A stretch of DNA of 64,000 nucleotides from Nitrosophilus kaiyonis (lineage in GTDB: Bacteria > Campylobacterota > Campylobacteria > Campylobacterales > Nitratiruptoraceae), in the NCBI RefSeq assembly GCF_027943725.1, contig NZ_AP025696.1, positions 1,589,501 through 1,653,500 on the forward strand, read 5' to 3'. The position numbers and the translations under genes were made by a program. Under the pieces are notes generated by a model. The model had not been told where the DNA came from. It did not search any database and saw only the letters and a program-made list of their open reading frames with translations. Of the stretch, positions 1 through 64,000 are shown piece by piece. Numbering within the stretch: the stretch's first letter is position 1; every line of letters starts with the position of its first letter.

Positions 1-981
1 TTTTTTATCATTTTCACTATTTGATTCAATCATTTTTGTATAGTTTTCCAATGGAAATTTAGAATCTATTGCAACTAAACCAATTGGCTCAGGAGCTTTT
101 ATAACAGCATCAGCTATAACTTTTTCTCCCTCATCTTTCAATGGATATTGAATATCATAAAGCTCTCTGTTTTCTCCAAAGATGGATTTTAAAATAGAGT
201 TTAACTGAACCTCTCCAAAAATACCTCTACTCTTTTTATCACTTAAAACATTTTGTAAACTTACAACCTCACGAGATAAATTTTCTATATTTTTTTGAGC
301 TTCAGCAATTTTAGCAATACCGGTTATTATATCTTTGAAAGTTTTATCAACATTTTCAAAACCCTCTTTCAATCTCTCATCAACCTTGTTGCTTATCTTT
401 TCAAGATTTGAACTAACTTTACTATTTAACTCTTCAAAATTTACCTTTAAAGCTTTTGATATTTCATCTTTAAAATCTTTTTGAGAATTTAAAGAGTCTA
501 TAAAAAGTTTTGAATTTTTATCCATAATCTCTTGCAATATTTGATTATTTTTTTCAAAACTCTCTTTTAAAGTTTTTTCAATACCGTTATTTAATGAAAT
601 AAAATCTTGATTAAGTTTTTCACTCTGATTTTTTAGAGCATTTGAAAATTCATAAAAATGTTTATCCAATGAACTTTTCATATCATTTTTAAAATCACTT
701 ATACCTTTTTCTATTTTATTGAAAAGCTCTATATTTTTTGTGATTTGTTCTTGATTCTCTTTAGCATTTAAAAAAAGTTTTTCATCAATTTTTTCTAACT
801 TTTGATGTAAAAAATTTTTCTGTTCTTCAAAATTTTTTGATAATTTTTCGCCAAACTCATAAAAATTTTTTGTCAATAACTCTTCATTTATCTTAAATTT
901 ATTTATCTCTTTTTTTAAAAAAATAAAAGTTAATAAAACAGAGATAATCAATACGCCGAGTAACATTTCTATAATTAACAT
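1..981 (-). CDS. rmuC: RmuC family DNA recombination protein (C-terminus cut off)
   Basis: The first 327 codons are present; the 3' end lies outside the window. The N-terminus is a membrane-anchor-like hydrophobic segment (residues about 3-21) followed by a long Lys/Glu-rich coiled coil to about residue 230. The start of the RmuC domain then appears, with a RGIFGEVQL-like block and an ADAVI...IDSKFPLENY block that are hallmarks of the family. RmuC proteins are predicted nucleases that limit DNA inversions at short inverted repeats in E. coli. The ATG at 979-981 follows an AAGG ribosome site and lies 27 bp after thrC, so the two are probably cotranscribed. Confidence 0.9.
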   Translation of the reverse strand, partial: MLIIEMLLGVLIISVLLTFIFLKKEINKFKINEELLTKNFYEFGEKLSKNFEEQKNFLHQKLEKIDEKLFLNAKENQEQITKNIELFNKIEKGISDFKNDMKSSLDKHFYEFSNALKNQSEKLNQDFISLNNGIEKTLKESFEKNNQILQEIMDKNSKLFIDSLNSQKDFKDEISKALKVNFEELNSKVSSNLEKISNKVDERLKEGFENVDKTFKDIITGIAKIAEAQKNIENLSREVVSLQNVLSDKKSRGIFGEVQLNSILKSIFGENRELYDIQYPLKDEGEKVIADAVIKAPEPIGLVAIDSKFPLENYTKMIESNSENDKK

Positions 982-1008
982 TTATTACCTTTTTTCTAAC
1001 TCCAAAAA

Positions 1009-2484
1009 TCACTTTTCTAAAAATTTTAAAATCTCTTTTTCAATATCATCTTTTTCAACCACAGTATCGTGAATGATTGGTTTATTGAAAAGCTCTTCTA
1101 TAACTACAGGAATCATAATATGAAGTCTTTTTGCAATAGTAGTTAATGCTTCTAAATCACTATATTTTTTATTATCTTCATTCAATGCATTTAAAACGGT
1201 AGGAGCAAATTTTGTCCACTCTGCAGTTGAATATGCAATATTTTTTTCATCTTTATATTTTTCATAAAGTTTTATAGTTGTTGCTGTATGTGGATCCATT
1301 AAGTAATTTTTTTCAAGTGCATACTCTTTGATATACTTTTTTATCTCTTCATCACTGCTAAAATCAGCATCAAAATCTTTTTGAAGCTCCTTTAACTCTT
1401 CACTTGTTAATTCATAGTAGTTATTCTCATTTAAACTATCCATTAACTCTTTTGTTCTTTTTGCTCCAAACTTATCAAAAAGAACTCTTTCAACATTAGA
1501 TGATTTTAAAATATCCATAGCTGGAGATGTTGTTTTAATCAATGATTTATTCCTTAAATCATATCTTCCATTTTTAATTAGCTCAGTTAAAACATTATTC
1601 TCATTTGATGCAATAAGTATCTTTTTAACAGGAAGTCCCATCTTTTTAGCATAATATCCACCAAGAGCATTACCAAAATTACCGCTTGGAACTATTAAAT
1701 TAACCTGTTCTCCTATTTTTATCTCATCTTGTCTTACAAGCTCTAAATAGCTGTGAAAATGGTATATTGTTTGAAAAATAATTCTTCCAAAATTTACAGA
1801 ATTTGCAGCACTAAGTTTTATACCTTTTTCTTTTAGGATTTCATTAAATTTTTTAGAAGCTAAAAGATTTTTTAAAGCTGTCTGTGCATCATCAAAATCG
1901 CCGATAATTCCAATAACTTTTAGATTTTTTCCATCTTCGGTTACCATTTGAAGTCTTTGAACATCACTTGTCCCACCCTCTGGATATAAACATGCAACTT
2001 TAATATTTGGCTTGTTTTTAAAAGTATGTAGCGTTGCTGGACCTGTATCTCCACTTGTTGCTGCTAAAATAAGATAATTTTCGCCTCTTTTTTTGGCTAA
2101 TGAAGATAAAATATATCCAAATGGTTGCAAAGCCATATCTTTAAAAGCTCTTGTTGGCCCATGATATAGCTCACTAATGTATAAATTCTCTTCTACTTTT
2201 ATTACAGGAACAGGATTTTTTGGATCATCAAACTTATCATAAAGATTTAAAGCCTCTTTTATTAAATCATCTTCTATATCGATATCAAAACTTTTTAAAA
2301 TATCAAATGCCAACTCTTTATATGAACTATTTATATGGTTTTTTAAAAAATCCTCTTTTAATGTAGGTAAATTTTTTGGAACATAAAGCCCACCAAAACT
2401 TGCACTTGGATTTAAAATAGCTTCACTAAAACTAACTTCAACTGGTTTTACTCCGTCATTTCCTCTTGTTTCTATAAAATTCAT
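1009..2484 (-). CDS. thrC: Threonine synthase
   Basis: Pyridoxal-phosphate enzyme converting O-phosphohomoserine to threonine, last step of the threonine pathway. The 491-aa protein is of the long (yeast/E. coli ThrC) type, with an N-terminal MNFIETRGND opening. The PLP-binding lysine is K115 in the block HGPTRAFKDMALQ, and a glycine-rich phosphate loop SGNFGNALGG sits near residue 270. Length and motifs fit the family with no sign of damage. It is the first gene of a probable thrC-rmuC unit; cutA lies 36 bp upstream. Confidence 0.96.
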   Translation of the reverse strand: MNFIETRGNDGVKPVEVSFSEAILNPSASFGGLYVPKNLPTLKEDFLKNHINSSYKELAFDILKSFDIDIEDDLIKEALNLYDKFDDPKNPVPVIKVEENLYISELYHGPTRAFKDMALQPFGYILSSLAKKRGENYLILAATSGDTGPATLHTFKNKPNIKVACLYPEGGTSDVQRLQMVTEDGKNLKVIGIIGDFDDAQTALKNLLASKKFNEILKEKGIKLSAANSVNFGRIIFQTIYHFHSYLELVRQDEIKIGEQVNLIVPSGNFGNALGGYYAKKMGLPVKKILIASNENNVLTELIKNGRYDLRNKSLIKTTSPAMDILKSSNVERVLFDKFGAKRTKELMDSLNENNYYELTSEELKELQKDFDADFSSDEEIKKYIKEYALEKNYLMDPHTATTIKLYEKYKDEKNIAYSTAEWTKFAPTVLNALNEDNKKYSDLEALTTIAKRLHIMIPVVIEELFNKPIIHDTVVEKDDIEKEILKFLEK

Positions 2485-2520
2485 CCAAATCCTTTTAAAA
2501 TTTTTTGAAATTTTAACATA

Positions 2521-2835
2521 CTATTTTAATATATCATCTATCCAATTTAAATACTCTTTACTTCCTTCTGTTATATCTAAAGCTATAATTTCAGGAACTT
2601 CATAGGAGTGAATCTCTTTTATCTTTTTTGAAAGATTTTCAAATTTATCTTTTTTAGTTTTTATAATCATTAAAACTTCATTATCTTCACAAATCTCATT
2701 TTTCCACTCATAAACTGAAAAAATATTATCAATAATATTAACACAAGCAGCCAATTTTTCCTTTACCAAAATATTAGCTATCTTTTTAGCTTCTTCTTTA
2801 TTTGAAGCAGTGGATAAAACTAAAATATAGCTCAT
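2521..2835 (-). CDS. cutA: CutA divalent-cation tolerance family protein
   Basis: Small trimeric CutA1-fold protein of 104 aa, widespread and historically linked to copper tolerance, with uncertain biochemical role. The family blocks EKLAACVNI, SVYEWKN and the C-terminal HSYEVPEIIAL are present in order. The ATG at 2833-2835 is preferred because an AGGAG site lies just before it and family members begin with this MSYI-like strand. A longer reading frame to 2889 would add 18 residues translated from an intergenic heptad repeat (TTAGTCA-type words) and is not credible. Confidence 0.9.
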   Translation of the reverse strand: MSYILVLSTASNKEEAKKIANILVKEKLAACVNIIDNIFSVYEWKNEICEDNEVLMIIKTKKDKFENLSKKIKEIHSYEVPEIIALDITEGSKEYLNWIDDILK

Positions 2836-2848
2836 TTTAACTCCTAAA

Positions 2849-3064
2849 TTGGACATTGGACATTTGTAGTAATTAGTGTCATTAGTCATTAAGTTTCGAA
2901 TATTTAAAAGCCATTTAAAAATTTAACAATTTTTGATACATATTAAGAATATGGACATAATTTGTCATTAGTCATTAAATTTATTTCACTAATGACCAAT
3001 GACTTAATGACTTAATGACTATCTAACTTTCTAACTCTCTCACTTTCTAACTCATCTTACTCAT
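2849..3064. repeat. Intergenic heptad/octad tandem repeat with hairpin (locus A)
   Basis: The gap between cutA and argB is mostly degenerate short tandem units. It contains two TTGGACA heptads (2849-2862), two TAGTCAT-type heptads near 2964-2976, TTAATGAC units near 2991-3020, and from about 3021 octads of the CTTTCTAA type that run up to the argB stop codon. The words at 2964-2976 and 2991-3003 are inverted repeats with one mismatch and could form a hairpin. No gene was seen. The same word family recurs at nine further loci in the window. Confidence 0.75.
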
Positions 3065-3916
3065 CTACTTAACAATCTGCGTTCCAATTCCTGCACTTGT
3101 AAAAATTTCAAGCAAGATAGAGTGTTCTACCCTTCCATCAATTATATGAGCTTTTTCAACACCTCTCTCTATCGCTTCAATACAAGCATCAACTTTTGGA
3201 ATCATTCCACCACTTATTGTTTGGTCTTTTTTTAATTTTTCTATTTTTTCTTCATTCAAAGATGAGATAAGGTTTCCTTCCTTATCTAAAACACCTGGAG
3301 TATCTGTTAAAAATATAACCTTTTTGGCTTTTAGGGCTCCAGCAACCTTACTTGCACATAAATCAGCGTTTATGTTATATCCGGGATGACTTAACTCATC
3401 GCTTGCAGCAATTGGAGCAATTACTGGAACAAAATTTTCCTCTAATAGATTAAAAACAACTGATGGATCAATTTTTTCTATAACTCCGGTATATCCAAAC
3501 TTTTCAAAATCTTTTGGCTTAGCTGTTATAAAATGAGCATCCTTGCCACTTATTCCAATAGCTTTTGCACCATGATTATTTAATAAACTAACAATCTCTT
3601 TATTTATATCTCCACTTAAAACCATTTCTACTATTTCCATAACTTCTGGGGTTGTAACTCTTTGTCCATCAATAAACTTTGTTGGAATATTGAGTCTATC
3701 TAAAATAGAAGTTATTCTTTTGCCTCCACCATGTACTATTACAGGCTTTATTCCAACTAAATACATTAAAAGAATATCTTTAGCAAACTTCTCTTTTAAT
3801 TTAGTATCAATTTGTGCACTTCCTCCATATTTTATAACAAATATCTCATCTCTGAAATCTTTTATAAAAGGCAATGCATCAAGAAGCGTTTGAACTGTCT
3901 GTATTTTCTTTTGCAT
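3065..3916 (-). CDS. argB: Acetylglutamate kinase
   Basis: Phosphorylates N-acetylglutamate in the second step of arginine synthesis. The amino-acid kinase fold is clear: VIKYGGSA near residue 28 (phosphate-binding lysine), HGGGKRI near residue 63, and the nucleotide-binding LTDTPGVLD near residue 203; 283 aa is a normal length. The ATG follows an AAAGGAT site and overlaps the end of lpxK by 38 bp, so translation is probably coupled. argD, another arginine gene, lies elsewhere in the window (21605-22792). Confidence 0.96.
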   Translation of the reverse strand: MQKKIQTVQTLLDALPFIKDFRDEIFVIKYGGSAQIDTKLKEKFAKDILLMYLVGIKPVIVHGGGKRITSILDRLNIPTKFIDGQRVTTPEVMEIVEMVLSGDINKEIVSLLNNHGAKAIGISGKDAHFITAKPKDFEKFGYTGVIEKIDPSVVFNLLEENFVPVIAPIAASDELSHPGYNINADLCASKVAGALKAKKVIFLTDTPGVLDKEGNLISSLNEEKIEKLKKDQTISGGMIPKVDACIEAIERGVEKAHIIDGRVEHSILLEIFTSAGIGTQIVK

Positions 3917-4829
3917 AATAATCCTTTATATATTTGTCTATTTTTTTTAAAATATTTCTATCTATTTTTAATTTTAAATCTAAAATTGATAGATTCAAAT
4001 TAAAATTTTCAAGTTTTACAGCATCTTTTTGCGTAACTAGCAAAGATGTTGGATGGAATTTGTTTATTATCTCCTTAATCTCCTCTTTTGTAAAAAAGTG
4101 ATGATCTTCAAAATAGATCTTTTTTATATTTTTAGGAATATATTTATCTAATCTTTTTGGATTTGCTATTGCAGTTACTAAGAGCATATTTTTTGTTGGA
4201 TTTAAAATATTAACAACTCTTTTAAAATCTTTACCCTCTTCTACAACCAAATCTGCATATTTTTCAAAACTTTTTGGCTCTCTATATGGACCACTTGGAA
4301 GACAAAAACTGTTTTTCAAATTCCTTTTTATTAAAATATCAAACTTTTTTATCTCACATCTATGAAATGCATCATCTAAAAATATTACTTTTGCTTTATT
4401 TTCTTTGGCAAGCCTTATGGCCTTTATACGATCTTTGGAGACAATAACTGAAGCTTTTGGCAAACTTTTTGCAATTAGCATTGCTTCATCACCGCTTTTT
4501 TTTACATCAGTTAATATTTCTCCATTTTTGCTTACAATGATTATATCTTTACTCTCTCTCTTATAACCTCTTAATATAACAAAAACATCTTCATATCTTT
4601 TTGCAACTTCAATCAAAAATGGAGTCTTACCACTACCACCGACTGTTAGATTTCCAATAGATATAATGGGAATATCAAAATCTTTTGATTTACAAAGCAC
4701 TCTTTTTGTAATAACTACTGTGCAATAAATAGCTGTTAGTGGAAGAAATAAAATTGAAACAGCTCTTTGTAAAATAGAAGGGTTATAAAAATACCCCTCT
4801 ATCCAACTATTTAAATTTTCAAACTTCAA
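3879..4829 (-). CDS. lpxK: Tetraacyldisaccharide 4'-kinase (lipid A synthesis)
   Basis: Inner-membrane kinase that phosphorylates the tetraacyl-disaccharide 1-phosphate precursor to give lipid IVA. Evidence is the N-terminal membrane anchor (about residues 17-43), the P-loop ISIGNLTVGGSGKTPF near residue 57, the DDAFHR block near residue 150 and total length 316 aa. This indicates a Gram-negative envelope with lipid A. It follows the DegT-family gene by 14 bp and overlaps argB at its 3' end, forming a three-gene minus-strand unit. Confidence 0.93.
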   Translation of the reverse strand: MKFENLNSWIEGYFYNPSILQRAVSILFLPLTAIYCTVVITKRVLCKSKDFDIPIISIGNLTVGGSGKTPFLIEVAKRYEDVFVILRGYKRESKDIIIVSKNGEILTDVKKSGDEAMLIAKSLPKASVIVSKDRIKAIRLAKENKAKVIFLDDAFHRCEIKKFDILIKRNLKNSFCLPSGPYREPKSFEKYADLVVEEGKDFKRVVNILNPTKNMLLVTAIANPKRLDKYIPKNIKKIYFEDHHFFTKEEIKEIINKFHPTSLLVTQKDAVKLENFNLNLSILDLKLKIDRNILKKIDKYIKDYYAKENTDSSNAS

Positions 4830-4843
4830 ACTTCAAACTTTTA

Positions 4844-5980
4844 TTAAACTCTTGTTTTTGCAACCTCTTTAATCTGCTCTATTACATAATATACATCATC
4901 ATCACTCATTTTTGCATGAATTGGAATTGACAATATTTGCTGATAGTTTCTTAATGCATTTGGAAAATCATTTACTCTTAAATTATATTTTTGCTTATAA
5001 TAACTTAATAAATGAAGAGGGATATAATGAAGTCCAACATAAACGCCTCTTTTTACAAGTTCTCTTGCAAATGAATCTCTGTTTTTGTCAATCTTAATTA
5101 TATAAAGCTGATAAGTATGCTCTCTTTTTTTAATAGGTAAAGAGATATGAGGTGTACCTTCTAGCTCTTTATCATATATCTTTGCTATCTCTTGTCTTCT
5201 TTTTATATGCTTATCTACTTTTTTAAGCTGAGCATGATTAAATGCAGCTTCCAATTCACTCATATCATATTTTAAACCTATATCAACTACATCATAGATA
5301 TATCCTAAACTTCCATCTTTATTCCATTTTCCTGAAACAATAGCATGATTTCTTAAAAGTTTTGCTCTCTCTTCAAGCTCATCATTATCAGTAACCAACA
5401 TACCACCATTACAAACAGACTCTCTTAAATGTGGATTGAAGCTAAATGTAGTTATATCTGCTCCCGTTGAACCTATTTTTTGTCCATTATAAGTAGCTCC
5501 TAAAGCCTCACTTGCATCTTCGATTATTAAAATATTATATTTTTTTGCAATTTCATATAATCTATCAAGATCTGTCGGCTGACCACCAACATGATTTATT
5601 ATGGCTCCTTTTAGCTTTTTTGATCTATTCTTTGATAAAATATCTTCTAATGCATCAAGATTTATATTAAAATCTTCACTATCAATATCAGCAAAAATTG
5701 GCTCTGCATCAAAATGTCTGACAACTTCTGGTACATTTGGAAAAGCATTTACTGAACAGATTATTTTATCTCCTCTTTTTAAATCAATAGCAGTCATGGA
5801 AAGATGAAGAGCTCCTGTACCGCTTGATGTTGATAATGCATACTCACTACCTACATATTTTGAAAAATCTTTTTCCAATTTTTCTATTTTAGATTCACCC
5901 TCTAAACTTAATACCTCTTTTATCTCCTCTAACTCTTGATTTCCTATATCAGGAATATAAAAAGGGATCTCTTTAGCCAT
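4844..5980 (-). CDS. DegT/DnrJ/EryC1/StrS family protein lacking the usual PLP lysine
   Basis: The fold is that of sugar aminotransferases: TSSGTGALHLSM near residue 52, IIEDASEALGA with the PLP-pyridine aspartate at D155, and a normal 378-aa length. The segment that normally carries the Schiff-base lysine (SFHP-x-K) reads SFNPHLR at residues 180-186, with leucine at the expected lysine position and no lysine nearby. This suggests a non-transaminase or inactive member. Known lysine-less relatives include the dehydratase ColD, which has histidine. It is first in a unit with lpxK and argB, so a cell-surface sugar or lipid A role is possible, but the substrate is unknown. Confidence 0.8.
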   Translation of the reverse strand: MAKEIPFYIPDIGNQELEEIKEVLSLEGESKIEKLEKDFSKYVGSEYALSTSSGTGALHLSMTAIDLKRGDKIICSVNAFPNVPEVVRHFDAEPIFADIDSEDFNINLDALEDILSKNRSKKLKGAIINHVGGQPTDLDRLYEIAKKYNILIIEDASEALGATYNGQKIGSTGADITTFSFNPHLRESVCNGGMLVTDNDELEERAKLLRNHAIVSGKWNKDGSLGYIYDVVDIGLKYDMSELEAAFNHAQLKKVDKHIKRRQEIAKIYDKELEGTPHISLPIKKREHTYQLYIIKIDKNRDSFARELVKRGVYVGLHYIPLHLLSYYKQKYNLRVNDFPNALRNYQQILSIPIHAKMSDDDVYYVIEQIKEVAKTRV

Positions 5981-6076
5981 TTTTTTCTCCTTTTTCTAAA
6001 TCGTTATTATGATTATACTAAAATAAAGCTTAATTAGAACTTCTAAATTTAGTAAAAATTTTTAAACTAAAGAATT

Positions 6077-6895
6077 TCAACAAATAATTTTTTTCGATAA
6101 CAAATTCATTTCATTACAACTAAATCCGGCAATTTTTCTAGCTTTTATATTTAAAAAACCTTTACTATGAATAGTTCCTGGATAAATTTTTTCTACAATT
6201 TCAAAATATTTTTCACTTATATTTTTAATATTTTCTTTTTCACAAGCAAATTTAAACCAATAATCTCCTTTTTTCACATGATCAATCTCTTCATTCAAAA
6301 TTATTTCTAACGCATCAACCATTCTCTTTGCAAAATCATCATCAAAATTTTTAAGTTTTTCTATTATTTTAGGATTTGCATCAAGTCCATTTGCCTCAAG
6401 ATATCTTGGAACCACTGCCATTCTCTCTATAAAATTCAAACTTTTTTTCCCAGCTTCAAAAAGTCCACTATGCACAGGAAAATCTCCATATTTATATCCG
6501 ATCTCTTTTAAAAGATCATCAATCATTAAAAAATGTCTACACTCATCATTAGCAACTTCCAACCAATCATCATAAAAATTTTTTGGCAAATTTTTAAATC
6601 TATATGCAGCATCTAAAGCCAAATCTATAGCACTATATTCAATATGTGCTATAGCATGTAGCAGTATTGATCTTCCCTCTTTTTTATCTAATCTTCTTCT
6701 TTTTGGCACTTCTTTGGGATCAACTATTTTGCAATAATTGCTATATGAAGGTATCTCAAAAATTAAAGGAGTATAACTTTTTTCTTTTTCTATTTTATCC
6801 TCTATATACGCTTTATAAAATTTTTGAAATTTTTCTATCTTTTTATAAGGATTTGATGTTAAAATTATCTCTTCTAAACTTTTGAAATAATCCAT
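6077..6895 (-). CDS. DUF455 ferritin-like protein
   Basis: A 272-aa helical protein of the DUF455 ferritin-like family, related to the diiron tRNA hydroxylase MiaE by fold. Candidate metal ligands are seen in HAIAHIEYSAID (about residues 91-102), ANDECRHF (about 131-138) and NEEIDHVKKGD (about 202-212), the spaced E/H pattern of a four-helix diiron site. Substrate is not known. An AGGAG site precedes the ATG. Only 21 bp separate it from the divergent metallo-beta-lactamase gene, so the two promoters must overlap neighbouring coding sequence. Confidence 0.82.
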   Translation of the reverse strand: MDYFKSLEEIILTSNPYKKIEKFQKFYKAYIEDKIEKEKSYTPLIFEIPSYSNYCKIVDPKEVPKRRRLDKKEGRSILLHAIAHIEYSAIDLALDAAYRFKNLPKNFYDDWLEVANDECRHFLMIDDLLKEIGYKYGDFPVHSGLFEAGKKSLNFIERMAVVPRYLEANGLDANPKIIEKLKNFDDDFAKRMVDALEIILNEEIDHVKKGDYWFKFACEKENIKNISEKYFEIVEKIYPGTIHSKGFLNIKARKIAGFSCNEMNLLSKKIIC

Positions 6896-6916
6896 AATAG
6901 CTCCTAAAGGATAATA

Positions 6917-7510
6917 ATGAATCTAAAATATAGACCAATGGGCGATTATCAAACAAATTGTTATATTTTATCAATAAATGAAAATGAAATTATAATAGAC
7001 CCTGGGATGGGTGCAACTCCCTGGATAGAAAAAAATGTAAAAAATCCTGTTGCAATATTGAATACTCATGGACATTTTGATCATGTATGGAGTAATGCAG
7101 AGTTAAAAAGAATATATAATATTCCAATATATATTCATAAAAAAGATGCATTTCTTTTAGAAATTGATCAGTTTAATTTAGGCATGCCAAAATCTCATGC
7201 AGATGTGTTAATCGATAATGAAGATATTATACAGATAAAAGATTTTAAATTTAGATTTTTACATTTTCCAGGACACACTCCTGGATGCTGTGTTATAGAG
7301 TTTGATGAGGCTTGGTTTAGTGGAGATTTTATTTTTAAAGGAAGTATAGGAAGAGTCGATCTGCCCTACTCCAATCCTCAAGATATGAAAAATTCACTTA
7401 TAAAATTTAAAAATATCCCTTACGATAAGCCAGTATATCCGGGACATGGAGGTCCAACAACTATAAAAGAAGAGCAAAGATATGTTGATTATTGGCTAAA
7501 AGCTATTTAA
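6917..7510 (+). CDS. Metallo-beta-lactamase fold hydrolase, glyoxalase II-like
   Basis: A 197-aa cytoplasmic hydrolase. The di-zinc motif THGHFDH is at residues 50-56 (H51, H53, D55, H56), followed by GHTPGC near residue 121, SGD near 140 and YPGHGG near 178. The short form without the C-terminal glyoxalase II domain is common, with thioesterase or glyoxalase-like activity assumed and substrate unknown. Start ATG follows AAAGGATAATA. Its end overlaps the convergent thioesterase gene by 4 bp. Confidence 0.88.
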   Translation: MNLKYRPMGDYQTNCYILSINENEIIIDPGMGATPWIEKNVKNPVAILNTHGHFDHVWSNAELKRIYNIPIYIHKKDAFLLEIDQFNLGMPKSHADVLIDNEDIIQIKDFKFRFLHFPGHTPGCCVIEFDEAWFSGDFIFKGSIGRVDLPYSNPQDMKNSLIKFKNIPYDKPVYPGHGGPTTIKEEQRYVDYWLKAI

Positions 7511-7893
7511 CTAAGAATATGTTTATCAAGAGAATAGGTTTTAAAAACACCTTCAAAAACTTTTACTTCATAAACTTTTCCTACAACTTCAACTTTTGAT
7601 TTTTTCCCATCTCTTTCAATCAGATTAGCTTCAAAAATAACCTCTTCTCCAACTTTTACAGGAGCAGTAAATTTAACATCTGCTGCAACTAAAACAACAT
7701 AAGGATCATTTACAGCAACCATAGCGGCATAATCAGCCGCACTAAATGTAAATCCTCCATGTACAAGCCCCTCTTCATCAGCTACCATCTCAGGAATTGT
7801 TTTTAGTAAAACTTTAGAATAATTATTCTTTAATTCAATAACTTTTCCACTAAATCTCTCATCTATTTTTTTATGTGTCTTAATATCCATCAA
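7507..7893 (-). CDS. Hotdog-fold thioesterase family protein
   Basis: A 128-aa protein with a single hotdog domain. The block LVHGGFTFSAADYAAMVAVN (residues about 43-62) matches the active-site helix region of PaaI/YbgC-like acyl-CoA thioesterases, and a VKVGEEV turn follows near residue 80. The acyl substrate cannot be told from sequence. It is the last gene in a run of four with 4-bp overlaps (cmoB, HAD, Spx/ArsC-like, this), so it is likely translationally coupled to its upstream neighbour. Confidence 0.85.
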   Translation of the reverse strand: MMDIKTHKKIDERFSGKVIELKNNYSKVLLKTIPEMVADEEGLVHGGFTFSAADYAAMVAVNDPYVVLVAADVKFTAPVKVGEEVIFEANLIERDGKKSKVEVVGKVYEVKVFEGVFKTYSLDKHILS

Positions 7894-8228
7894 AAAATCT
7901 CCTCATATTTTTCTTCATCAAAGCCTACAACTACCTTGTCATTGTCAAACTCAATAACAGGTCTTTTTATTAAAAGATTTTCTTTACATAACCATTCAAT
8001 TTTTCTATTTTCATCTAAATTTAACTCTTTTAGTTTTAACTGTCTATATTTTGTCCCTCTATTGTTAAAAAGAGTATTAATATCAACACTCTTTAACCAC
8101 TCTTTTACCTTTTCACATCCAACTGGACTCTTTTTAAAATCTATAAATTCATAATCCATATTTTTATCATTTAAAAACTTTAAAGCCTTTTTTACACTTC
8201 CACAATTTTTTATCCCATAAACTTTCAT
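7890..8228 (-). CDS. Spx/ArsC/YffB-like thioredoxin-fold protein
   Basis: A 112-aa protein of the ArsC-related family. The N-terminus [16 protein letters not shown] carries a single active-site-type cysteine at position 9 in the N-C-x-x-x-K-K context seen in YffB and Spx, and LFNNRGTKYRQL near residues 53-64 matches the family's second conserved block; KRPVIE near residue 88 is also typical. There is no second resolving cysteine, so a true arsenate reductase is unlikely. Function unknown. It sits in the middle of a four-gene coupled operon. Confidence 0.85.
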   Translation of the reverse strand: MKVYGIKNCGSVKKALKFLNDKNMDYEFIDFKKSPVGCEKVKEWLKSVDINTLFNNRGTKYRQLKLKELNLDENRKIEWLCKENLLIKRPVIEFDNDKVVVGFDEEKYEEIF

Positions 8229-8974
8229 ACTAACTCCTTTAATATCTTAGGTAAATCTTTTATGCTATCTATCAAAATATCTGGTTTTCCTTTTAATAAA
8301 TCACTCTCTTTATATTTTCCACTCTTTACCATAGCAGTTTTTATCCAGCAGGCTCTTGCTCCTAAAATATCGCTTTCAATATCATCTCCAATCATTAAAA
8401 CCTCTTCTTTTTTTAAATTCATACTTTTTATGGCCAAATTAAAAAATTCACAATTTGGCTTACCCAAAACTTTAGCACTTTTAGAGCTTGCATACTCTAA
8501 ACATTTTACAAATCCGCCTGCATCAAGGCTTAATCCATCACTATCTTTAAAGTATCTATTTATATTTGTAGCTAAAAACCCAGCTCCATTTTCAAGATAT
8601 CTAAATCCTTGATTTAAAGCATCATATGTAAAATTTTTATATGCATCACAAACTAAAACATATTTTATCTCACTATCTAAATCATTAAAATACTCTTTTG
8701 CTTCATCAGTAGCTATTACAAAAGCATTTGCATTTTGTGATTTTAAAAATAGTTTTGCAGCACTTAAAGCTGTAAATATCTCATTTTCATTTATATCAAA
8801 TCTCATATTGATTAACTTTTCATAAAGCTTTTTTGGAGGAATCCTACTTGTATTTGATAAAAACCTTACTTTATAGCTCTTTTTTAAATCATTCAAAGCC
8901 TCAATAGCTCCATCTATTACATTTTCACCTTCATACAAAACCCCTCCAATATCAAGTAAAATACCTTTTATCAT
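8225..8974 (-). CDS. HAD-superfamily phosphatase, LHPP/NagD-like (class IIA)
   Basis: A 249-aa HAD phosphatase. Motif [12 protein letters not shown] begins with the nucleophile D8; motif II FLSNTSR is near residue 38; motif III and IV are VLGKPN (about 169-174) and [13 protein letters not shown] (about 195-207). Spacing and the large C2 cap resemble LHPP-type phosphatases (phospholysine/phosphohistidine inorganic pyrophosphate phosphatase) more than sugar phosphatases; the general-acid position is glycine rather than aspartate (DIG), close to LHPP's DIS. The substrate is not known. It overlaps both neighbours by 4 bp. Confidence 0.85.
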
Positions 8975-9873
8975 CTCTCTTTCCTTAACTTTACATAGAC
9001 TCTTTTTGGTGCAGGATATCCTTCAACTGTTAAATCTGGATTTTCCTTATCTAAAAAATTCTCCAAACTCTCTCCTAAAATCCACTCTGTTTTTCTTTGC
9101 TCTTCAAATGTGGTGGGCTTTTTAGCCAATATTTCAAAATATTCAAATCCAGCCTTTTTGCACCAATTTTGTAAAGCTTTGATAGTTGGTACAAAATGCA
9201 CATTAGGAATTTTGGAATATGTTTTTTCTGGGCATAAAGCAATAGGCTCATCTCCTTCAATGTAAAATGTATCCAAAAAAACCTCTCCATTTTCATTTAA
9301 TCCCTGTTTTAGCCATTTTAACATTGCAATAGGATCACTTCTATGATATAAAACACCAAGACAAAAAATAACATCAAACTTTTTACCATAAAATGGAAGA
9401 TGCTCAACCCCTAATAGCTCATATTTAATATCACTTTTAATATAAAAATTTATAAAATCAAACTGTGTTTTAAAAAGTGGTGATGGATCAAACCCAACAA
9501 TCTCTTTTGGGCTTTCTTCTAACATTCTAAACATATAATACCCATTATTGCATCCAATATCTGCTACACTTTTTTCTTTTAAATTAAAATGGGGTTTTAA
9601 AAGATTATATTTTATATAGCTTCTCCATTCACTATTTATAAATACTCCAAAAACATCAAAAGGTCCTTTTCTCCAAGGACGAAGTTCAAGTGCAAACTCT
9701 TTTATAAACAAAAACTGCTCTTTTGTTGCTTCACCTTTTATCTTTATAATATCTTTAAACTCTATTTCTATTACTTCTATATTTGGTAAATTTTTAAGTT
9801 TTTCTCTTAAAGGTGCGATATTTTTCCATTTTAACCAGCTTTGGCGCTCTTTTTTAATTTTCTCAATATCCAC
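8971..9873 (-). CDS. cmoB: tRNA U34 carboxymethyltransferase
   Basis: Transfers a carboxymethyl group from carboxy-SAM to 5-hydroxyuridine-34 of wobble tRNAs, giving cmo5U. The 300-aa protein has the family N-terminal extension with [14 protein letters not shown] near residues 63-76, an SAM-site [15 protein letters not shown] at about 112-126, and VLYHRSDP near residue 182. The start codon is GTG with an AAAGGAT site. The carboxy-SAM synthase CmoA is not in the window. It heads a four-gene operon. Confidence 0.93.
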
Positions 9874-9891
9874 AGGAATCCTTTTATGATT

Positions 9892-10084
9892 GGTAATTAG
9901 TATATTGGTATATTGGTTATTGGATTAAAGGAGAACGTTAAAGACTGAAGAAAAAGGGTTTAGTGATAGAAAAACTCAGCATTCAAATCTCACACTTATA
10001 TTTAACGCTAATATACTAATAACCAATACACCAATATACTACTTTCTCACTCACCTCACTCACCAATTACTAATGACTAATGAC
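9892..10084. repeat. Intergenic long hairpin built of short repeats (locus B)
   Basis: Arms at 9898-9923 and 10016-10041 are inverted repeats matching at 24 of 26 positions and consist of TATTGG/CCAATA-type words. The 92-nt interval contains a weaker nested inverted pair (CGTTAAA...TTTAACG). The right flank continues as CTCACTCAC units and then TAATGAC heptads up to 10084. No gene was seen in this gap between the divergent cmoB and phosphorylase genes, so their promoters must lie in or beside the element. Confidence 0.8.
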
Positions 10085-10144
10085 TTTTTTAACTGTTTGA
10101 CAAATTTTTTTGCTAAACTATTTATTAAAAACTTAAGGGAAAAA

Positions 10145-10693
10145 ATGTTCATCCATACTGCTCTTTATGCTGAAGCAAAACCAATTATAGAGTTTTTAAA
10201 TTTAAAAAAAGTTGATGATCCTTTTTTTAATATATATAAAAATGAAGAGTACATTCTTATAGTTTCTGGAATAGGAAAAATTTTAACTGCAATATCCCTT
10301 TCTCATATTTTTACAAAATATAACAGTTTTTCAAATAAAGTTTTAAGTATAGGAATTGCAGGAGCAACTAAAAATTTACCAATTGCAAAACTTGTAAATG
10401 TAAACAAAATTATTGATAAAGATACCCAAGCAGTATATTTTCTAAATGATTTAAAAAATTTAAAAAACTCTTCTCTTACAACTTCATCAAGACCTCTGCA
10501 TAATGCAAAAACTGATCTTGGAGATATGGAAGGAAGTGCAGTTTATAAAACTGCAAAAGTTTATAAAAAAGAGGCAATAATATTAAAAGTTGTATCAGAC
10601 TATTTTGAGCCTGAGAATTTTGAAATAAAAACTGTATATGATTTAATATCAACTAATATCAATGATATACTCAATGTTTTAAGAAATTTTTAG
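10145..10693 (+). CDS. Nucleoside phosphorylase/nucleosidase-like protein
   Basis: A 182-aa protein resembling the purine nucleoside phosphorylase / MTA-SAH nucleosidase superfamily: an N-terminal TALYAEAKPII, a glycine-rich VSGIGKI block, SIGIAGA near residue 76 and the diagnostic GDMEGSAVY near residue 132, where the acidic residue contacts the ribose. It is shorter than typical MTA/SAH nucleosidases (about 230 aa), so the substrate is uncertain. The ATG at 10145 follows AAGGGA; an earlier in-frame ATG at 10073 would translate the TAATGAC intergenic repeat and is rejected. Confidence 0.75.
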   Translation: MFIHTALYAEAKPIIEFLNLKKVDDPFFNIYKNEEYILIVSGIGKILTAISLSHIFTKYNSFSNKVLSIGIAGATKNLPIAKLVNVNKIIDKDTQAVYFLNDLKNLKNSSLTTSSRPLHNAKTDLGDMEGSAVYKTAKVYKKEAIILKVVSDYFEPENFEIKTVYDLISTNINDILNVLRNF

Positions 10694-10724
10694 TTATTAT
10701 TTCAAAAAATTTTGAAAGGATATA

Positions 10725-11606
10725 ATGACTCTTCAAAAAAGTGCTACAGTAGTTGCAAGTGCTGTTGCAACAATATTGGTAATTATTAAACTTGTTGTTG
10801 GAATTTTAAGTGGATCTGCTGCTGTTTTAGCAAGTGCAATAGATTCAATTCTTGACATTGCAGTTTCTATGTTTAACTATTTTGCACTCTCAAAAGCAGA
10901 AAAAGCACCAACTGAAAAATTTAACTATGGTCTTGGAAAGATAGAAGCTTTAGCAGCTGTCATTGAGGGAACAGTTATTACAATTTCTGGATTATTTATA
11001 TTTTACAAAGGCTTGATTAATATCATAGAGCACAAAAAGATAGAATATTTAGATAGCTCCATTTTAGTAATGATAATATCAATTATATTAACAGGTGGAC
11101 TTGTTATATTTTTAAACAGAGTTTATAAAAAAACTAAAAATATGGTAGTAAAATCTGATGCTTTGCATTATAAAACTGACCTTTTTTCAAATTCAGCGGT
11201 TTTAATTTCCTTAGCAATTATATATTTTACAAATTGGCATTTTATAGATGGAATTTTTGGTATGGCTATAGCACTTTATATTATAAAAGAGGCATATGAG
11301 CTTATAAAAGAGGGAACCTTAATGCTCCTTGATGTATCTTTAGAAGAAGAAATTGTTGAAAAAATAAAAGATGTTATAACAAATCAGCCAGAGGTCACAG
11401 GTTACCATTATTTAAAAACAAGAAAATCTGGAAGTGATAATTTTGTAGATGTTCATATTGTTTTTACTCCTGATATTTCTCTTTTAGCAGCACATCGTGT
11501 TTCTGATAGAATTGAAGAGGAGATAAAAAAGATTGATCCAAATGCAAGATGGCATTTTACAATACATTTAGATCCATATGATGATTTTGAGATGCATGAG
11601 CATTAG
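10725..11606 (+). CDS. Cation diffusion facilitator family transporter
   Basis: Inner-membrane proton/divalent-metal antiporter of the CDF family (FieF/CzcD-like), 293 aa with about six membrane segments. Metal-site motifs SAIDSILDIAV (TM2) and DALHYKTDLFSNSA (TM5) give the D-D and H-D quartet, and a C-terminal cytoplasmic domain of about 90 residues carries conserved histidines. The metal (Fe, Zn, Co or Mn) cannot be told. Start ATG follows GAAAGGATATA. Its TAG stop codon is also the first unit of a heptad repeat (locus C). Confidence 0.92.
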   Translation: MTLQKSATVVASAVATILVIIKLVVGILSGSAAVLASAIDSILDIAVSMFNYFALSKAEKAPTEKFNYGLGKIEALAAVIEGTVITISGLFIFYKGLINIIEHKKIEYLDSSILVMIISIILTGGLVIFLNRVYKKTKNMVVKSDALHYKTDLFSNSAVLISLAIIYFTNWHFIDGIFGMAIALYIIKEAYELIKEGTLMLLDVSLEEEIVEKIKDVITNQPEVTGYHYLKTRKSGSDNFVDVHIVFTPDISLLAAHRVSDRIEEEIKKIDPNARWHFTIHLDPYDDFEMHEH

Positions 11607-11624
11607 TCGATAGTCAATAGTCCA
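11604..11624. repeat. Three tandem TAGTCNA heptads (locus C)
   Basis: Three adjacent 7-bp units, TAGTCGA, TAGTCAA and TAGTCCA, begin exactly at the stop codon of the CDF transporter. The unit belongs to the same word family as the heptads at 2964, 33677 and 48482. It is the shortest member of the family in this window. Confidence 0.65.
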
Positions 11625-11639
11625 TAAAAAAGCTAAAAA

Positions 11640-11811
11640 ATAATTGTAAATTCGCTCGCTTTGCTTTCTTGATTTGCTTCAATGTAAACCAGCTGCTCGA
11701 TGTTCGCCACAAAATTCCTTGAATTTTGGACTCACATATACTCGCAGCTTTTCGCAAAGACACGGAGGATAAGCAGTTATCCTCCTAAAAGCCTTCGGCT
11801 TTTGTCTTTGC
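11640..11811. other. Structured intergenic region with nested hairpins; includes rny terminator
   Basis: Between the convergent CDF and rny genes lie several strong stem-loops. Bases 11754-11761 pair with 11804-11811 (8 bp) and enclose two hairpins: 11764-11772/11777-11785 (GGAGGATAA stem, GCAG loop) and 11787-11793/11797-11803 (AAAAGCC stem, TTC loop), giving a three-way junction. Further left, an AAAATTC stem with a 3-nt loop lies near 11711-11728 inside an outer AGCTGC/GCAGCT pair. The region is visibly more GC-rich than its surroundings. Part of it probably ends transcription of rny (the stem starts right after its stop codon); the rest is unexplained. Confidence 0.6.
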
Positions 11812-13380
11812 TCATCTTGCAAATTCTATAGCTCTATTTTCTCTAATAACATTTACTTTTATTTCACCAGGATATTGAACAGAATTTTCTATCTCTTTTG
11901 CTATCTCTTTAGAAAGTAAAACTGCTTCATCATCATTGATAAGTTCAGCATTAACTATAACTCTTACTTCTCTTCCTGCATTTATAGCATAAGCTTTTTT
12001 AACTCCTCTTTTGCTTAAAGCTATCTCTTCTATTGCTTGGACTCTTTTTAAGAAAGCTTCTAATACCTCTCTTCTAGCCCCAGGTCTTGCAGCACTTAGA
12101 GTATCAGCAGCACAAACTGCTGCAGCTTCTACAGTTTTTGGCTCTTCATGACCATGGTGTGCATATATCGCATTAATTACAACTTCATTCTCTTTATATC
12201 TTTTACAAATTTCTGCTCCCAAATCAACATGACTTCCTGCATACTCATGGGTTAAAGCTTTTCCTATATCATGTAAAAGTCCAGCCCTTTTTGCTAAAAC
12301 TTCATCACCACCCATTTCAGCAGCCATAATTCCAGCGAGATATGCAACTTCTAATGAATGTCCAAGTGCATTTTGTCCATAACTTGCTCTAAATTTCAAT
12401 CTTCCAATGAGTTTCAATATTTCTGGATGAACTTGTCCAATTCCAAGATCAATAACAATATTTTCACCCTCTTCTAATAGTTTTTGGTCAAACTCATTTT
12501 TAACTTTTTCATAAATCTCTTCTATGCGTGCTGGCTGAATTCTTCCATCCTCTACTAAAAGCTCTATAACTTTAGTAGCTATTGCTCTTCTATATAGATT
12601 AAATGAACTTAAAATTATTGCATTTGGGGTATCATCTATTATGATATCTACTCCTAAAAGCATCTCAAGAGTTTTAATATTTCTACCCTCTTTACCAATA
12701 ATTCTTCCTTTTAAATCATCACTTGGTAAATTTACAACATTTATAAGTCTTTCAGCCGCAAATTCTCCAGCATATCTTGTTGTTGCTTGAGCTAAAATAT
12801 AGTTTGCTTTTCTTTTTGCCTCTCTCTTTGCCTCTTCTTCATATTTTCTAACAATATGTGCAATATCCGCACGTGATTCCTCTTCAGCTTTTTTAAGAAT
12901 TAGCTCTTTTGCTTCTTCCAAAGTTAAACCTGCATGCTCTTCAAGGATTTTTATCGTTTCTGCTAATTTTTTCTTATATTCTTCTTCTAATCTTTTTGCC
13001 TCTTCTTTTAGATTTAAAGCCTCTTCTCTTTCAGCTTTAATCTCTTGTCTCTCTAAAGTAATATGCTTTAATTCATCCTTAAACATCTGTTTTAGAGCTT
13101 CTTCTTTCTCCATAAGCTCTTTAAAACGTTTATCATACTCATTTTGAAGTTTTTCAACTTTATCTTCATACTCTTTTTTTACTGCAAGTTCAGCCTCTTG
13201 AACTTTCATTTTTGCATTTTGTAATACAATCTCAGCCTCATGCTCTATAGCTTTAGCTTTTGCACGTGCTTGCTCTTCGTAAAGTTCAAATTTACTTTTT
13301 TCTACTTTTTTTGCTATTAAATATCCTGCAGCGCCACTTATTATAGCGGCAGAACTTCCTACCAATATCTCTACCCACAT
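11812..13380 (-). CDS. rny: Ribonuclease Y
   Basis: Membrane-anchored endoribonuclease that initiates mRNA decay. The 522-aa protein has an N-terminal membrane segment (residues 3-23), a long coiled coil (about 25-200), a KH domain with GRIIGKEGRNIKTLE near residue 228, and an HD domain with HSLEVAYLAG...AGLLHDIGKAL...HHGHEEP (about 340-420). The start overlaps the end of the 5-FCL gene by 89 bp in another frame; the GAGGGG site before the ATG supports it. The same gene pair overlap is known in Campylobacter. Confidence 0.95.
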   Translation of the reverse strand: MWVEILVGSSAAIISGAAGYLIAKKVEKSKFELYEEQARAKAKAIEHEAEIVLQNAKMKVQEAELAVKKEYEDKVEKLQNEYDKRFKELMEKEEALKQMFKDELKHITLERQEIKAEREEALNLKEEAKRLEEEYKKKLAETIKILEEHAGLTLEEAKELILKKAEEESRADIAHIVRKYEEEAKREAKRKANYILAQATTRYAGEFAAERLINVVNLPSDDLKGRIIGKEGRNIKTLEMLLGVDIIIDDTPNAIILSSFNLYRRAIATKVIELLVEDGRIQPARIEEIYEKVKNEFDQKLLEEGENIVIDLGIGQVHPEILKLIGRLKFRASYGQNALGHSLEVAYLAGIMAAEMGGDEVLAKRAGLLHDIGKALTHEYAGSHVDLGAEICKRYKENEVVINAIYAHHGHEEPKTVEAAAVCAADTLSAARPGARREVLEAFLKRVQAIEEIALSKRGVKKAYAINAGREVRVIVNAELINDDEAVLLSKEIAKEIENSVQYPGEIKVNVIRENRAIEFAR

Positions 13381-13942
13381 CCGATTCCCCTCTTATAATT
13401 ATTTCTTTCGGGGTAATATATAAATCTCCTAAAACATCATAACTATCTGTAATTTTAGAATATGTTAAGCATCTTTTTAATTCTACAAATATTATCAATG
13501 GTCTATATGATAGATTTGCAAAGAATCTATCATACATCCCTTTTCCAAATCCTACTCTTCTAAAGTCCCTGTCTACCCCGATAACAGGAACTATAGCAAT
13601 ATCAAGTTTTGATAATTTATAAAAAGAGTTCGCAGGCTCTTTTATATTAAATTTTTTGGTTTTTAGAGGCAATCTGTATTTTACCATTTTAAAACTTTTG
13701 CCTTCCATAAATGGAAGAAATAGATTTTTGTTTTTTCTATATTTTTTAAAAAGTACTCTTATATCTGGCTCATGTATCATCGGCATATAAAAAAGTATAT
13801 TTTTTACATTAGTTGAAATAATAATATCTTCTATAATTTGATTAATTTTCTTACTAAATACTCTTCTTTCATATGATGTAATTAAATTTAGTTTTTTTAA
13901 ACAAAAATTTCTAAATTCACTCTTATTATTAAAAACAGCCAT
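13292..13942 (-). CDS. 5-formyltetrahydrofolate cyclo-ligase
   Basis: Converts 5-formyl-THF to 5,10-methenyl-THF with ATP (5-FCL/YgfA family). Seen are the N-terminal substrate helix with a RRVFSKKI block, FYMPMIHEPDI near residue 52, and the nucleotide-binding VGFGKGMYDRF at about 130-141. Length 216 aa is slightly longer than usual because the C-terminus runs 89 bp into rny. The last 30 or so residues, which lie in the overlap, are basic and not recognisable as part of the domain. Confidence 0.9.
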   Translation of the reverse strand: MAVFNNKSEFRNFCLKKLNLITSYERRVFSKKINQIIEDIIISTNVKNILFYMPMIHEPDIRVLFKKYRKNKNLFLPFMEGKSFKMVKYRLPLKTKKFNIKEPANSFYKLSKLDIAIVPVIGVDRDFRRVGFGKGMYDRFFANLSYRPLIIFVELKRCLTYSKITDSYDVLGDLYITPKEIIIRGESDVGRDIGRKFCRYNKWRCRIFNSKKSRKK

Positions 13943-13992
13943 TTTTTAACCTTAATAATATATAATTACAATATTTTATCAAAAGGAATATA

Positions 13993-14571
13993 ATGAGATA
14001 TATAAAATCTGTTTTTACTATTTTTTTAGCTGTTTTTTTATTAACAGGATGCTCTAAAGAGAGCCAAAAAATCAAAAAAGCAGAACAATCACAACAGCAA
14101 TCTAATGAAAAGAAAAAATTTGAACTTGAGTTACAGGATATAAATGGTTCAAAAATATCTATAAAAGTTAATGAAAATGGTATAAAAATTGAAAATTTAG
14201 ATAATAAAATTGTAATGCTTGATTTTTTTGCCACATGGTGTCCACCATGTAAAGCAGAAATTCCTCATCTTGTAAATATACAAAATAGATTTGGTGATAA
14301 GATAAAAATAATAGGAATTTTATTAGAAAAAGATAAAAATATTGGCGAGTTAAAAAGATTTATTCAAGAGTTTAAAATAAACTATTTTGTTTCTAATTCA
14401 AAAGACAATTTTGAAATAGCTAAAATCATTTATGCTGCAGTGCAAGCTCCAAGGAATATGCCTATACCATTGATGGTAATATTTAAAGATGGAAAATATA
14501 AAACTCACTATTTAGGTGCTGTACCTGAAGAGATGATAGTTAGTGATATAAAAAATATTTTAGGAGAATAA
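13993..14571 (+). CDS. TlpA-like thioredoxin-fold lipoprotein
   Basis: Periplasmic redox protein, 192 aa. The N-terminus is a lipoprotein signal with lipobox LLTGC (cysteine at about residue 20). The active site FFATWCPPCKAEIPHL (about 76-91) is the CxxC of TlpA/ResA proteins, suited to reducing cytochrome c or other periplasmic thiols. A charged linker of about 30 residues joins the lipid anchor to the domain. Translation of ftsY begins on the base after its stop codon, and the gene order matches that around rny in Campylobacter. Confidence 0.9.
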   Translation: MRYIKSVFTIFLAVFLLTGCSKESQKIKKAEQSQQQSNEKKKFELELQDINGSKISIKVNENGIKIENLDNKIVMLDFFATWCPPCKAEIPHLVNIQNRFGDKIKIIGILLEKDKNIGELKRFIQEFKINYFVSNSKDNFEIAKIIYAAVQAPRNMPIPLMVIFKDGKYKTHYLGAVPEEMIVSDIKNILGE

Positions 14572-15441
14572 ATGTTTGGTTTTTTAAAAAAAGGGCTAAA
14601 AAAGACTATTGATAATATAAAATCTGTTTCCCCTAAAAAGAAAAAATATGCCACACCTGAAGAGATTGAAGAGATATTAATTGAAGCTGATGTTGAATAT
14701 GACATAGTTGAAAAGATAGTTGAATCCCTACCTCAAAAAGTAAACAGAACAGTATTAAAAAATGACCTTTTATATTTTTTTACACCAGTTGAGAAAAAAG
14801 AGATAGATGTAAAACCTTTTGTTGAATTAATACTTGGAGTTAATGGAGCTGGAAAAACTACTACTATTGCTAAACTTGCTTACAAATATAAAAATGAGGG
14901 AAAGAGTGTTATGCTTGGAGCTGCAGATACTTTTAGGGCTGCAGCTATTGATCAGCTTAAAAAGTGGGCTGAAATTTTAAATGTTCCAATAGTTTTTACA
15001 AAACAAGGACACGACCCATCAGCAGTAGCATACGATACAATTGAATCTGCAAAAGCAAAAGGAATTGATAGAGTTTTAATTGATACTGCTGGAAGGCTTC
15101 ATACTCAATCAAACTTAGCTGAAGAACTAAAAAAAATAGTTAGAGTATGCTCAAAAGCAATGGAAGGAGCTCCACATAGAAAAATACTTGTTTTAGATGG
15201 TACACAAGGAAATTCTGCTATAAATCAGGCAAAAGCATTTAATGAGATGGTAGGAGTTGATGGAATTATTATCACAAAACTTGATGGAACTGCAAAAGGT
15301 GGAGCAATAATTAGTATAAGCCATGAATTAAAACTTCCTATTTTATATGTTGGAGTTGGTGAAAAAATGGAAGATTTAATAGAATTTGATCCAAATGAGT
15401 ATGTAGATACTATTTTAGATGCAATTTTTGAAGCAGAATAA
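14572..15441 (+). CDS. ftsY: Signal recognition particle receptor
   Basis: GTPase that docks SRP-ribosome complexes at the inner membrane. The 289-aa protein has a helical N domain (about 25-80) and the G domain with GVNGAGKTTTIAKLA (about 89-103), DTFRAAAIDQL, IDTAGRL and TKLDGTAKGG motifs in order. The long acidic A domain found in E. coli FtsY is absent, as is normal in this phylum; the short basic N-terminus is the likely membrane contact. radA begins 2 bp downstream. Confidence 0.96.
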   Translation: MFGFLKKGLKKTIDNIKSVSPKKKKYATPEEIEEILIEADVEYDIVEKIVESLPQKVNRTVLKNDLLYFFTPVEKKEIDVKPFVELILGVNGAGKTTTIAKLAYKYKNEGKSVMLGAADTFRAAAIDQLKKWAEILNVPIVFTKQGHDPSAVAYDTIESAKAKGIDRVLIDTAGRLHTQSNLAEELKKIVRVCSKAMEGAPHRKILVLDGTQGNSAINQAKAFNEMVGVDGIIITKLDGTAKGGAIISISHELKLPILYVGVGEKMEDLIEFDPNEYVDTILDAIFEAE

Positions 15442-15443
15442 AA

Positions 15444-16784
15444 ATGGCAAAAAAGAAAAAATTTTTTGAGTGTCAAGCTTGTGGATTTAAAAGCAGCAAA
15501 TGGATGGGCAAATGCCCTAATTGCGGAGCATGGGATTCATTTATAGAATTAAATGAAGAGCAGATTGATTTTATTAAAAAAACAAAAACTCTATCAACAT
15601 TTAAAGCCTCTCCTATTACAGAAATAAAAGAGGATCAAATAACAAGATTTTCAACAGATGATGAAGAGCTAGATCTAGTTCTTGGTGGAGGAATTGTTCC
15701 TGGAAGCTTGGTTTTAATTGGGGGAAGTCCAGGAGTTGGAAAATCAACACTTTTATTAAAAATGTGCTCAAATATTGCAAAAAAAGGTAAAAAAGTATTA
15801 TATGTCAGTGCTGAAGAGTCAGCTGGACAGATAAAATTAAGAGCAAATAGAATTGAAGCTAATCATCAAAATTTATATCTTCTACCAGAAATTAAACTTG
15901 AAAATATAATATCTGAAATCTCTTCACAAAATTATGAACTATTGGTTATTGATTCTATTCAAACAATATATACTGAAGAAGTAACTTCTGCTCCAGGAAC
16001 AGTATCACAAGTAAGAGCAGTAACATTTGAGCTTATGAGAATTGCTAAATCAAAAAAGATATCAATATTTATTATTGGACATATTACAAAAGAGGGATCA
16101 ATTGCAGGACCTAGAGTATTAGAACATATGGTAGATACAGTGCTGTATTTTGAAGGGGAGTCTTCAAAAGATCTTAGAATTTTGAGAGGTTTTAAAAATA
16201 GATTTGGAAGTATTAGTGAGGTTGGAATTTTTGAAATGACAAAAAAAGGTCTTGTAAGTGCAAAAAATATCTCAAGTAAATTTTTCAATAGGAAAAAAAC
16301 TCAAGCTGGTTCTGCCCTTACTGTTATTATGGAAGGCTCTCGCCCATTAATTATAGAAGTCCAAGCACTGGTAAGTGAAAGTGGATATGCAAATCCAAAA
16401 AGAAGTGCAACAGGCTTTGATTCAAATAGATTAACAATGCTTTTAGCATTACTTGAAAAAAAGTTAGAACTTCCCTTTAATCAATATGATGTTTTTGTAA
16501 ATATTTCAGGTGGAATTAAAATAAATGAAACTGCAGCAGATTTAGCAGTAATAGCAGCAATCTTAAGCAGTTTTAGAAATAGAGTCATTAATCGTGAAAC
16601 AATATTTTTAGGTGAAGTTGGTTTAACAGGTGATATTAGAGAAATTAGTATGTTGGACAATAGACTAAAAGAGGCCCAATCCCAAGGATTTAAAAAAGCT
16701 ATTACGCCTGCTAATCCTGTTGAAAATTTACAAATAAAATGTTATATTGTTGATGAAGTTTCAAAGATTTTAGATTGGATGTAG
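15444..16784 (+). CDS. radA: DNA repair protein RadA
   Basis: RecA-like helicase/branch migration factor. Full 446-aa form: N-terminal C4 zinc finger CQACGFKS...GKCPNCGAW (residues 9-29), Walker A GGSPGVGKST near 93-102, Walker B LLVIDSIQT near 168, the RadA signature KNRFGS near 252, and a Lon-like C-terminal domain. Last gene of the TlpA-ftsY-radA unit; the downstream gap holds repeat locus D. Confidence 0.96.
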   Translation: MAKKKKFFECQACGFKSSKWMGKCPNCGAWDSFIELNEEQIDFIKKTKTLSTFKASPITEIKEDQITRFSTDDEELDLVLGGGIVPGSLVLIGGSPGVGKSTLLLKMCSNIAKKGKKVLYVSAEESAGQIKLRANRIEANHQNLYLLPEIKLENIISEISSQNYELLVIDSIQTIYTEEVTSAPGTVSQVRAVTFELMRIAKSKKISIFIIGHITKEGSIAGPRVLEHMVDTVLYFEGESSKDLRILRGFKNRFGSISEVGIFEMTKKGLVSAKNISSKFFNRKKTQAGSALTVIMEGSRPLIIEVQALVSESGYANPKRSATGFDSNRLTMLLALLEKKLELPFNQYDVFVNISGGIKINETAADLAVIAAILSSFRNRVINRETIFLGEVGLTGDIREISMLDNRLKEAQSQGFKKAITPANPVENLQIKCYIVDEVSKILDWM

Positions 16785-16793
16785 ATTGATATA

Positions 16794-16900
16794 AATTTAG
16801 TTAAGACGGTTTAAAATGGTTAAGTGGTTAAGTAGTGAAGTAGTGAAGTTGTTTTTATTTCGCTACTACTCAACCATTTTGACCTTTTTAACCACTCAAC
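16794..16900. repeat. Intergenic octad repeat and hairpin element (locus D)
   Basis: Four perfect 8-bp steps lie at 16818-16849: two GGTTAAGT followed by two AGTGAAGT. The right half at 16868-16900 is a 33-bp motif (ACTCAACCATTTT... ending AACCACTCAAC) that also occurs at 17293-17325 and 18193-18225 with two or three differences. Left and right halves are partly complementary (AAAATGGTT against AACCATTTT), so the locus can fold back. Confidence 0.78.
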
Positions 16901-16959
16901 AAAAAAACAACTAAGCCAATTTAACTTTTTTAACAAATATAACCAAATGAGGAGTTTTT

Positions 16960-17226
16960 ATGAGTAAGCCAAAAGCTCATATACAAATGGAAGAGAGATA
17001 TGCAAGATTAGAAATTGATTATGATAATTTAGAAGAGAAAAAAGCTATATGTAATTTCGTAAATGATTTGATAGCGGTTCATAAAATTTCTCCTCAAATC
17101 ACAGTTGAACCTAAAACAACTGAAACTGGAGAATATATTATAGAATTTCATGATGATTATGACAAAAAAGCTGGTGATTTTTTTGAGGATTTATTAAAAA
17201 AATTAGATATTAAAAAGTGTGATTGA
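16960..17226 (+). CDS. Conserved-looking hypothetical protein, 88 aa
   Basis: Not recognised. The 88-aa soluble, acidic protein starts at an ATG after a GAGG-type site. Predicted secondary structure by eye is helix (about 25-42, containing EKKAICNFVNDLIAVHKI), a strand pair around ITVEPKTTETGEYIIEFH, and a C-terminal helix DFFEDLLKKLDIKK. There is one cysteine in the middle and one near the end, no signal peptide and no membrane segment. It stands alone between two copies of the octad repeat element (loci D and E), which hides any promoter. Coding character looks real. Confidence 0.6.
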   Translation: MSKPKAHIQMEERYARLEIDYDNLEEKKAICNFVNDLIAVHKISPQITVEPKTTETGEYIIEFHDDYDKKAGDFFEDLLKKLDIKKCD

Positions 17227-17227
17227 T

Positions 17228-17338
17228 ATAGTTAGTTAAAATTGTTTAGTAGTTAAGTAGTAGAGTGGTCGAGTAGTTTTTATTTCATTATTACTCAACC
17301 TTTTTAACTTTTTTAACCACTCAACTTTTTTTTAACTA
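17228..17338. repeat. Intergenic octad repeat and hairpin element (locus E)
   Basis: Four degenerate 8-bp steps at 17245-17276 (TTTAGTAG, TTAAGTAG, then two variants) are followed at 17293-17325 by the shared 33-bp motif. The layout repeats that of locus D less than 400 bp away, with the 88-aa gene between them. Positioned between convergent genes, it may also act as a terminator. Confidence 0.78.
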
Positions 17339-17340
17339 AA

Positions 17341-18132
17341 CTACCAATCCAAATATAAAAATAGGCTTGAAAGAAAATAGTTAGCTGCAAATATAGTCAT
17401 AGCACTATAAACAACTGCTCTAGTAGTTGAAAGGCCCACCCCTCTTGCACCACCTCTTGTAAAATATCCTATATATGTTCCAATACAGCTAATCAAATAT
17501 CCAAAAACAAAAGCTTTAATAATACCCGTTCCAATATCACTAAATTCAAGATATGTTGTAATAGTATCTTTATAAGATGTAGGATTTACACCAAGAGCCA
17601 TTGTAGATATAAAATATGCACTAATATTTCCTATAAAAACAAACATAATAACCAAGAGAGGTAAAGATATAGTTGTTGCAATTATTCTTGGTATTATTAA
17701 ATATTTTTTTGAATTTATTGCCAATGTATCTATTGCATCTATCTGCTCAGTTACTCTCATGGTACCAAGTTCTGCTGCCATTGCACTTATAGCACGCGAA
17801 ACTAACATCAAAGCACCAAATACTGGACCTAACTCTTTTGAAATAGAAACAAAAATAGTATATCCCATAAAATTCTCTGCTCCAAATTTATGAAAACCGT
17901 GATAAAGCTGAATAGCTTCTACAAGCCCAGTAAAAAGAGCAGTTAAAGATATAACAAAAATTGATCCTACCCCTATTATTTCAATCTGTTTAAATGTCTC
18001 TTTAAATCTATAAGGAGGTATAAAAAAAAGAGGTAAAAGTTTTATCTGAAATATTAAAAAAGCACCAAATTTTTCTAAACTTTTATAAAATTGAACAAAA
18101 GGAAGACCTAAATAATAAAATATTGCTTGCAT
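17341..18132 (-). CDS. MlaE-family ABC transporter permease
   Basis: Inner-membrane permease of the MlaE/YrbE (TIGR00056) family, 263 aa with about five hydrophobic segments and the conserved cytoplasmic coupling block AMAAELGTMRVTEQIDAIDTL (about 114-134). These proteins work with an MlaF-type ATPase and an MCE protein in phospholipid or hydrophobic-compound transport across the envelope; Campylobacter has a pair called iamAB. No ATPase or MCE partner lies next to it here, so it is either split from its partners or works with distant ones. Confidence 0.9.
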   Translation of the reverse strand: MQAIFYYLGLPFVQFYKSLEKFGAFLIFQIKLLPLFFIPPYRFKETFKQIEIIGVGSIFVISLTALFTGLVEAIQLYHGFHKFGAENFMGYTIFVSISKELGPVFGALMLVSRAISAMAAELGTMRVTEQIDAIDTLAINSKKYLIIPRIIATTISLPLLVIMFVFIGNISAYFISTMALGVNPTSYKDTITTYLEFSDIGTGIIKAFVFGYLISCIGTYIGYFTRGGARGVGLSTTRAVVYSAMTIFAANYFLSSLFLYLDW

Positions 18133-18140
18133 TTAATACC

Positions 18141-18248
18141 TTTTAGGAATTAGGAATTGGGATTTTAGTTGAGTAGTTTTTATTAAATTACAACTCAACC
18201 ATTTTAACTTTTTTAACCACTCAACTAATTTAACTTATTTCTAATTCT
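18141..18248. repeat. Intergenic short-repeat element (locus F)
   Basis: Begins with GGAATTA/GGAATTG heptads (about 18146-18160), then a GTTGAGTAGTT word and, at 18193-18225, the third copy of the 33-bp motif of loci D and E. GTTGAGT at about 18168 can pair with ACTCAAC in the right half. It lies between the divergent MlaE-type permease and acpS genes, so it covers or borders both promoters. Confidence 0.75.
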
Positions 18249-18296
18249 AAGCAAATTTTATCAAAACAATGTTAAAATAAAGCAAAAAAGGTGACT

Positions 18297-18662
18297 ATGA
18301 TAGGAGTAGATTTAGTAAAAATTGAAAGAATAAAAAAAATGATTGATAAGTTTGGAGAAAAGGCATTAAAAAGATATTTAAATGATAATGAAATAAAAAT
18401 GGTTAAAAAAATTGAAAGTGCAGCTGGATACTGGGCTGCTAAAGAGGCTATCGCAAAAGCTTTAAAAACAGGAATTGGAAAAGAGCTAAATTTTAAAGAT
18501 ATTGAGCTTTATAAAGAAAAAAGCGGCGCTGTTAATTTCAAATTGCCCGAAAGATTTATAAAAAAATATAATATATGTGATACTTCACTATCAATTTCTC
18601 ATGATGGAGGATTTGCTATAGCTGTTGCGGTTATAGAGTCATCCTCCAGCCACAAATGTTAA
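18297..18662 (+). CDS. acpS: Holo-[acyl-carrier-protein] synthase
   Basis: Attaches 4'-phosphopantetheine to acyl carrier protein. The 121-aa protein shows IGVDLVKIERI at the N-terminus (magnesium-binding aspartate), AAGYWAAKEAIAKAL near residue 45 (second acidic ligand E) and LSISHDGGFAIAVAV near the C-terminus. ATG at 18297 is chosen over a GTG two codons earlier because an AAGGTG site is spaced correctly for it. The 3' end overlaps the convergent thiS by 24 bp. Confidence 0.92.
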   Translation: MIGVDLVKIERIKKMIDKFGEKALKRYLNDNEIKMVKKIESAAGYWAAKEAIAKALKTGIGKELNFKDIELYKEKSGAVNFKLPERFIKKYNICDTSLSISHDGGFAIAVAVIESSSSHKC

Positions 18663-18839
18663 CATCTCAATTTTATCCCCATTTTTTGGATGATAATTAT
18701 CCCAATTCTCTTTTTTTACAATATTCATATTAACTGCTATTGCCATAACTTTATCTTCAATTTTCAATTCATTTAATATATCTTTCAATGTAATATTCTC
18801 TTTAAACTCTTTTTTTTCACCATTCACTATAAGTTTCAT
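18639..18839 (-). CDS. thiS: Sulfur carrier protein ThiS
   Basis: Ubiquitin-like sulfur donor for thiazole synthesis in the thiamine pathway. The 66-aa protein has MKLIVNGEKKEF at the start, an AIAVNMNIVKKENW block in the middle and the obligatory C-terminal Gly-Gly, which is thiocarboxylated. No other thi gene is nearby. It overlaps the upstream ankyrin gene by 4 bp, implying coupled translation, and overlaps acpS on the other strand by 24 bp. Confidence 0.88.
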   Translation of the reverse strand: MKLIVNGEKKEFKENITLKDILNELKIEDKVMAIAVNMNIVKKENWDNYHPKNGDKIEMLTFVAGG

Positions 18840-19381
18840 TTACACTCCCCCTTTGTTACATACTTTAAAATATTCACAACTGCCCATCTGTGCTTTGCAT
18901 AAGCAAGGTTACAGGGATTTGCTCCAAGATTATTTTTTAAATTTGGATCAGCACCGTGATCTAATAAAAAATTTATTATATCGATATCCCCTGTATAAGC
19001 TGCTTGATGAAGAGGAGTTATACCAAAACTGTTTTTTTTATTTATATCTGCTTCGTTTAATACTAAATATTTAACAATATTTAATCTTCTTTGACCAACT
19101 GCATAATGAAGGGGAGTTAGACCATTATTATCTTGGATATCAATATCAGCATCATTTTTAATCAACAGTTTTACTTCATCTAAATCTCTTATCTTAACTG
19201 CAATATGAAGTGGCGTAATTCCAGCTTTACTTTTTGCATCAATATCTACTCCATTTTTCAAAAGCTCTTTTATCTTTTTAATATCATGATTAAAAACAGC
19301 TTCATGCAAAGGTGTCCAACCATTAACACTATCTGCAAATGAAAAGATAGCAAGAGTTAAAATTAATAATATTTTTTTCAT
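18836..19381 (-). CDS. Exported ankyrin-repeat protein
   Basis: A 181-aa protein with a signal peptide (residues 1-16, cleavage likely after FSFA) and five ankyrin repeats, each with the GxTPLHxA core and a VDIDAK/ADINKK-type loop, filling residues 20-165. The likely role is protein-protein interaction in the periplasm. Campylobacter has a periplasmic ankyrin protein linked to catalase, but no catalase is near this one. It is followed directly by thiS with a 4-bp overlap, an association I cannot explain. Confidence 0.88.
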   Translation of the reverse strand: MKKILLILTLAIFSFADSVNGWTPLHEAVFNHDIKKIKELLKNGVDIDAKSKAGITPLHIAVKIRDLDEVKLLIKNDADIDIQDNNGLTPLHYAVGQRRLNIVKYLVLNEADINKKNSFGITPLHQAAYTGDIDIINFLLDHGADPNLKNNLGANPCNLAYAKHRWAVVNILKYVTKGECK

Positions 19382-19441
19382 TATATTTTTCCTATCACTT
19401 TTTTTATAAATTATAACATATTTTATTAATAAATAATTTTT

Positions 19442-20431
19442 CTATTTTATAAAACTTGCCATTTTAAATCTTTCGCCCATCATAGTTGGATTTATGAGAG
19501 TTTTAACTTTATTTGCCTCTCTTAGATATGCATTAAATCCTTTTTTCTCTTTAACTATCTCTAATAGGTCTAAAATACCAAAATCAACCAATGCAACAAG
19601 TTGCGTTTTGAAAGAGTCTTTTTTAAATCCTGCATTTTCAAAAGAGTCAATCAAATAAGAAAAATTAACATCATATGTAATATCGCTTTTTTTATATACC
19701 TCTTTTAAATTTAACTCTTCATCAAATAGTGGATAAACCTTATGCTCTTTATATACTCTTATGGAAAAATCTTCTCTTACTTCTAAATCTCCATAATCAA
19801 AAGTTAAAAAATAGCACTTTTCAAATGCATTTGCCATATCCTTTGCAAACTCTTCATATCCTATGGCAACTTCACCTTTTATTTGATGATATTTAGAGGC
19901 AATTTTTTCAATATTTTTATTCATCTCTTTCCAAACTATTTTAAAATCATCAACATATGCCATTTTACCTTTAAATATTAACTCACAAGGGAATGCATCA
20001 AATATCTCATTTGCAACAACAAAAGCCTCTTTTTTATTAACCTCTTTTAGACTTTTGTAATGATTTAGCTTTATTACATCTCCAAAGCTTTGTTTAAAAT
20101 ACTCTTCTTGAGTTTTTCTTAGATTTTCAAATGGCTCAATGATATTAAAAGAGAGTGTTTTTAAAAGTTCTGGTTTTAAAGTATAGATAAATTCAATAAT
20201 ATCTGCTAAAAGATATCCTTGATGAGCCCCTATTTCAAAGATAGCACAATCTTTAGATAAAACACCATTTTCAATAAGTTTTATCAAATGATTAGCAATA
20301 GCCCCACCAAAAAATTTGCTAACACTTACAGCAGTATAAAAATCCCCCTCTTTTCCTATAGCTTTAAAGTTTGCATAATATCCATCATATGCATAAAGCC
20401 ACTCTTGCATAAATTTACTAAATCTAACCAT
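19442..20431 (-). CDS. MidA/NDUFAF7-like SAM-dependent methyltransferase
   Basis: A 329-aa DUF185 (SAM_MT class) protein. Blocks GDFYTAVSVSKFFGGAIA near residue 29, the SAM site AIFEIGAHQGYLLADI near 63 and VVANEIFDAFPC near 137 are the family's signature. The mitochondrial homologue NDUFAF7 dimethylates an arginine of complex I subunit NDUFS2, so a role in NADH dehydrogenase-like complex assembly is possible but unproven here. It overlaps the 3' end of the TolC-like gene by 8 bp. Confidence 0.88.
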   Translation of the reverse strand: MVRFSKFMQEWLYAYDGYYANFKAIGKEGDFYTAVSVSKFFGGAIANHLIKLIENGVLSKDCAIFEIGAHQGYLLADIIEFIYTLKPELLKTLSFNIIEPFENLRKTQEEYFKQSFGDVIKLNHYKSLKEVNKKEAFVVANEIFDAFPCELIFKGKMAYVDDFKIVWKEMNKNIEKIASKYHQIKGEVAIGYEEFAKDMANAFEKCYFLTFDYGDLEVREDFSIRVYKEHKVYPLFDEELNLKEVYKKSDITYDVNFSYLIDSFENAGFKKDSFKTQLVALVDFGILDLLEIVKEKKGFNAYLREANKVKTLINPTMMGERFKMASFIK

Positions 20432-21605
20432 TTACAACTCTTTTATAAATTTCAAGAAGATTTTCTTGTTTTTCTATTTCATATATTTTAATATCAATTT
20501 TTCTATTATCAAGTGAGTTTTTTAAAGTATCTACATCATAAATTGTCTTTTCTCCAGCTTCATATCTGCTTTTTGTATCTTGTAATAAAGAGGAATAAAG
20601 CTTAATATCCTCTTTTGCAAGATTGATTTTTTTATCAAGTATTTTTATCTTTTTCAAGGTAATTTCATATCTATTTAGCTCTTCTCTTTTGTTATCTATT
20701 TTTAAAATTTTAGATTTTAAAAAATCTAGTTTAGTAGATTCTATATTTCTAAAAGAGTTTATATCAAAAAGAGGCATAGTTATTTTAAATCCATACTCTT
20801 TGTAGCTCTCTTTTCCTGAAGGCATAAATAAAGCTGCTTTATTTTCTATCTCATTATAACTTGCAGTTAATGAAAATGATGGAAGATATCGTGCAATTGT
20901 CATATTTTTAAAATACTTTTTTACCTTCTCATCCTCTTTATATTTTTTTATAGCTATATTCTTTTCTAAGTATTCATCTTTATTTATAATGGTAAAATGA
21001 GGAAGTTTTATATTATCTGGCTCTTTGTCGCTAATATTTTTAAAATTTTTATATATCTCATTTAAACTATCTTGTAATTCAAGCAGTTTTAATTCCTGTT
21101 GATTTTTATTTAAAATTGCTTGGTCTAAAAATGAGCTATCCAAAAATCCGCTTAGATACTGCTCTTTTTTCCTTAAAACATCAATTTTTGCATTTTCAAT
21201 CAACAGTTTTTGTTTTTCTATCATTAGCTTTGTTTTATAATATTTATATAAAAGATCTAAAGCTTTTGCAATTAACTCTTTTTCTCTCTCTTTAATTGAT
21301 AATTTAGAAAATTCTTTATTTGCATCGGCATATTTTATAGCAAAATATATCCCGCCACTTTTAAAAATAGGCTGATCTATACTTATTTTAAAGCTTTTTG
21401 TTTCAGAGTTTAGTCCATATTGATCATTTTTTGTTTTAATATAGCTCATATTTATAGGATTTATCCAAGAATCTCTTAATTTTTTCGATTCAACCTCACT
21501 TTTTTTATAATCAATATCAAACTCTTTTTGTTTTAATGATGAAAGTATAGATTCATCACAATATAAAAGTGAAAAAGAAAAAAGTATAAAAATCTTTTTT
21601 TTCAT
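20424..21605 (-). CDS. TolC-family outer membrane protein
   Basis: A 393-aa exported protein: signal peptide MKKKIFILFSFSLLYC, then long alpha-helical stretches with the duplicated TolC pattern (strand motifs FKISIDQPIFKSGG near residue 72 and YGFKITMPLFDINSFRNIES near 268). The family forms outer-membrane channels for type I secretion or efflux. A periplasmic adaptor lies three genes upstream in the same operon, but no inner-membrane pump gene is present. Start codon overlaps the argD stop by 1 bp. Confidence 0.85.
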   Translation of the reverse strand: MKKKIFILFSFSLLYCDESILSSLKQKEFDIDYKKSEVESKKLRDSWINPINMSYIKTKNDQYGLNSETKSFKISIDQPIFKSGGIYFAIKYADANKEFSKLSIKEREKELIAKALDLLYKYYKTKLMIEKQKLLIENAKIDVLRKKEQYLSGFLDSSFLDQAILNKNQQELKLLELQDSLNEIYKNFKNISDKEPDNIKLPHFTIINKDEYLEKNIAIKKYKEDEKVKKYFKNMTIARYLPSFSLTASYNEIENKAALFMPSGKESYKEYGFKITMPLFDINSFRNIESTKLDFLKSKILKIDNKREELNRYEITLKKIKILDKKINLAKEDIKLYSSLLQDTKSRYEAGEKTIYDVDTLKNSLDNRKIDIKIYEIEKQENLLEIYKRVVNG

Positions 21606-22792
21606 TACTGCTCCAAAGATTTTATAGCTTTTTCAAATCTTTCAATTCCTTCATTAATCTCATCTTTAGATATAGTTAATGGAGGCAAGAATCTTACAGT
21701 ATTTCTACCAGCTTTAAGTACCAATACCCTATTTTCAAAAGATTTTTGAAGTAGTTTTGATTGAATATCTGCACTTTTTGCTCTTAAGCCTCTCATAAAA
21801 CCGATACCAACCTCTTTTTCAAAAAGATTTTCATATCTTTTTGCTATTTCTTTTAACTTATCTTCAAAATATATCATCAATTCATCAAGCCTTCCACTAT
21901 TTTTATACTCTTCTAAAATATCTATAACTTCATTTGCTGCTCTTGTACTTAAATAATTTCCTCCAAAAGTGCTTCCATGATCACCAGGTTTAAATATATC
22001 TTTTAAACTTGTCATAATTGCTCCAATTGGCACTCCACCGCCAAGACCTTTAGCAAGTGTTATAATATCTGGCTCAATCTCATATAGATTGCTTGCAAGA
22101 AGCTCTCCTGTTCTATAGATTCCTGTTTGTACTTCATCAACAATGAGTAAAACATCTTTTTCTTTTAACATTTTTGCTAAATTTTGCACTTTTTCTTTGT
22201 CTTGAGGCTCTACCCCGCCCTCTCCTTGAATAAGCTCAATCATAACTGCAACTGTATGCTCATCAATCAATTTTTCAATCTCATCAATATTTTCTGCATA
22301 TACAAATCCATCTGGAAATGGACCAAAATAGTTATGCATAGCCTCTTGACCTGTTGCTTTTAAAGCAGTAATTGTTCTTCCATGGAAAGAGTGTTTTAAA
22401 GTTATAATTTTATATCTTTTTATCTCTCCATCAACTTCACCATATTTTCTTGCTATCTTTATAGCTCCCTCATTTGCCTCAGCCCCACTATTTGCAAAAA
22501 ATAGCCTCATATCATATCCGCTTAATTCAACAAGCCTTTTGGCCAAAATCGCTTGAGGCTCGATAAGATATAGATTTGAAATATGGATAATATTTTTTGC
22601 CTGCTCACATATAGCTTCACTTAATCTTTTATTTCCATGTCCAACACTAACTACTCCAATACCACTTGTAAAATCTATATAATCTTTTCCCTCTTCATCA
22701 TAAAGAGTTGCATCAATACCATTTTTAAAATTTACATAATTTCTTGCATATGTATGAAGAACATATTCTAAATCCATCTCTTTTAGTGTCAT
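21605..22792 (-). CDS. argD: Acetylornithine aminotransferase
   Basis: Class III PLP aminotransferase of arginine synthesis; may also act on succinyl-diaminopimelate. The 395-aa protein has FTSGIGVVSVGHG near residue 43, FFANSGAEANEGAIK near 98, LIVDEVQTGIYRTG near 216 and the PLP lysine in ITLAKGLGGGVPIGA (about residue 248). It is embedded between an oxidoreductase and a TolC-like gene with 1-4 bp overlaps, an arrangement without obvious metabolic logic. Confidence 0.93.
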   Translation of the reverse strand: MTLKEMDLEYVLHTYARNYVNFKNGIDATLYDEEGKDYIDFTSGIGVVSVGHGNKRLSEAICEQAKNIIHISNLYLIEPQAILAKRLVELSGYDMRLFFANSGAEANEGAIKIARKYGEVDGEIKRYKIITLKHSFHGRTITALKATGQEAMHNYFGPFPDGFVYAENIDEIEKLIDEHTVAVMIELIQGEGGVEPQDKEKVQNLAKMLKEKDVLLIVDEVQTGIYRTGELLASNLYEIEPDIITLAKGLGGGVPIGAIMTSLKDIFKPGDHGSTFGGNYLSTRAANEVIDILEEYKNSGRLDELMIYFEDKLKEIAKRYENLFEKEVGIGFMRGLRAKSADIQSKLLQKSFENRVLVLKAGRNTVRFLPPLTISKDEINEGIERFEKAIKSLEQ

Positions 22793-24519
22793 ATTTTCTT
22801 CCTTATCTTAATTTTCACCTCTTGAAAAATTGCATTATTTCCATAATTATCTGTTTTTGACGGTGTTAAAAAGTTTACTTTTTCATTTCCGCTATATGCT
22901 AAGATTAAATTTTCCTTTAAATTTTCATCAACTCTTACTTCAAATTCAGCCTCTCCGTACCTGCTTGTTGCTATGACAATATCGCCATCTTTTAGTGTTG
23001 TTGATGGATGGACATATAAAAAGTTATCCCTTTTAAATTGAGAATTTAAAGATGTTTTGCATTTTGGAGTTATTAAATAAAATCCCTCTTCTTCATGGTC
23101 AAATTCATCTTCTACCTCATCCAAAAAGCAAAAAAGTCCAGCATCTGTATAAAAATCATCGCTATATGGATTTTCCATAAATGATGGAAGTTTATAATAA
23201 TCTCCATCTTTTATTAACTGTTTTTTAAAATGCTCTATATATTCATCTTCATCTTTTAGGCCATCAAAATTAAATCTTTTAAACATCTCTTTAGTAAACT
23301 CATATTCGCTTATAGCTTTATCATTATCTTGCAGTTTTGGCATTAACTCTACATATTCATGGCCATAGCTAAATCTAATATCTTTCTTTTGCAAAAAGTT
23401 TTTAGCTGGAATTACTAAATCAGCCAATTTTGCTGTCTCATCCATATATAATCCAAACACTACGCTAAAACTATTTTTTAATCCCTCTATTACCCTTTTT
23501 GAGTTTGGCATAGTAACAACTGGATTGCTTCCTTGAATAAATACAACATCAAACTTACTAAAATCAACAACAGCCTTTTGCACTCTTTTTGCTTCAACCC
23601 TAAATGGATCATCTAAATTAACAGCAGTATCTCCTAAAAATGAAACTCCGCAACCCTCTTTTCCAAAAAGTCCAAGCATTGCAGCAAGAGAGTCAATCAT
23701 TCTTACAACTTCTGTTCCATGAGAATATTTTTGAACACCATTCCCAACTAAAATAACTGTTTTCATAGAGCTCATAAGCTCAGCCAAAGTTGCAACATCA
23801 AGCACATCAATACCAATCTTATCAACTGTAGGAACAATTCTGTATGTTCTTATAAAATCTGCAAAAAACTCATAATCTTCAGTTTTATTTTCAATAAACT
23901 CTTCATCCTCTGCATTTTGCATATAGATAAATCTTGCTAACATACAAGCAAGCTCCAAATCTGTTCTTGGATTGATTTGCAGATGCATAGAGGCTCTTTT
24001 TGCTATATCTGTTTTAACAGGGTCAATCACTACAACCGTTTTTCCGCTTAAAAATGGCAAAATATGAGAGTTTGTAGAGGTTATATTTCTACCCCAAACA
24101 ATAACAAGCTCACTCTTTTTGATTTGAGAAATTGGCAAAATTAGATTTTTCCCTCTTCCCTCAATAATACCAAGCTGGCCAGCAGCATCGCATAAACTAC
24201 CCTCAGTAAAAGTTGCACCAATTTTGCTAAAAAATAGATCAGTTACATTTTGCATCTTTCCAACATTACCACTTCCTCTAAAAAAAAGAGTATTCTTTGA
24301 TGATTTTAACCTCTCTTCTAAAATATCTAGAGCCTCTTTTATTGAGATTTTCTCGCCTTTATAATAAGCACTATTGAGTTGTGGATAATTATAATAATGA
24401 TTTAGTTTATAGCAAAGATGGCCTTTTGTAATAGGATGGTCTTTATCTCCTTTTAATTTCTCTTCTACAACTATGCTACAAGCATCATAACAATCTAAAG
24501 GACAAGCTGTTTTTTTCAT
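22789..24519 (-). CDS. Molybdopterin oxidoreductase family protein, substrate unknown
   Basis: A 576-aa member of the DMSO reductase superfamily. The N-terminal [4Fe-4S] motif CPLDCYDACSI...KGHLCYK provides four cysteines (residues 6, 10, 14 and 36). Cofactor-binding blocks include LVIVWGRNITSTNSHILP near residue 133, VVIDPVKTDIA near 161 and FIQGSNPVVTMPNSKRV near 329. A cysteine in EGSLCDAAG (about residue 94) is a candidate molybdenum ligand. No Tat signal is visible, so it is probably cytoplasmic. It is short for the family and has no partner Fe-S subunit beside it. Confidence 0.82.
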   Translation of the reverse strand: MKKTACPLDCYDACSIVVEEKLKGDKDHPITKGHLCYKLNHYYNYPQLNSAYYKGEKISIKEALDILEERLKSSKNTLFFRGSGNVGKMQNVTDLFFSKIGATFTEGSLCDAAGQLGIIEGRGKNLILPISQIKKSELVIVWGRNITSTNSHILPFLSGKTVVVIDPVKTDIAKRASMHLQINPRTDLELACMLARFIYMQNAEDEEFIENKTEDYEFFADFIRTYRIVPTVDKIGIDVLDVATLAELMSSMKTVILVGNGVQKYSHGTEVVRMIDSLAAMLGLFGKEGCGVSFLGDTAVNLDDPFRVEAKRVQKAVVDFSKFDVVFIQGSNPVVTMPNSKRVIEGLKNSFSVVFGLYMDETAKLADLVIPAKNFLQKKDIRFSYGHEYVELMPKLQDNDKAISEYEFTKEMFKRFNFDGLKDEDEYIEHFKKQLIKDGDYYKLPSFMENPYSDDFYTDAGLFCFLDEVEDEFDHEEEGFYLITPKCKTSLNSQFKRDNFLYVHPSTTLKDGDIVIATSRYGEAEFEVRVDENLKENLILAYSGNEKVNFLTPSKTDNYGNNAIFQEVKIKIRKKI

Positions 24520-25307
24520 TTTATCTCCACTTTAATTAATTTTGAAAATAGTTTTGGTCTATTTAATAATATTTCAGCTCTATAAGCCGAGATATGAATT
24601 GGGTCTGAAATTTTAAAAAGTTTATAAAATTTTAAATCTGTTTTTTTCCCGTTTATATATATCTTTTTATTTTCAATATTTTTCATCTCATCTTTATCAA
24701 GATATATAACAACTTTTGCTTTTGATATATCTGCAACATCTACCAAAGGTGAGCCAAAATTTACAAAATCTCCTCTTTTAACATATATTTTATATATATA
24801 TCCATCAATTTTTATACTCTTTTTATCTAAAATATCTTTTGTTTTTTCTATATTTAATTTTATATCATCAATTTGAATCTGTAAATTTTTTATCTTCTCT
24901 TTTTGTGATAGATAAAGATTGTATGTATTTAGATAATCGCTTAGTTTTAAATCTTTTTCAAATTTTGATTTTGTTTTTAGATTTTTTATTCTGTTGTAGT
25001 TATCTTTTTTAATTTCATTAAGTTTTTTTAAATTTTTTAGACTCTCTTTTTCAATTTTCAAAATATCTTCTAAATTTTTTAGCTTATTTTGCAAATCTAT
25101 TAGAGTTTTTTCATCTATATAGCTATCTATTTTTATAATCTCTTTATTTTTTACACTTTTGCCTTCTAAATCTATCAAACTTTTTACAACTTTTCCGCTA
25201 ACTGCTGATTTTATTGAATATATCTCAAAAGGTTCAACTTTTGCAATATGCTCTGCAGCAAAAACAGTACAAGAAAATAAAAAAATTACAAAAAATATTT
25301 TTTTCAT
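24516..25307 (-). CDS. Periplasmic adaptor (membrane fusion) protein, HlyD-like
   Basis: A 263-aa exported protein: signal peptide MKKIFFVIFLFSCTVFAAE, then a split lipoyl/barrel domain (IYSIKSAVSGKVVKSL) and a coiled-coil hairpin of about 110 residues, then the second barrel half IDGYIYKIYVKRGDFVNFG. Such adaptors link inner-membrane pumps to TolC. The ATG at 25307 is chosen because it begins the signal peptide and follows a GGAG site; an ORF extension to 25406 would run into the divergent promoter. A TolC-like gene lies in the same operon; no pump gene is adjacent. Confidence 0.82.
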   Translation of the reverse strand: MKKIFFVIFLFSCTVFAAEHIAKVEPFEIYSIKSAVSGKVVKSLIDLEGKSVKNKEIIKIDSYIDEKTLIDLQNKLKNLEDILKIEKESLKNLKKLNEIKKDNYNRIKNLKTKSKFEKDLKLSDYLNTYNLYLSQKEKIKNLQIQIDDIKLNIEKTKDILDKKSIKIDGYIYKIYVKRGDFVNFGSPLVDVADISKAKVVIYLDKDEMKNIENKKIYINGKKTDLKFYKLFKISDPIHISAYRAEILLNRPKLFSKLIKVEIK

Positions 25308-25373
25308 ATAAGCTCCATTAAATAGTAGTGGATATTTTACTATAATAATAAAAAAATAATATTTAGGAAAACC

Positions 25374-27770
25374 ATGGAAAACAAAACTATTTTTATAAAA
25401 GCACAAGAACTTAAGAAAAAGCTAAAAAAAGAGATTTTTGGACAAAATGAAGCAATTGAAGAGGTTGTTGATGCATTAATTCATATAAATTTTTCTCCAA
25501 CAAAACAAAATTTCAAAGCTCTTTTTACCTTTTTAGGGCCACATAACAGCGGAAAAGTATATCTTGCAAAACTTTTAGCAAAATATAGTGATGAGTTTGA
25601 CAATATAAAAATTTTTGATATGGCTGAATTTACAGATCCAAATGATCAAAAAAAGCTGATAGGAGAGAATGGCTCTTTAACAAATTTTGTAAAAAAATAT
25701 CCAAATTCTATAATTGTTTTTAAAGATATTGATAAAGCTGACAATGTTATACAATTAGCAATATTAAACTATATAAAAGCACCATATGAAGAGAGTGGTG
25801 TTGATTTTAGTAATATTTTAATTATTTTCACATCAACTCTTGGCTCAAACTATATAAAAAGAGAGGACTTTTTATCTTTTTATAAAAAGGATAAGTTAAA
25901 AGCTGAAGCAAAAATCATAGAATATATAGCAAAAGAGAAAAAAGTTATTTATGATTTAGTTGAAAATGCAATAGATCCAGAACTTTTATCAACAATTGTA
26001 CAAAATTACATAATTTTATTTAAACCATTAAAAATAGACTCTATTTATAAAATTGCCCAAAAAGTATTAAACGAAACTATCAAAATTTTTAAAGAAAAAA
26101 GTAAAATTTCTATAGAGATTAAAAATAGTAAAGATTTCATAAAACTTATTGTTTTTAGCTTTTCTCCATATATAAATGCAAGAAGAATCCATAAAAAATT
26201 ACCAGATTTTATAATTGATCTTATTTATACAAATATTACAAAACATAACATAACCCCTAAAAAAACTGTTTTTGAAGTAGATAAAGAAGCTTTAAGTTTT
26301 ATTGATAAAATTAAAGATGAAGAGGAGTTTGTAAAAGATATAATAAAAAGAAACGAAAGTGTTGAATTAAAATTTGATTCTAAAATAAAAGATAATATTT
26401 TAGATATTAGTATAAAAAAAGCAACAAAAAAGAGACTTCCTCTTTATATCTCTCCATATGAAAAACCAGCACTTTTATACTCAAATATATCTTTTGATGA
26501 TGTTGCTGGACAAAAAAGTGTTAAAAAGAGTTTAAAAGAGATTATTGAAGTTTTAAAACATCCAAACTTAATAAAAAAATTTTCAATAGATATGCCAAAA
26601 GGAATGCTTTTATACGGCCCAAAAGGGGTTGGGAAAACCCTTCTTGGATTAGCTTTTGCAAAAGAGGCAAATCTTCCGTATATCTATTTAACTGGAAGTG
26701 ACCTTTTTGATGAAAACCTAATAAGAGTTGCTTATGAAAAAGCAAAAGAGTTTGCACCAGCTATTATATTTTTGGATGAGATAGATACAAAAGGTTTGAT
26801 TGAGGGTGTTTATACAACAATGCCACCTGAAACTTTAATAAATGAGCTTGATTCTTTAAACCAAGAAGGGAAAAATTTTGTTTTTACAATAGCAACAGCT
26901 ATAAATAAAGAAGATATCAATAAAAATATTATAGCTCCAGGAAGAATTGATATATTTGTTGAGGTTCCAGAGCTTGATATGGAGGCTAGAAAATTTTTTA
27001 TTAAAAAGATTTTAGAAAAACCAAATGATGGAAAAATAGATATTAATAGAGTTGCAAGGTATATGTCTGGAATGAGTGGATATGAGATGCAAAGAGTTGG
27101 AAAAGAGGCTGCATTATATGTAATTAGAAAAAATTTAAAAGTCATTACTGAAGATATTTTAATTGAGCAGATAAACAATATAAAATATGGATATAAATTA
27201 GAGAAAAAAAGAATAAGAAATATTGAAAAAGATCTTCACAAAACTGCCTATCATGAGGCTGGACATGCTGTTTTAAGCTATATTTTGCTTCCAGATATAA
27301 AAATAGAGCAAGTAACTATTACTCCAAGAGCTGAAACTTTAGGATTTGTTTCATATACAGACCAAGAGTTTATTACCAATATATCAAAAGAGGAGCTTTT
27401 TAATGATGTATGTGTTGCTCTTGCTGGACGTATAGCAAAACTAAAAAAATTTCCAAAAGAGGGAGAAGATACAGGAGCATCTCAAGATTTAGAGCAGGCA
27501 ACCTGGGAAGTATATAATGCAATTGCAAATTTTGGAATGGATGAAGAGATAGGATATGTAAATATAGATACATTAAACCAAAATGTTAGCAAATCTCTAT
27601 TTAAAGAAAAACTTGAAGAAAGGATATCCTATTGGATACAAGAGGCAACTAAAAAAACAAAAAATTTGGTTGATAAATATTGGAATAAGATAGAAAAAGT
27701 GGCAAATGAGCTAATTAAAAAAGAGATTATCGATGGGAATGAGCTTAAAAAAATTATGGAAGGCTCTTAA
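25374..27770 (+). CDS. AAA+ protease: degenerate Clp-like module fused to FtsH-like AAA-M41
   Basis: A 798-aa protein with two AAA modules and a zinc protease, no signal peptide and no membrane segment. Residues about 20-290 resemble the ClpB/ClpA second ATPase (IFGQNEAIEEVVDALI, IFTSTLGSNYI), but Walker A reads GPHNSGKV (55-62), Walker B FKDID and the arginine-finger stretch is lost, so it should not hydrolyse ATP. Residues about 365-600 are FtsH-like with intact Walker A (G415-T422) and Walker B FLDEID, yet the aromatic pore-loop segment is shortened and only one of the paired SRH arginines remains. Protease ligands HEAGH (627-631) and D705 are intact. Related soluble FtsH paralogues exist in Campylobacterota; substrates are unknown. 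Confidence 0.85.
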   Translation: MENKTIFIKAQELKKKLKKEIFGQNEAIEEVVDALIHINFSPTKQNFKALFTFLGPHNSGKVYLAKLLAKYSDEFDNIKIFDMAEFTDPNDQKKLIGENGSLTNFVKKYPNSIIVFKDIDKADNVIQLAILNYIKAPYEESGVDFSNILIIFTSTLGSNYIKREDFLSFYKKDKLKAEAKIIEYIAKEKKVIYDLVENAIDPELLSTIVQNYIILFKPLKIDSIYKIAQKVLNETIKIFKEKSKISIEIKNSKDFIKLIVFSFSPYINARRIHKKLPDFIIDLIYTNITKHNITPKKTVFEVDKEALSFIDKIKDEEEFVKDIIKRNESVELKFDSKIKDNILDISIKKATKKRLPLYISPYEKPALLYSNISFDDVAGQKSVKKSLKEIIEVLKHPNLIKKFSIDMPKGMLLYGPKGVGKTLLGLAFAKEANLPYIYLTGSDLFDENLIRVAYEKAKEFAPAIIFLDEIDTKGLIEGVYTTMPPETLINELDSLNQEGKNFVFTIATAINKEDINKNIIAPGRIDIFVEVPELDMEARKFFIKKILEKPNDGKIDINRVARYMSGMSGYEMQRVGKEAALYVIRKNLKVITEDILIEQINNIKYGYKLEKKRIRNIEKDLHKTAYHEAGHAVLSYILLPDIKIEQVTITPRAETLGFVSYTDQEFITNISKEELFNDVCVALAGRIAKLKKFPKEGEDTGASQDLEQATWEVYNAIANFGMDEEIGYVNIDTLNQNVSKSLFKEKLEERISYWIQEATKKTKNLVDKYWNKIEKVANELIKKEIIDGNELKKIMEGS

Positions 27771-28944
27771 ACCATTCCAATTCATCAAGCTTCTCCCAAG
27801 GATACTCTTCATATCCAACTTGTCCACGAGCAGCAGTTTGGACATAAGTAAAACCATTTTTTATAGGTTCATCAAGTCCAAATTTTTTTGTAATCCAAAG
27901 AGGAGTTAAAGGAAATCTATTCTTTATCAAATCTGAAAGCTCTTCATCTTTTAATTTTGTTTTGGATGTTCCTAATGTATTTACAGTAACAGAAAGAGGT
28001 TTGGCTATTCCTATAACATAGGATATTTCAACTACTGCTTTTTTAGCAAGTCCTGCTGCTACAATATGTTTTGCAATCCATCTTGCAGCATAAAGTCCAC
28101 TTCTATCAACTTTTGTATAATCTTTTGAACTTTGAGCACCACCACCAACTGGAGCATAGGCTCCATATGTGTCAGCAACTACTTTTCTGCCAGTCAAACC
28201 TGAATCCGCAATAGGACCGTGAATAACAAATTTACCTGTTCCATTTATGAAAAATTCAGTTTTTTCATCTATCATATCTGTAAATGAAGCCTGTTTAAAT
28301 ATAAGCTCTTTTAAATTTTTTCTAATATCTTCTTCATTAAAATCTTTTGAATGTGATTGAGCTATTATAATTTTATCCACTCTTTTTGGAATATTTTTAT
28401 CAAAGTTTTCTTTACTCTCATAATCAAGTACAACTTCAGTTTTTAAATCAATACCAAAAATATGTGGATTCAGTTTTGCATTATTATATAAAATATCTCT
28501 GAGTTCTCTTGCCATCATCAAAGCTGCTGGCATAAAATCTTCTCTCTCATCTGTTGCAAAGCCTATCATCATTCCCTGATCACCAGCTCCAATTTCTCCT
28601 TCTTTATCTACTCCTATACTTATTTCAGGAGATTGTCTGCTTATGTAAACTTCATAATTTAAATCTTCAGGAAAAATTGTTTCATTTTCACTAAATCCTT
28701 TTTCAGGATATCCAATATATTTTAAAGCCTCTTTTGCGCAGTTTATATAAAAATTTTTATCTATATTTTTATCAATTTTTACCTCACCACCTATTATTAC
28801 ATTTTTACCAACTACAAAAACTTCAGTTGCAACTCTAGCATTTTTATCAAGTTTTAATAACTCATCCACAATTCTATCTGCTATAATATCTGCACACTTA
28901 TCCGGATGTCCTGGAGAAACTGACTCTGAAGTATATAAATACAT
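27754..28944 (-). CDS. metK: S-adenosylmethionine synthetase
   Basis: Makes S-adenosylmethionine from methionine and ATP. The 396-aa protein shows SESVSPGHPDKCAD at residues 6-19, GEIGAGDQGMMIGFA near residue 115 and GGGAQSSKDYTKVDRSG near 268, the family signatures in order. The 3' end overlaps the convergent AAA-M41 gene by 17 bp. A TGTTATAAT extended -10 element sits in the 66-bp gap shared with the divergent DksA-like gene. Confidence 0.96.
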   Translation of the reverse strand: MYLYTSESVSPGHPDKCADIIADRIVDELLKLDKNARVATEVFVVGKNVIIGGEVKIDKNIDKNFYINCAKEALKYIGYPEKGFSENETIFPEDLNYEVYISRQSPEISIGVDKEGEIGAGDQGMMIGFATDEREDFMPAALMMARELRDILYNNAKLNPHIFGIDLKTEVVLDYESKENFDKNIPKRVDKIIIAQSHSKDFNEEDIRKNLKELIFKQASFTDMIDEKTEFFINGTGKFVIHGPIADSGLTGRKVVADTYGAYAPVGGGAQSSKDYTKVDRSGLYAARWIAKHIVAAGLAKKAVVEISYVIGIAKPLSVTVNTLGTSKTKLKDEELSDLIKNRFPLTPLWITKKFGLDEPIKNGFTYVQTAARGQVGYEEYPWEKLDELEWFKSLP

Positions 28945-28967
28945 ACTACTCCTATTTAATTTTTGGT

Positions 28968-28976
28968 ATTATAACA
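28968..28976 (-). promoter_or_regulatory. Predicted sigma-70 extended -10 element for metK
   Basis: Reading the minus strand, TG-T-TATAAT matches the extended -10 consensus and ends about 23 bp before the metK ATG. Upstream at 17 bp there is only a T-rich stretch, which is usual for Campylobacter-type housekeeping promoters that lack a conserved -35 box. Confidence 0.5.
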
Positions 28977-29010
28977 TGAGAGTTTACTATAAAAAAACAA
29001 AGGGGAAAAT

Positions 29011-29325
29011 ATGACTCAAGAACAACTTAATGAATTTAAAGAGATTTTAGAAAAAAGAAAAAAAGAAGTAGAAAATGAGCTTAAAAATATAAGAGCAGAA
29101 GTCGAAAGTATGATAGGAGATGATGCTATTGATGATATGGAGGATATGGCTGTATTAGAAAACACAGATAAAGATAACCAAGCTATTATTAAAAGACTAG
29201 AAGATGAGTTAAAAGATATAAATGAAGCTCTATTAAAAATAAAACAAGGAACATATGGTAAATGCAAAGATGGAAGCGAAATTTCTATCGATATTTTATA
29301 TGCAAATCCTCTTCATAAATGTTAA
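29011..29325 (+). CDS. Short DksA/TraR-like protein with degenerate zinc finger
   Basis: A 104-aa protein with the DksA/TraR layout: two long helices with an acidic tip (GDDAIDDMEDMAV, about residues 38-50) followed by LLKIKQGTYGKC. Classical members then have two CxxC pairs. Here the first pair is CKDG and the protein stops at HKC, leaving two cysteines in total. The coiled coil that enters the RNA polymerase secondary channel, including tip aspartates, is retained. No alternative frame restores a finger before the downstream fur start 9 bp away. Probably a transcription factor acting on RNA polymerase, cotranscribed with fur. Confidence 0.78.
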   Translation: MTQEQLNEFKEILEKRKKEVENELKNIRAEVESMIGDDAIDDMEDMAVLENTDKDNQAIIKRLEDELKDINEALLKIKQGTYGKCKDGSEISIDILYANPLHKC

Positions 29326-29334
29326 AGGAAAATT

Positions 29335-29781
29335 ATGACAAAGAGCTTTGATGAATATAAGGATAGATTAAAAGAGATTGTAAAATCAAAAGGTTTAAAA
29401 TATTCAACTCAAAGAGAAGAGATTTTAAAAGTTTTATATAATTCAAATAAACATCTATCACCAGAAGAGATATATAATGAAGTTAAAAAAATAAATCCTT
29501 CAATAGGACTTGCAACAGTATATAGAGCTTTGTCATTTTTAGAAAATGAAGGATTAGTTAATTCAATCTCTTTTGGTGCCGAAGGAAAAAAATATGAATT
29601 AAATAGAGGTTCTCATCATGATCATATGATATGTCTAAATTGCGGAAAAATTATCGAATTTTATGATGAAGAGTTAGAGAGATTACAAGAAAAAATTGCA
29701 AAAAAACATAGATTTAAATTAATTACACATGAACTTAATATGTATGGTTTATGTGAAGATTGTACAAAAGAGGAGTCTTAA
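29335..29781 (+). CDS. fur: Fur-family metal-responsive repressor
   Basis: A 148-aa winged-helix regulator. The DNA-binding domain (about 15-85) carries the family block STQREEILKVLYNSNKHLSPEEIY and GLATVYRALSFLENEGL. The dimerisation domain has HHDHMICLNCGKIIEF (about 92-107) and ends MYGLCEDC, providing the histidine and two CxxC zinc sites. Fur is more likely than PerR from the histidine cluster, but sequence alone does not settle it. It follows the DksA-like gene by 9 bp; its end overlaps the convergent EI24 gene by 4 bp. Confidence 0.88.
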   Translation: MTKSFDEYKDRLKEIVKSKGLKYSTQREEILKVLYNSNKHLSPEEIYNEVKKINPSIGLATVYRALSFLENEGLVNSISFGAEGKKYELNRGSHHDHMICLNCGKIIEFYDEELERLQEKIAKKHRFKLITHELNMYGLCEDCTKEES

Positions 29782-30707
29782 CTCCTCATTATTTTTTTAT
29801 GATGCATTATCCAATGAAAATACATTGTTAAAACAAAAAATGGAGTAAAAAAAGAGATAATTGGAATAAAATTCAATACCGATGCTGTTAATGCAATACT
29901 CCAAATAATTAATCTATGATGTTTTAATTCATCAAAATCATAATCCGCACAAAACATTGAACAAACTCCAAGAAATGCTGATTCTTTATATAACCAAGTC
30001 CATAAAAACCAAATAATTAAAAAATTTGCAAATGGAATAAATAAAACTGGAACTGCAGCTAACATAAAAACTATAAAAAGAAAAATATCTCTAGATAAAA
30101 TAGCAAATGCAAAATTGGATTTTATATTGTTTTGTGAGTCAATATCAGGATAGTGAATATCTTTTAATGTTGATAAGTATGGCTCTTTATATATAAATAC
30201 AACTAAATATAGTGTTATAACAAAAAAGTTATAAAAAATATAAATAGCCAAAAGGTAAGAAATTCCTTGATCCACAGTTTCAAAAGGCAGCCATGTCAAA
30301 AGCTTTTTTATTTCTTCATATATAAGATTCCATTTAAAAATGATAACTGCAGACCAAAAAACTGATATCATTAAAATCAATAATACATTTAAAAATTCAT
30401 AAAATCTACTTTCAATATTCTTATAGAAAAAATTTGTAAAAAGTCCTATTATAAAAGCATATGTTATCATTGTTGCTAAAAACCATATAAAAAATGAGAT
30501 AATAAAAGCACCATTTGCACGTATTATTGAAAATGGTATCCAAGTTATTATTTTATATGTATATGATGTAACTACATCCCACAATAACCATCCTATCCCA
30601 AACCATAATAACAAAACCGGAATGCCTGTGATTAAAGCCAATTTAATACTATCAGTTGTCAATACATCTTTTATAGATTTCACAAAAAAATAGTTAAATT
30701 TGACCAT
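29778..30707 (-). CDS. EI24/CysZ-like multi-pass membrane protein
   Basis: A 309-aa inner-membrane protein with about six to seven hydrophobic segments. The block IPFANFLIIWFLWTWLYKESAFLGVC and the C-terminal FIPIISFFTPFFVLTMYFHWIMHH resemble the EI24 domain (PF07264), which includes the sulfate permease CysZ. No sulfur-assimilation genes adjoin it, so transport of sulfate is not supported by context. Start ATG is preceded by AAAGGCTTAAT. Convergent with fur. Confidence 0.7.
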   Translation of the reverse strand: MVKFNYFFVKSIKDVLTTDSIKLALITGIPVLLLWFGIGWLLWDVVTSYTYKIITWIPFSIIRANGAFIISFFIWFLATMITYAFIIGLFTNFFYKNIESRFYEFLNVLLILMISVFWSAVIIFKWNLIYEEIKKLLTWLPFETVDQGISYLLAIYIFYNFFVITLYLVVFIYKEPYLSTLKDIHYPDIDSQNNIKSNFAFAILSRDIFLFIVFMLAAVPVLFIPFANFLIIWFLWTWLYKESAFLGVCSMFCADYDFDELKHHRLIIWSIALTASVLNFIPIISFFTPFFVLTMYFHWIMHHKKIMRS

Positions 30708-30739
30708 ATTAAGCCTTTTATATTTTATAATTTCTATAA

Positions 30740-30748
30740 TGATATAAT
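30740..30748 (+). promoter_or_regulatory. Predicted extended -10 element for mscS-like gene
   Basis: TG-A-TATAAT, an exact extended -10 match, lies 32 bp before the ATG of the mechanosensitive channel gene. A second TATAAT occurs 8 bp upstream (30735-30740). The intergenic region is short and AT-rich, so chance matches are possible. Confidence 0.42.
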
Positions 30749-30780
30749 AAATTAATTAAAATTTTCTAATAAAGGGAATC

Positions 30781-32583
30781 ATGAAAAAGATATTATCAAT
30801 TTTATTATATTTAACTTGCATAATTTTTGCCTCTGATATTAATACTACATTAATTAAACCAAATAATGTAAAAGTATATGAATCATTGCTAAAAGAGTTA
30901 AAATCAAAAGAGAGTAACAATAGTGAAATAAAACTTCAAGAATCACTATTATATAAACTAATAAATATATCAAAATATCAAAAAGAGAGTAAAAAATTTA
31001 CATTAAATCAAGCAAAAAATTCAGAGGAATTAATAGAAAATTTTTTAAATATTGTAAATGTTTACAGAGACTATTTGCAAAAACTAGATGATGCAAAAGA
31101 AAAAGAGAAAAAGTTAGAAATAATTAAACATACTATTGAGAATTTAAAAAAAGAAGATAAAAAATATTTAACACTTCAACTGCAGTATGCCTTTTATTAT
31201 AGAAGTTATCAAAAACTTAAAAAACAAATAAGCTATGTAGAAAATAATTTTGACAATTGGATAAAAACAATATCAGCTAATATAGACAAAATAACATTTG
31301 ATAAAAAAAATATTGAAAAAATTATAGAAAAAAAATCCAAAGAATATGACGAATTAAAAAATAAAATTGCCCAATTCAAACTTGAATATGAAAGATTAAA
31401 ACTTTTAGAAAGAAAAGACAAAATAATAAAAATAGAAAAATCTTTAAAAATTTTAAATCAAAAAAGAGTTCAAATAATAAAAAATATCATAAAAAACTAT
31501 CTTTATTTTTTCTTTAAAGAAGTAAAATATAAAAATAAAAAAGCTTTTTACTATAAAAATAAAATTGAAAAATATATAGCAGATATTGCAGATATAGATA
31601 ATTATTATACAAATGCTTTTTTATTTGTTCTAGATAAATTTACAACATATAAAATGGGCAAAACAAAAGTTTTTGTTGCTGAAACAAAAGAGTCAATTAT
31701 TGATTTTGCAAAATATATATGGAGTCTATTTAAAAAACCAATCTTCACTTTAAATGAAAAAAATATTGATACACTTGATATCTTAAGAGCTCTTTTAATT
31801 TTAATATTTGGTATATATCTTGGAAAGATATATAAAAGATATATTAAAAGCCTTAGTCAAAGAGTTGTTAATCTGACTCAATCAAGTAGAACACTTCTTA
31901 GTAATCTTGGATACTATTTTATTATCATTTTATCATTTTTTATATCTTTAAAAGCTATAGGTATTGATTTCACATCATTAACTTTAATTGCAGGTGCTTT
32001 ATCAGTTGGAATTGGTTTTGGTCTTCAAAATATAGTATCAAATTTCATATCTGGAATTATATTAATGTTTGAAAAAAGTATAAAAATTGGGGATTTTATA
32101 GAACTTAGTGAAGATTTAAGAGGAATTGTTACAGATATAAGTATGAGATCAACTACAATAACTACAAATGACAATATTGACATAATCATTCCAAATCAAA
32201 CTTTTATTCAAAATAATGTTATCAATTGGACATTAACTTCAGATGTTAGAAGATTAAGAATCCCTTTTGGTGTAGCATATGGAACAGATATTGAAAAGGT
32301 TAAAAAATGTATTATTAATGCTCTCAATGAAAGTGATATAGATTTCATAAGAAAAGACCCCTTTAAAAGACCTTTAGTTGTAATGACTCAAATGAATAAT
32401 AGCAGTGTTGATTTTGAACTATTTGTTTGGGTAAAAGGAGAAAAAACTTTACTTCCAAGAAGAACAAAAGCAGAATTTTTAGAACTTATATATAAATCTT
32501 TATATAAGTGTGGTATCGAAATACCTTTTCCTCAAAGAGATATACATATCAAAGAGCCAATTTCAGTTAATCTTAAAAGATAA
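30781..32583 (+). CDS. MscS-family mechanosensitive ion channel with long periplasmic region
   Basis: A 600-aa channel. Signal peptide (1-17), a periplasmic coiled-coil region of about 250 residues, membrane segments near 335-360 and 375-400, then the pore helix LIAGALSVGIGFGLQNIVSNFISGIILMFEKSIKIGDFIEL (shared A/G pattern of MscS TM3) and the beta domain with NNDNIDIIIPNQTFI. It is larger than E. coli MscS and resembles MscK/YbdG-size members. The role is relief of turgor on osmotic downshock. Confidence 0.9.
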   Translation: MKKILSILLYLTCIIFASDINTTLIKPNNVKVYESLLKELKSKESNNSEIKLQESLLYKLINISKYQKESKKFTLNQAKNSEELIENFLNIVNVYRDYLQKLDDAKEKEKKLEIIKHTIENLKKEDKKYLTLQLQYAFYYRSYQKLKKQISYVENNFDNWIKTISANIDKITFDKKNIEKIIEKKSKEYDELKNKIAQFKLEYERLKLLERKDKIIKIEKSLKILNQKRVQIIKNIIKNYLYFFFKEVKYKNKKAFYYKNKIEKYIADIADIDNYYTNAFLFVLDKFTTYKMGKTKVFVAETKESIIDFAKYIWSLFKKPIFTLNEKNIDTLDILRALLILIFGIYLGKIYKRYIKSLSQRVVNLTQSSRTLLSNLGYYFIIILSFFISLKAIGIDFTSLTLIAGALSVGIGFGLQNIVSNFISGIILMFEKSIKIGDFIELSEDLRGIVTDISMRSTTITTNDNIDIIIPNQTFIQNNVINWTLTSDVRRLRIPFGVAYGTDIEKVKKCIINALNESDIDFIRKDPFKRPLVVMTQMNNSSVDFELFVWVKGEKTLLPRRTKAEFLELIYKSLYKCGIEIPFPQRDIHIKEPISVNLKR

Positions 32584-32662
32584 AATTTACAATTTTTCAA
32601 AATTTAAATTATATTTAATTATAAACTAATATAATAATTATATTCCACCCAAAGGATCAAAA

Positions 32663-33133
32663 ATGAATGTACTGCATCCCCCATTTGTACACTTTGTTAT
32701 TGCTCTTCCAGTTGCAGCTTTGTTTTCTCAATTAACTTATTTAGGTACAAAAGATCTTACCTATTCAAAAGCTTCAACAAGGATTCTGGCTCTTTCATTA
32801 TTAATCTCTTTTTTCGCAATATATGGGGGATTAAATGATGCAAATAATATTTTAAATAATAATCTTATTTTAGAAAATGGAAAATCTCTAATTTATAAAC
32901 ATAAATTATTTGGATTTATTACTGTAATAACTCTTTTTGTAACAACATTTTTAAAATGGTTTGCAATATTAAAAAAGTCATTTACTTTAGAAAAATTATC
33001 ACTTCTATTTATAATTTTTACTATTTTAGCTGTCTTATATGAAGGTAATATGGGCGGAAAAATAGTATATAAATATTCTGGAGGAATTGATAACAAAATA
33101 ATTAAAGAAAGATTTAATAACTTAAATAAATAA
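32663..33133 (+). CDS. DUF2231 family membrane protein
   Basis: A 156-aa protein with four membrane segments. The opening LHPPFVHFVIALPVA and the closing GNMGGKIVYKY are the DUF2231 signatures; the paired histidines in HPPFVHF have been suggested to bind metal or haem in this family, without proof. The stop codon lies 3 bp from the 3' end of the convergent RNase P RNA gene. An AAAGGATC site precedes the start. Confidence 0.8.
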   Translation: MNVLHPPFVHFVIALPVAALFSQLTYLGTKDLTYSKASTRILALSLLISFFAIYGGLNDANNILNNNLILENGKSLIYKHKLFGFITVITLFVTTFLKWFAILKKSFTLEKLSLLFIIFTILAVLYEGNMGGKIVYKYSGGIDNKIIKERFNNLNK

Positions 33134-33135
33134 TG

Positions 33136-33531
33136 TTGGCATAGCTGTAAGCCGAGTTCTGTATTTGAGGGCTATTTATCTATGGCTCTATATCACTATA
33201 GAGCTCTTGCGTTAGGCTCAATATCATGAGACTTTAACCAGGCCTAACTTGCTGCGGGTTGGGTTTACAATGCCTTCTGTATTGCTACAGAAGCGGTGAG
33301 CTCTTACCTCACCCTTTCACCCTTACCCCGCACCTACTTTTGGGCATATGTATTTATAAATTATATATTATCGATACAATATACAAAAGTAGGTGCGGGG
33401 CGGTTTACTTTCTGTTGCACTTTCCCTTGGCTTATCCTAGATAGGCTTCGCCAGCCACCAGTTAGGTGGAACCCTGTCTCATTGCAGCTCGGACTTTCCT
33501 CTGCATTAGCAGCAGCCCTCTGCTATGCCAA
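33136..33531 (-). ncRNA. rnpB: RNase P RNA (bacterial type A)
   Basis: On the minus strand the catalytic RNA of RNase P is recognisable throughout: P1 pairs TTGGCATAGC at the 5' end with GCTATGCCAA at the 3' end; GAGGAAAGTCCG (CR I) near 33500-33489; AGTGCAACAGAAAGTAAACCGCC near 33424-33402; GGGTAAGGGTGAAAGGGTG (CR III) near 33328-33310; and ACAGAACTCGGCTTA near the 3' end. The P12 helix is extended to a perfect 17-bp stem (33326-33342 with 33384-33400) capped by an AT-rich 41-nt loop. It matures the 5' ends of tRNAs, including the two in this window. Confidence 0.96.
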
Positions 33532-33535
33532 TTGA

Positions 33536-33564
33536 ATTATACCTTAAAATTTTCTGAAAGTAAA
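33536..33564 (-). promoter_or_regulatory. Predicted sigma-70 promoter of rnpB
   Basis: On the minus strand TTTACT and TATAAT are separated by exactly 17 bp. The -10 box ends 6 nt before the G that would be the first base of the P1 helix, so the predicted transcription start matches the RNA structure. Confidence 0.65.
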
Positions 33565-33594
33565 GAGTTTTGAGCATCAAGCATTAGATATTGA

Positions 33595-33708
33595 AGATTA
33601 AGTCATTTAGTTATTCAAACAAGTAATTAGGAGTTATTTTTTATATTATTCATCATTTAGCCATTGGATTAGTCTTAATGACTAATTACCAATGACTAAT
33701 GACTATTT
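33595..33708. repeat. Intergenic heptad repeat (locus G)
   Basis: Four consecutive 7-bp units at 33677-33704 (AATGACT three times, AATTACC once) end just before the oorC stop codon. The left part (33595-33660) is looser, with AGTCATTTAG and CATTTAG words that can pair with the heptads. No gene was seen between oorC and the rnpB promoter. Confidence 0.72.
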
Positions 33709-34284
33709 TTATACTTTTAAAGGCCCTTTTTCTAAAGCCTCTCTAGCATATTTTTCACCAAGTTCAAAAGCTTTTTTATTTAATTCAACAACTTTTGCTG
33801 GAACTTTAGAAATCATAGTTTCAAATACCAAATCTCTATCGATACATTTTGTCATCTCAACTGTTATACCAAGAGCAACAACAGATTGAGTAACAACATT
33901 TCCAACTTCCTCTTTTGCAATTGTAATAAGAGGAATTTCATAAATTTCCCATTTTTGAATATCTTCATTAGATGGTGTTACCAAATTTGGCTCAACTACA
34001 ATTCTACCACCAGGTTTAACACCACTTTTAAATTGGTCATAACTTACTTGAGCAGTTGAAAGCATAAAATCGATTTCACCCTCATTAGCATAAGGATATA
34101 AAATCTCTTCATCATCTAAAATAATATCAACTTTTGTAGGACCACCTCTAACTTGGGATGTATATGTTGCAGCTTTTACACCATAGCCACCCTGCTTAAT
34201 TTTAGCTGTAGCTAAAATTTCACCAGCCAATAAAACACCTTGTCCACCAACACCTGTAAATCTTAATTGATATCTCATAGTCAA
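33709..34284 (-). CDS. oorC: 2-oxoglutarate:acceptor oxidoreductase, gamma subunit
   Basis: Gamma-type subunit of the 2-oxoglutarate ferredoxin oxidoreductase, 191 aa, with RFTGVGGQGVLLAGEILA at residues 8-25 and YTSQVRGGPTKVDIIL near 41. In Campylobacter and Helicobacter OorDABC links oxidative decarboxylation of 2-oxoglutarate to ferredoxin/flavodoxin; in autotrophs the same enzyme runs in reverse, fixing CO2 onto succinyl-CoA. Last gene of a ten-kilobase operon; a 77-bp gap with a weak TCCCC/GGGGA hairpin separates it from oorB. Confidence 0.94.
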   Translation of the reverse strand: MTMRYQLRFTGVGGQGVLLAGEILATAKIKQGGYGVKAATYTSQVRGGPTKVDIILDDEEILYPYANEGEIDFMLSTAQVSYDQFKSGVKPGGRIVVEPNLVTPSNEDIQKWEIYEIPLITIAKEEVGNVVTQSVVALGITVEMTKCIDRDLVFETMISKVPAKVVELNKKAFELGEKYAREALEKGPLKV

Positions 34285-34361
34285 CTTCCTTTGAGTTAGT
34301 TTTTGTTATTTCTTTGAATAACTACTATGAGCCTCCCCAGAGAGGGGAAAACTTAAAGTAA

Positions 34362-35216
34362 TTATCTCGATTTTACTTGAATAGGTTGCTCAACTTTTTT
34401 CTTGTTTTGAGCTGCTTCAATAACTAAATCATAAGCATCACAATATTCCATTTGAGAATCATCATGATATAAAATTCCAGTTGGAAAATATGCTTTTTTC
34501 TCTTCATCACTTAGTTTTTCCCATTTTTTAGCTGGCATTGTAATGCTATCTATCCACTCTTGATTTTGGATAGCCTCGCCCATTTTATTTTTTCTACCAA
34601 GGTTGATATGGCAGTTACTAAAAACATCAAAAAAGCTAAATCCTCTATGTTCAAAACCTTTAATAAACATTTTTTCCAGTTTTCTTGGATCAGTAACTGT
34701 CTCTCTTGCTATAAATGTTGCTCCAGCTCCTTTAGCAAGCTCACAAGCATCAAAAGTAGGATCAATATTTCCATACTGAGTTGTAACAGCCCACATCCCT
34801 TTTGGAGTCGTTGGGCTAACTTGTGAATTTGTAAGCCCATATATAAAGTTATTTATAAGAATAAAATTTAAATCTATATTTCTTCTACATCCATGAATAG
34901 TATGGTTACCGCCAATTGCTAAACCATCTCCATCGCCAGCAACTACTATTACATGTTTATCCGGATTTGCTAATTTTATTCCTGTTGCATATGCAACTGT
35001 TCTACCATGTGTTGTATGTACTGTATTACAATCAATATATGAGCTAAATCTTCCGCTACATCCTATCCCACTTACAACACATACATCATCCATATTCCAG
35101 CCAAGCTTATCAATTGCTCTAATAACCGATTTTAAAATAATTCCATCACCACAACCCCAACACCAAAGTGTTGGCATTTTATCTGTTCTTAAATATTGAT
35201 CATAATTAAATGCCAT
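34362..35216 (-). CDS. oorB: 2-oxoglutarate:acceptor oxidoreductase, beta subunit (TPP)
   Basis: Thiamine-diphosphate-binding subunit, 284 aa. PTLWCWGCGDGIILKSV at residues 15-31 and VVAGDGDGLAIGGNH with the downstream N (about 92-106, the GDG...N metal/TPP motif) are clear, followed by INNFIYGLTNSQVSPTTPKG. It forms the catalytic core with OorA. It starts 10 bp after oorA ends. Confidence 0.95.
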   Translation of the reverse strand: MAFNYDQYLRTDKMPTLWCWGCGDGIILKSVIRAIDKLGWNMDDVCVVSGIGCSGRFSSYIDCNTVHTTHGRTVAYATGIKLANPDKHVIVVAGDGDGLAIGGNHTIHGCRRNIDLNFILINNFIYGLTNSQVSPTTPKGMWAVTTQYGNIDPTFDACELAKGAGATFIARETVTDPRKLEKMFIKGFEHRGFSFFDVFSNCHINLGRKNKMGEAIQNQEWIDSITMPAKKWEKLSDEEKKAYFPTGILYHDDSQMEYCDAYDLVIEAAQNKKKVEQPIQVKSR

Positions 35217-35226
35217 TATTAACTCC

Positions 35227-36375
35227 TTATATTCCCATCTCTTTTAATTTTTCAATCATCTCTGCTGGAGAGATTGGTCTACCATTTGCTTTATTTAAAG
35301 CAACTGGTCTTTGTTTCATTACTCTTTCTACTTCATCTATATATTGTCCCATATTCAGTTCTGGCATCAAAATCTTTTCTGCTGGAAACCTTTTTCCTAG
35401 TTCAGCAATCTTCTCTTCTGGACTTGGCCATAAAGTAATAGGTCTAAACATACCTATTTTTTTGCCCTCATTTCTTAATCTATCAACAGCTTCTCTTGCT
35501 GCAAGACTTACTGAACCATAACAGAAAATCATATATTCAGCATCATCAAGCTTATACTCTTCCCAACTATCAAGAAGATCTTTTCTTCTTACATTTATCT
35601 TATTATGAAGTCTTTCAATTAAGTTTTGACAAATCACAGCATCTTCAGTTGGGAATCCCGTAGGCCCATGATGAAGACCAGTAATATGATAATGATAACC
35701 TTGGAAAAACTTTGGAAGAACAGCTGGTTTATCTTGTGGAACATCATAAGGTAAAAACTCATTTTTAGGAATACTTGGATCAGGCTGGGCTCTATTTACT
35801 ATATTTTTTTCCACCTCTTCCAAATCAGGAAGAACTGCTTTTCCAACCATATGTCCAATTGTTTCATCAAGTAATACAAAAACTGGAGTCATCAACTCTT
35901 CAGCTACATTAAAAGCTCTAACTACCTCTGTATAACACTCACTTAAATTTCCAGGACAAAAAGTTACAGATTTATAATCACCGTGTGTTGGTGATTTCGC
36001 CTGATTAATATCACCTTGCTGAACTCTTGTTGGAAGTCCAGTAGATGGTCCTCCTCTCATTACATTTGTAATTACCAAAGGTACTTCAGCAATAAAACCA
36101 AGACCAATTTGTTCAGCTTTTAGACTTATTCCAGGGCCTGAAGTATTTGTCATTGATTTTACACCACTCATGCTAGCCCCTAAAGCAACACAAATACCAC
36201 CAATTTCATCTTCCATCTGAATAAATTTTCCACCAACTCTTGGAAGTAAAACACTCATTTCATGAGCTACTTCACTAGAAGGTGTAATAGGATATCCACC
36301 AAAAAATCTACATCCTGCATCAATTGCAGCTTTAGCTGCTAGCTCATTACCACTTGATATCACTTCTCTTGCCAT
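35227..36375 (-). CDS. oorA: 2-oxoglutarate:acceptor oxidoreductase, alpha subunit
   Basis: The 382-aa alpha subunit with AAIDAGCRFFGGYPITPSSEVAHEM near residues 16-40, the YPITP loop that defines the 2-oxoacid oxidoreductase family, and TNTSGPGISLKAEQIG near 76. The C-terminal domain II with LNMGQYIDEVERVM near 342 is present. It starts 9 bp after oorD. Confidence 0.95.
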   Translation of the reverse strand: MAREVISSGNELAAKAAIDAGCRFFGGYPITPSSEVAHEMSVLLPRVGGKFIQMEDEIGGICVALGASMSGVKSMTNTSGPGISLKAEQIGLGFIAEVPLVITNVMRGGPSTGLPTRVQQGDINQAKSPTHGDYKSVTFCPGNLSECYTEVVRAFNVAEELMTPVFVLLDETIGHMVGKAVLPDLEEVEKNIVNRAQPDPSIPKNEFLPYDVPQDKPAVLPKFFQGYHYHITGLHHGPTGFPTEDAVICQNLIERLHNKINVRRKDLLDSWEEYKLDDAEYMIFCYGSVSLAAREAVDRLRNEGKKIGMFRPITLWPSPEEKIAELGKRFPAEKILMPELNMGQYIDEVERVMKQRPVALNKANGRPISPAEMIEKLKEMGI

Positions 36376-36384
36376 TATCTCTCC

Positions 36385-36723
36385 TTATGCATTTAAAACT
36401 GCTAGATCTTCTTCTCTAGCCATGAAATGATTTTTCTTAATAGCTTCAGCTCTTTCTTTTGCTTCTGCTGATAATTTTGAAAATTTATACTCTTTTCTAT
36501 CTGCAACCATAATTGCAAAATCTGGACACTCAAGCTCACAATCTTGGCACCCAATACAGCTATCAGGATAAACAACCTTTACCATTGCACCAAGAATTGT
36601 TTTTGGTTCAGGAACCATAGCCAAAACACCAGCTGGACAATAAGCTACACATAAATCACACGCTTTACATCTATTTTCTTCAACCCAAACCGGAGTATTT
36701 TCCGGAGCTTTCAATAATGCCAT
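36385..36723 (-). CDS. oorD: 2-oxoglutarate:acceptor oxidoreductase, ferredoxin-like delta subunit
   Basis: A 112-aa protein with two [4Fe-4S] motifs, CKACDLCVAYCPAG (about residues 18-31) and CIGCQDCELECPDFA (about 56-70). It passes electrons between the OorAB core and a soluble carrier. As in Helicobacter and Campylobacter it precedes oorA. An RBS GGAG precedes the start. Confidence 0.95.
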   Translation of the reverse strand: MALLKAPENTPVWVEENRCKACDLCVAYCPAGVLAMVPEPKTILGAMVKVVYPDSCIGCQDCELECPDFAIMVADRKEYKFSKLSAEAKERAEAIKKNHFMAREEDLAVLNA

Positions 36724-36732
36724 ATCAACTCC

Positions 36733-37017
36733 TTAATCTAATGTAAATTTTCCTACAGCACAAGAGATAAAACTTTTTGTTTTTAAACCTATCTCTTGAG
36801 TTTTAGTTAATCTATCATTTATAAGAGGATAGCCAAGTCCTCTTAAAATTGTTTTTAATTTCTCTTCATCATCTTGATTTTTAATATCAACTGTAACGAT
36901 TCGTGGCTCTTTTGATAAATCAATTTCTATAAAATCAAAATATGAAGATAGTGCTTTTTTGATACTATTTGCACAACCTTCGCATTTTATATTTAAAGTT
37001 TCAAAGCTTTTTTTCAT
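36733..37017 (-). CDS. Heavy-metal-associated (HMA) domain protein
   Basis: A 94-aa protein: N-terminal ferredoxin-like HMA fold with metal-binding CEGC at residues 13-16 ([13 protein letters not shown]), then a roughly 30-residue tail with one further cysteine near residue 87. HMA proteins usually carry Cu(I) or other soft metals. It lies between sucD (4-bp overlap) and oorD (9-bp gap), so it is surely cotranscribed with TCA enzymes; a metallochaperone or redox role for the Fe-S enzymes of this operon is a guess. Confidence 0.82.
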
Positions 37018-37886
37018 TTCTTTAAAGCTTTTGCAACAGTTTTTCCAATATCTGCTGGAGACTTAACAACATATACACCAGCTGCTGCTAATGCGTCCAT
37101 TTTTTCTTGAGCAGTTCCTTGACCACCACTAATAATTGCACCAGCATGTCCCATTCTTTTTCCTTTTGGGGCAGTCTGCCCTGCAATAAAAGCAACTACA
37201 GGTTTTGTAATATTTTCTTTAATGAATTCTGCTGCTTCAATTTCAAGTGTTCCACCAATCTCTCCAATCATAACAATAGCTTCAGTTTCAGGATCAGCTT
37301 CAAACATTGGAAGAAGTTGCTTATAACTTAAACCAATAATTGGGTCCCCTCCAATACCAACAGCAGTAGTAATACCAAATCCTTCTTTTACTACCTGATT
37401 ACTTGCTTCATAAGTTAAAGTCCCAGATTTTGAAATAAGTCCAACTGGTCCTTTTTTGAAAATAAATCCTGGCATAATTCCTATTTTACACTCTTCAGCA
37501 GTAATAATTCCAGGACAGTTTGGGCCTATTGTCATCATACCTTTTTTAGTTGCATACATTTTTGCGTACATCATATCTTTAACCGGTGCACCTTCAGTTA
37601 TTATAACTGCAAGTTCAATTCCAGCATCAGCAGCTTCCATAACAGCATCAGCTGTAAAGGCTGGTGGAACAAAGATCATACTAACTGTAGCACCAGTTGC
37701 ATCAACTGCTTCTTTTACTGTATTAAAAACAGGTCTATCAAGATGTGTTTGTCCACCTTTTCCAGGAGTTACACCACCAACTATTTTTGTACCATACTCA
37801 ATACATTGTTCACTATGAAATGTACCCTCTTTTCCTGTAAATCCTTGAACTATAACTTTTGTATCTTTATTTACTAAAATACTCAT
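37014..37886 (-). CDS. sucD: Succinyl-CoA synthetase, alpha subunit
   Basis: ADP/ATP-dependent ligase alpha subunit, 290 aa. Seen are [17 protein letters not shown] at the N-terminal CoA-binding domain, [20 protein letters not shown] near residue 122, and [17 protein letters not shown] near 245, whose histidine is the phosphorylated residue. It pairs with sucC directly upstream (1-bp overlap). Confidence 0.97.
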
Positions 37887-39058
37887 TACAACTCTCCTTT
37901 TGCAGCTGCAACAGCTTTTTTTGCACCATCTTCTAAATCAGTAGCAGCAATAATATTTTTTATTCCGGCATTTTTAAGAATATCTGCAGCTATATCAGCA
38001 TTTGTACCATCAAGTCTAACAATTACTGGAACATTTACTTCAACTTCTTGAGTAGCTTGTAAGATACCATTTGCTATTCTATCGCATCTAACAATTCCAC
38101 CAAAAATATTTACAAATATGCTTTTTACATTTGGGTCTTGTAATATAAGTTCGAATCCTTTAGCAACAGTTTCAGGATTTGCACCACCTCCAACATCTAA
38201 AAAGTTTGCAGGCTCACCACCTTCATGTTTTATAATATCCATAGTTGCCATAGCAAGACCTGCACCATTTACCATACATCCAACATTTCCATCCAAGTTT
38301 ACATAACTAAGGCCATATTTTGCAGCTTCAAGCTCAACTGGATCTTCTTCACTTAAATCTCTCATTTCGTGAATATCTGGATGTTTATATAGAGCATTGT
38401 CATCAAATCCCATTTTTGCATCAAGAGCTAAAAATTCACCACTTCCAGTTTTAATTAAAGGATTTATCTCAATTAAATTTGCATCTTTATCCATATAAAC
38501 ATTATATAGAGCCTCAGCAAATTTAATAAATGGTCTTATCTCTTCTTTTGAAAGTCCAAGTCCAAATGCAAGTTTTCTTCCATGAAAACCTTGAAATCCA
38601 ATTGTTGGATCTATTGCAACTTTTATTATTTTTTCTGGAGTTTTAGCAGCAACTTCTTCTATCTCCATACCACCTTCAGTTGAAGCCATCATAACAGGCA
38701 TTTCACTGCTTCTATCAAGTACCATTCCAAGATAATACTCTTTTTGTATATCTGCACCTTCTTCAATATATACTTTTTCTACTTTTTTTCCTTCAGGCCC
38801 AGTTTGATGTGTAACAAGAGTCATTCCTATCATCTCTTCAGCAAGCTTTTCTACTTCATCTAAACTTCTTGCTAGTTTAACTCCACCAGCTTTTCCTCTT
38901 CCTCCTGCATGAATTTGTGCTTTTACAACCCAAAGATCACCACCTAATTTTGCTGCTTCTTCTCTTGCTTCCGGTCCAGTAAAAGCCACTCCTCCTCTAG
39001 GAACTGGAACTCCATACTCTCTAAAAATCTCTTTTGCTTGATACTCATGAATATTCAT
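37886..39058 (-). CDS. sucC: Succinyl-CoA synthetase, beta subunit
   Basis: The 390-aa beta subunit with the ATP-grasp domain ([20 protein letters not shown] near residues 44-63), [30 protein letters not shown] near 194-223 and the C-terminal [13 protein letters not shown]. The enzyme interconverts succinate and succinyl-CoA, substrate of OorDABC encoded downstream in the same operon. Confidence 0.97.
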
Positions 39059-39069
39059 AAATCACTCCT

Positions 39070-39624
39070 TTATTTTTGTTCCCAAAGTTTTCTACCTTCT
39101 TCATATAAATCATTGCCATATATATCATTTACTACAACAACAGGGAAATCTTCAACTTCTAATTTTCTAATAGCCTCAGGGCCAAGCTCAGGATAAGCAA
39201 TAATCTCAGCACTTTTTATCCTCTCACTCAAAAGTGCTCCAGCACCTCCTGTAGCACCAAAATAGACAGCTTTATATTTTTTGCAAGCCTCTTTAACTTC
39301 TTGGCTTCTTTTACCTTTTCCTATCATTCCTTTAAGACCATGTTCAATTAGTATTGGTGAATAACTATCCATTCTATAACTTGTTGTAGGACCTGCACTA
39401 CCTATTGGTTCACCTGGTTTTGGAGGTGTAGGCCCAACAAAATAAATAACTGCTCCTTTTAAATCAAAAGGAAGCTCTTCACCATTTAAGATAAGATCTA
39501 CAAGTCTTTTATGAGCAGCATCCCTTGCAGTATAGATAGTTCCAGATAAATAAACAATATCACCAGCTTTCAGTTTTTCTACATCTTCATCAGTTAATGG
39601 AGTTTTCAATCTATATTCAGCCAT
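39070..39624 (-). CDS. Class I fumarate hydratase, beta subunit
   Basis: A 184-aa protein corresponding to the C-terminal domain of class I fumarases (FumA/B type), here as a separate subunit. GTIYTARDAAHKRL near residue 28, GPTTSYRMDSYSPILIEHGLKGMIGKG near 78-104 and FGATGGAGALL near 121 are conserved. Two-subunit fumarases are common in thermophiles and archaea. It starts 9 bp after the alpha-subunit gene. Confidence 0.92.
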   Translation of the reverse strand: MAEYRLKTPLTDEDVEKLKAGDIVYLSGTIYTARDAAHKRLVDLILNGEELPFDLKGAVIYFVGPTPPKPGEPIGSAGPTTSYRMDSYSPILIEHGLKGMIGKGKRSQEVKEACKKYKAVYFGATGGAGALLSERIKSAEIIAYPELGPEAIRKLEVEDFPVVVVNDIYGNDLYEEGRKLWEQK

Positions 39625-39633
39625 TTTTATCCC

Positions 39634-40494
39634 TTATATTGTTATATGAGAATGTCTTGAACTATGACACTGTACATTTACTGAAACTGGAAGTGAGGCA
39701 ATATGGCACATTCTGCCTTCATACATCTCTATATGTACTGCAAGAACAGTTTCTGTTCCTCCCATTCCCATTGCACCAATTCCAAGTTTATTAAGTTCAT
39801 TTTTTAACTCTTCTTCAAAATTTTGAAGTTCAGGATCAGGGTTTTTGGTACCAATGCTTCTAAAAAGAGCATGTTTACTCATAACTGCTGCAAGATCAAA
39901 ACTTCCACCAATTCCAACTCCAACAACAAGAGGAGGACAAGGATTTGGGCCAGCATCACTAATAACTTTTTTTACAAACTCTTTAATTCCCTCTTTTCCT
40001 TGTGCAGGTGCTAAAACTGTTGCTCGACTTACATTTTCACTTCCACCACCTTTTGCAGCATATTCTATCTCTATTTTATCACCTGGAACAATATCAAAAT
40101 ATATTACTGGAGGTAGATTGTAACCGATTTTATCTTTTAGATTTTCTCTTGTGAAACAATCACATGTTGATGCTCTTAAAAAACCTTCTTTATAACCTTT
40201 CTGTGTTCCTTCATAAATAGCTTGTTTTAGGCTTCCCCCTTCAATTTTTACATCTTCTCCAACTTTAACAAAATATATTGCTAATCCTGTATCTTGGCAA
40301 AGTGGTTTAGAATCTCTTGCAGCAATTTCAGCATTTTCAAGAAGTTGTGCGAGTACAGCTCTACTTACTTCACTCTTTTCCTCTTCATATGCTTTTTTTA
40401 AAGCCTCTAACATATCTTCGCTCAAATGAGTTGTAGAATATATAATCATATCTTTAATAGAGTTTACTATTGTTTCATATTTAATAACTCTCAT
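39634..40494 (-). CDS. Class I fumarate hydratase, alpha subunit
   Basis: The 286-aa Fe-S catalytic subunit. Three cysteine contexts typical of the [4Fe-4S] cluster are seen: SKPLCQDTGLAIY (about residue 62), STCDCFTRENL (about 109) and NPCPPLVVGVGIGG (about 191). It interconverts malate and fumarate between the mdh product and the fumarate reductase substrate. The start overlaps nothing but directly abuts the mdh stop. Confidence 0.94.
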   Translation of the reverse strand: MRVIKYETIVNSIKDMIIYSTTHLSEDMLEALKKAYEEEKSEVSRAVLAQLLENAEIAARDSKPLCQDTGLAIYFVKVGEDVKIEGGSLKQAIYEGTQKGYKEGFLRASTCDCFTRENLKDKIGYNLPPVIYFDIVPGDKIEIEYAAKGGGSENVSRATVLAPAQGKEGIKEFVKKVISDAGPNPCPPLVVGVGIGGSFDLAAVMSKHALFRSIGTKNPDPELQNFEEELKNELNKLGIGAMGMGGTETVLAVHIEMYEGRMCHIASLPVSVNVQCHSSRHSHITI

Positions 40495-41451
40495 CTATTT
40501 ATCTCCAAAATAGTTTTGATTTTCAAGAACATCTATAAGCTCTTTAACTGAATCTACACTTCTTTGAAACTCTTTTTTTTCTCTTGGAGTAAGTTGTAAT
40601 TCTATTATCTCTTCAACACCGTTAGAACCCAAAGTTACTGGAACTCCATTTGGAATACCATTAACTCCATATTCACCTTCTAACATAGTTGAACAAGGAT
40701 AAATCTTTTTAGAATCTTTCAATATAGCTTCAACCATTATTGCTGTAGCTTTCCCTGGAGCAAAATATGCACTAGTTCCCATTAGCTGAACAATTTGTGC
40801 ACCACCTTTTTTAGTAAGTTCAACAACTTCTTCAAGCTCCATTGGAGTTAAAAGATCAGTTATTGGAATGCCTGCGACAGTTGAATATCTTGGAAGTGGA
40901 ACCATATAATCTCCATGTCCTCCTATAACAGTAGCCCTTATTTGACCAGCACCAAATCCAAGCTTTTCATAAATAAAATGGGTCATTCTTGCACCATCTA
41001 ATATCCCAGCCATTCCAATAACTCTATTTTTTGGAAAACCACTTTTTTTAAGAGCAACATAAGTCATCGTATCAAGAGGATTTGTTACTACAATTATAAT
41101 AGAATCAGGAGCATGTTTTACAATATTTTCAACAACTTCACTTACAATATCAGCATTTGCAAATAGCAAATCATCTCTACTCATCCCAGGTTTTCTTGGA
41201 AATCCAGCAGTTATAACAACAACTTTACTTCCTTCAATATCACTATAATCTTTTGCTGCTCTAACAATTGAGTGTGTTCTTAAAGCTGCAGCAGCTTGGT
41301 TCATATCAAGCGCTTTACCTTCTGCTCTATCTTTATCTCTATCAACTAAAATAACTTCATGCGCAAGTCCTTGCATTGCAATTGAATAAGCAACAATACT
41401 TCCAACATTACCACCTGCGCCAACGATAGATACTTTTGAACTTTTTGCCAT
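40495..41451 (-). CDS. mdh: Malate dehydrogenase
   Basis: NAD(P)-dependent lactate/malate dehydrogenase family, 318 aa. The Rossmann GxGxxG motif VSIVGAGGNVGS is at residues 7-18, PGMSRDDLLFAN (substrate-binding arginine) near 87, VVTNPLDTMTY near 122 and the catalytic histidine in ATVIGGHGDYMVPLP near 174. The ATG at 41451 is favoured over a GTG two codons upstream, since the GGAG site is better spaced. The DDLLFANADI type matches malate rather than lactate dehydrogenases of this lineage. Confidence 0.94.
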   Translation of the reverse strand: MAKSSKVSIVGAGGNVGSIVAYSIAMQGLAHEVILVDRDKDRAEGKALDMNQAAAALRTHSIVRAAKDYSDIEGSKVVVITAGFPRKPGMSRDDLLFANADIVSEVVENIVKHAPDSIIIVVTNPLDTMTYVALKKSGFPKNRVIGMAGILDGARMTHFIYEKLGFGAGQIRATVIGGHGDYMVPLPRYSTVAGIPITDLLTPMELEEVVELTKKGGAQIVQLMGTSAYFAPGKATAIMVEAILKDSKKIYPCSTMLEGEYGVNGIPNGVPVTLGSNGVEEIIELQLTPREKKEFQRSVDSVKELIDVLENQNYFGDK

Positions 41452-41470
41452 TAGCACTCCTTTTAGATTA

Positions 41471-41498
41471 GAGTAGGAATTTAAAAAAATTCCTACTC
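41471..41498 (-). other. Strong hairpin in the icd-mdh spacer
   Basis: A perfect 12-bp stem (41471-41482 with 41487-41498, GAGTAGGAATTT type) with a four-base loop lies 4 bp after the icd stop codon. On the minus strand it is not followed by a U-run, so an mRNA-stabilising or processing hairpin, or partial terminator that sets icd apart from the downstream operon, is more likely than full termination. Confidence 0.6.
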
Positions 41499-41502
41499 AA
41501 TT

Positions 41503-43713
41503 TTATATATTATCTATAATTTCATTAAAAATTTTACTTGGTCTCATTGCAGCTTCTGCTTTTTCATCATCTGGATGATAATATCCGCCAATATCAGCAG
41601 CTTTTCCTTCTGTAGCTTTTATTTCATTTAAAATTGCTTCTTCATTTGCTTTTAGTTTTTCAGCTATAGGAGCAAATTTTGACTCTAATTCACTATCGCC
41701 ACATTTTGCAAGTTCCTCTGCCCAAAATGTTGCAAGATAGTAATGACTTCCTCTATTATCAAGCTCTCCAACTTTTCTTTTTGGAGTTTTGTCTAAATCA
41801 AGATACTTTCCAACAGCTTTATCAAGAGCATCCGCAATGATTGTAGTTTTTTCACTTGCTCCTTGTTTAACAGCAAGTTTGAGTGATTCAACTAAAGCCA
41901 TAAATTCACCTAAACTATCCCATCTTAAATGACTCTCTTTTAAAAATTGCTCAACATGTTTTGGTGCACTTCCACCAGCTCCTGTTTCAAATACACCACC
42001 ACCAGCCAAAAGTGGAACGATAGAAAGTGTTCTTGCACTTGTTCCAACTTCAATAATTGGAAAAAGGTCTGTTAAATAGTCTCTTAAAACGTTACCAGTA
42101 ACAGAAATTGTTCCTTCACCTGCTCTAAATCTTCTTAATGTATAACGCATCGCTTTTTCTGGTGCCATAATATGAAACTCTACACCACTTAAATCTTCAT
42201 CTTTAAGAACGCTTACAACTTTTTTGATTAGGTTTGCATCATGTGCTCTATTGCTATCAAGCCAGAATACTATAGGATAACCGCTCTCTTTTGCTCTTCT
42301 AACAGCTAGTTTAGCCCAGTCTACCACTGCTTCATCTTTAGCACTGTATGCTCTCCATATATCACCCTCTTCTACTTCATGGCACATTAAAGTATTGCCA
42401 TCTTCACCAATTGTTTTAATATATCCATCTTCAGGTGGAAAGAATGTTTTATCATGGCTTCCATACTCTTCTGCTTTTTTTGCCATAAGGCCTACATTTT
42501 GTACAGTACCTACTTTTGCAGGATCAAACTGACCATTTTTAACGATGTCTGATACAATTTCTTTATACATTCTTGCATATGTTCTATCTGGAACAGTTAT
42601 AACAGTATCAGCAGTCTCTCCATCTGGTCCCCATCCTTGAAGACCGTTTTTAATAACTGCTGGAATTGAAGCATCAATAATCACATCATTTGGTGCATGA
42701 AGATTTGTAATTCCTGCATCACTATCTACCATATACATTCGTGCATTTTTCTTAAGAATCTCTTGAATTTTATCTTTTATATCTTTCTGTACGCCATCAG
42801 GAAGTTTTGAGAGTTTATTTTCTAAATCTACAAGACCGTTATTTGGCTCAAACCCAATCTCTTCAAGCTCTTTTCCAAATTCATCAAAAAGCTCTTTAAA
42901 ATATACTCTAATTGCATCACCAAAAAGTACTGGGTCAGATATTTTCATCATTGTTGCTTTAACATGTAGTGAAAAAAGAATATCTTTTTCTTTTGCATCA
43001 TTGATAACACATTCATAAAACTCTCTTAATGTTTTTCTATTTAATGAAGCTGCACTAAATACTTCACCTTTTTTAACTTCTACCTCTTTTAGAACTTCAG
43101 TTTTTCCATCTTTTCCTTCAAATACAAGTTTTACTGTCTGATCTTTATCACTGATAAAAGATTGCTCATTTTGATAAAAATCATTTTTATCCATATGTGC
43201 AACATAACTTTTACTTTCATTACTTACTGGTCTCATTTTATGTGGAAACTTTTTTGCATACTCTTTTACTGCATTACTAAGGCGTCTATCAGAGTTTCCT
43301 TGTCTAAGAACAGGATTCACTGCAGATCCAAGAAGTTTTGCAAATCTATTTCTTAGTTCAACCTCTTCAGCCGTTTTTGGCTCCTCTGGAAAATCAGGAA
43401 TATCATATCCTTGAGATTGTAACTCTTTAATAGTTGCTACAAGCTGTGGGATAGAAGCAGAAATATTAGGAAGTTTAATGATATTTGCTTCTGGTTTTAA
43501 AACAAGCTCTCCAAGATAAGCAAGTTCATCTGCTTGTTTTTTATCTTCTGGAAGTCTATCGCTAAATTCCGCAATAACTCTTCCAGCTAAAGATATATCT
43601 CTTAATTCAATATCTACACCACTATCTTTTGTAAAAGCTTTTACGATAGGAAGTAGTGAATAAGTTGCCAAAGCCGGAGCTTCATCAATTTTTGTCCAAA
43701 CTATTTTTGCCAT
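41503..43713 (-). CDS. icd: Monomeric isocitrate dehydrogenase (NADP-type)
   Basis: The 736-aa monomeric IDH family, unrelated in size to the dimeric E. coli enzyme. Opening KIVWTKIDEAPALATYSLLPIVKAF, NLHAPNDVIIDASIPAVI near residue 341, the substrate block RQGNSDRRLS near 136 and the C-terminal HYYLATFWAEELA are conserved. It interconverts isocitrate and 2-oxoglutarate, either way of the TCA cycle. It is the first gene of the large central carbon operon and has AAAGGAG before its ATG. Confidence 0.96.
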   Translation of the reverse strand: MAKIVWTKIDEAPALATYSLLPIVKAFTKDSGVDIELRDISLAGRVIAEFSDRLPEDKKQADELAYLGELVLKPEANIIKLPNISASIPQLVATIKELQSQGYDIPDFPEEPKTAEEVELRNRFAKLLGSAVNPVLRQGNSDRRLSNAVKEYAKKFPHKMRPVSNESKSYVAHMDKNDFYQNEQSFISDKDQTVKLVFEGKDGKTEVLKEVEVKKGEVFSAASLNRKTLREFYECVINDAKEKDILFSLHVKATMMKISDPVLFGDAIRVYFKELFDEFGKELEEIGFEPNNGLVDLENKLSKLPDGVQKDIKDKIQEILKKNARMYMVDSDAGITNLHAPNDVIIDASIPAVIKNGLQGWGPDGETADTVITVPDRTYARMYKEIVSDIVKNGQFDPAKVGTVQNVGLMAKKAEEYGSHDKTFFPPEDGYIKTIGEDGNTLMCHEVEEGDIWRAYSAKDEAVVDWAKLAVRRAKESGYPIVFWLDSNRAHDANLIKKVVSVLKDEDLSGVEFHIMAPEKAMRYTLRRFRAGEGTISVTGNVLRDYLTDLFPIIEVGTSARTLSIVPLLAGGGVFETGAGGSAPKHVEQFLKESHLRWDSLGEFMALVESLKLAVKQGASEKTTIIADALDKAVGKYLDLDKTPKRKVGELDNRGSHYYLATFWAEELAKCGDSELESKFAPIAEKLKANEEAILNEIKATEGKAADIGGYYHPDDEKAEAAMRPSKIFNEIIDNI

Positions 43714-43819
43714 ATTTTCTCCTTTAATTTTATAAAGATTAACTGTTCTAATAGTAACAATTTGTATATTTAATTTTTATCAATTATTAGTTTATAAAAT
43801 GAGAGTTATTAATTTTGTT

Positions 43820-44824
43820 TCATTTCTTCACAGCTTTTATATTCATCAAATGTTTTTTATATGTAGAAGAAAAGAGATGTTTTTTATTTTTATTTTTTAC
43901 AAAGTAGAGATAAGAAACTTTTGCGGGAAAAATTGCAGCTTTAATTGCATCTAAACTTACTGTACATACTGGATAAGGAGGAAGGCCTCTATTTTTGTAT
44001 GTATTAAAAGAACTATTATCATTTTTTATTCTTTTTGGTGTAACTTTTATATGCGAATATTTTCCATAATTTAAAGTCCCATCCATCTGAAGAGGCATAC
44101 CTATTTTTAATCTATTATATATTACAGCACTTATTAATGGCATTTCATCTTTATTTGCGGCCTCTTTTTCTATTATAGATGCAATTGTAATATATTTTTC
44201 AAACCATTTTTTCTGGTTATAATTTCCAAAAAATTTAATTGACAAATTTTTGTGTCTTTCCAAAGAAATTCTTACCATATAATAAATGAAATGTTTCTCA
44301 TCAATACCAATAGGAATATTATAACTATCTGGAATCAATACTCCTTCAGGATAGGGAGAAATTTTAGAATATATTTTTTTTAATTTAATATTATTTAATT
44401 TTAATTTTTTTGCAACTTGATCTAAAAATATTTCAGTAGTCTCTCCAGGGATTAAAGTAATATTTACCATTGCAGCTTTCGCTTTTGTAAGTTTATATAA
44501 AAAATCTCCTCTACTTAAATTCTCTTTTTTAATATCAATCCATCCAGATTGAGGCGAACCGATAAATCTTAAGAAAATAGTATCTAGATTTGTCAAACTA
44601 AAGTTTTTTCTTTTAAGGTATGATATAATCTTATTTATACTTCCTTTTGGAATATAGACTACTTTTGTCGATTTTATAGGCTGAGCTAGATAGAATGAAA
44701 GTATTAATATGATTATAAAAATTAGTTCTAAAATTGCAAAGGTTTTAACAAGTTTTTTTATTGCTGCTCTCCTATTACTCTTTTTAACATATTTTTTTCT
44801 CAAAAATGGTATTGAAATTTCCAA
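43820..44824 (-). CDS. mltG: Endolytic murein transglycosylase MltG
   Basis: Inner-membrane lytic transglycosylase that cleaves nascent glycan strands. The protein has a single membrane anchor (about residues 31-47) and the YceG domain with VNITLIPGETTEIFLDQVA near 119, LIPDSYNIP near 164, the catalytic glutamate in IASIIEKEAANKDE near 215 and LQMDGTLNYG near 246. No in-frame ATG exists before the anchor; the first usable start is TTG at 44822-44824 with only a weak ribosome site, another TTG being 7 codons later. Its 5' end overlaps the divergent AsmA-like gene by 116 bp. Confidence 0.88.
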   Translation of the reverse strand: MEISIPFLRKKYVKKSNRRAAIKKLVKTFAILELIFIIILILSFYLAQPIKSTKVVYIPKGSINKIISYLKRKNFSLTNLDTIFLRFIGSPQSGWIDIKKENLSRGDFLYKLTKAKAAMVNITLIPGETTEIFLDQVAKKLKLNNIKLKKIYSKISPYPEGVLIPDSYNIPIGIDEKHFIYYMVRISLERHKNLSIKFFGNYNQKKWFEKYITIASIIEKEAANKDEMPLISAVIYNRLKIGMPLQMDGTLNYGKYSHIKVTPKRIKNDNSSFNTYKNRGLPPYPVCTVSLDAIKAAIFPAKVSYLYFVKNKNKKHLFSSTYKKHLMNIKAVKK

Positions 44825-47255
44825 CTTGTATCTACCAAAAATATATATAAAAGGATTGTACCTAAAACTTGATAAAAAACTTATTTTAAATATAGAAAAT
44901 ATAAAAATAGAAAGAGAAAAAAGAAAAAATAGAAAAAAAGATATTGAAAACTATATAAGAAGTTTCAAATATCTACCACTTCTATTTCAAAATATCAATG
45001 TACAAAAAATCGATTTTTTAAATTATCATGTTACTTTTCTATACACTGATGACATATATTTTATTGATACCGATAGTTATCAATTAGCCGCAAAACTAAA
45101 ATTAAAAGACCATAAAATTTATGCTTATATTCCAAATTTTTTACATAAAAATTTTAATTTCAATACTACTGGCAATGCAATTTTTGATTTAAGAACGGGC
45201 TTTGTAAGCTATAGAGGCAAATATGATATTGACAATATAAAAGGAGATATATATATAAAATACAAAAATGACAAGATTGATTTTTTAGTAAAAAGCAGAT
45301 ATTTTAAAAATGAAAATCTAAAAAAAATTACAGATAGATTTCACTTAAATAAAGATATTTCTGATTGGATTTATAAAAAAATTGTTGCAAAAAGATATAT
45401 TTTAAAATTTTTAAAAGGAGAGATAGATCTAAATTCCAAAAAAATATATGATCCAAAAAAAATAGAAGGTTTAGCTACTGCATACAATGCACAAATTGAA
45501 TTTAACAAAAAAGCAAAAAAGGTAAAATGTAAAAAAATAGATGTAGTTTTTAAAAATGATTCTTTATATTTTAAACTTCACACGCCAAAATATGAAAACA
45601 TAGATTTATCAGGTAGTTTTGTAGTTATCAAAAATCTAATATATGGAAAATCATATATTGATATTATTATAAAAACAAAAACAAAGATTGATAATGAAAT
45701 AAAATCTCTTTTATTGGCATATAATATCAATCTTCCACTATATCAAAAAAGTGGAGAGACAAGAGCGATTGTAAAAATTAATGTTGATTTCAAAAATTTT
45801 AATGTCGATGTAAGTGGGGATTTTTATACACAAAATTCAGTATTAAACATTTCGGATTTTGATCTTATTATAAAAAATGCTCACTTAAAACTGAAAAACT
45901 CGACTCTTTCAATAATAGATTCTCAATTAGCAATTAGCAATATAGTTTCTGCAAATGCTAAAGGTAAAATTTTCTTCGATAAAAAAGAAGCAAAATTAAT
46001 ACTTACAAATTTAAATATTTATCAAAAATTCAATAGTTTTGAACTGATAAAAGCACAAAATTTAAATGAAAAACTCTATTTGGATTTTAAACAAGATAAT
46101 TTCACACAACTATCTTTTGAAAATTTAAACAGTGTAATTAAAATCTATAAGGATAAATCTTTTGAAATAGTATTAAAAGATCTTTCAAAAATAAAAAATT
46201 ATTCACCTATTTTAAAAAAAGCAGATATTAAAAAAGGCAAATTAAATATAAAAACAAAAGATTTTAACTCTTTTTTGATTGATGGAGAGTTAGAAAAACC
46301 AAATAAAATATTATTTGACAAAAAAGGAAAATCTGTAACTTTTTTTAAAATTAAAGGAAAAATAGAAAAAAATAATACAAAAATTGTTATAAATGATAAG
46401 ATAAAGTTTCTATACTCTCAAATTCCAAAAATTTATATATATTCTTATGATATTTATCTTAATAAAAATATTCTAAAAACAGATAAAAAAGACTCAAGCA
46501 GATTTTTCATTTTTGGAAAAAATAGTAATATCATCATTGATAATCATAAAATTTTATCTAATAGGTTTACTTTTAAAAATTTTGAAAAAAGATTTGAATT
46601 TGAAAATATATATAAAAAAAGTTTAATAAAAGCATATGGAAATATTGATTATTTTTCGATATCAGCTAAAAAACTTAATGATGAATTTGTAAAAACATTT
46701 CTAAATATTTATGGAATAATAGGTGGAGTTTATAATTTAGAAGCTAAAGGCAACCTAAATAATTTAAGTGGAAAAGTAAAATTTTACAATGCTACATTAA
46801 AAGATCTTGCATTAATAAATAATATAATGGCATTTTTAAATACAATTCCCGCACTTGTCACATTTTCTGATCCAGGTTATAGTACTAAAGGTTTAAAAAT
46901 TAAAAAAGGAGAAATAAAATTTAGACTAAAAAAAGATATGTTATATATAGATGATCTAAAATTTAATGGAAAAAGTGTAAATATTGAAGGAGTTGGAATT
47001 ATAAATTTAAAAGAAAACACAATAAATATGATATTGAAATTACAGACTTTAAAAAAGGTAACAGATATTATTAAAAAGATACCTATAGCTGGATATATTA
47101 TTTTAGGCAAAGAAGGAAAAATATCAACTGTTTTAAAATTGGAAGGAGACTTAATTAAGCCCAAAATTTCAACAAAATTGCCTGAAGAGACAATAAAAGC
47201 TCCTATAAATATTATCAAAAGAACACTACAACTACCTTTTAAAATTTTTAAATAG
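44709..47255 (+). CDS. AsmA/YhdP-like (DUF3971) envelope protein
   Basis: An 848-aa protein with an N-terminal membrane anchor (about residues 12-31) and a very long beta-rich periplasmic region. The C-terminal block with NNIMAFLNTIPALVTF...GYSTKGLKIKKGEI and LKTLKKV-like ...IPIAGYIILGKEGK near the end matches the AsmA_2/DUF3971 C-terminal domain of YhdP. Such repeating-beta-groove proteins are thought to move phospholipid between inner and outer membranes. The start ATG has a weak ribosome site, but no later start keeps the membrane anchor. It overlaps mltG head to head. Confidence 0.8.
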   Translation: MIIKISSKIAKVLTSFFIAALLLLFLTYFFLKNGIEISNLYLPKIYIKGLYLKLDKKLILNIENIKIEREKRKNRKKDIENYIRSFKYLPLLFQNINVQKIDFLNYHVTFLYTDDIYFIDTDSYQLAAKLKLKDHKIYAYIPNFLHKNFNFNTTGNAIFDLRTGFVSYRGKYDIDNIKGDIYIKYKNDKIDFLVKSRYFKNENLKKITDRFHLNKDISDWIYKKIVAKRYILKFLKGEIDLNSKKIYDPKKIEGLATAYNAQIEFNKKAKKVKCKKIDVVFKNDSLYFKLHTPKYENIDLSGSFVVIKNLIYGKSYIDIIIKTKTKIDNEIKSLLLAYNINLPLYQKSGETRAIVKINVDFKNFNVDVSGDFYTQNSVLNISDFDLIIKNAHLKLKNSTLSIIDSQLAISNIVSANAKGKIFFDKKEAKLILTNLNIYQKFNSFELIKAQNLNEKLYLDFKQDNFTQLSFENLNSVIKIYKDKSFEIVLKDLSKIKNYSPILKKADIKKGKLNIKTKDFNSFLIDGELEKPNKILFDKKGKSVTFFKIKGKIEKNNTKIVINDKIKFLYSQIPKIYIYSYDIYLNKNILKTDKKDSSRFFIFGKNSNIIIDNHKILSNRFTFKNFEKRFEFENIYKKSLIKAYGNIDYFSISAKKLNDEFVKTFLNIYGIIGGVYNLEAKGNLNNLSGKVKFYNATLKDLALINNIMAFLNTIPALVTFSDPGYSTKGLKIKKGEIKFRLKKDMLYIDDLKFNGKSVNIEGVGIINLKENTINMILKLQTLKKVTDIIKKIPIAGYIILGKEGKISTVLKLEGDLIKPKISTKLPEETIKAPINIIKRTLQLPFKIFK

Positions 47256-47262
47256 CAATTAT

Positions 47263-48465
47263 TTATTCATTTCTTAAAACGTCAATAACTTTTATATCTG
47301 TCGCTTTTTTTGCAGGATAATAGGATGAAAATAAAATTATAATAATGGCTCCAAATATTATCATATTAAAATCAATAATAGATAGATCTAATGGGAGTTT
47401 ACTTGTACCATATACATCTGGAGGGAGTTTTACAATATCAAATTTTCCAAGTATAAATATTCCTAAAAGTCCCAAAATTGAGCCAAATATTATCCCCAAT
47501 CCACCAATGATTGAACCTAAATAGAAAAATATTGCTTTAATCTCTTTTTTTGTAGCACCAAGAGATAATAAAAGAGCAATCTCTTTTCTTCTATTCATCA
47601 CTGTCATTAATAAAGAGCTGACAATATTTAAAGCTGCTATTAATATTATTAACATTAAAACGATAAAAAGAGCTCTTTTCTCCATAGTAAGAGCTGCAAA
47701 AAAGTTACCATTTTGTTGCCACCAACCAACTACTCCTACATTTTTTGGAAGAGATTTTTTAATAATTTTTATATCCTCTTGAGGATTTTTTGAATATATA
47801 TGAATACCACTAAATTCGTCTCTTTTTATCCTCAATATTTTTCTTAGAGAATCGATTGTTGTATATACATAAGCTTTATCATATGCAATTAGACCAGATT
47901 TAAAATATCCTTTTATTTTGAATCTTTTTATTAATGGAGAAAGAGTAAATCCACCTGGCTCGCTTTTTGTAAATATAAAAACTACTTTTTCGCCTTCATT
48001 TATATACAATCTATCATATATTCCTTTTCCGACAATTGCTTCAAATTTTTCAACTTTTTTATTTCCTAAATATTTTTTTATAACATCATTTATCTTTTTC
48101 TCTTTTTCAAAATCAACACCAAATAAAATCCCTCCTTCCATAATATCGCCTTTTTTTAATATAGCTTGTGTTGTAACATAGGGACTAAATATAAAATTGG
48201 AAAATTTTTTTTCTAAATTTTCTAATAAATGTTGATTTACAGCTCCTGGCAGTTTAGGATATATTGTTAATGGATAATTCATTGTAAAAAGTTTTTTTTC
48301 AAACTCTTTATCAAATCCATTCATTATAGCCATTGCAATAATTAATACCATAACTCCAACACAAATCCCTAAAAAAGCAAGAAGAGCTGAGAGAAAAATA
48401 AACGGCTGATCTTTATCAAAACGAAGATATCTTTTTACTATATAAAAAACAAAATTTTTATCCAT
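47263..48465 (-). CDS. LolC/LolE-type ABC transporter permease (lipoprotein release)
   Basis: A 400-aa FtsX-like permease with four membrane segments: one near residues 19-48 and three at about 268-390, with a large periplasmic domain between. The N-terminal FIFLSALLAFLGICVGVMVLIIAMAIMNGFDKEFEKKL is diagnostic of LolC/E. It extracts lipoproteins for hand-off to LolA, which is encoded 3 kb away past secA. Only one permease gene is seen, as in other Campylobacterota; the ATPase LolD is not in the window. Confidence 0.88.
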   Translation of the reverse strand: MDKNFVFYIVKRYLRFDKDQPFIFLSALLAFLGICVGVMVLIIAMAIMNGFDKEFEKKLFTMNYPLTIYPKLPGAVNQHLLENLEKKFSNFIFSPYVTTQAILKKGDIMEGGILFGVDFEKEKKINDVIKKYLGNKKVEKFEAIVGKGIYDRLYINEGEKVVFIFTKSEPGGFTLSPLIKRFKIKGYFKSGLIAYDKAYVYTTIDSLRKILRIKRDEFSGIHIYSKNPQEDIKIIKKSLPKNVGVVGWWQQNGNFFAALTMEKRALFIVLMLIILIAALNIVSSLLMTVMNRRKEIALLLSLGATKKEIKAIFFYLGSIIGGLGIIFGSILGLLGIFILGKFDIVKLPPDVYGTSKLPLDLSIIDFNMIIFGAIIIILFSSYYPAKKATDIKVIDVLRNE

Positions 48466-48481
48466 TTATTACCTTGAGATT

Positions 48482-48638
48482 TTAGACATTAGACATTAGT
48501 CATTAGAAATTGGAAATTAGGAATTGGTGTTAAGAGTTAAATATTAAATGTTTAAATTAACACTAAATTCTACACACTTAATTCTTAACTCTAACTCAAC
48601 ATACTCGACTATTCCACTATGCCCCTATTCCACTATCC
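48482..48638. repeat. Longest intergenic heptad tract (locus H)
   Basis: Starting at 48482, seven-base steps can be followed for over 100 bp: TTAGACA twice, then TTAGTCA, TTAGAAA, TTGGAAA, TTAGGAA and TTGGTGT, drifting into TAAATNT units and, on the other side, the complementary words AATTCTT, AACTCTA and ACTCAAC. It ends with a roughly 15-bp imperfect direct repeat (CTATTCCACTATGCC). The tract separates the Lol permease from secA. No gene was seen in it. Confidence 0.8.
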
Positions 48639-48680
48639 TGCTTCGCAGCTTCACTGCTTCGCTTCTTCTCCGCTTCTCAC

Positions 48681-51284
48681 TTACACATGAGACTCAGCTA
48701 ATACACCCTTTTTAGGGCCGCTTTTTCCACAGCAGTGTTTATATTTTTTTCCACTTCCACAAGGGCAAGGCTCATTTCTTTTTGGTTTTTTTTGAGAAAC
48801 TATAGGTGTTTTTCTCTCTTCATTTTGAATACTCTCACCATATTGCAATACTGCTTGAGATTTTAACTCTTCTTCCATTTTCTTAAGCTCTTCTTCTAAT
48901 CTTTTTATCTCTTCCTCTTCTTTTTCGTCTCTAAGTTCTATTGTATGAAGTGTTCTAATATATTCAAATTTAATATTTTGTACCAATTCCATAAAAAGAT
49001 TAAAACTCTCTTTTTTATATTCAACTAATGGATCTTTTTGATTATATCCTCTAAGACCTATTCCTGTTTTTAATATATCCATTTGATAAAGATGGTCTCT
49101 CCATCCATTATCAAGAATTTGCAGATATAAAATTCTTTCAATTTCTCTTCTTTGATTTTCATCTACAACACTCATTTTTTTATCGTATTCAGACTCTAGT
49201 TTCTCTAAAATATAATTTTTTAATTCATCATAATCTTTATTTGATAACTCTTCTAAATTAAAATCACTTCTAAGTTCCTCTTTGAGTTTTAGAATTAGCT
49301 TTTCTAAATTGAAATCCTCTTTTGGAGATTCAGAGAAAATTTCGCACTCATTTAATATATTTTCAACAAATTCTTCACGATTTTCTTTAATTTTAGATTC
49401 AATATCATATTCAGGATTTAAAAGCTCTTTTCTAAATTTATATATAGTTTTTCTTTGCTCATTTGCAACATCATCATATTCAAGAATATATTTTCTTGAT
49501 TCAAAATGCATCGCCTCAACTTTTTTCTGTGCTTTTTCAACAGCTCTTGTCACCATTTTCGATTCAATATGTTCACCCTCTTTTATACCGATTCTTTCCA
49601 TTATATTTTTTATTCTGTCACCACCAAAAATTCTAAGTAGATTATCTTCTAAACTCAAAAAGAATTGACTCTCACCTGGATCCCCTTGACGTCCTGCACG
49701 ACCTCTTAACTGATTATCTATCCTTCTACTTTCATGTCTTTCTGTACCTAATATAAAAAGTCCACCAAGCTCTTTTACTTCATCATCAATTTTAATATCA
49801 ACACCACGTCCAGCCATATTAGTAGCAACTGTAACTGCTCCCTTTTTTCCAGCTTGAGCAATTATTTCAGCCTCTTGTTCATGATGTTTTGCATTTAAAA
49901 CTGAATGTGGAATTTTTTCTCTTTTTAAAAGTTCATGTAACAATTCATTTTTTTCAATTGAAGTAGTACCAACAAGAACAGGTTGACCCTTTTTATGTAA
50001 CTCTTTTATCTTCTTTATAACAGCATTAAATTTTTCTTTTTCCGTTTTAAAGATTAAATCATCATGATCTTTTCTAATAACTGGTCTATTAGTTGGTATT
50101 GAGATAACTTCTAAATTATATATCTGAGAAAACTCAGTAGCTTCTGTTTGTGCAGTACCTGTCATACCAGCAAGTTTTTTATACATTCTAAAATAGTTTT
50201 GAAATGTAATATCAGCAAGAGTTTGAGACTCCTCTTTTATCTCAACTCCCTCTTTTGCCTCTAATGCTTGGTGAAGTCCTTCACTAAACCTTCTTCCCTC
50301 ACTAAGTCTTCCTGTAAACTCATCAACTATAACAACTTCTCCATTCCTCACAACATAATCAACATCTTTTTCAAAAAGATAGTTTGCTTTTAATGCTTGA
50401 TCTAAATGGTGTGCTAAAATTGCATTTTCTAAACTATATAAATTTTCTACACCAAAAAGCTCTTCAGCTTTTGATATCCCCTCTTCTGTTAGTAATATAA
50501 CTCTATCTTTTTCATCTACTTTAAAATGTTTATCTTTTTCAAGCTGTTTTGCAATCTTATCTGCTCTTAAATAGTTATCAAGTTTTCTATTTGTAGGTCC
50601 AGAAATTATTAAAGGAGTTCTAGCTTCATCTATTAAAATAGAGTCAACTTCATCAACTATTGCATAATTGTGCCCTCTTTGAACCATCTCTTCAAGTGAA
50701 TATTTCATATTATCTCTTAAATAATCAAAGCCAAACTCATTATTTGTTCCATAGGTTATATCAGCTTCATATTGCTTTTTTCTCTCTAAATCATCATCAA
50801 TATCACCTGTTATACACCCTACACTATAACCTAAAAAGTTATAAAGTTTTCCCATTTCAGTGGCATCACGTCGCGCAAGATAATCATTTACAGTAACAAC
50901 ATGAACCCCTTCTCCAGTCATTGCATTTAAGGCTACTGCTAAAGTTGCAACAAGAGTTTTACCCTCCCCTGTTTTCATCTCAGCAATTCTTCCCTCATGT
51001 AAAACAATACCACCAATAAGCTGAACATCAAAGTGCCTCATACCAAGAACTCTTTTGCTTGCCTCTCTTGTTATTGCAAAAGAGTCTTCAAGAACTTCAT
51101 CCATTGTTGCTTCTTTATTTATTACTTTATTTCTAAGTTCATTAAAAGCTTCTTTTAATTCATCATCACTATATTTTTCATACTTTTTTTCTAAAGCATT
51201 AATCTTTTTAACTCTTTTTTGATATCTTTTAAGTTCTCTATCATTTTTTGTTCCAATAACTTTTTGCACTAAAGTTTTAATCAT
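48681..51284 (-). CDS. secA: Preprotein translocase ATPase SecA
   Basis: Motor of the Sec export system, 867 aa. Motor motifs are all present: [15 protein letters not shown] (Walker A, about 103-117), [20 protein letters not shown] (about 209-228), [12 protein letters not shown] and [13 protein letters not shown] (about 548). The C-terminal zinc-binding tail [14 protein letters not shown] is intact and binds SecB or lipid. The Lol permease lies downstream after repeat locus H, lolA divergently upstream after locus I. Confidence 0.98.
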
Positions 51285-51316
51285 TTTTTTCCTTTGTTCT
51301 TATAAAAATGCTAAAA

Positions 51317-51421
51317 TAGTCAAGTGGTTTTAATTTTTATTGTTAAGTAGTTAAAATGGTTTTATAACACCACTTAACTATTAATTATCCATTTTAAAAT
51401 AAACCATTTTAACTACTCAAC
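51317..51421. repeat. Intergenic inverted repeat element (locus I)
   Basis: Arms 51342-51362 and 51401-51421 pair at 20 of 21 positions (GTTAAGTAGTTAAAATGGTTT against its complement) with a 38-nt interval. The words match those of loci D, E and F. It occupies the gap between the divergent secA and lolA, so promoters must lie close by or within it. Confidence 0.82.
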
Positions 51422-51486
51422 AGTAGCTTTTAGTATGAAATTTTATCATAATTTTAAATTTTTTTTATATTAAGGAGAAAAAAATA

Positions 51487-51999
51487 GTGAAAACATTAGT
51501 TTTATTTATCATTTCCCAAATTATTTTATTTGCACAAATAGATATTGACTCTTTTAAAAGCTCTTTTTTACAAACTGTAAAAAGCAATAACAAAATTGTA
51601 AAATATAAAGGAGAATTATATTTTAAAAAGCCAGCAAAAATTTTATGGAAGTATAAAGAGCCTATTATAAAATCAATATATATTATTAACGATCAAGTAG
51701 TAATAATTGAACCAGAAATTGAACAGGTAACAATTAGCCATTTTAGTGAAACAAAAAATATAATAGATATATTAAAAAATGCAAAAAAAGTTAAAGAAAA
51801 TCTATATATAGCAATCTATAAAGATCAAAATTTTAAAATATTCCTTGATAATAATCAAAACCTAAAAAAAATAATCTTTAAAGATGAACTTGACAACAAT
51901 ATCGAGATTGTTTTTTTGAATCCAAAGAAAAATATAGATATTGAAGATAAAATATTTGAATATAAAATTAATCCAGAATATGATGTTATTTTTCAATAG
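51487..51999 (+). CDS. lolA: Outer-membrane lipoprotein carrier protein LolA
   Basis: Periplasmic chaperone carrying lipoproteins to the outer membrane, 170 aa. Signal peptide 1-16, then the LolA half-barrel with DIDSFKSSFLQTV and the conserved YKGELYFKKPAKILWKYKEP block (about 39-58). Start codon is GTG with an AAGGAG site. No LolB is seen, as expected for the phylum. Its end is joined to a perfect hairpin shared with acnB. Confidence 0.9.
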   Translation: MKTLVLFIISQIILFAQIDIDSFKSSFLQTVKSNNKIVKYKGELYFKKPAKILWKYKEPIIKSIYIINDQVVIIEPEIEQVTISHFSETKNIIDILKNAKKVKENLYIAIYKDQNFKIFLDNNQNLKKIIFKDELDNNIEIVFLNPKKNIDIEDKIFEYKINPEYDVIFQ

Positions 52000-52022
52000 T
52001 TTAGGCGAAATCGCCTAAACTA
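51997..52022. terminator. Bidirectional terminator hairpin between lolA and acnB
   Basis: A 12-bp perfect inverted repeat (TAGTTTAGGCGA and its complement, two-base centre) begins at the lolA stop codon itself and ends at the base before the acnB stop codon. Symmetry lets it serve both convergent genes; A/T-rich sequence follows on both sides. Confidence 0.8.
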
Positions 52023-54605
52023 TTATACATATTTATGAACCATCTCTTCTAGAAGTTGCTCATTGATTTGGTCAAAATTTAAGTAACTATATACTTTATC
52101 CTCTTTACCTGCTAATTTTTTAGGAACTATTTCAAGATACTCTTCTTTAGTTGGGATTCTGCCAAGTATAGCAGTAACTGCAGCAAGTTCTGCACTGCCA
52201 AGATAAACTTTAGCATCTTTACCCATTCTATTGTCAAAGTTTCTTGTACTTGTACTAAAAACAGTTGCTCCATCTCTAACTCTTGCCTGGTTACCCATAC
52301 ATAAGCTACATCCAGGAAGCTCTGTTCTAGCACCAGCTGCAGCATAAATAGAATAATATCCCTCTTCAATGAGTTCTTCTTCATCCATTTTAGTAGGAGG
52401 AGCTATCCAAAGTCTTACAGGAACTTGTCCTTCGCCTTTTAATACTTCGCCAAGTGCTCTATAATGTCCAATATTTGTCATACAGCTACCAACAAATACT
52501 TCATCTATTTTATGAGGTCTATTAGGATCAGCTAAAACTTCACTTAATGTTGCAACATCATCAGGGTCATTTGGACATGCAACAATTGGCTCAGTTATCT
52601 CATTTAGATCTATCTCAATAACAGCAGCATACTCTGCATTTTTATCTGCTTTCATAAGTTTTGGCTCTTTTAGCCACTCTTGCATCTTTTTCATTCTTCT
52701 CTCAAGAGTTCTTTTATCCTCATATCCAGCTTCAATCATTTTCTCTATAAGTTTAATATTTGATTTTAGATATTCTACAACTGGCTCTTCATCAAGAGCA
52801 ACAGTACATGCTGCTGCACTTCTTTCAGCACTTGCATCGCTAAGCTCAAATGCTTGCTCAACTTTTAAAAATGGAAGTCCTTCAATTTCTAAAACACGTC
52901 CAGCAAAAATATTTTTCTTACCTTTTTTCTCAACTGTTAAAAGTCCTTGTTTAATTGCAAAATATGGAATTGCATTAACAAGATCTCTCAAAGTAATTCC
53001 TGGCTGAAGCTCTCCACTAAATCTAACAAGTACAGATTCAGGCATATTAAGTGGCATACTTCCAGTAACAGCTGCAAAAGCAACTAGACCAGAACCAGCT
53101 GGAAAACTAATACCTATAGGAAATCTTGTATGGCTATCTCCACCAGTTCCAACAGTATCTGGAAGAACCATTCTATTTAGCCAGCTATGAATAACACCAT
53201 CACCCGGTTTTAAGCTAACTCCACCTCTACTTGTGATAAATTCAGGTAGTGTATGTTGAAGTTCAATATCAGCTGGTTTTGGATATGCCGCAGTATGACA
53301 AAAACTTTGAAGAACAAAATCTGCTCCAAAACTTAATGCTGCCAACTCTTTTATCTCATCTCTTGTCATAGCTCCAGTAGTATCTTGGCTTCCAACGGTT
53401 AAAGTTTCAGGCTCCACATACATCCCTGGTCTAACACCTTCCATTCCACAAGCACGTCCAACCATTTTTTGAGCAAGAGTATATCCAACTCCCTCTTTAC
53501 CTTCAGGTTGCTCTGGTCTTGCAAAAATATTTTCCTCTTCCATTCCAAGAACAGCTCTTGCTTTTCTTGTTAGACCTCTACCTATGATTAATGGAATTCT
53601 TCCTCCAGCTCTATATTCATCCGGTAAAGTATTTGGTTTAAGTTTAAATTCGCTTACAACTTCACCATTTTTTAATATTTTTCCTTCATACGGTCTAATT
53701 TCAATAATATCACCAGTTTCTAATTTATCAACAGGAGCCTCTATTGGAAGAGCACCAGAATCTTCTGCAGTATTAAAAAATATTGGAGCAATAATACCAC
53801 CAATAATTACACCACCTGTTCTTTTATTTGGAACATGTGGAATATCTTCACCTATCCACCATTGAACAGAGTTTATCCCTGATTTTCTACTACTTCCTGT
53901 TCCTACAACATCACCTACAAATGCTACTGGAAGTTTAGTCTCTTCTTTTAATCTTTTAATGGTATCTTGAGCATCAGGCATTTTTGCTTTTAACATAGAA
54001 AGGGCATGAAGTGGAATATCACTTCTACTCCAAGCTTCACTTGCAGGAGATAGATCATCAGTGTTTGTCTCACCTGGAACTTTAAAAACAACAACTTTTA
54101 ATGATTCTGGAAGTGGCTTTCTATTTAAAAACCATTCAGCATTTGCCCAAGATTCAAGTACCTCTTTTGCAAATTTGTTATTTTTTGCAAGTTCTACAAC
54201 ATCATTAAATGCATCATAAACAAGTAGAGTCTTTTTTAAAGCTTCTGCTGCAGCTTTTGCAACCTCTTCATCTTCATGAGAAAGAGCTTCTACAAGTGGA
54301 CCTACATTATATCCACCAAGCATAGTACCAAGAATTTCAACTGCATGTTTAGGACTAATAGCTGCAGTTTTTGTATGACCTCTAATGATATCTCTTAAAA
54401 ATGCAGCTTTTACATAAGCAGCATCATCAACACCAGGAGGAACTCTATTTAAAAGAAGATCCATTAAAAATTCTTCTTCTACAATAGGAACTTGTTTAAG
54501 TAGTTCTATAACTTCAGCAACTTGTTTTGCAGTTAAAGGCTTTGGAGGAATACCAAGCTTTTCTCTCTCAGCAGCCTCTTTTCTATACTCTTCAATAAAA
54601 CCCAT
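52023..54605 (-). CDS. acnB: Aconitate hydratase B
   Basis: Bifunctional aconitase/2-methylisocitrate dehydratase of the AcnB type, 860 aa, with the N-terminal HEAT-like domain (residues 1-160) unique to this class. Fe-S ligands lie in [14 protein letters not shown] (about residue 702) and [13 protein letters not shown] (about 762-774); substrate blocks [12 protein letters not shown] and [13 protein letters not shown] are present. It completes the citrate-isocitrate step of the cycle whose other enzymes are at 33709-43713, but it is encoded in a separate unit with a coiled-coil gene. Confidence 0.97.
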
Positions 54606-54615
54606 TTATACTCCT

Positions 54616-55122
54616 TTATTTAATGTTGTGAATTTGTTTAAATTGAGATAATCTTTTTTGCAATATATCAATATTATGTTGTAATTTTTTTAAAAATCTT
54701 TCATGTTTTTGCATCCAATTTGTTTTTTCATCTTCTAGTTTTGCTTCCTCTTCTAAAAGTTTATCTTCCTCAAAAGTCAACTCTCTATGTCTGTTTTTAA
54801 GTTCACTATCTTTTTCATTTAACTCTCCAAGTTCTTCTAACAACTTTCTTCTTTGGGCTAATAGATTCTCTCTTTCTCTTGGACTATCTTCTTTAGCTAA
54901 TAATTTTTTAATTTTTCTTAACTTATCAAGAACTTCATTGATCTTATGTTCATTTTCTCTTATTTGTGATGAGACTTCTAATATCTCTTCCTCTTTTTTT
55001 AAGAGTTTTTCCTTAACGCTATTTAGTTTTAAATCAATCTCTTTTAACTCTTCTTCACTTTCTTTTACAAGTTCTTCAAAATGTTTAACATTTTCCTCAA
55101 CTTTTTCTAAAACCCTTTCCAT
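54616..55122 (-). CDS. Coiled-coil protein of unknown function
   Basis: A 168-aa, almost wholly charged alpha-helical protein with heptad pattern from about residue 5 to 160 (VEENVKHFEELVKESEEELKE at the start, KFLKKLQHNIDILQKRL near the end). There is no signal, membrane segment or cysteine. The ATG at 55122 follows a full AGGAGGT site; an upstream in-frame start at 55155 would precede that site and is rejected. It lies 10 bp upstream of acnB on the same strand, so the two are likely cotranscribed. I do not recognise a family. Confidence 0.72.
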   Translation of the reverse strand: MERVLEKVEENVKHFEELVKESEEELKEIDLKLNSVKEKLLKKEEEILEVSSQIRENEHKINEVLDKLRKIKKLLAKEDSPRERENLLAQRRKLLEELGELNEKDSELKNRHRELTFEEDKLLEEEAKLEDEKTNWMQKHERFLKKLQHNIDILQKRLSQFKQIHNIK

Positions 55123-55222
55123 ATTACCTCCTTTTGATGTATTCAATTTTATCAAATAAAATTATAACTTTTATAACATTGTTTCAACATGTAACACATA
55201 AAAAAATCTATGTGTAATATTG

Positions 55223-56485
55223 TTACAGCATATTATGTAATTTTAACATTATATATCCTAATAGTGGAACTGTGGTTATTATGAAAAATATAAAGATATA
55301 GATTCCTATTCTTTTACCACCTAAATAAAAAACTATTAACATTTTTGCAAAAGAGTTTGAAATTGATGCAAAAATAATTGATAAAACCGCACTGTTTAAT
55401 GCAATTTTACCTTCTCTACTCATATTCGCAAGAGAAAGAGTTATTGCATCTACATCTGTAAGTCCAGAAATTATAGATAATAAATATACTCCTATATCTC
55501 CAAAGTTTCTCTCTATTAATGAAACTGCACCAAAAATTATTCCAAACATAATACCTATTTTTAAAGCTTCTTTTAATTCTAATGGGTTTTTAAATTCTAT
55601 TGTAGAGTGTGAAATTTTGATTTTTGCTTTTTTGTAAATAATATATAGATAGAAATAGCCTAAAATGGTAGATAAGATAAAAGGATAAAAAATATATTCT
55701 AATAATCTCTTATCAATTAAAGCCACCTCAATAATAACTCTAAAAAACATTGTACTTGAGGCAATACCAATAGTAACAGCCAAATATGGGATAAGCTCTT
55801 TATTAAATACAGATTTTTTAGCAAAAGTTATTGCAACAGCAGTTGAAGAGACCAATCCACCAAAAAAACCAGAAAGAATTAGGCCCTGTTTTGCTCCTAT
55901 ACTTTTAACAGCAACATAACCAAAAAAAGAGAGACCTGCAATCAAAACAACCATCAACCATATTTGATATGGGTTAAAAATCCCAAAAGGATCAATACTT
56001 TTATTTGGCAAGATCGGTAATATAACAAAAGTCATTAATGCAAAAAGAATAGCTGAAGTAACATCTTTTCTAGTTATTTTTCCCTCAACCTCTTTTATTT
56101 TACTTTTCAATTCTAAAAGAAAAAGAATGATTATTGCACTAAATACACCACTTTGCTTATCAAGAAAAAAAACAATAGAGCCTGTTAAAAAAGTTGCAAT
56201 TGCAGCAAATTCCGTTGTAGTCCCAATATCTTTTGTAATTTTTAATGTTTTTATATGAATATATGTTAAAAAAAATATCAATCCTAATAAAATGGCAGGG
56301 AAAATTAAATTATTATAATCTGTTAATTTTGCAGCTATAAATCCTATAATTGATATTATTGCAAAAGTTCTTGCACCCCCAAATTCTTGAGATTTTTCAT
56401 AATAGGTTTGCAATTCCCTTTGTAAACCTATCATAAAACCTAAAACTGCAGAAAGAATAAATGAGGTTGCAAAATCTATATCCAT
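55223..56485 (-). CDS. MgtC/SapB and DUF4010 domain membrane protein
   Basis: A 420-aa integral membrane protein with about 11-12 segments. The N-terminal third is MgtC-like (AVLGFMIGLQRELQ near residue 13, GGARTFAIISIIGFIAA near 36, GTTTEFAAIATFLTG near 88) and the rest is the DUF4010 domain (LSGFFGGLVSSTAVAITFAKKS near 205, SGLTDVDAITLSLANMS near 342). Transport substrate unknown; magnesium-related functions are reported for some MgtC relatives only. Confidence 0.85.
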   Translation of the reverse strand: MDIDFATSFILSAVLGFMIGLQRELQTYYEKSQEFGGARTFAIISIIGFIAAKLTDYNNLIFPAILLGLIFFLTYIHIKTLKITKDIGTTTEFAAIATFLTGSIVFFLDKQSGVFSAIIILFLLELKSKIKEVEGKITRKDVTSAILFALMTFVILPILPNKSIDPFGIFNPYQIWLMVVLIAGLSFFGYVAVKSIGAKQGLILSGFFGGLVSSTAVAITFAKKSVFNKELIPYLAVTIGIASSTMFFRVIIEVALIDKRLLEYIFYPFILSTILGYFYLYIIYKKAKIKISHSTIEFKNPLELKEALKIGIMFGIIFGAVSLIERNFGDIGVYLLSIISGLTDVDAITLSLANMSREGKIALNSAVLSIIFASISNSFAKMLIVFYLGGKRIGIYIFIFFIITTVPLLGYIMLKLHNML

Positions 56486-56504
56486 TTTAAACTCTTTTTT
56501 GCCC

Positions 56505-58634
56505 TCATACTAAAATCTCTCTATTTCCTTTACTATTTGGAGATGAAAGAATTCCTGTATTTTCCAATTGTTCAACAATTCTTGCTGCCCTATTGTATCC
56601 TATTTGCAATCTTCTTTGAAGATAACTAATCGAAGTTTTTCTCTCTTTTAAAACAATCTCTTTTGCATCTTCATAGAGTTCATCAAGTTCTTCATCTATA
56701 TTTTCATTTGTATTGTTTGAACTAATTTCTTCTTTTAAAAATTTTTCATCATATTCTGGAGTTCTTTGCTCTTTCAAAAATTCTACAATTTTTTCAATCT
56801 CTGTTTCACTAACCCAAGGAGCATGAAGTCTTATAAGACCTGTAACTCCTGGAGGAGTAAAAAGCATATCTCCACGTCCAAGAAGGCTTTCAGCTCCAAA
56901 TGTATCTAAAATAACTTTAGAATCAATTTTTTGCCCTACTTTAAAACTTATTCTACTTGGCAAATTTGCTTTAATTAGACCAGTAACAACATCTACACTT
57001 GGTCTTTGTGTTGCAACAATTAAATGTATTCCACTTGCTCTAGCCATTTGAGCAAGTCTTGCGATTGAATATTCAACTTCTTTGCCACTTGTCATCATTA
57101 AATCTGCTAATTCATCTATTGTGACAACAATATAAGGCATAGGTTCAAAACCCTCTTTTTTTGCCTTTTTATTATAACCTTCTATATTTTTTGTTTTTGT
57201 CTGACTCATCAATTGATATCGTCTTTCCATTTCTGCAACCATATTATTAAGAGCGATCACGGCCTGTTTAGATTTAGTAATAACTGGTGTTAAAAGATGA
57301 GGAATATCATTATAAATAGAAAATTCAAGCATTTTTGGATCGATTAACATCAATTTTAAATTATCCGGAGAATTTCTATATAAAAGACTAATAATTATAG
57401 AGTTAATTCCAACACTTTTTCCGCTACCAGTTGTTCCAGCTATTAAAAGATGTGGGAGCTTTTTAAGATCCGTTACAAAAGGTTTACCAACAATATCTTT
57501 TCCAAGAGCAATTGTTAAAGGAGATGCGGCATTTTTAAAAATATCACTCTCAAGTATCTCTCTTAAATATATTGTCTCAATCTCTTTATTTGGAATCTCT
57601 ATACCAACAACATCTTTCCCAGGAACTGGTGCTTGTATTCTTATAGTTTTTGCTTTCAGGGCCATTGCCAAATCATCTTGAAGATTTAAAATTTTAGAAA
57701 CCTTAATATGAGGTGCAGGTTTAAATTCAAATGTTGTAACAACTGGCCCAGTATATGTTCTTACAACATCTCCTTCTATTTTAAATTTGGCAAGTTTTTC
57801 TATAAGCTCTTTTATTTTTTTATCAATTTCAGCCTCATTCACACTACTCTTTTTCTTAGAGGGCTTTTGTAAAAAATTTAAAGGAGGAAGTTTAAAGTTT
57901 TTTGGTTTTTCCAATTTCCCTTTTTCAACACTTTCTAAAAGCTTTTTATTCTCTTCCAACTCATCAACAATTTCTGTTATCAAAGAGGAGTTTTGCTCAA
58001 TCTTTTCATTACTCGTTTTTGGGCTTTCATCAACAATTTCTATTTGTTCAATTTCATTTTCTTTTAATTCTTCAACTTTTTCTTTATAATCTATAAAATC
58101 TTGCTGCTCATTTGGTTTTGCTAAATTATCTGTATAAATTGATTCTTTTGGCTTTTTTATATTAACTGTTTTTTCATTTTTCTGTTTTGATACAGTTTTT
58201 TCAAGTATCAACTCTTCAAGATTTTTGTCAAATATTAGTATTAAAGATATTGCAAATATGATAAACCAAAAAAACCATGCACCAGCAAGACCAATATATG
58301 GTTTGATAAATTCAATAATATAATTGCCAAATTTTCCACTTAATGTGCCATTAGTAACTAAAGATTGAAAAATTAAAAAAGAAAAAAGCATAAGCAATGA
58401 TGCAACAAAAATTTCTGCACTTCTTTTATTAAATTTTGGATTTTTATATATCTTAAATAAAGGATAAAGAAGAATAAAAAGATACAAAAAAGAGATATAG
58501 CCAAAATACTCTTTATTAAAATTAGCAAATCTATATCCAAATTTTCCCACATATGCAGGGTCTGCAATAATTGTAGAAAGTCCTAAATATAAAAAAATGA
58601 CTCCAATTACAATAAATAATATATCTTTTAAAAT
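56505..58634 (-). CDS. ftsK: DNA translocase FtsK (probable AUU start)
   Basis: Divisome-anchored translocase that clears chromosome ends through the septum. Four N-terminal membrane segments, a Glu-rich linker, then the motor with Walker A IAGTTGSGKSVG and IDPKMLEF, and the gamma winged helix SISYLQRRLQIGYNRAARIVEQLE at the C-terminus. Starting at the first ATG/GTG/TTG-type codon (GTG, 58550) removes the first membrane segment. The frame continues upstream for 28 codons, through ILFIVIGVIFLYLGLSTII, to an ATT codon at 58632-58634 set 5 nt after AAAGGAG. That gives 709 aa and a complete membrane domain. Confidence 0.88.
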   Translation of the reverse strand: MLKDILFIVIGVIFLYLGLSTIIADPAYVGKFGYRFANFNKEYFGYISFLYLFILLYPLFKIYKNPKFNKRSAEIFVASLLMLFSFLIFQSLVTNGTLSGKFGNYIIEFIKPYIGLAGAWFFWFIIFAISLILIFDKNLEELILEKTVSKQKNEKTVNIKKPKESIYTDNLAKPNEQQDFIDYKEKVEELKENEIEQIEIVDESPKTSNEKIEQNSSLITEIVDELEENKKLLESVEKGKLEKPKNFKLPPLNFLQKPSKKKSSVNEAEIDKKIKELIEKLAKFKIEGDVVRTYTGPVVTTFEFKPAPHIKVSKILNLQDDLAMALKAKTIRIQAPVPGKDVVGIEIPNKEIETIYLREILESDIFKNAASPLTIALGKDIVGKPFVTDLKKLPHLLIAGTTGSGKSVGINSIIISLLYRNSPDNLKLMLIDPKMLEFSIYNDIPHLLTPVITKSKQAVIALNNMVAEMERRYQLMSQTKTKNIEGYNKKAKKEGFEPMPYIVVTIDELADLMMTSGKEVEYSIARLAQMARASGIHLIVATQRPSVDVVTGLIKANLPSRISFKVGQKIDSKVILDTFGAESLLGRGDMLFTPPGVTGLIRLHAPWVSETEIEKIVEFLKEQRTPEYDEKFLKEEISSNNTNENIDEELDELYEDAKEIVLKERKTSISYLQRRLQIGYNRAARIVEQLENTGILSSPNSKGNREILV

Positions 58635-58682
58635 GGAAACTCCTTTTGTTTATAATATTTAGAAATTAAAATTATACAAAAT

Positions 58683-60224
58683 TCATATAAATATTAATCT
58701 TATAATACCAAACACTAAAAATATTATGGAGATATACTCTTTATAAGAAAAGTCGCTATATAAAAAATAAAAAGATAAGATAATAAAAACTGCTCCTTGT
58801 AAAATAGGTTTTAAAATAACTTTTATTTTTTCTATAAAAAGTTCAATTGAGTCTTGACTTAAATGAATAACAAAAGCGCTTTCACTCATATCTGTAATAA
58901 TTTTTTTTATTCTTCTATGGGTCAAAGGAAAACTTGTAATATCATTTTTTATTAATTCAAAAAATCTCTCTTTTGCTCCTAATGCATCAGGAATATGTTT
59001 TTGTAAAACTGGCAAAATATCTTTTATACCATTAAAATTTTCAATATATGTTGTTCCAAGACCTTCAATTATTGCACTTGCCCTTAGGATAAATATAGCT
59101 TCTTGGGGAAGTTTAAATGGAAGTTCTTTTGTTGTAGATAAAAGATCAAAAGCTAATTTTTGCATTGATGAACTTGATAGATTTTCATCACTAAAGATAT
59201 CAAACATTTTTTGAGCAAACTCTTCTAAGAGATTTTGTGGAGCATTATAAGCTATGATACCGAGTCTTTTACATGCTGCGATATATAACTCAAAATCTCT
59301 TTCATTCGCCGATTTTATTAGTTCAATGATTGCAATTCTTGTTTGATTTGAAATCTTTTTTACCATGCCAAAATCTAATAAAATAAGTTGTCCATCTTCA
59401 TTTACCAAAAGGTTCCCAGGATGTGGGTCAGCATGAAAATATCCTCTAATAAGCATTTGATCTGTGTAAAAAAGAATTAATTTATTCATTATTTCATAAA
59501 AATCGATATTTAATCTTTTTAAATTCTCTCTATCATCAAATCTATAGCCTCTTTCAAAACTCATCACTATTGCATTCTCACTACAATATTTCAAATAAGC
59601 TTTTGGAAATTTAACCCCACTTTTTTTATAAGTTTTAGAAAAATCTTGAAGATTTTTTACCTCATGTAAAAAATCAATCTCTTCAAGTATCATTTTGGAA
59701 AATTCAGATATAACAGCATCAATTGAGTTTTTTGTATATAAAGAGAAAAATGGTCTAAATAAATTATTGAAAAAATTTAAAATTTTTATATCTGCTTTTA
59801 CCTGCTTTTCAATGTTATATCTTCTTAATTTTACAGCAACTAATTCACCAGATTTTAGTCTCGCTTTATGAACTTCTCCTATTGAAGCACTTGCAATTGG
59901 TTTATTTTCAAAATATGAAAAAATATCATCCTTAAATGCTCTATTATAAACTTTTAAAAAATCTTCTTTATTCATAGGAGGTAATTCATCATGAAGCTCT
60001 TTTAATTCATTTATATAATCCAAAGAAAAAAAATCAGCCCTCGTGGCAAGTACTTGCGAAAGTTTTATAAAAGATGCTCCAAGACCAATTATAGTATTTT
60101 TTAATTCTTTTGGTTTAAGAGGTTTAAATAATAGAAATCTTTTCTTTTTTTTAATTAATAAAAAAATAGTTACTAAGAAGATAAATATTTTATAAATTCT
60201 TAATGGATGATAATATTTTTTCAT
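58683..60224 (-). CDS. UbiB/AarF-family atypical kinase
   Basis: A 513-aa ADCK/UbiB protein. The family KxGQ motif appears as KLSQ in GASFIKLSQVLATRADFF (about 50-67), the A-rich loop is PIASASIGEVHKA (about 108-120), and the catalytic ADPHPGN (about 258) and LLDFGMV (about 273) are intact. Two membrane segments lie at the very C-terminus. In other bacteria UbiB supports quinone synthesis; this phylum uses menaquinone, so the role may be quinone or lipid handling. Confidence 0.85.
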   Translation of the reverse strand: MKKYYHPLRIYKIFIFLVTIFLLIKKKKRFLLFKPLKPKELKNTIIGLGASFIKLSQVLATRADFFSLDYINELKELHDELPPMNKEDFLKVYNRAFKDDIFSYFENKPIASASIGEVHKARLKSGELVAVKLRRYNIEKQVKADIKILNFFNNLFRPFFSLYTKNSIDAVISEFSKMILEEIDFLHEVKNLQDFSKTYKKSGVKFPKAYLKYCSENAIVMSFERGYRFDDRENLKRLNIDFYEIMNKLILFYTDQMLIRGYFHADPHPGNLLVNEDGQLILLDFGMVKKISNQTRIAIIELIKSANERDFELYIAACKRLGIIAYNAPQNLLEEFAQKMFDIFSDENLSSSSMQKLAFDLLSTTKELPFKLPQEAIFILRASAIIEGLGTTYIENFNGIKDILPVLQKHIPDALGAKERFFELIKNDITSFPLTHRRIKKIITDMSESAFVIHLSQDSIELFIEKIKVILKPILQGAVFIILSFYFLYSDFSYKEYISIIFLVFGIIRLIFI

Positions 60225-60439
60225 AATTTTAAACTTTTTAATTTTTTAAATTTTACAATATTAAATATTATTTTTAACAAAAAATTGAATCTCATTTTAT
60301 TAACTTCTATAATACAATTTTTAATAATCCCATTTTTTAGGAACTATAATTTTAACTGATTTTTTATAACTTTAAATATAAATATTAGTTAATTTTACCT
60401 ATTTATCACACTTTTTAGATAAAAAAAATGCAAATTTCC

Positions 60440-60468
60440 TTGAATTTTTTAAAAAAAATCTGTACAAT
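60440..60468 (+). promoter_or_regulatory. Predicted sigma-70 promoter of hup
   Basis: TTGAAT at 60440-60445 and TACAAT at 60463-60468 are spaced by exactly 17 bp, 34 bp before the HU start codon. This is one of the few promoters in the window with a recognisable -35 box. The 60225-60439 stretch upstream is very AT-rich and shows nothing else. Confidence 0.6.
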
Positions 60469-60502
60469 AGAAATGTAATAAATTTTCTTAAAAGGATGTG
60501 CA

Positions 60503-60778
60503 ATGAAAAAAGCTGATTTTATCAATGCTGTTGCAGAAAAAGCTGGATTGTCTAAAAAAGACACTCAAAAAGTTATAGACGCAGCACTTGAGACTATTAC
60601 TGAGGCTTTGGCAAAAGGTGAAGATGTAGCATTTATTGGATTTGGTACATTTACTACAGCACAAAGAGCTGAAAGAGAAGCAAAAGTTCCTGGTACAAAT
60701 AGAGTAGTTAAAGTTCCTGCTACAAGAGTTGTAAAATTTAGAGTTGGTAAAAAATTAAAAGAAGCAGTAGCTAAGTAA
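60503..60778 (+). CDS. hup: HU-type DNA-binding protein
   Basis: Small nucleoid protein, 91 aa. MKKADFINAVAEKAGLSKKDTQKVIDAALETI, the central FIGFGTFTTAQRAEREAKVPGTN (DNA-binding arm start) and the closing VPATRVVKFRVGKKLKEAV are all canonical. It bends DNA and compacts the chromosome. Strong promoter upstream and a GC-rich TTCG terminator directly downstream indicate a single-gene transcript. Confidence 0.97.
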   Translation: MKKADFINAVAEKAGLSKKDTQKVIDAALETITEALAKGEDVAFIGFGTFTTAQRAEREAKVPGTNRVVKVPATRVVKFRVGKKLKEAVAK

Positions 60779-60793
60779 TAATTCTTCATATTT

Positions 60794-60809
60794 ACGGCCT
60801 TCGGGCCGT
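60794..60809 (+). terminator. Intrinsic terminator of hup
   Basis: ACGGCC and GGCCGT flank a TTCG tetraloop, followed by TTTCT; it begins 15 bp after the hup stop codon. The stable UUCG loop and short U-run fit a Rho-independent terminator. Confidence 0.8.
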
Positions 60810-60870
60810 TTCTAACAAGATAAATTAAATCTTTTTTAAGTACTATCATTGTAAAATTCCAAAACATTTT

Positions 60871-60956
60871 GCCGAGGTGGTGAAACTGGTAGACACGCGA
60901 GACTCAAAATCTCGTGGGCTTTGCCCGTGAGGGTTCGAGTCCCTCCCTCGGTACCA
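60871..60956 (+). tRNA. tRNA-Leu (anticodon CAA)
   Basis: Class II tRNA of 86 nt including encoded CCA. Acceptor arm GCCGAGG pairs with CCTCGGT; anticodon stem CGAGA/TCTCG surrounds the loop CTCAAAA with anticodon CAA (reads UUG); a long variable arm TGGGCTTTGCCCGTGA and the T arm GGGTTCGAGTCCC are present. Confidence 0.96.
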
Positions 60957-60962
60957 TACAGT

Positions 60963-61037
60963 GCGGGAGTAGCTCAGGGGTAGAGCACAACCTTGCCAAG
61001 GTTGGGGTCGCGGGTTCGAATCCCGTCTCCCGCTCCA
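60963..61037 (+). tRNA. tRNA-Gly (anticodon GCC)
   Basis: 75-nt tRNA with encoded CCA. Acceptor GCGGGAG pairs with CTCCCGC; anticodon stem AACC/GGTT region surrounds TTGCCAA with anticodon GCC (reads GGC/GGU); T arm CGGGTTCGAATCCCG. It lies 6 bp after tRNA-Leu, so the pair is probably one transcript. Confidence 0.97.
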
Positions 61038-61127
61038 TATTTCCCCCTTTTATATTCTTCTTATTTTAATTATTATAAAATCTTATGGGTACCTCTATAA
61101 TTCTACAAAATTATTTAAAGGATTGTT

Positions 61128-61655
61128 TTGAAAATTTTGATTGCGATTTCTGGTGCAAGTGGAGTAAATCTTGGATTAAAAGCATATTCTCTTATCCCTA
61201 AAAATCATCAAAAATACTTAATTGTAAGTGAAAATTCAAAGTTAGTCTCATTAAAAGAGCAAGGCTATAATATATTTAATAATAATGAAATCTGGGAAGG
61301 TCCAGCGAGTGGAAGTTTTGGTATCGATGCTATGATGATTATTCCTTGTTCAATGAATACTTTAGCAAAAATAGCTGTAGGTATTAGTGATAATCTTATA
61401 ACAAGAGCTGCGAGTGTAGTAATAAAAGAGAAAAAAAAGTTACTTATTGCTCCAAGAGAGATTCCATTTAGTTCAATTGCTTTAGAAAATATGTATAAAC
61501 TATCTTTATTAAATGTTATAATTGCACCTCCTATTTTGGGATATTATAGTGAACAAAAAAATCTTGATGATATGGAAAATTTTATAATTGGCAAATGGTT
61601 CGATTTAATTGGAATAGAACATTCATTATATAAAAGATGGGGTAAAAATGAATAA
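61128..61655 (+). CDS. ubiX: UbiX flavin prenyltransferase
   Basis: A 175-aa flavoprotein that makes prenylated FMN, the cofactor of UbiD decarboxylases. Rossmann-like start MKILIAISGASGVNLGLKAY (SGASG flavin loop), IPCSMNTLAKIAVGISDNLITRAASVVIKE (about 76-105) and LIAPREIPFSSIALENM (about 110-126) match the family. The start codon is TTG after AAAGGATTGTT. In this phylum UbiX/UbiD serve menaquinone (futalosine) synthesis. It overlaps coaD by 8 bp. Confidence 0.93.
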   Translation: MKILIAISGASGVNLGLKAYSLIPKNHQKYLIVSENSKLVSLKEQGYNIFNNNEIWEGPASGSFGIDAMMIIPCSMNTLAKIAVGISDNLITRAASVVIKEKKKLLIAPREIPFSSIALENMYKLSLLNVIIAPPILGYYSEQKNLDDMENFIIGKWFDLIGIEHSLYKRWGKNE

Positions 61656-62121
61656 AGTTATCTATCCTGGAACTTTTGATCCTATAACTAATGGGCACGT
61701 TGATATAATAAAAAGAGCATCAAAACTTTTTGATGAAGTTATTGTAGCTATTGCTTTATCCAAAGAGAAAAAGCCGATGTTTGATATTGAAAAAAGAGTT
61801 TATATGGCAAAAAAAGCTACAAAAAAATATGAAAATGTAAAAGTTTTAACTTTTGATTCATTATTAGTTGATTTTTGTAATGAACAAAATGCAAATGTAG
61901 TTATAAGAGGATTAAGGGCAGTTAGCGATTTTGAATATGAACTTCAAATGGGATATGCTAATCAGTCATTAAAAACTGATTTGGAAACAATATATCTTAT
62001 GCCAAATTTAAAAAATGCCTTTATTAGTTCATCTGTAGTTAGAACTATACTTAAATTTAATGGTGATGTTAGTCATTTGGTACCTGAAGAGATTGTTGAG
62101 GATTTAAAAATTAGTAAATAG
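61648..62121 (+). CDS. coaD: Phosphopantetheine adenylyltransferase
   Basis: Penultimate step of coenzyme A synthesis, 157 aa. The nucleotidyltransferase TxxH-type motif sits in YPGTFDPITNGHVDIIKRA (residues 6-24), and VIRGLRAVSDFEYELQM (about 88-104) and the C-terminal ISSSVVRTI are conserved. Start codon overlaps ubiX; the 69-bp gap to tmk contains repeat locus J. Confidence 0.96.
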   Translation: MNKVIYPGTFDPITNGHVDIIKRASKLFDEVIVAIALSKEKKPMFDIEKRVYMAKKATKKYENVKVLTFDSLLVDFCNEQNANVVIRGLRAVSDFEYELQMGYANQSLKTDLETIYLMPNLKNAFISSSVVRTILKFNGDVSHLVPEEIVEDLKISK

Positions 62122-62126
62122 TAAGA

Positions 62127-62178
62127 AGTGATCAGTAATCAGATAAAATTAATTACATACTGATCACTCATTACTAAT
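62127..62178. repeat. Short inverted repeat element (locus J)
   Basis: GTGATCAGTA at 62128-62137 and its exact complement at 62158-62167 flank 20 nt; the left side steps as AGTGATC, AGTAATC heptads and the right side as CTGATCA, CTCATTA units. It belongs to the same heptad-hairpin family and lies in the coaD-tmk gap. Confidence 0.7.
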
Positions 62179-62190
62179 ATCGGAGCAAAT

Positions 62191-62766
62191 ATGTATGTTG
62201 TTTTAGAAGGAATAGATCGAGTAGGAAAAAGTACTCAAATTGAACTATTAAAAAAAGAGTTTAAAGATGCAATTTTTACAAAGGAACCTGGTGGAACCGA
62301 ATTTGGAAAAAAAATAAGAGAAATTGTATTAAATGATTCAATTTCACCAATTGCAGAGGTTTTTCTTTTTTTAGCTGATAGAAATGAACATTTAGAAAAA
62401 GTAATAAAACCTAATATTAAAAGATTAATAATAAGCGATAGAGGATTTATTTCTGGTATAGCTTATGCCCATATTAAATCAAATCTATCTTATGAAAAAC
62501 TTTTTGAACTAAATGAATTGGCTCTTGAGGAGATTTTTCCAGATAAAATAATTTTTATTGAAATTGACAAAAATGAACTTGAAAAAAGAATGCATATAGA
62601 AAAACTTGATTCAATAGAAAAAAGAGGAGTTGATTATCTTTTAAAAGTTCAAAATTTTATGAAAGAGGCATTAAATAGATCAAATATTAAGCATTTAATT
62701 TTAGATGCAAATGATGATGTTTTAAAAATAAATAAAAAAATAGTAGATTTTATAAAAAAGGGTTGA
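62191..62766 (+). CDS. tmk: Thymidylate kinase
   Basis: Phosphorylates dTMP to dTDP, 191 aa. The P-loop LEGIDRVGKSTQIELL is at residues 5-20, TKEPGGTEFGKKIRE near 32-46 with the substrate-binding arginine, and the DRG block ISDRGFISGIAYAH near 82-95. The usual LID arginine-rich region is short, as in other bacteria of this group. GGAG lies before the ATG. hisS begins 2 bp downstream. Confidence 0.95.
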   Translation: MYVVLEGIDRVGKSTQIELLKKEFKDAIFTKEPGGTEFGKKIREIVLNDSISPIAEVFLFLADRNEHLEKVIKPNIKRLIISDRGFISGIAYAHIKSNLSYEKLFELNELALEEIFPDKIIFIEIDKNELEKRMHIEKLDSIEKRGVDYLLKVQNFMKEALNRSNIKHLILDANDDVLKINKKIVDFIKKG

Positions 62767-62768
62767 TT

Positions 62769-64000
62769 ATGATAAAAGCTTTAAGAGGTATGAAAGATAT
62801 TTTACCTCCAGTTAGTGAAAAATATCTTCATTTTATCAATACCGCTTCTAAATTAGCCAATAATTTTGGTTTTGAATATATTGAAACGCCAATACTTGAA
62901 GAGACTTCACTTTTTAAAAGAAGCGTTGGTGAGTCAAGCGATATTGTTGGCAAAGAGATGTATGAATTTATAGATAAAGGCGGAAATAGCGTCTGTTTGA
63001 GACCTGAAGGAACAGCTGGAGTCGTTAGAAGTTTTATTGAGCATAAATTTGATAGAAAAGAGGGAATTTTTAGATATTTCTATTATGGACCTATGTTTAG
63101 ATATGAAAGGCCACAGAAGGGAAGACTTAGAGAGTTTCATCAGTTTGGATGTGAAACATTTGGAGAGCCAAGTGTTTATGAAGATGCAAATATGATAATA
63201 TTATTAAAAGATATACTAGATTTTTACAATATCGATTATACATTAAAAATAAACTCTCTTGGCTGTGAAAAATGTATGCCAGTTTATAGAAAAAAATTGA
63301 TAGAGTTTTTAGATACTAAAGAAGCAAAAATTTGTGAAGATTGTATTAGAAGAAAAGCAACAAATCCTATAAGAGTGCTTGATTGTAAAGTCGATGCTTG
63401 CAAAGATGTATATGTAGATGCACCAAAGCTTTTAGATAATTTATGCGAAGATTGTAAAAAAGATTTTGAAAAACTGCAAGATATTTTGCAAAAAAACAAA
63501 ATCTCTTATGAAATTGATATTTTTTTAGTTAGAGGGCTTGATTATTATACAAAAACTGCATTTGAATTTGTAAGCAGTTCGCTTGGTTCTCAAAATGCTA
63601 TTGCAGGTGGAGGAAGATTTGATAGACTAGTTGAATTCATGGGAGGTAAACCAACTCCTGCAATTGGTTTTGCTATTGGAATTGAAAGAATATTAGATCT
63701 TATTGAATTGCCTCAAAATAAAAGAGAGGGAATATATCTTGGAGTTTTAACAGAAAATGCAAAAGATAAAGCATTTGAAATTGCTACAAATTTAAGAAAA
63801 AAACAAAAAGTTATTTTTATATATAATAAAAAAAGCTTAAAAGCACATCTAAAAGGAGCTGACAAATCAAATGCAAAATTTGCAGCTATTATCGGAGAGG
63901 ATGAATTAGAGAAAAATAGTATATGGGTAAAAGATCTTGATGAAAAAAAAGAAGAGATTTTAAAAATAGATTTCTTTTTAAAAAAATTTGGAGAAATTGA
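62769..64000 (+). CDS. hisS: Histidyl-tRNA synthetase (3' end cut by window)
   Basis: Class II aminoacyl-tRNA synthetase. 410 codons are visible with no stop before the window edge, so only the last residues should be missing. Motif 1 and 2 (FEYIETPILEETSLFKRSVGESSDIVGKEMY region near residue 37; YYGPMFRYERPQKGRLREFHQFGCE near 101-125), the histidine-specific LVRGLDYYTKTAFE near 254 and motif 3 GGGRFDRLVEFMGG...AIGFAIGIER (about 279-305) are intact. Confidence 0.96.
   Translation, partial: MIKALRGMKDILPPVSEKYLHFINTASKLANNFGFEYIETPILEETSLFKRSVGESSDIVGKEMYEFIDKGGNSVCLRPEGTAGVVRSFIEHKFDRKEGIFRYFYYGPMFRYERPQKGRLREFHQFGCETFGEPSVYEDANMIILLKDILDFYNIDYTLKINSLGCEKCMPVYRKKLIEFLDTKEAKICEDCIRRKATNPIRVLDCKVDACKDVYVDAPKLLDNLCEDCKKDFEKLQDILQKNKISYEIDIFLVRGLDYYTKTAFEFVSSSLGSQNAIAGGGRFDRLVEFMGGKPTPAIGFAIGIERILDLIELPQNKREGIYLGVLTENAKDKAFEIATNLRKKQKVIFIYNKKSLKAHLKGADKSNAKFAAIIGEDELEKNSIWVKDLDEKKEEILKIDFFLKKFGEI

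Follow-up and report, generated by a model that had tools for sequence, protein, structure and literature searches.

The gene described here lies in a 64,000-nucleotide stretch of DNA (the window) and consists of a single open reading frame encoding a protein of 798 residues, with coordinates and strand (Table 1) exactly matching those given by an earlier, sequence-only reading of the same DNA. The sequence AGGA precedes its ATG start codon. Pfam models place AAA_2 at residues 50-205 (E = 1e-14, clearing the cut-off), AAA at residues 411-532 (E = 2e-24) and Peptidase_M41 at residues 619-794 (E = 3e-34). From N- to C-terminus, the order is an AAA module of the ClpB-D2 type (AAA1), a linker, a second AAA module of the FtsH type (AAA2) and, last, the M41 zinc protease.

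Table 1. Features of the 798-residue protein and its gene, in window positions.
Feature	Position	Strand	Evidence
Gene, soluble ClpD2-like / FtsH-AAA / M41 fusion, 798 aa	25374..27770	+	ORF, Pfam, relatives
AAA1, ClpB/ClpA D2-type module (aa 10-300)	25401..26273	+	Pfam, NCBIfam, solved structures, alignment, predicted structure
Linker (aa 301-368)	26274..26477	+	predicted structure, evolutionary rate
AAA2, FtsH-type AAA module (aa 369-610)	26478..27203	+	Pfam, solved FtsH, alignment
M41 zinc protease (aa 611-798), H627 E628 H631 + D705	27204..27767	+	Pfam, alignment
HEAGH zinc-binding catalytic motif (aa 627-631)	27252..27266	+	motif, alignment

The sequence-only reading had taken the N-terminal half for an AAA+ module of the ClpB/ClpA D2 type, and three lines of evidence agree: the AAA_2 match, a match of AAA1 to positions 558-847 of the NCBIfam ClpB model TIGR03346 (E = 2.9e-24), and the matching of the N-terminal 364 residues alone to the ClpB D2 of solved structures (4lj4, E = 1.2e-15). 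The AAA2-M41 portion matches the FtsH model TIGR01241 (E = 1.1e-75, NCBIfam), with a score of 255.6 that falls far below the curated cut-off of 600, and matches solved FtsH (E = 5e-58) at about 30% identity. A structure predicted with AlphaFold has a mean pLDDT of 84.7; because its pTM is only 0.51, the placement of the domains relative to one another is unreliable. With the model as query, Foldseek returned FtsH as the best matches, and the predicted AAA2-M41 fold appears FtsH-like. The linker, modeled as helices and then two long beta strands, is found across the members of the family that carry AAA1, and evolves faster.

No transmembrane helix is present: hydropathy over 19 residues peaks at 1.06, compared with 2.63 and 2.78 for the two membrane FtsH-like proteins of the same genome. 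The absence of a membrane anchor, as first proposed from the sequence, is thereby upheld, and a membrane FtsH with an overlooked anchor is ruled out. The genome (1.77 Mb, one contig) encodes ClpB-type and ClpA-type proteins as well as two membrane proteins of the FtsH kind, one an ordinary FtsH and the other FtsH-like, so the 798-residue protein is an extra, not the house FtsH. The second membrane FtsH-like protein (559 residues; L003 / L052, G000:C1:1437103-1438305) keeps Walker motifs, pore loop and second region of homology (SRH), with YQAAK in place of HEXXH; judged from these motifs, it is a pseudo-protease, the converse of the Clp-FtsH finding. A search of the 64-kb window for the CIRCE heat-shock operator found none.

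Distribution and phylogeny of the family

Relatives at E <= 1e-60 occur in 39 of 397 sampled Campylobacterota genomes, the source genome included, from 12 of 68 genera. Relatives are also encoded by 7 of 395 genomes belonging to the same phylum as a Desulfobacterales MAG. The Nitratiruptor MAG (L008) and Campylobacterales MAG (L004) sequences show about 61-62% identity to the 798-residue protein, and those of four deltaproteobacterial/Desulfobacterales MAGs show 51-54%. Distribution is patchy, with no relative at E <= 1e-60 in two other sampled genomes of the source genus. None was found at E 1e-80 in 297 genomes from the phylum of a Saprospiraceae MAG, a search that carried no positive control, and none by one single-sequence query of viral contigs. 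Plasmids and phages gave only partial matches of FtsH or Clp type, none spanning at least 80% of the query in one place.

In a maximum-likelihood tree built on the AAA2-M41 core, a long group (L032, L035, L039, L040, L045 and L050; 874-1092 residues) stands apart from a short clade. Support is 40 for the former and 78 for the latter, which leaves the basal branching weak; the motif table agrees with the split. The short clade comprises 37 proteins with AAA1, the 798-residue protein among them. One frame in this clade, L038, stops near query residue 654, inside M41; the remaining members are full-length open frames, with L083 running off a contig end. The N-terminal extension of the long members matches no Pfam family, and looks Clp_N-like by its helix pattern. 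Eight further proteins (family f4) have no AAA1 at all; they are about 450 residues in length, apart from one whose frame is longer. That AAA1 might be encoded next door to these was considered and rejected, as no such neighboring gene was seen (L041-L049).

Loss of AAA1 motor motifs and retention of the P-loop

As the sequence-only reading had claimed, Walker A of AAA1 ends in GKV (GPHNSGKV, residues 55-62), Walker B is FKDID, and the arginine finger is gone, its position occupied by T207. The pore loop, GYVGYEEGG in ClpB, is deleted, as it is in the closest relatives. The long and short groups differ sharply here. Arginine occupies the finger position in all six long-clade proteins and in none of the 37 short-clade proteins; the complete motor set of an active D2 (Walker A GK[ST], Walker B DE and the arginine finger) is found in five of the six and, again, in none of the 37. 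The most economical reading is that the arginine finger was lost once, at the base of the short clade, and that Walker A and Walker B were then lost by degrees. Long members also hold an aromatic residue in the AAA1 pore-loop region (GYKNERE, GYSDAGE), and because this is kept while the AAA2 pore loop is gone, AAA1 is the likely motor in the long clade.

Only nine of 290 AAA1 columns are invariant in the short clade, and three of these are G55, G60 and K61 of the P-loop, present in 37 of 37 proteins. By the Nei-Gojobori method, applied to close pairs with saturated pairs excluded, dN/dS is 0.04-0.18 for AAA1 and 0.01-0.13 for M41. Purifying selection therefore acts on the dead ring. From the P-loop pattern, AAA1 probably still binds nucleotide, and the nucleotide pocket seems to be among the features that selection maintains.

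The description of the first ATPase as dead thus stands as regards a complete motor set, but not as regards an inability to bind nucleotide. Homologs with an intact first ATPase, which the sequence-only reading had said would point to simple decay or error in this gene, do exist (L032, L035, L039, L040, L050), but form a separate group in different neighborhoods, and the degenerate form makes up an old clade of its own, conserved across two phyla. Because the module is conserved under purifying selection, loss of the AAA1 motor is neither error nor decay.

AAA2 and the protease site

The FtsH-like module was said to keep its Walker motifs and protease ligands and to have lost one SRH arginine, and each of these points is confirmed: Walker A is GPKGVGKT, Walker B is FLDEID, HEAGH and the third ligand D705 are both found, and the SRH reads GRIDI, with the first arginine present and the position of the second taken by I527. 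The pore loop, thought to be lost in part, is in fact missing as one six-residue block (MFVGVG in FtsH). Its deletion and the absence of the second SRH arginine are common to all aligned members, while the first SRH arginine is retained in every long and short member. The shortened loop (DLFD, with F445) might serve as a pore contact. The AAA2 P-loop (G415, G420, K421) is present in 51 of 51 members. The Walker B glutamate is gone from 26 of 37 short members and from all eight that lack AAA1. Walker A and Walker B are both kept in the 798-residue protein and 16 other members, so AAA2 may still hydrolyze ATP in the former.

At the protease site, all 51 members have E628 and H631, 50 have H627, and D705 is present wherever its region is (L038 ends before it). 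The exception at H627 is the long-clade member L045:4587-7211, which has an altered protease histidine (YEAGH), has lost the AAA1 Walker B glutamate, and adjoins a NikA-like mobilization gene.

Gene neighborhoods

The source gene's family sits in a conserved block, all or most of which is present in seven compared loci, the source locus included. With functions assigned by eye from sequence, one flank carries methyltransferase-like, TolC-like, argD-like, molybdopterin-oxidoreductase-like and membrane-fusion-protein-like genes, and the opposite flank NAPRTase-like and metK genes, the NAPRTase being absent from the source locus. Within Desulfobacterota, the short clade has conserved partner genes only among near relatives. 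In two closely related deltaproteobacterial loci (L005, L009), an HPF-like gene, a small ORF, a Lon-like gene of 823 residues and the short-clade gene follow in the same orientation, a possible stress or ribosome-hibernation operon.

Five of six long-clade proteins adjoin genes for DUF4062-STAND, TIR or ankyrin proteins. DUF4062-STAND proteins (889-1636 residues) are encoded beside long-clade genes at L050, L071, L074 and L075; at L074 and L075 a TIR protein and a TrkA_N protein also lie beside the gene, and at L072 an ankyrin protein does. The clusters at L074 and L075 (also L050 and L071) resemble an NLR-like conflict system; PADLOC models gave no match to the two STAND proteins scanned from them. 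No MoxR or vWA genes were seen by eye among the flanking ORFs of the source window, and a Pfam scan of long-clade neighbors gave no vWA match and no dedicated MoxR gene.

Relation to known systems

No published account of AAA1, AAA2 and M41 in this order was found in the open-access literature, and "undescribed" is used here provisionally. The protein shares with FtsH and the m-AAA and i-AAA proteases (TIGR01241, M41) the AAA2-M41 order and fold, HEXXH and an aspartate as third ligand, but lacks the anchor, the pore loop and the second SRH arginine, adds an N-terminal Clp-type AAA, and scores below the FtsH cut-off. AAA1 resembles the D2 of ClpB, ClpA and Hsp104 in that its alignment spans the D2 core and small domain, and in having the GQ..AI start motif, with the sensor-2 arginine in many family members. 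Unlike that D2, AAA1 of the short clade has no arginine finger and mostly no Walker B glutamate, and in the 798-residue protein no pore tyrosine loop; it is a D2-like module only, with no D1 ring, and is fused to a protease of another family.

The nearest published idea that we found is the FtsH-type component of vWA-MoxR ternary systems (Kaur et al. 2020, PMC7159879), which has two FtsH-type AAA modules, the first inactive with its P-loop lost, and adjacent MoxR and vWA genes; M41 is not reported there. Two AAA modules, the first catalytically inactive, are common to both, but here AAA1 is Clp-type and has its P-loop, M41 is present, and no MoxR/vWA pair was seen among the neighbors examined. 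Plant FtsHi and Ycf2 (PMC8197885, PMC9020784) are a pseudoenzyme branch of the FtsH family, and FtsHi is a mirror image: it lost the protease and stays membrane-bound, whereas here it is the ATPases that decay and the protease that is kept. Some plasmid loci, in which clpK and ftsH are neighbors, likewise bring Clp-type and FtsH-type genes together, but as separate genes, none covering at least 80% of the query, and with an FtsH of the ordinary annotated kind.

A proposed scaffold in place of a motor

The domain order, the lack of an anchor, the motif losses, the purifying selection on AAA1, the retained P-loop and the nearly universal protease site are direct observations. Building on them, we give about even chances to a soluble metalloprotease of the M41 family in which the two AAA+ modules would act as an assembly and gating scaffold rather than as a threading motor. 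AAA2 and M41 would assemble as in FtsH, presumably as a hexamer, into a closed chamber. AAA1 would form or cap a second ring, its P-loop holding nucleotide without hydrolyzing it, and AAA2 of the 798-residue protein may bind ATP and hydrolyze it slowly, as a switch. Nucleotide would set the gate. Substrates would be unfolded proteins or peptides, entering by diffusion or by hand-over from a partner, because neither ring has a pore loop. For the same reason an unfolding ring stack is unlikely, and the idea of the paired rings as a substrate-threading platform is not supported.

It is possible, if rather unlikely, that AAA2 is still ATP-driven and pulls substrate through an unconventional pore contact, with AAA1 as a static recognition collar, much as the sequence-only reading had imagined the first ring as a platform for recognizing substrates. 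The 17 proteins that keep both AAA2 Walker motifs, and the first SRH arginine found throughout the long and short members, are consistent with such a machine. However, the pore loop is deleted and the second SRH arginine lost in every member, and Walker B of AAA2 decays in most short-clade lineages while the protease site stays, so the conserved function seems not to need AAA2 hydrolysis.

We regard as improbable that the 798-residue protein comes from an NLR-like conflict system and has been domesticated, the long clade being a defense-cluster protease that works alongside STAND and TIR partners, while the short proteins would be resident descendants or relatives still answering infection or stress. 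The DUF4062-STAND genes in four loci, the TIR, TrkA_N and ankyrin genes and the patchy distribution all fit this account. The short clade, however, lacks such neighbors: the source family sits in a metabolic and efflux block, the Desulfobacterota members have no conserved partner beyond near relatives, and with a long-clade support of 40 the tree does not settle a defense ancestry for the common ancestor. A defense role is plausible for the long clade, and would extend to the 798-residue protein only by descent. Least credible by far is decay, in which a onetime Clp-FtsH fusion would be on its way to becoming a pseudogene, for although motor motifs were lost by degrees, L038 is cut short and AAA1 is wholly absent from eight members, the other short members have full-length frames, AAA1 has low dN/dS, the P-loop and protease residues are invariant and synteny is conserved; family conservation, open frames and dN/dS likewise rule out frameshift or assembly artifact.

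AAA+ proteases are generally understood as ATP-driven threading machines. This family has fixed its protease residues and kept the P-loop lysines, but has shed pore loops, arginine fingers and catalytic glutamates; it is a natural experiment in which nucleotide binding can be told apart from hydrolysis and threading. From the long clade through the short clade to the group without AAA1, it offers a ready series for probing the role of each ring. The link of the motor-intact clade to STAND and TIR genes makes that clade a candidate for the protease part of bacterial NLR-like systems. Tentatively, then, this may be a widespread undescribed family in which AAA+ motors have turned into nucleotide-binding gates on a non-threading protease, with a motor-intact sister clade that would be the protease arm of an NLR-like (STAND/TIR) immune cluster. 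Decay of the motors beside a nearly constant cutting site, in two phyla, suggests that this protease has ceased to draw proteins through a pore.

Follow-up and report, generated by a model that had tools for sequence, protein, structure and literature searches.

How does a bacterial chromosome come to carry, between its genes, tandem arrays of degenerate 7- and 8-bp units? The question is raised by the secA-side gap at position 48482 of the window, the 64,000-nucleotide stretch of Nitrosophilus kaiyonis DNA analysed here. The source genome (G000) is closed, 1.77 Mb in length and 28.9% G+C; it was assembled from 20-kb stretches, and its genes were called by open reading frame only, so that gene starts are approximate. 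The named sequence closest to its SecA is that of the MAG Nitratiruptor sp. S143_89 (83% identity), which probably places the organism in the Campylobacterota. Tracts are classed as G-type or C-type by G over C on the plus strand, and the gap comprises the following parts:

48474-48541, plus strand: G-type heptads TTAGACA-TTAGTCA-TTGGAAA-TTAGGAA, drifting to TTAAGAG, C-poor, running inward from the left edge (lag-7 identity 0.86 to 0.57-0.64; tract score 22.5)
48542-48570, minus (sense) strand: centre, AGAATTTAGTGTTAATTT, a variant of the recurrent ATTTAGTGATA motif (from sequence)
48571-48600: C-type partner CACTTAATTCTTAACTCTAACTC, pairing with the TTAAGAG part (RNA fold z -2.95)
48602-48678: C-type 8-bp units CTATTCCA/CTATGCCC and GCTTCACT/GCTTCGCT, ending 2 nt from the secA stop codon (lag-8 identity 0.56-0.74; ortholog gaps)

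On the plus strand from 48474, the left arm reads TTAGACA, TTAGACA, TTAGTCA, TTAGAAA, TTGGAAA and TTAGGAA before passing into TTAAGAG-type units; the centre is followed by CTTAATT/CTTAACTC units and then by 8-bp units. A sequence-only reading of this DNA had the drift from TTAGACA to TTAGGAA right but overstated the 7-bp phase at more than 100 bp. The phase is kept for about 70-85 bp, with lag-7 identity falling from 0.86 to about 0.5, and beyond about 48594 a period of 8 takes over from 7.

The 7/8-bp intergenic repeats are real and genome-wide. Across 611 gaps (123.5 kb), intergenic autocorrelation exceeds dinucleotide shuffles at lags 7 (z=31), 8 (z=21), 14 (z=22) and 21 (z=25), whereas coding DNA shows no 7/8 peak and only the codon period. 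Tracts above threshold number 127 at period 7, 49 at period 8 and 12 at period 9, against 0 expected from shuffles; at the remaining periods, whole-genome counts are near 0 and none is conspicuous. The 7/8-bp step claimed from sequence alone is thereby borne out, with 181 of 737 gaps holding an array tract. The accompanying claim that arrays occupy promoters and termination regions is not, in the main, supported, as 145 of the 181 array gaps separate co-directional genes. The arrays sit between the stop codon and the ribosome-binding site, and the C-type side, judged by eye, runs toward the latter. An independent set of 80 SecA loci, taken from many groups of bacteria, holds in its non-coding DNA 10 period-7 tracts against 0.0 expected, with almost nothing at other periods.

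The most surprising feature of the arrays, absent from the sequence-only reading, is their polarity: whichever edge of the gap one starts from, the strand that runs inward is the C-poor one (TTAG.., TTAAG.., GTGAAG..). Among all within-gap pairs in two-sided gaps, G-type lies left of C-type in 119:2, counts that are not independent within a genome because blocks are copied between loci. Adjacent tracts are ordered GC:CG in 72:0 cases in the source genome, and in 6:0 in its congener G003, 6:0 in G043 (a Campylobacteraceae MAG) and 4:0 in G063 (a Selenomonadaceae MAG), the last three counts being small and the G043 and G063 stretches having been picked for holding heptads. One-sided gaps read inward:outward 87:14 in the source genome and 6:2, 8:1 and 10:2 in G003, G043 and G063; about 15% of single tracts face outward. 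The rule is common to the source, its congener, another Campylobacterota genome and a Negativicutes (Bacillota) genome, and the C content of the G-strand is 1-7% across all four. It appears at gene 3' ends (106:11) and 5' ends (109:36), and in convergent and divergent gaps as well.

Polarity does not reflect the general base composition of gaps, because array-free gaps are unskewed (0.02-0.03 vs 0.55/0.31) and polarity persists in units whose G and C contents are equal (TTAGTCATTAG 56:13, TTCGTAATTCG 14:0); simple selection on composition was rejected on the same two grounds. In gene terms, "inward from the gap edge" is the same as "G-type after stops, C-type before starts": G-type tracts begin a median 25 nt after stop codons, and C-type tracts end a median 21 nt before start codons. 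Because the two wordings are equivalent, polarity alone cannot separate a generating process from selection relative to genes.

Hairpins, which the sequence-only reading placed at most loci, are a secondary feature. The other window loci are as follows:

2848-2864: G-type ATTGGAC heptads, left side (TRF)
2998-3066: C-type 8-bp units AATGACTT, CTAACTTT and CTCTCTCA (tract score 24.5)
9889-9923: G-type ATTGGTAT units, left arm (fold z -3.1)
10008-10085: C-type CTAATATA, CTCACTCAC and AATGACT units, right arm
11604-11626: TAGTCGA/TAGTCAA heptads, the first TAG being the stop codon of the upstream gene
16814-16852: G-type 8-bp units GTTAAGTG/GTGAAGTA, with a C-type arm onward to about 16920 (tract score 21; fold z -4.4)
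17244-17338: 8-bp units GTTAAGTA/GTCGAGTA plus a complementary ACTCAACC side (fold z -5.9)
18143-18235: TTAGGAA heptads, then ACTCAACC-type octads (tract score 11; fold not significant, z -0.98)
33580-33705: TTAGATA/TTAGTCA words on the left and TAATGAC heptads on the right, adjoining the RNase P RNA gene (fold z -3.5)
51312-51425: left arm GTTAAGTAGTTAAAATGG, right arm CCATTTTAACTACTCAAC, upstream of secA (fold z -4.6)
62115-62181: left arm GTGATCAGTAATCAG, right arm CTGATCACTCATTAC (fold z -6.45)

Seven of the nine window loci folded (11604 was left out) do so better than chance (z <= -2.9), and for these the hairpin claim stands. It fails at 2848 (z +1.0) and 18141 (z -1.0), where no significant fold was found, and for the TTAGACA arm at 48482, which stays unpaired while the TTAAGAG/CTCTTAA part of that gap pairs (z -2.95). 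The hairpin was rejected as the organising principle because polarity holds where the arms, often non-complementary, cannot pair: in 40 gaps, complementarity between the arms does not exceed that of arms taken from separate loci, and the G-left/C-right order is still 39:1. Polarity is the stronger rule. Among Rfam covariance models, none matches the arrays of the window; the hits there are limited to RNase P and two tRNAs. The class A RNase P RNA gene lies at 33132-33531 on the minus strand, with an array adjoining.

The units were earlier taken to be locus-specific, which the genome contradicts: allowing up to 2 mismatches, the TTAGACATTAGNCATTAG word has 229 occurrences and its reversed control 0, and composite blocks reappear in the same order at different loci. 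Start-codon-edge units differ from stop-codon-edge units. In co-directional gaps, A units (TTRGNNA) stand at both ends in inverted orientation; TTCGTRA units are C-type in sense only (30:0), about 27 nt before the start codon; and octads and TAGTGATAG-type units are G-type in sense in the upstream half, at about 195:29, counts that overlap within arrays. As judged by eye, many gaps share a motif near ATTTAGTGATA(G/A)T...TAAAAACT at their centre, flanked by the G-type and C-type arms; it could be a promoter -10 region, and in the window it is also seen at about 9955-9975 and at 48542-48570 (minus strand). A core of about 185 bp has 33 genome matches, 25 of them at least 150 bp long, 73-94% identical to one copy. 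This structured-looking repeat, GTGAGCGAGGGCAAAGCGAAGC...GGTTTACCTTGAAG...GATTTTCGGTTAG, is rich in GCGAAGC/GCGAAAGC words and often lies inside arrays; copies stand at window 11640-11812, for which Rfam gave no match, and, for example, at G000:C1:1184337-1184546. Since blocks, central motif and core are shared by many loci, copying between loci must accompany local diversification. The idea that heptads are diversified in place therefore keeps its drifting units, but a purely local origin is doubtful. Three identical long stretches without long open reading frames, probably rRNA operons (G000:C1 222901-224674, 593424-594994 and 1752068-1753841), each carry the same TTAGTCA array, the three copies being kept identical.

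The arrays are derived insertions that turn over between species. In 16 of 19 relatives no DNA separates secA from the next gene, the two touching or overlapping; the source genome has 215 bp between them, all of it array, and the remaining gaps measure about 50 bp in one relative and about 130 bp, without heptads, in two. Comparison with the sister genome G003 (79% protein identity) gives a median of 179.5 bp here against 95 bp there for 34 array gaps with a syntenic counterpart. Array gaps of 94-405 bp match gaps of at most 27 bp or overlapping genes in the congener (source vs G003, in bp: 155 vs -21, 249 vs 16, 94 vs 3, 186 vs -18, 96 vs -9 and 405 vs 18), which carries arrays of its own dialect at other places. 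Arrays also extend into the last codons of genes, so that the proteins acquire a short C-terminal addition encoded by the array and a stop codon that is likewise part of it, such as ...H* from CAT TAG. Occupancy differs between species within one genus: among 249 Campylobacterota genomes only seven have at least 10 matches to a 25-nt heptad pattern, and G024 has 135 where its three congeners have 0. Array gaps are thus much longer here, at sites whose occupancy differs, and many of the counterpart gaps are tiny or overlapping. This supports the earlier view: the arrays are gained DNA, their units drift, and they look as if some process had made them, not as if one transposon had been copied cleanly.

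Contrary to the statement that no named family fits, heptamers of the same layout are published for Calothrix (STRR), Xanthomonas and Nostoc (GGGAATC), and Beggiatoaceae, Bacteroidetes and Cyanobacteria (TAACTGA), as are paired octamers in Geobacter. The Calothrix STRR are reportedly short tandem heptamers in gaps, with several unit families, and would resemble the present arrays in both respects. With the class of bacterial heptameric intergenic repeats, the arrays share 7-bp intergenic tandem structure, inward pairs near gene ends and occupancy that differs between relatives. The degenerate 7-bp units of Xanthomonas and Nostoc, GGGAATC and GGGGA(C/T)T, are intergenic, lie about 28 nt from the nearest gene, form 70 and 75 pairs, always convergent and on opposite strands, and vary in length between related species (Rehm 2015, PMC4692102, also the source for Xanthomonadaceae polarity). 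They are likewise degenerate, intergenic and paired inward, but comprise one G-quadruplex unit type per genome; here there are many dialects, 7- and 8-bp periods and long mosaics, and the dominant units mostly lack G-tracts of the G3 kind. The TAACTGA heptamers are patchy, with some relatives lacking them, and show 7-nt indels between strains; 147 of 170 face a start codon in Beggiatoa, and a Microcystis sample shows mixed orientation (MacGregor 2015, PMC4679880). Facing a start codon is the same as the C-type-before-start rule, but TAACTGA is one unit, generally without an inverted partner, and is not the dominant unit here. In Geobacter metallireducens, tandem octamers or heptamers are paired and proposed as IHF/HU sites (PMC2700814); these, too, are multicopy tandem 7-8-bp units on opposite strands at variable distance, but their copy number is fixed at 3-5. 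Published Xanthomonas data and most published Beggiatoa data agree with the polarity, whereas Microcystis does not. The array kind is known in pieces; in the literature searched, neither the multi-dialect mosaic nor pairing-independent polarity was found described.

In head-to-head telomere fusions and interstitial telomere repeats, (TTAGRN)n faces (NYCTAA)m and the C-poor strand runs toward the junction. The arrays share this geometry only, on a circular bacterial chromosome in which no reverse transcriptase was found. The explanation ranked first, at a probability of roughly one in three, is extension of DNA 3' ends followed by rejoining, with ectopic copying second. The array strand, G/A/T-rich and C-poor, would grow 5'->3' away from the gene edge, much as if a slipping polymerase, or an activity like it, were lengthening a DNA 3' end; where both ends were extended and rejoined, a G-array would face a C-array. 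Slippage may later lengthen the arrays in 7/8-bp steps and let them drift, and recombination may copy pieces between loci, spreading dialects, central motif and 185-bp core. Hairpins, stop codons and spacing effects would be by-products, tolerated by selection between the stop codon and the next ribosome-binding site. Such a process accounts for one-sided arrays, for the invasion of gene ends and for a polarity that does not depend on pairing; along an array, the units do change step by step. Polymerases are known to synthesise repetitive DNA without a template in vitro (PMC13061963), so the chemistry is not far-fetched, though none of the repeats noted there is a heptad of the present kind. 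The source genome has no match to the reverse transcriptase family PF00078, the mark of telomerase-type end repair, and no Ku. PolX and Y-family polymerases were rejected as candidates, being missing from some array-rich genomes and present in array-poor ones, and neither an end-extension event nor, among these four, an enzyme for it was seen. Loss of MutS as a cause was rejected, since a MutS_I domain is present. Other observations also count against end extension. Simple end healing does not predict that start-edge and stop-edge units differ (30:0; about 195:29); conserved block order with a recurrent core and centre suggests dispersal of composites; and outward single tracts (~15%) and the mixed Microcystis TAACTGA sets run against the rule.

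That dispersal is what a MITE-like or REPIN-like family would provide, a possible alternative in which heptad arrays are terminal inverted repeats mobilised by a transposase in trans and turned into mosaics by decay and nesting. Terminal repeats would naturally give fixed inward polarity, and the 33 matches to the 185-bp core within many arrays, the conserved block order and the patchy occurrence all suit such a family. It is harder to reconcile with arms that are often of different dialect or missing on one side, with the lack of conserved ends and of a single unit, with similar units in another phylum, and with a source genome that has no Y1 (Y1/RAYT) transposase. A selected RNA or translation signal, in which arrays after stop and before start codons act by protein binding or by controlling coupling, Rho or ribosomes, is more doubtful. 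MacGregor proposed a translational signal for TAACTGA (PMC4679880), and the strong gene-relative orientation, the median distances of 21 nt before starts and 25 nt after stops, and the slight excess of G-U type over A-C type mismatches in arms (258 vs 208) are as such a signal would have them. The units, however, are too diverse for one binding protein, sister species with the same genes lack whole arrays, and composition-balanced units are polar as well. All-frame stop codons were rejected as not specific, their enrichment being mild and present on either strand (per 100 nt, observed vs shuffled: G strand 11.9 vs 9.1, opposite strand 7.7 vs 5.7); RNA-level selection through G-U pairs was rejected because its excess is so small.

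Ordinary short-tandem-repeat slippage, with 7 bp favoured by the DNA polymerase footprint (an idea from earlier work as cited by PMC4692102), is quite unlikely to suffice. It accounts for drift and unit steps, and both the 7-bp excess in the 80 bacterial loci and the 7-nt indels between Cyanothece strains (PMC4679880) favour it, but it predicts neither polarity, gene-edge placement, shared dialects nor species-level bursts, and alone it falls short of a 119:2 polarity. G-quadruplex elements, as proposed for GGGAATC, share layout and polarity with the arrays (PMC4692102); that they explain the present ones is very improbable, for TTAGACA, TTAGTCA, TTAAGAG and TTCGTAA have no G-tracts and an identical layout, which already makes quadruplexes unlikely in the source genome. 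End extension with rejoining, proposed here as a mechanism, appears to fit polarity best.

Heptamers have so far been reported per unit and organism, each separately explained by a quadruplex, a regulator site or slippage. The present arrays belong with these scattered reports (STRR, GGGAATC, TAACTGA), as a multi-unit form mostly without G-quadruplex tracts. Units free of G-tracts obey inward polarity and gene-edge placement in the two phyla tested directly; the same layout without G-tracts removes the quadruplex explanation in this genome and leaves plain slippage insufficient. The arrays point to something shared, either a generating process or a constraint, and their common layout in scattered, unrelated bacteria hints at a common DNA-adding process. 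It is unlikely, if conceivable, that sporadic bacteria carry a telomere-like end-extension and rejoining activity that writes C-poor 7/8-bp arrays at broken ends, so that inward arrays would be scars and the heptamers of Xanthomonas, cyanobacteria, Beggiatoa, Campylobacterota and Bacillota one phenomenon. The polarity rule is simple, can be tested on any genome and offers a handle on the origin of non-coding DNA between bacterial genes.

Heptamer arrays were also seen elsewhere. Near-perfect long ones occur in unrelated bacteria, namely GGCTTAC x10 in Halomonas (L156:4946-5019) and GGCTAAC x8 in an Anaerosolibacter MAG (L158:4941-4996). More than five matches to the heptad pattern occur in only three (180, 36 and 6) of 151 genomes from the class to which G063 belongs. 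In G215, one of the three, CCCTAA-like units are faced by arrays close to TTTAGGG/TTAGGGG, and at its loci L258 and L272 the intergenic arrays are nearly identical to telomere repeats, with ATTAGGGTTTAGGGGTTAGGGG facing CCCTATATCCTATTTCCTAAATCC.
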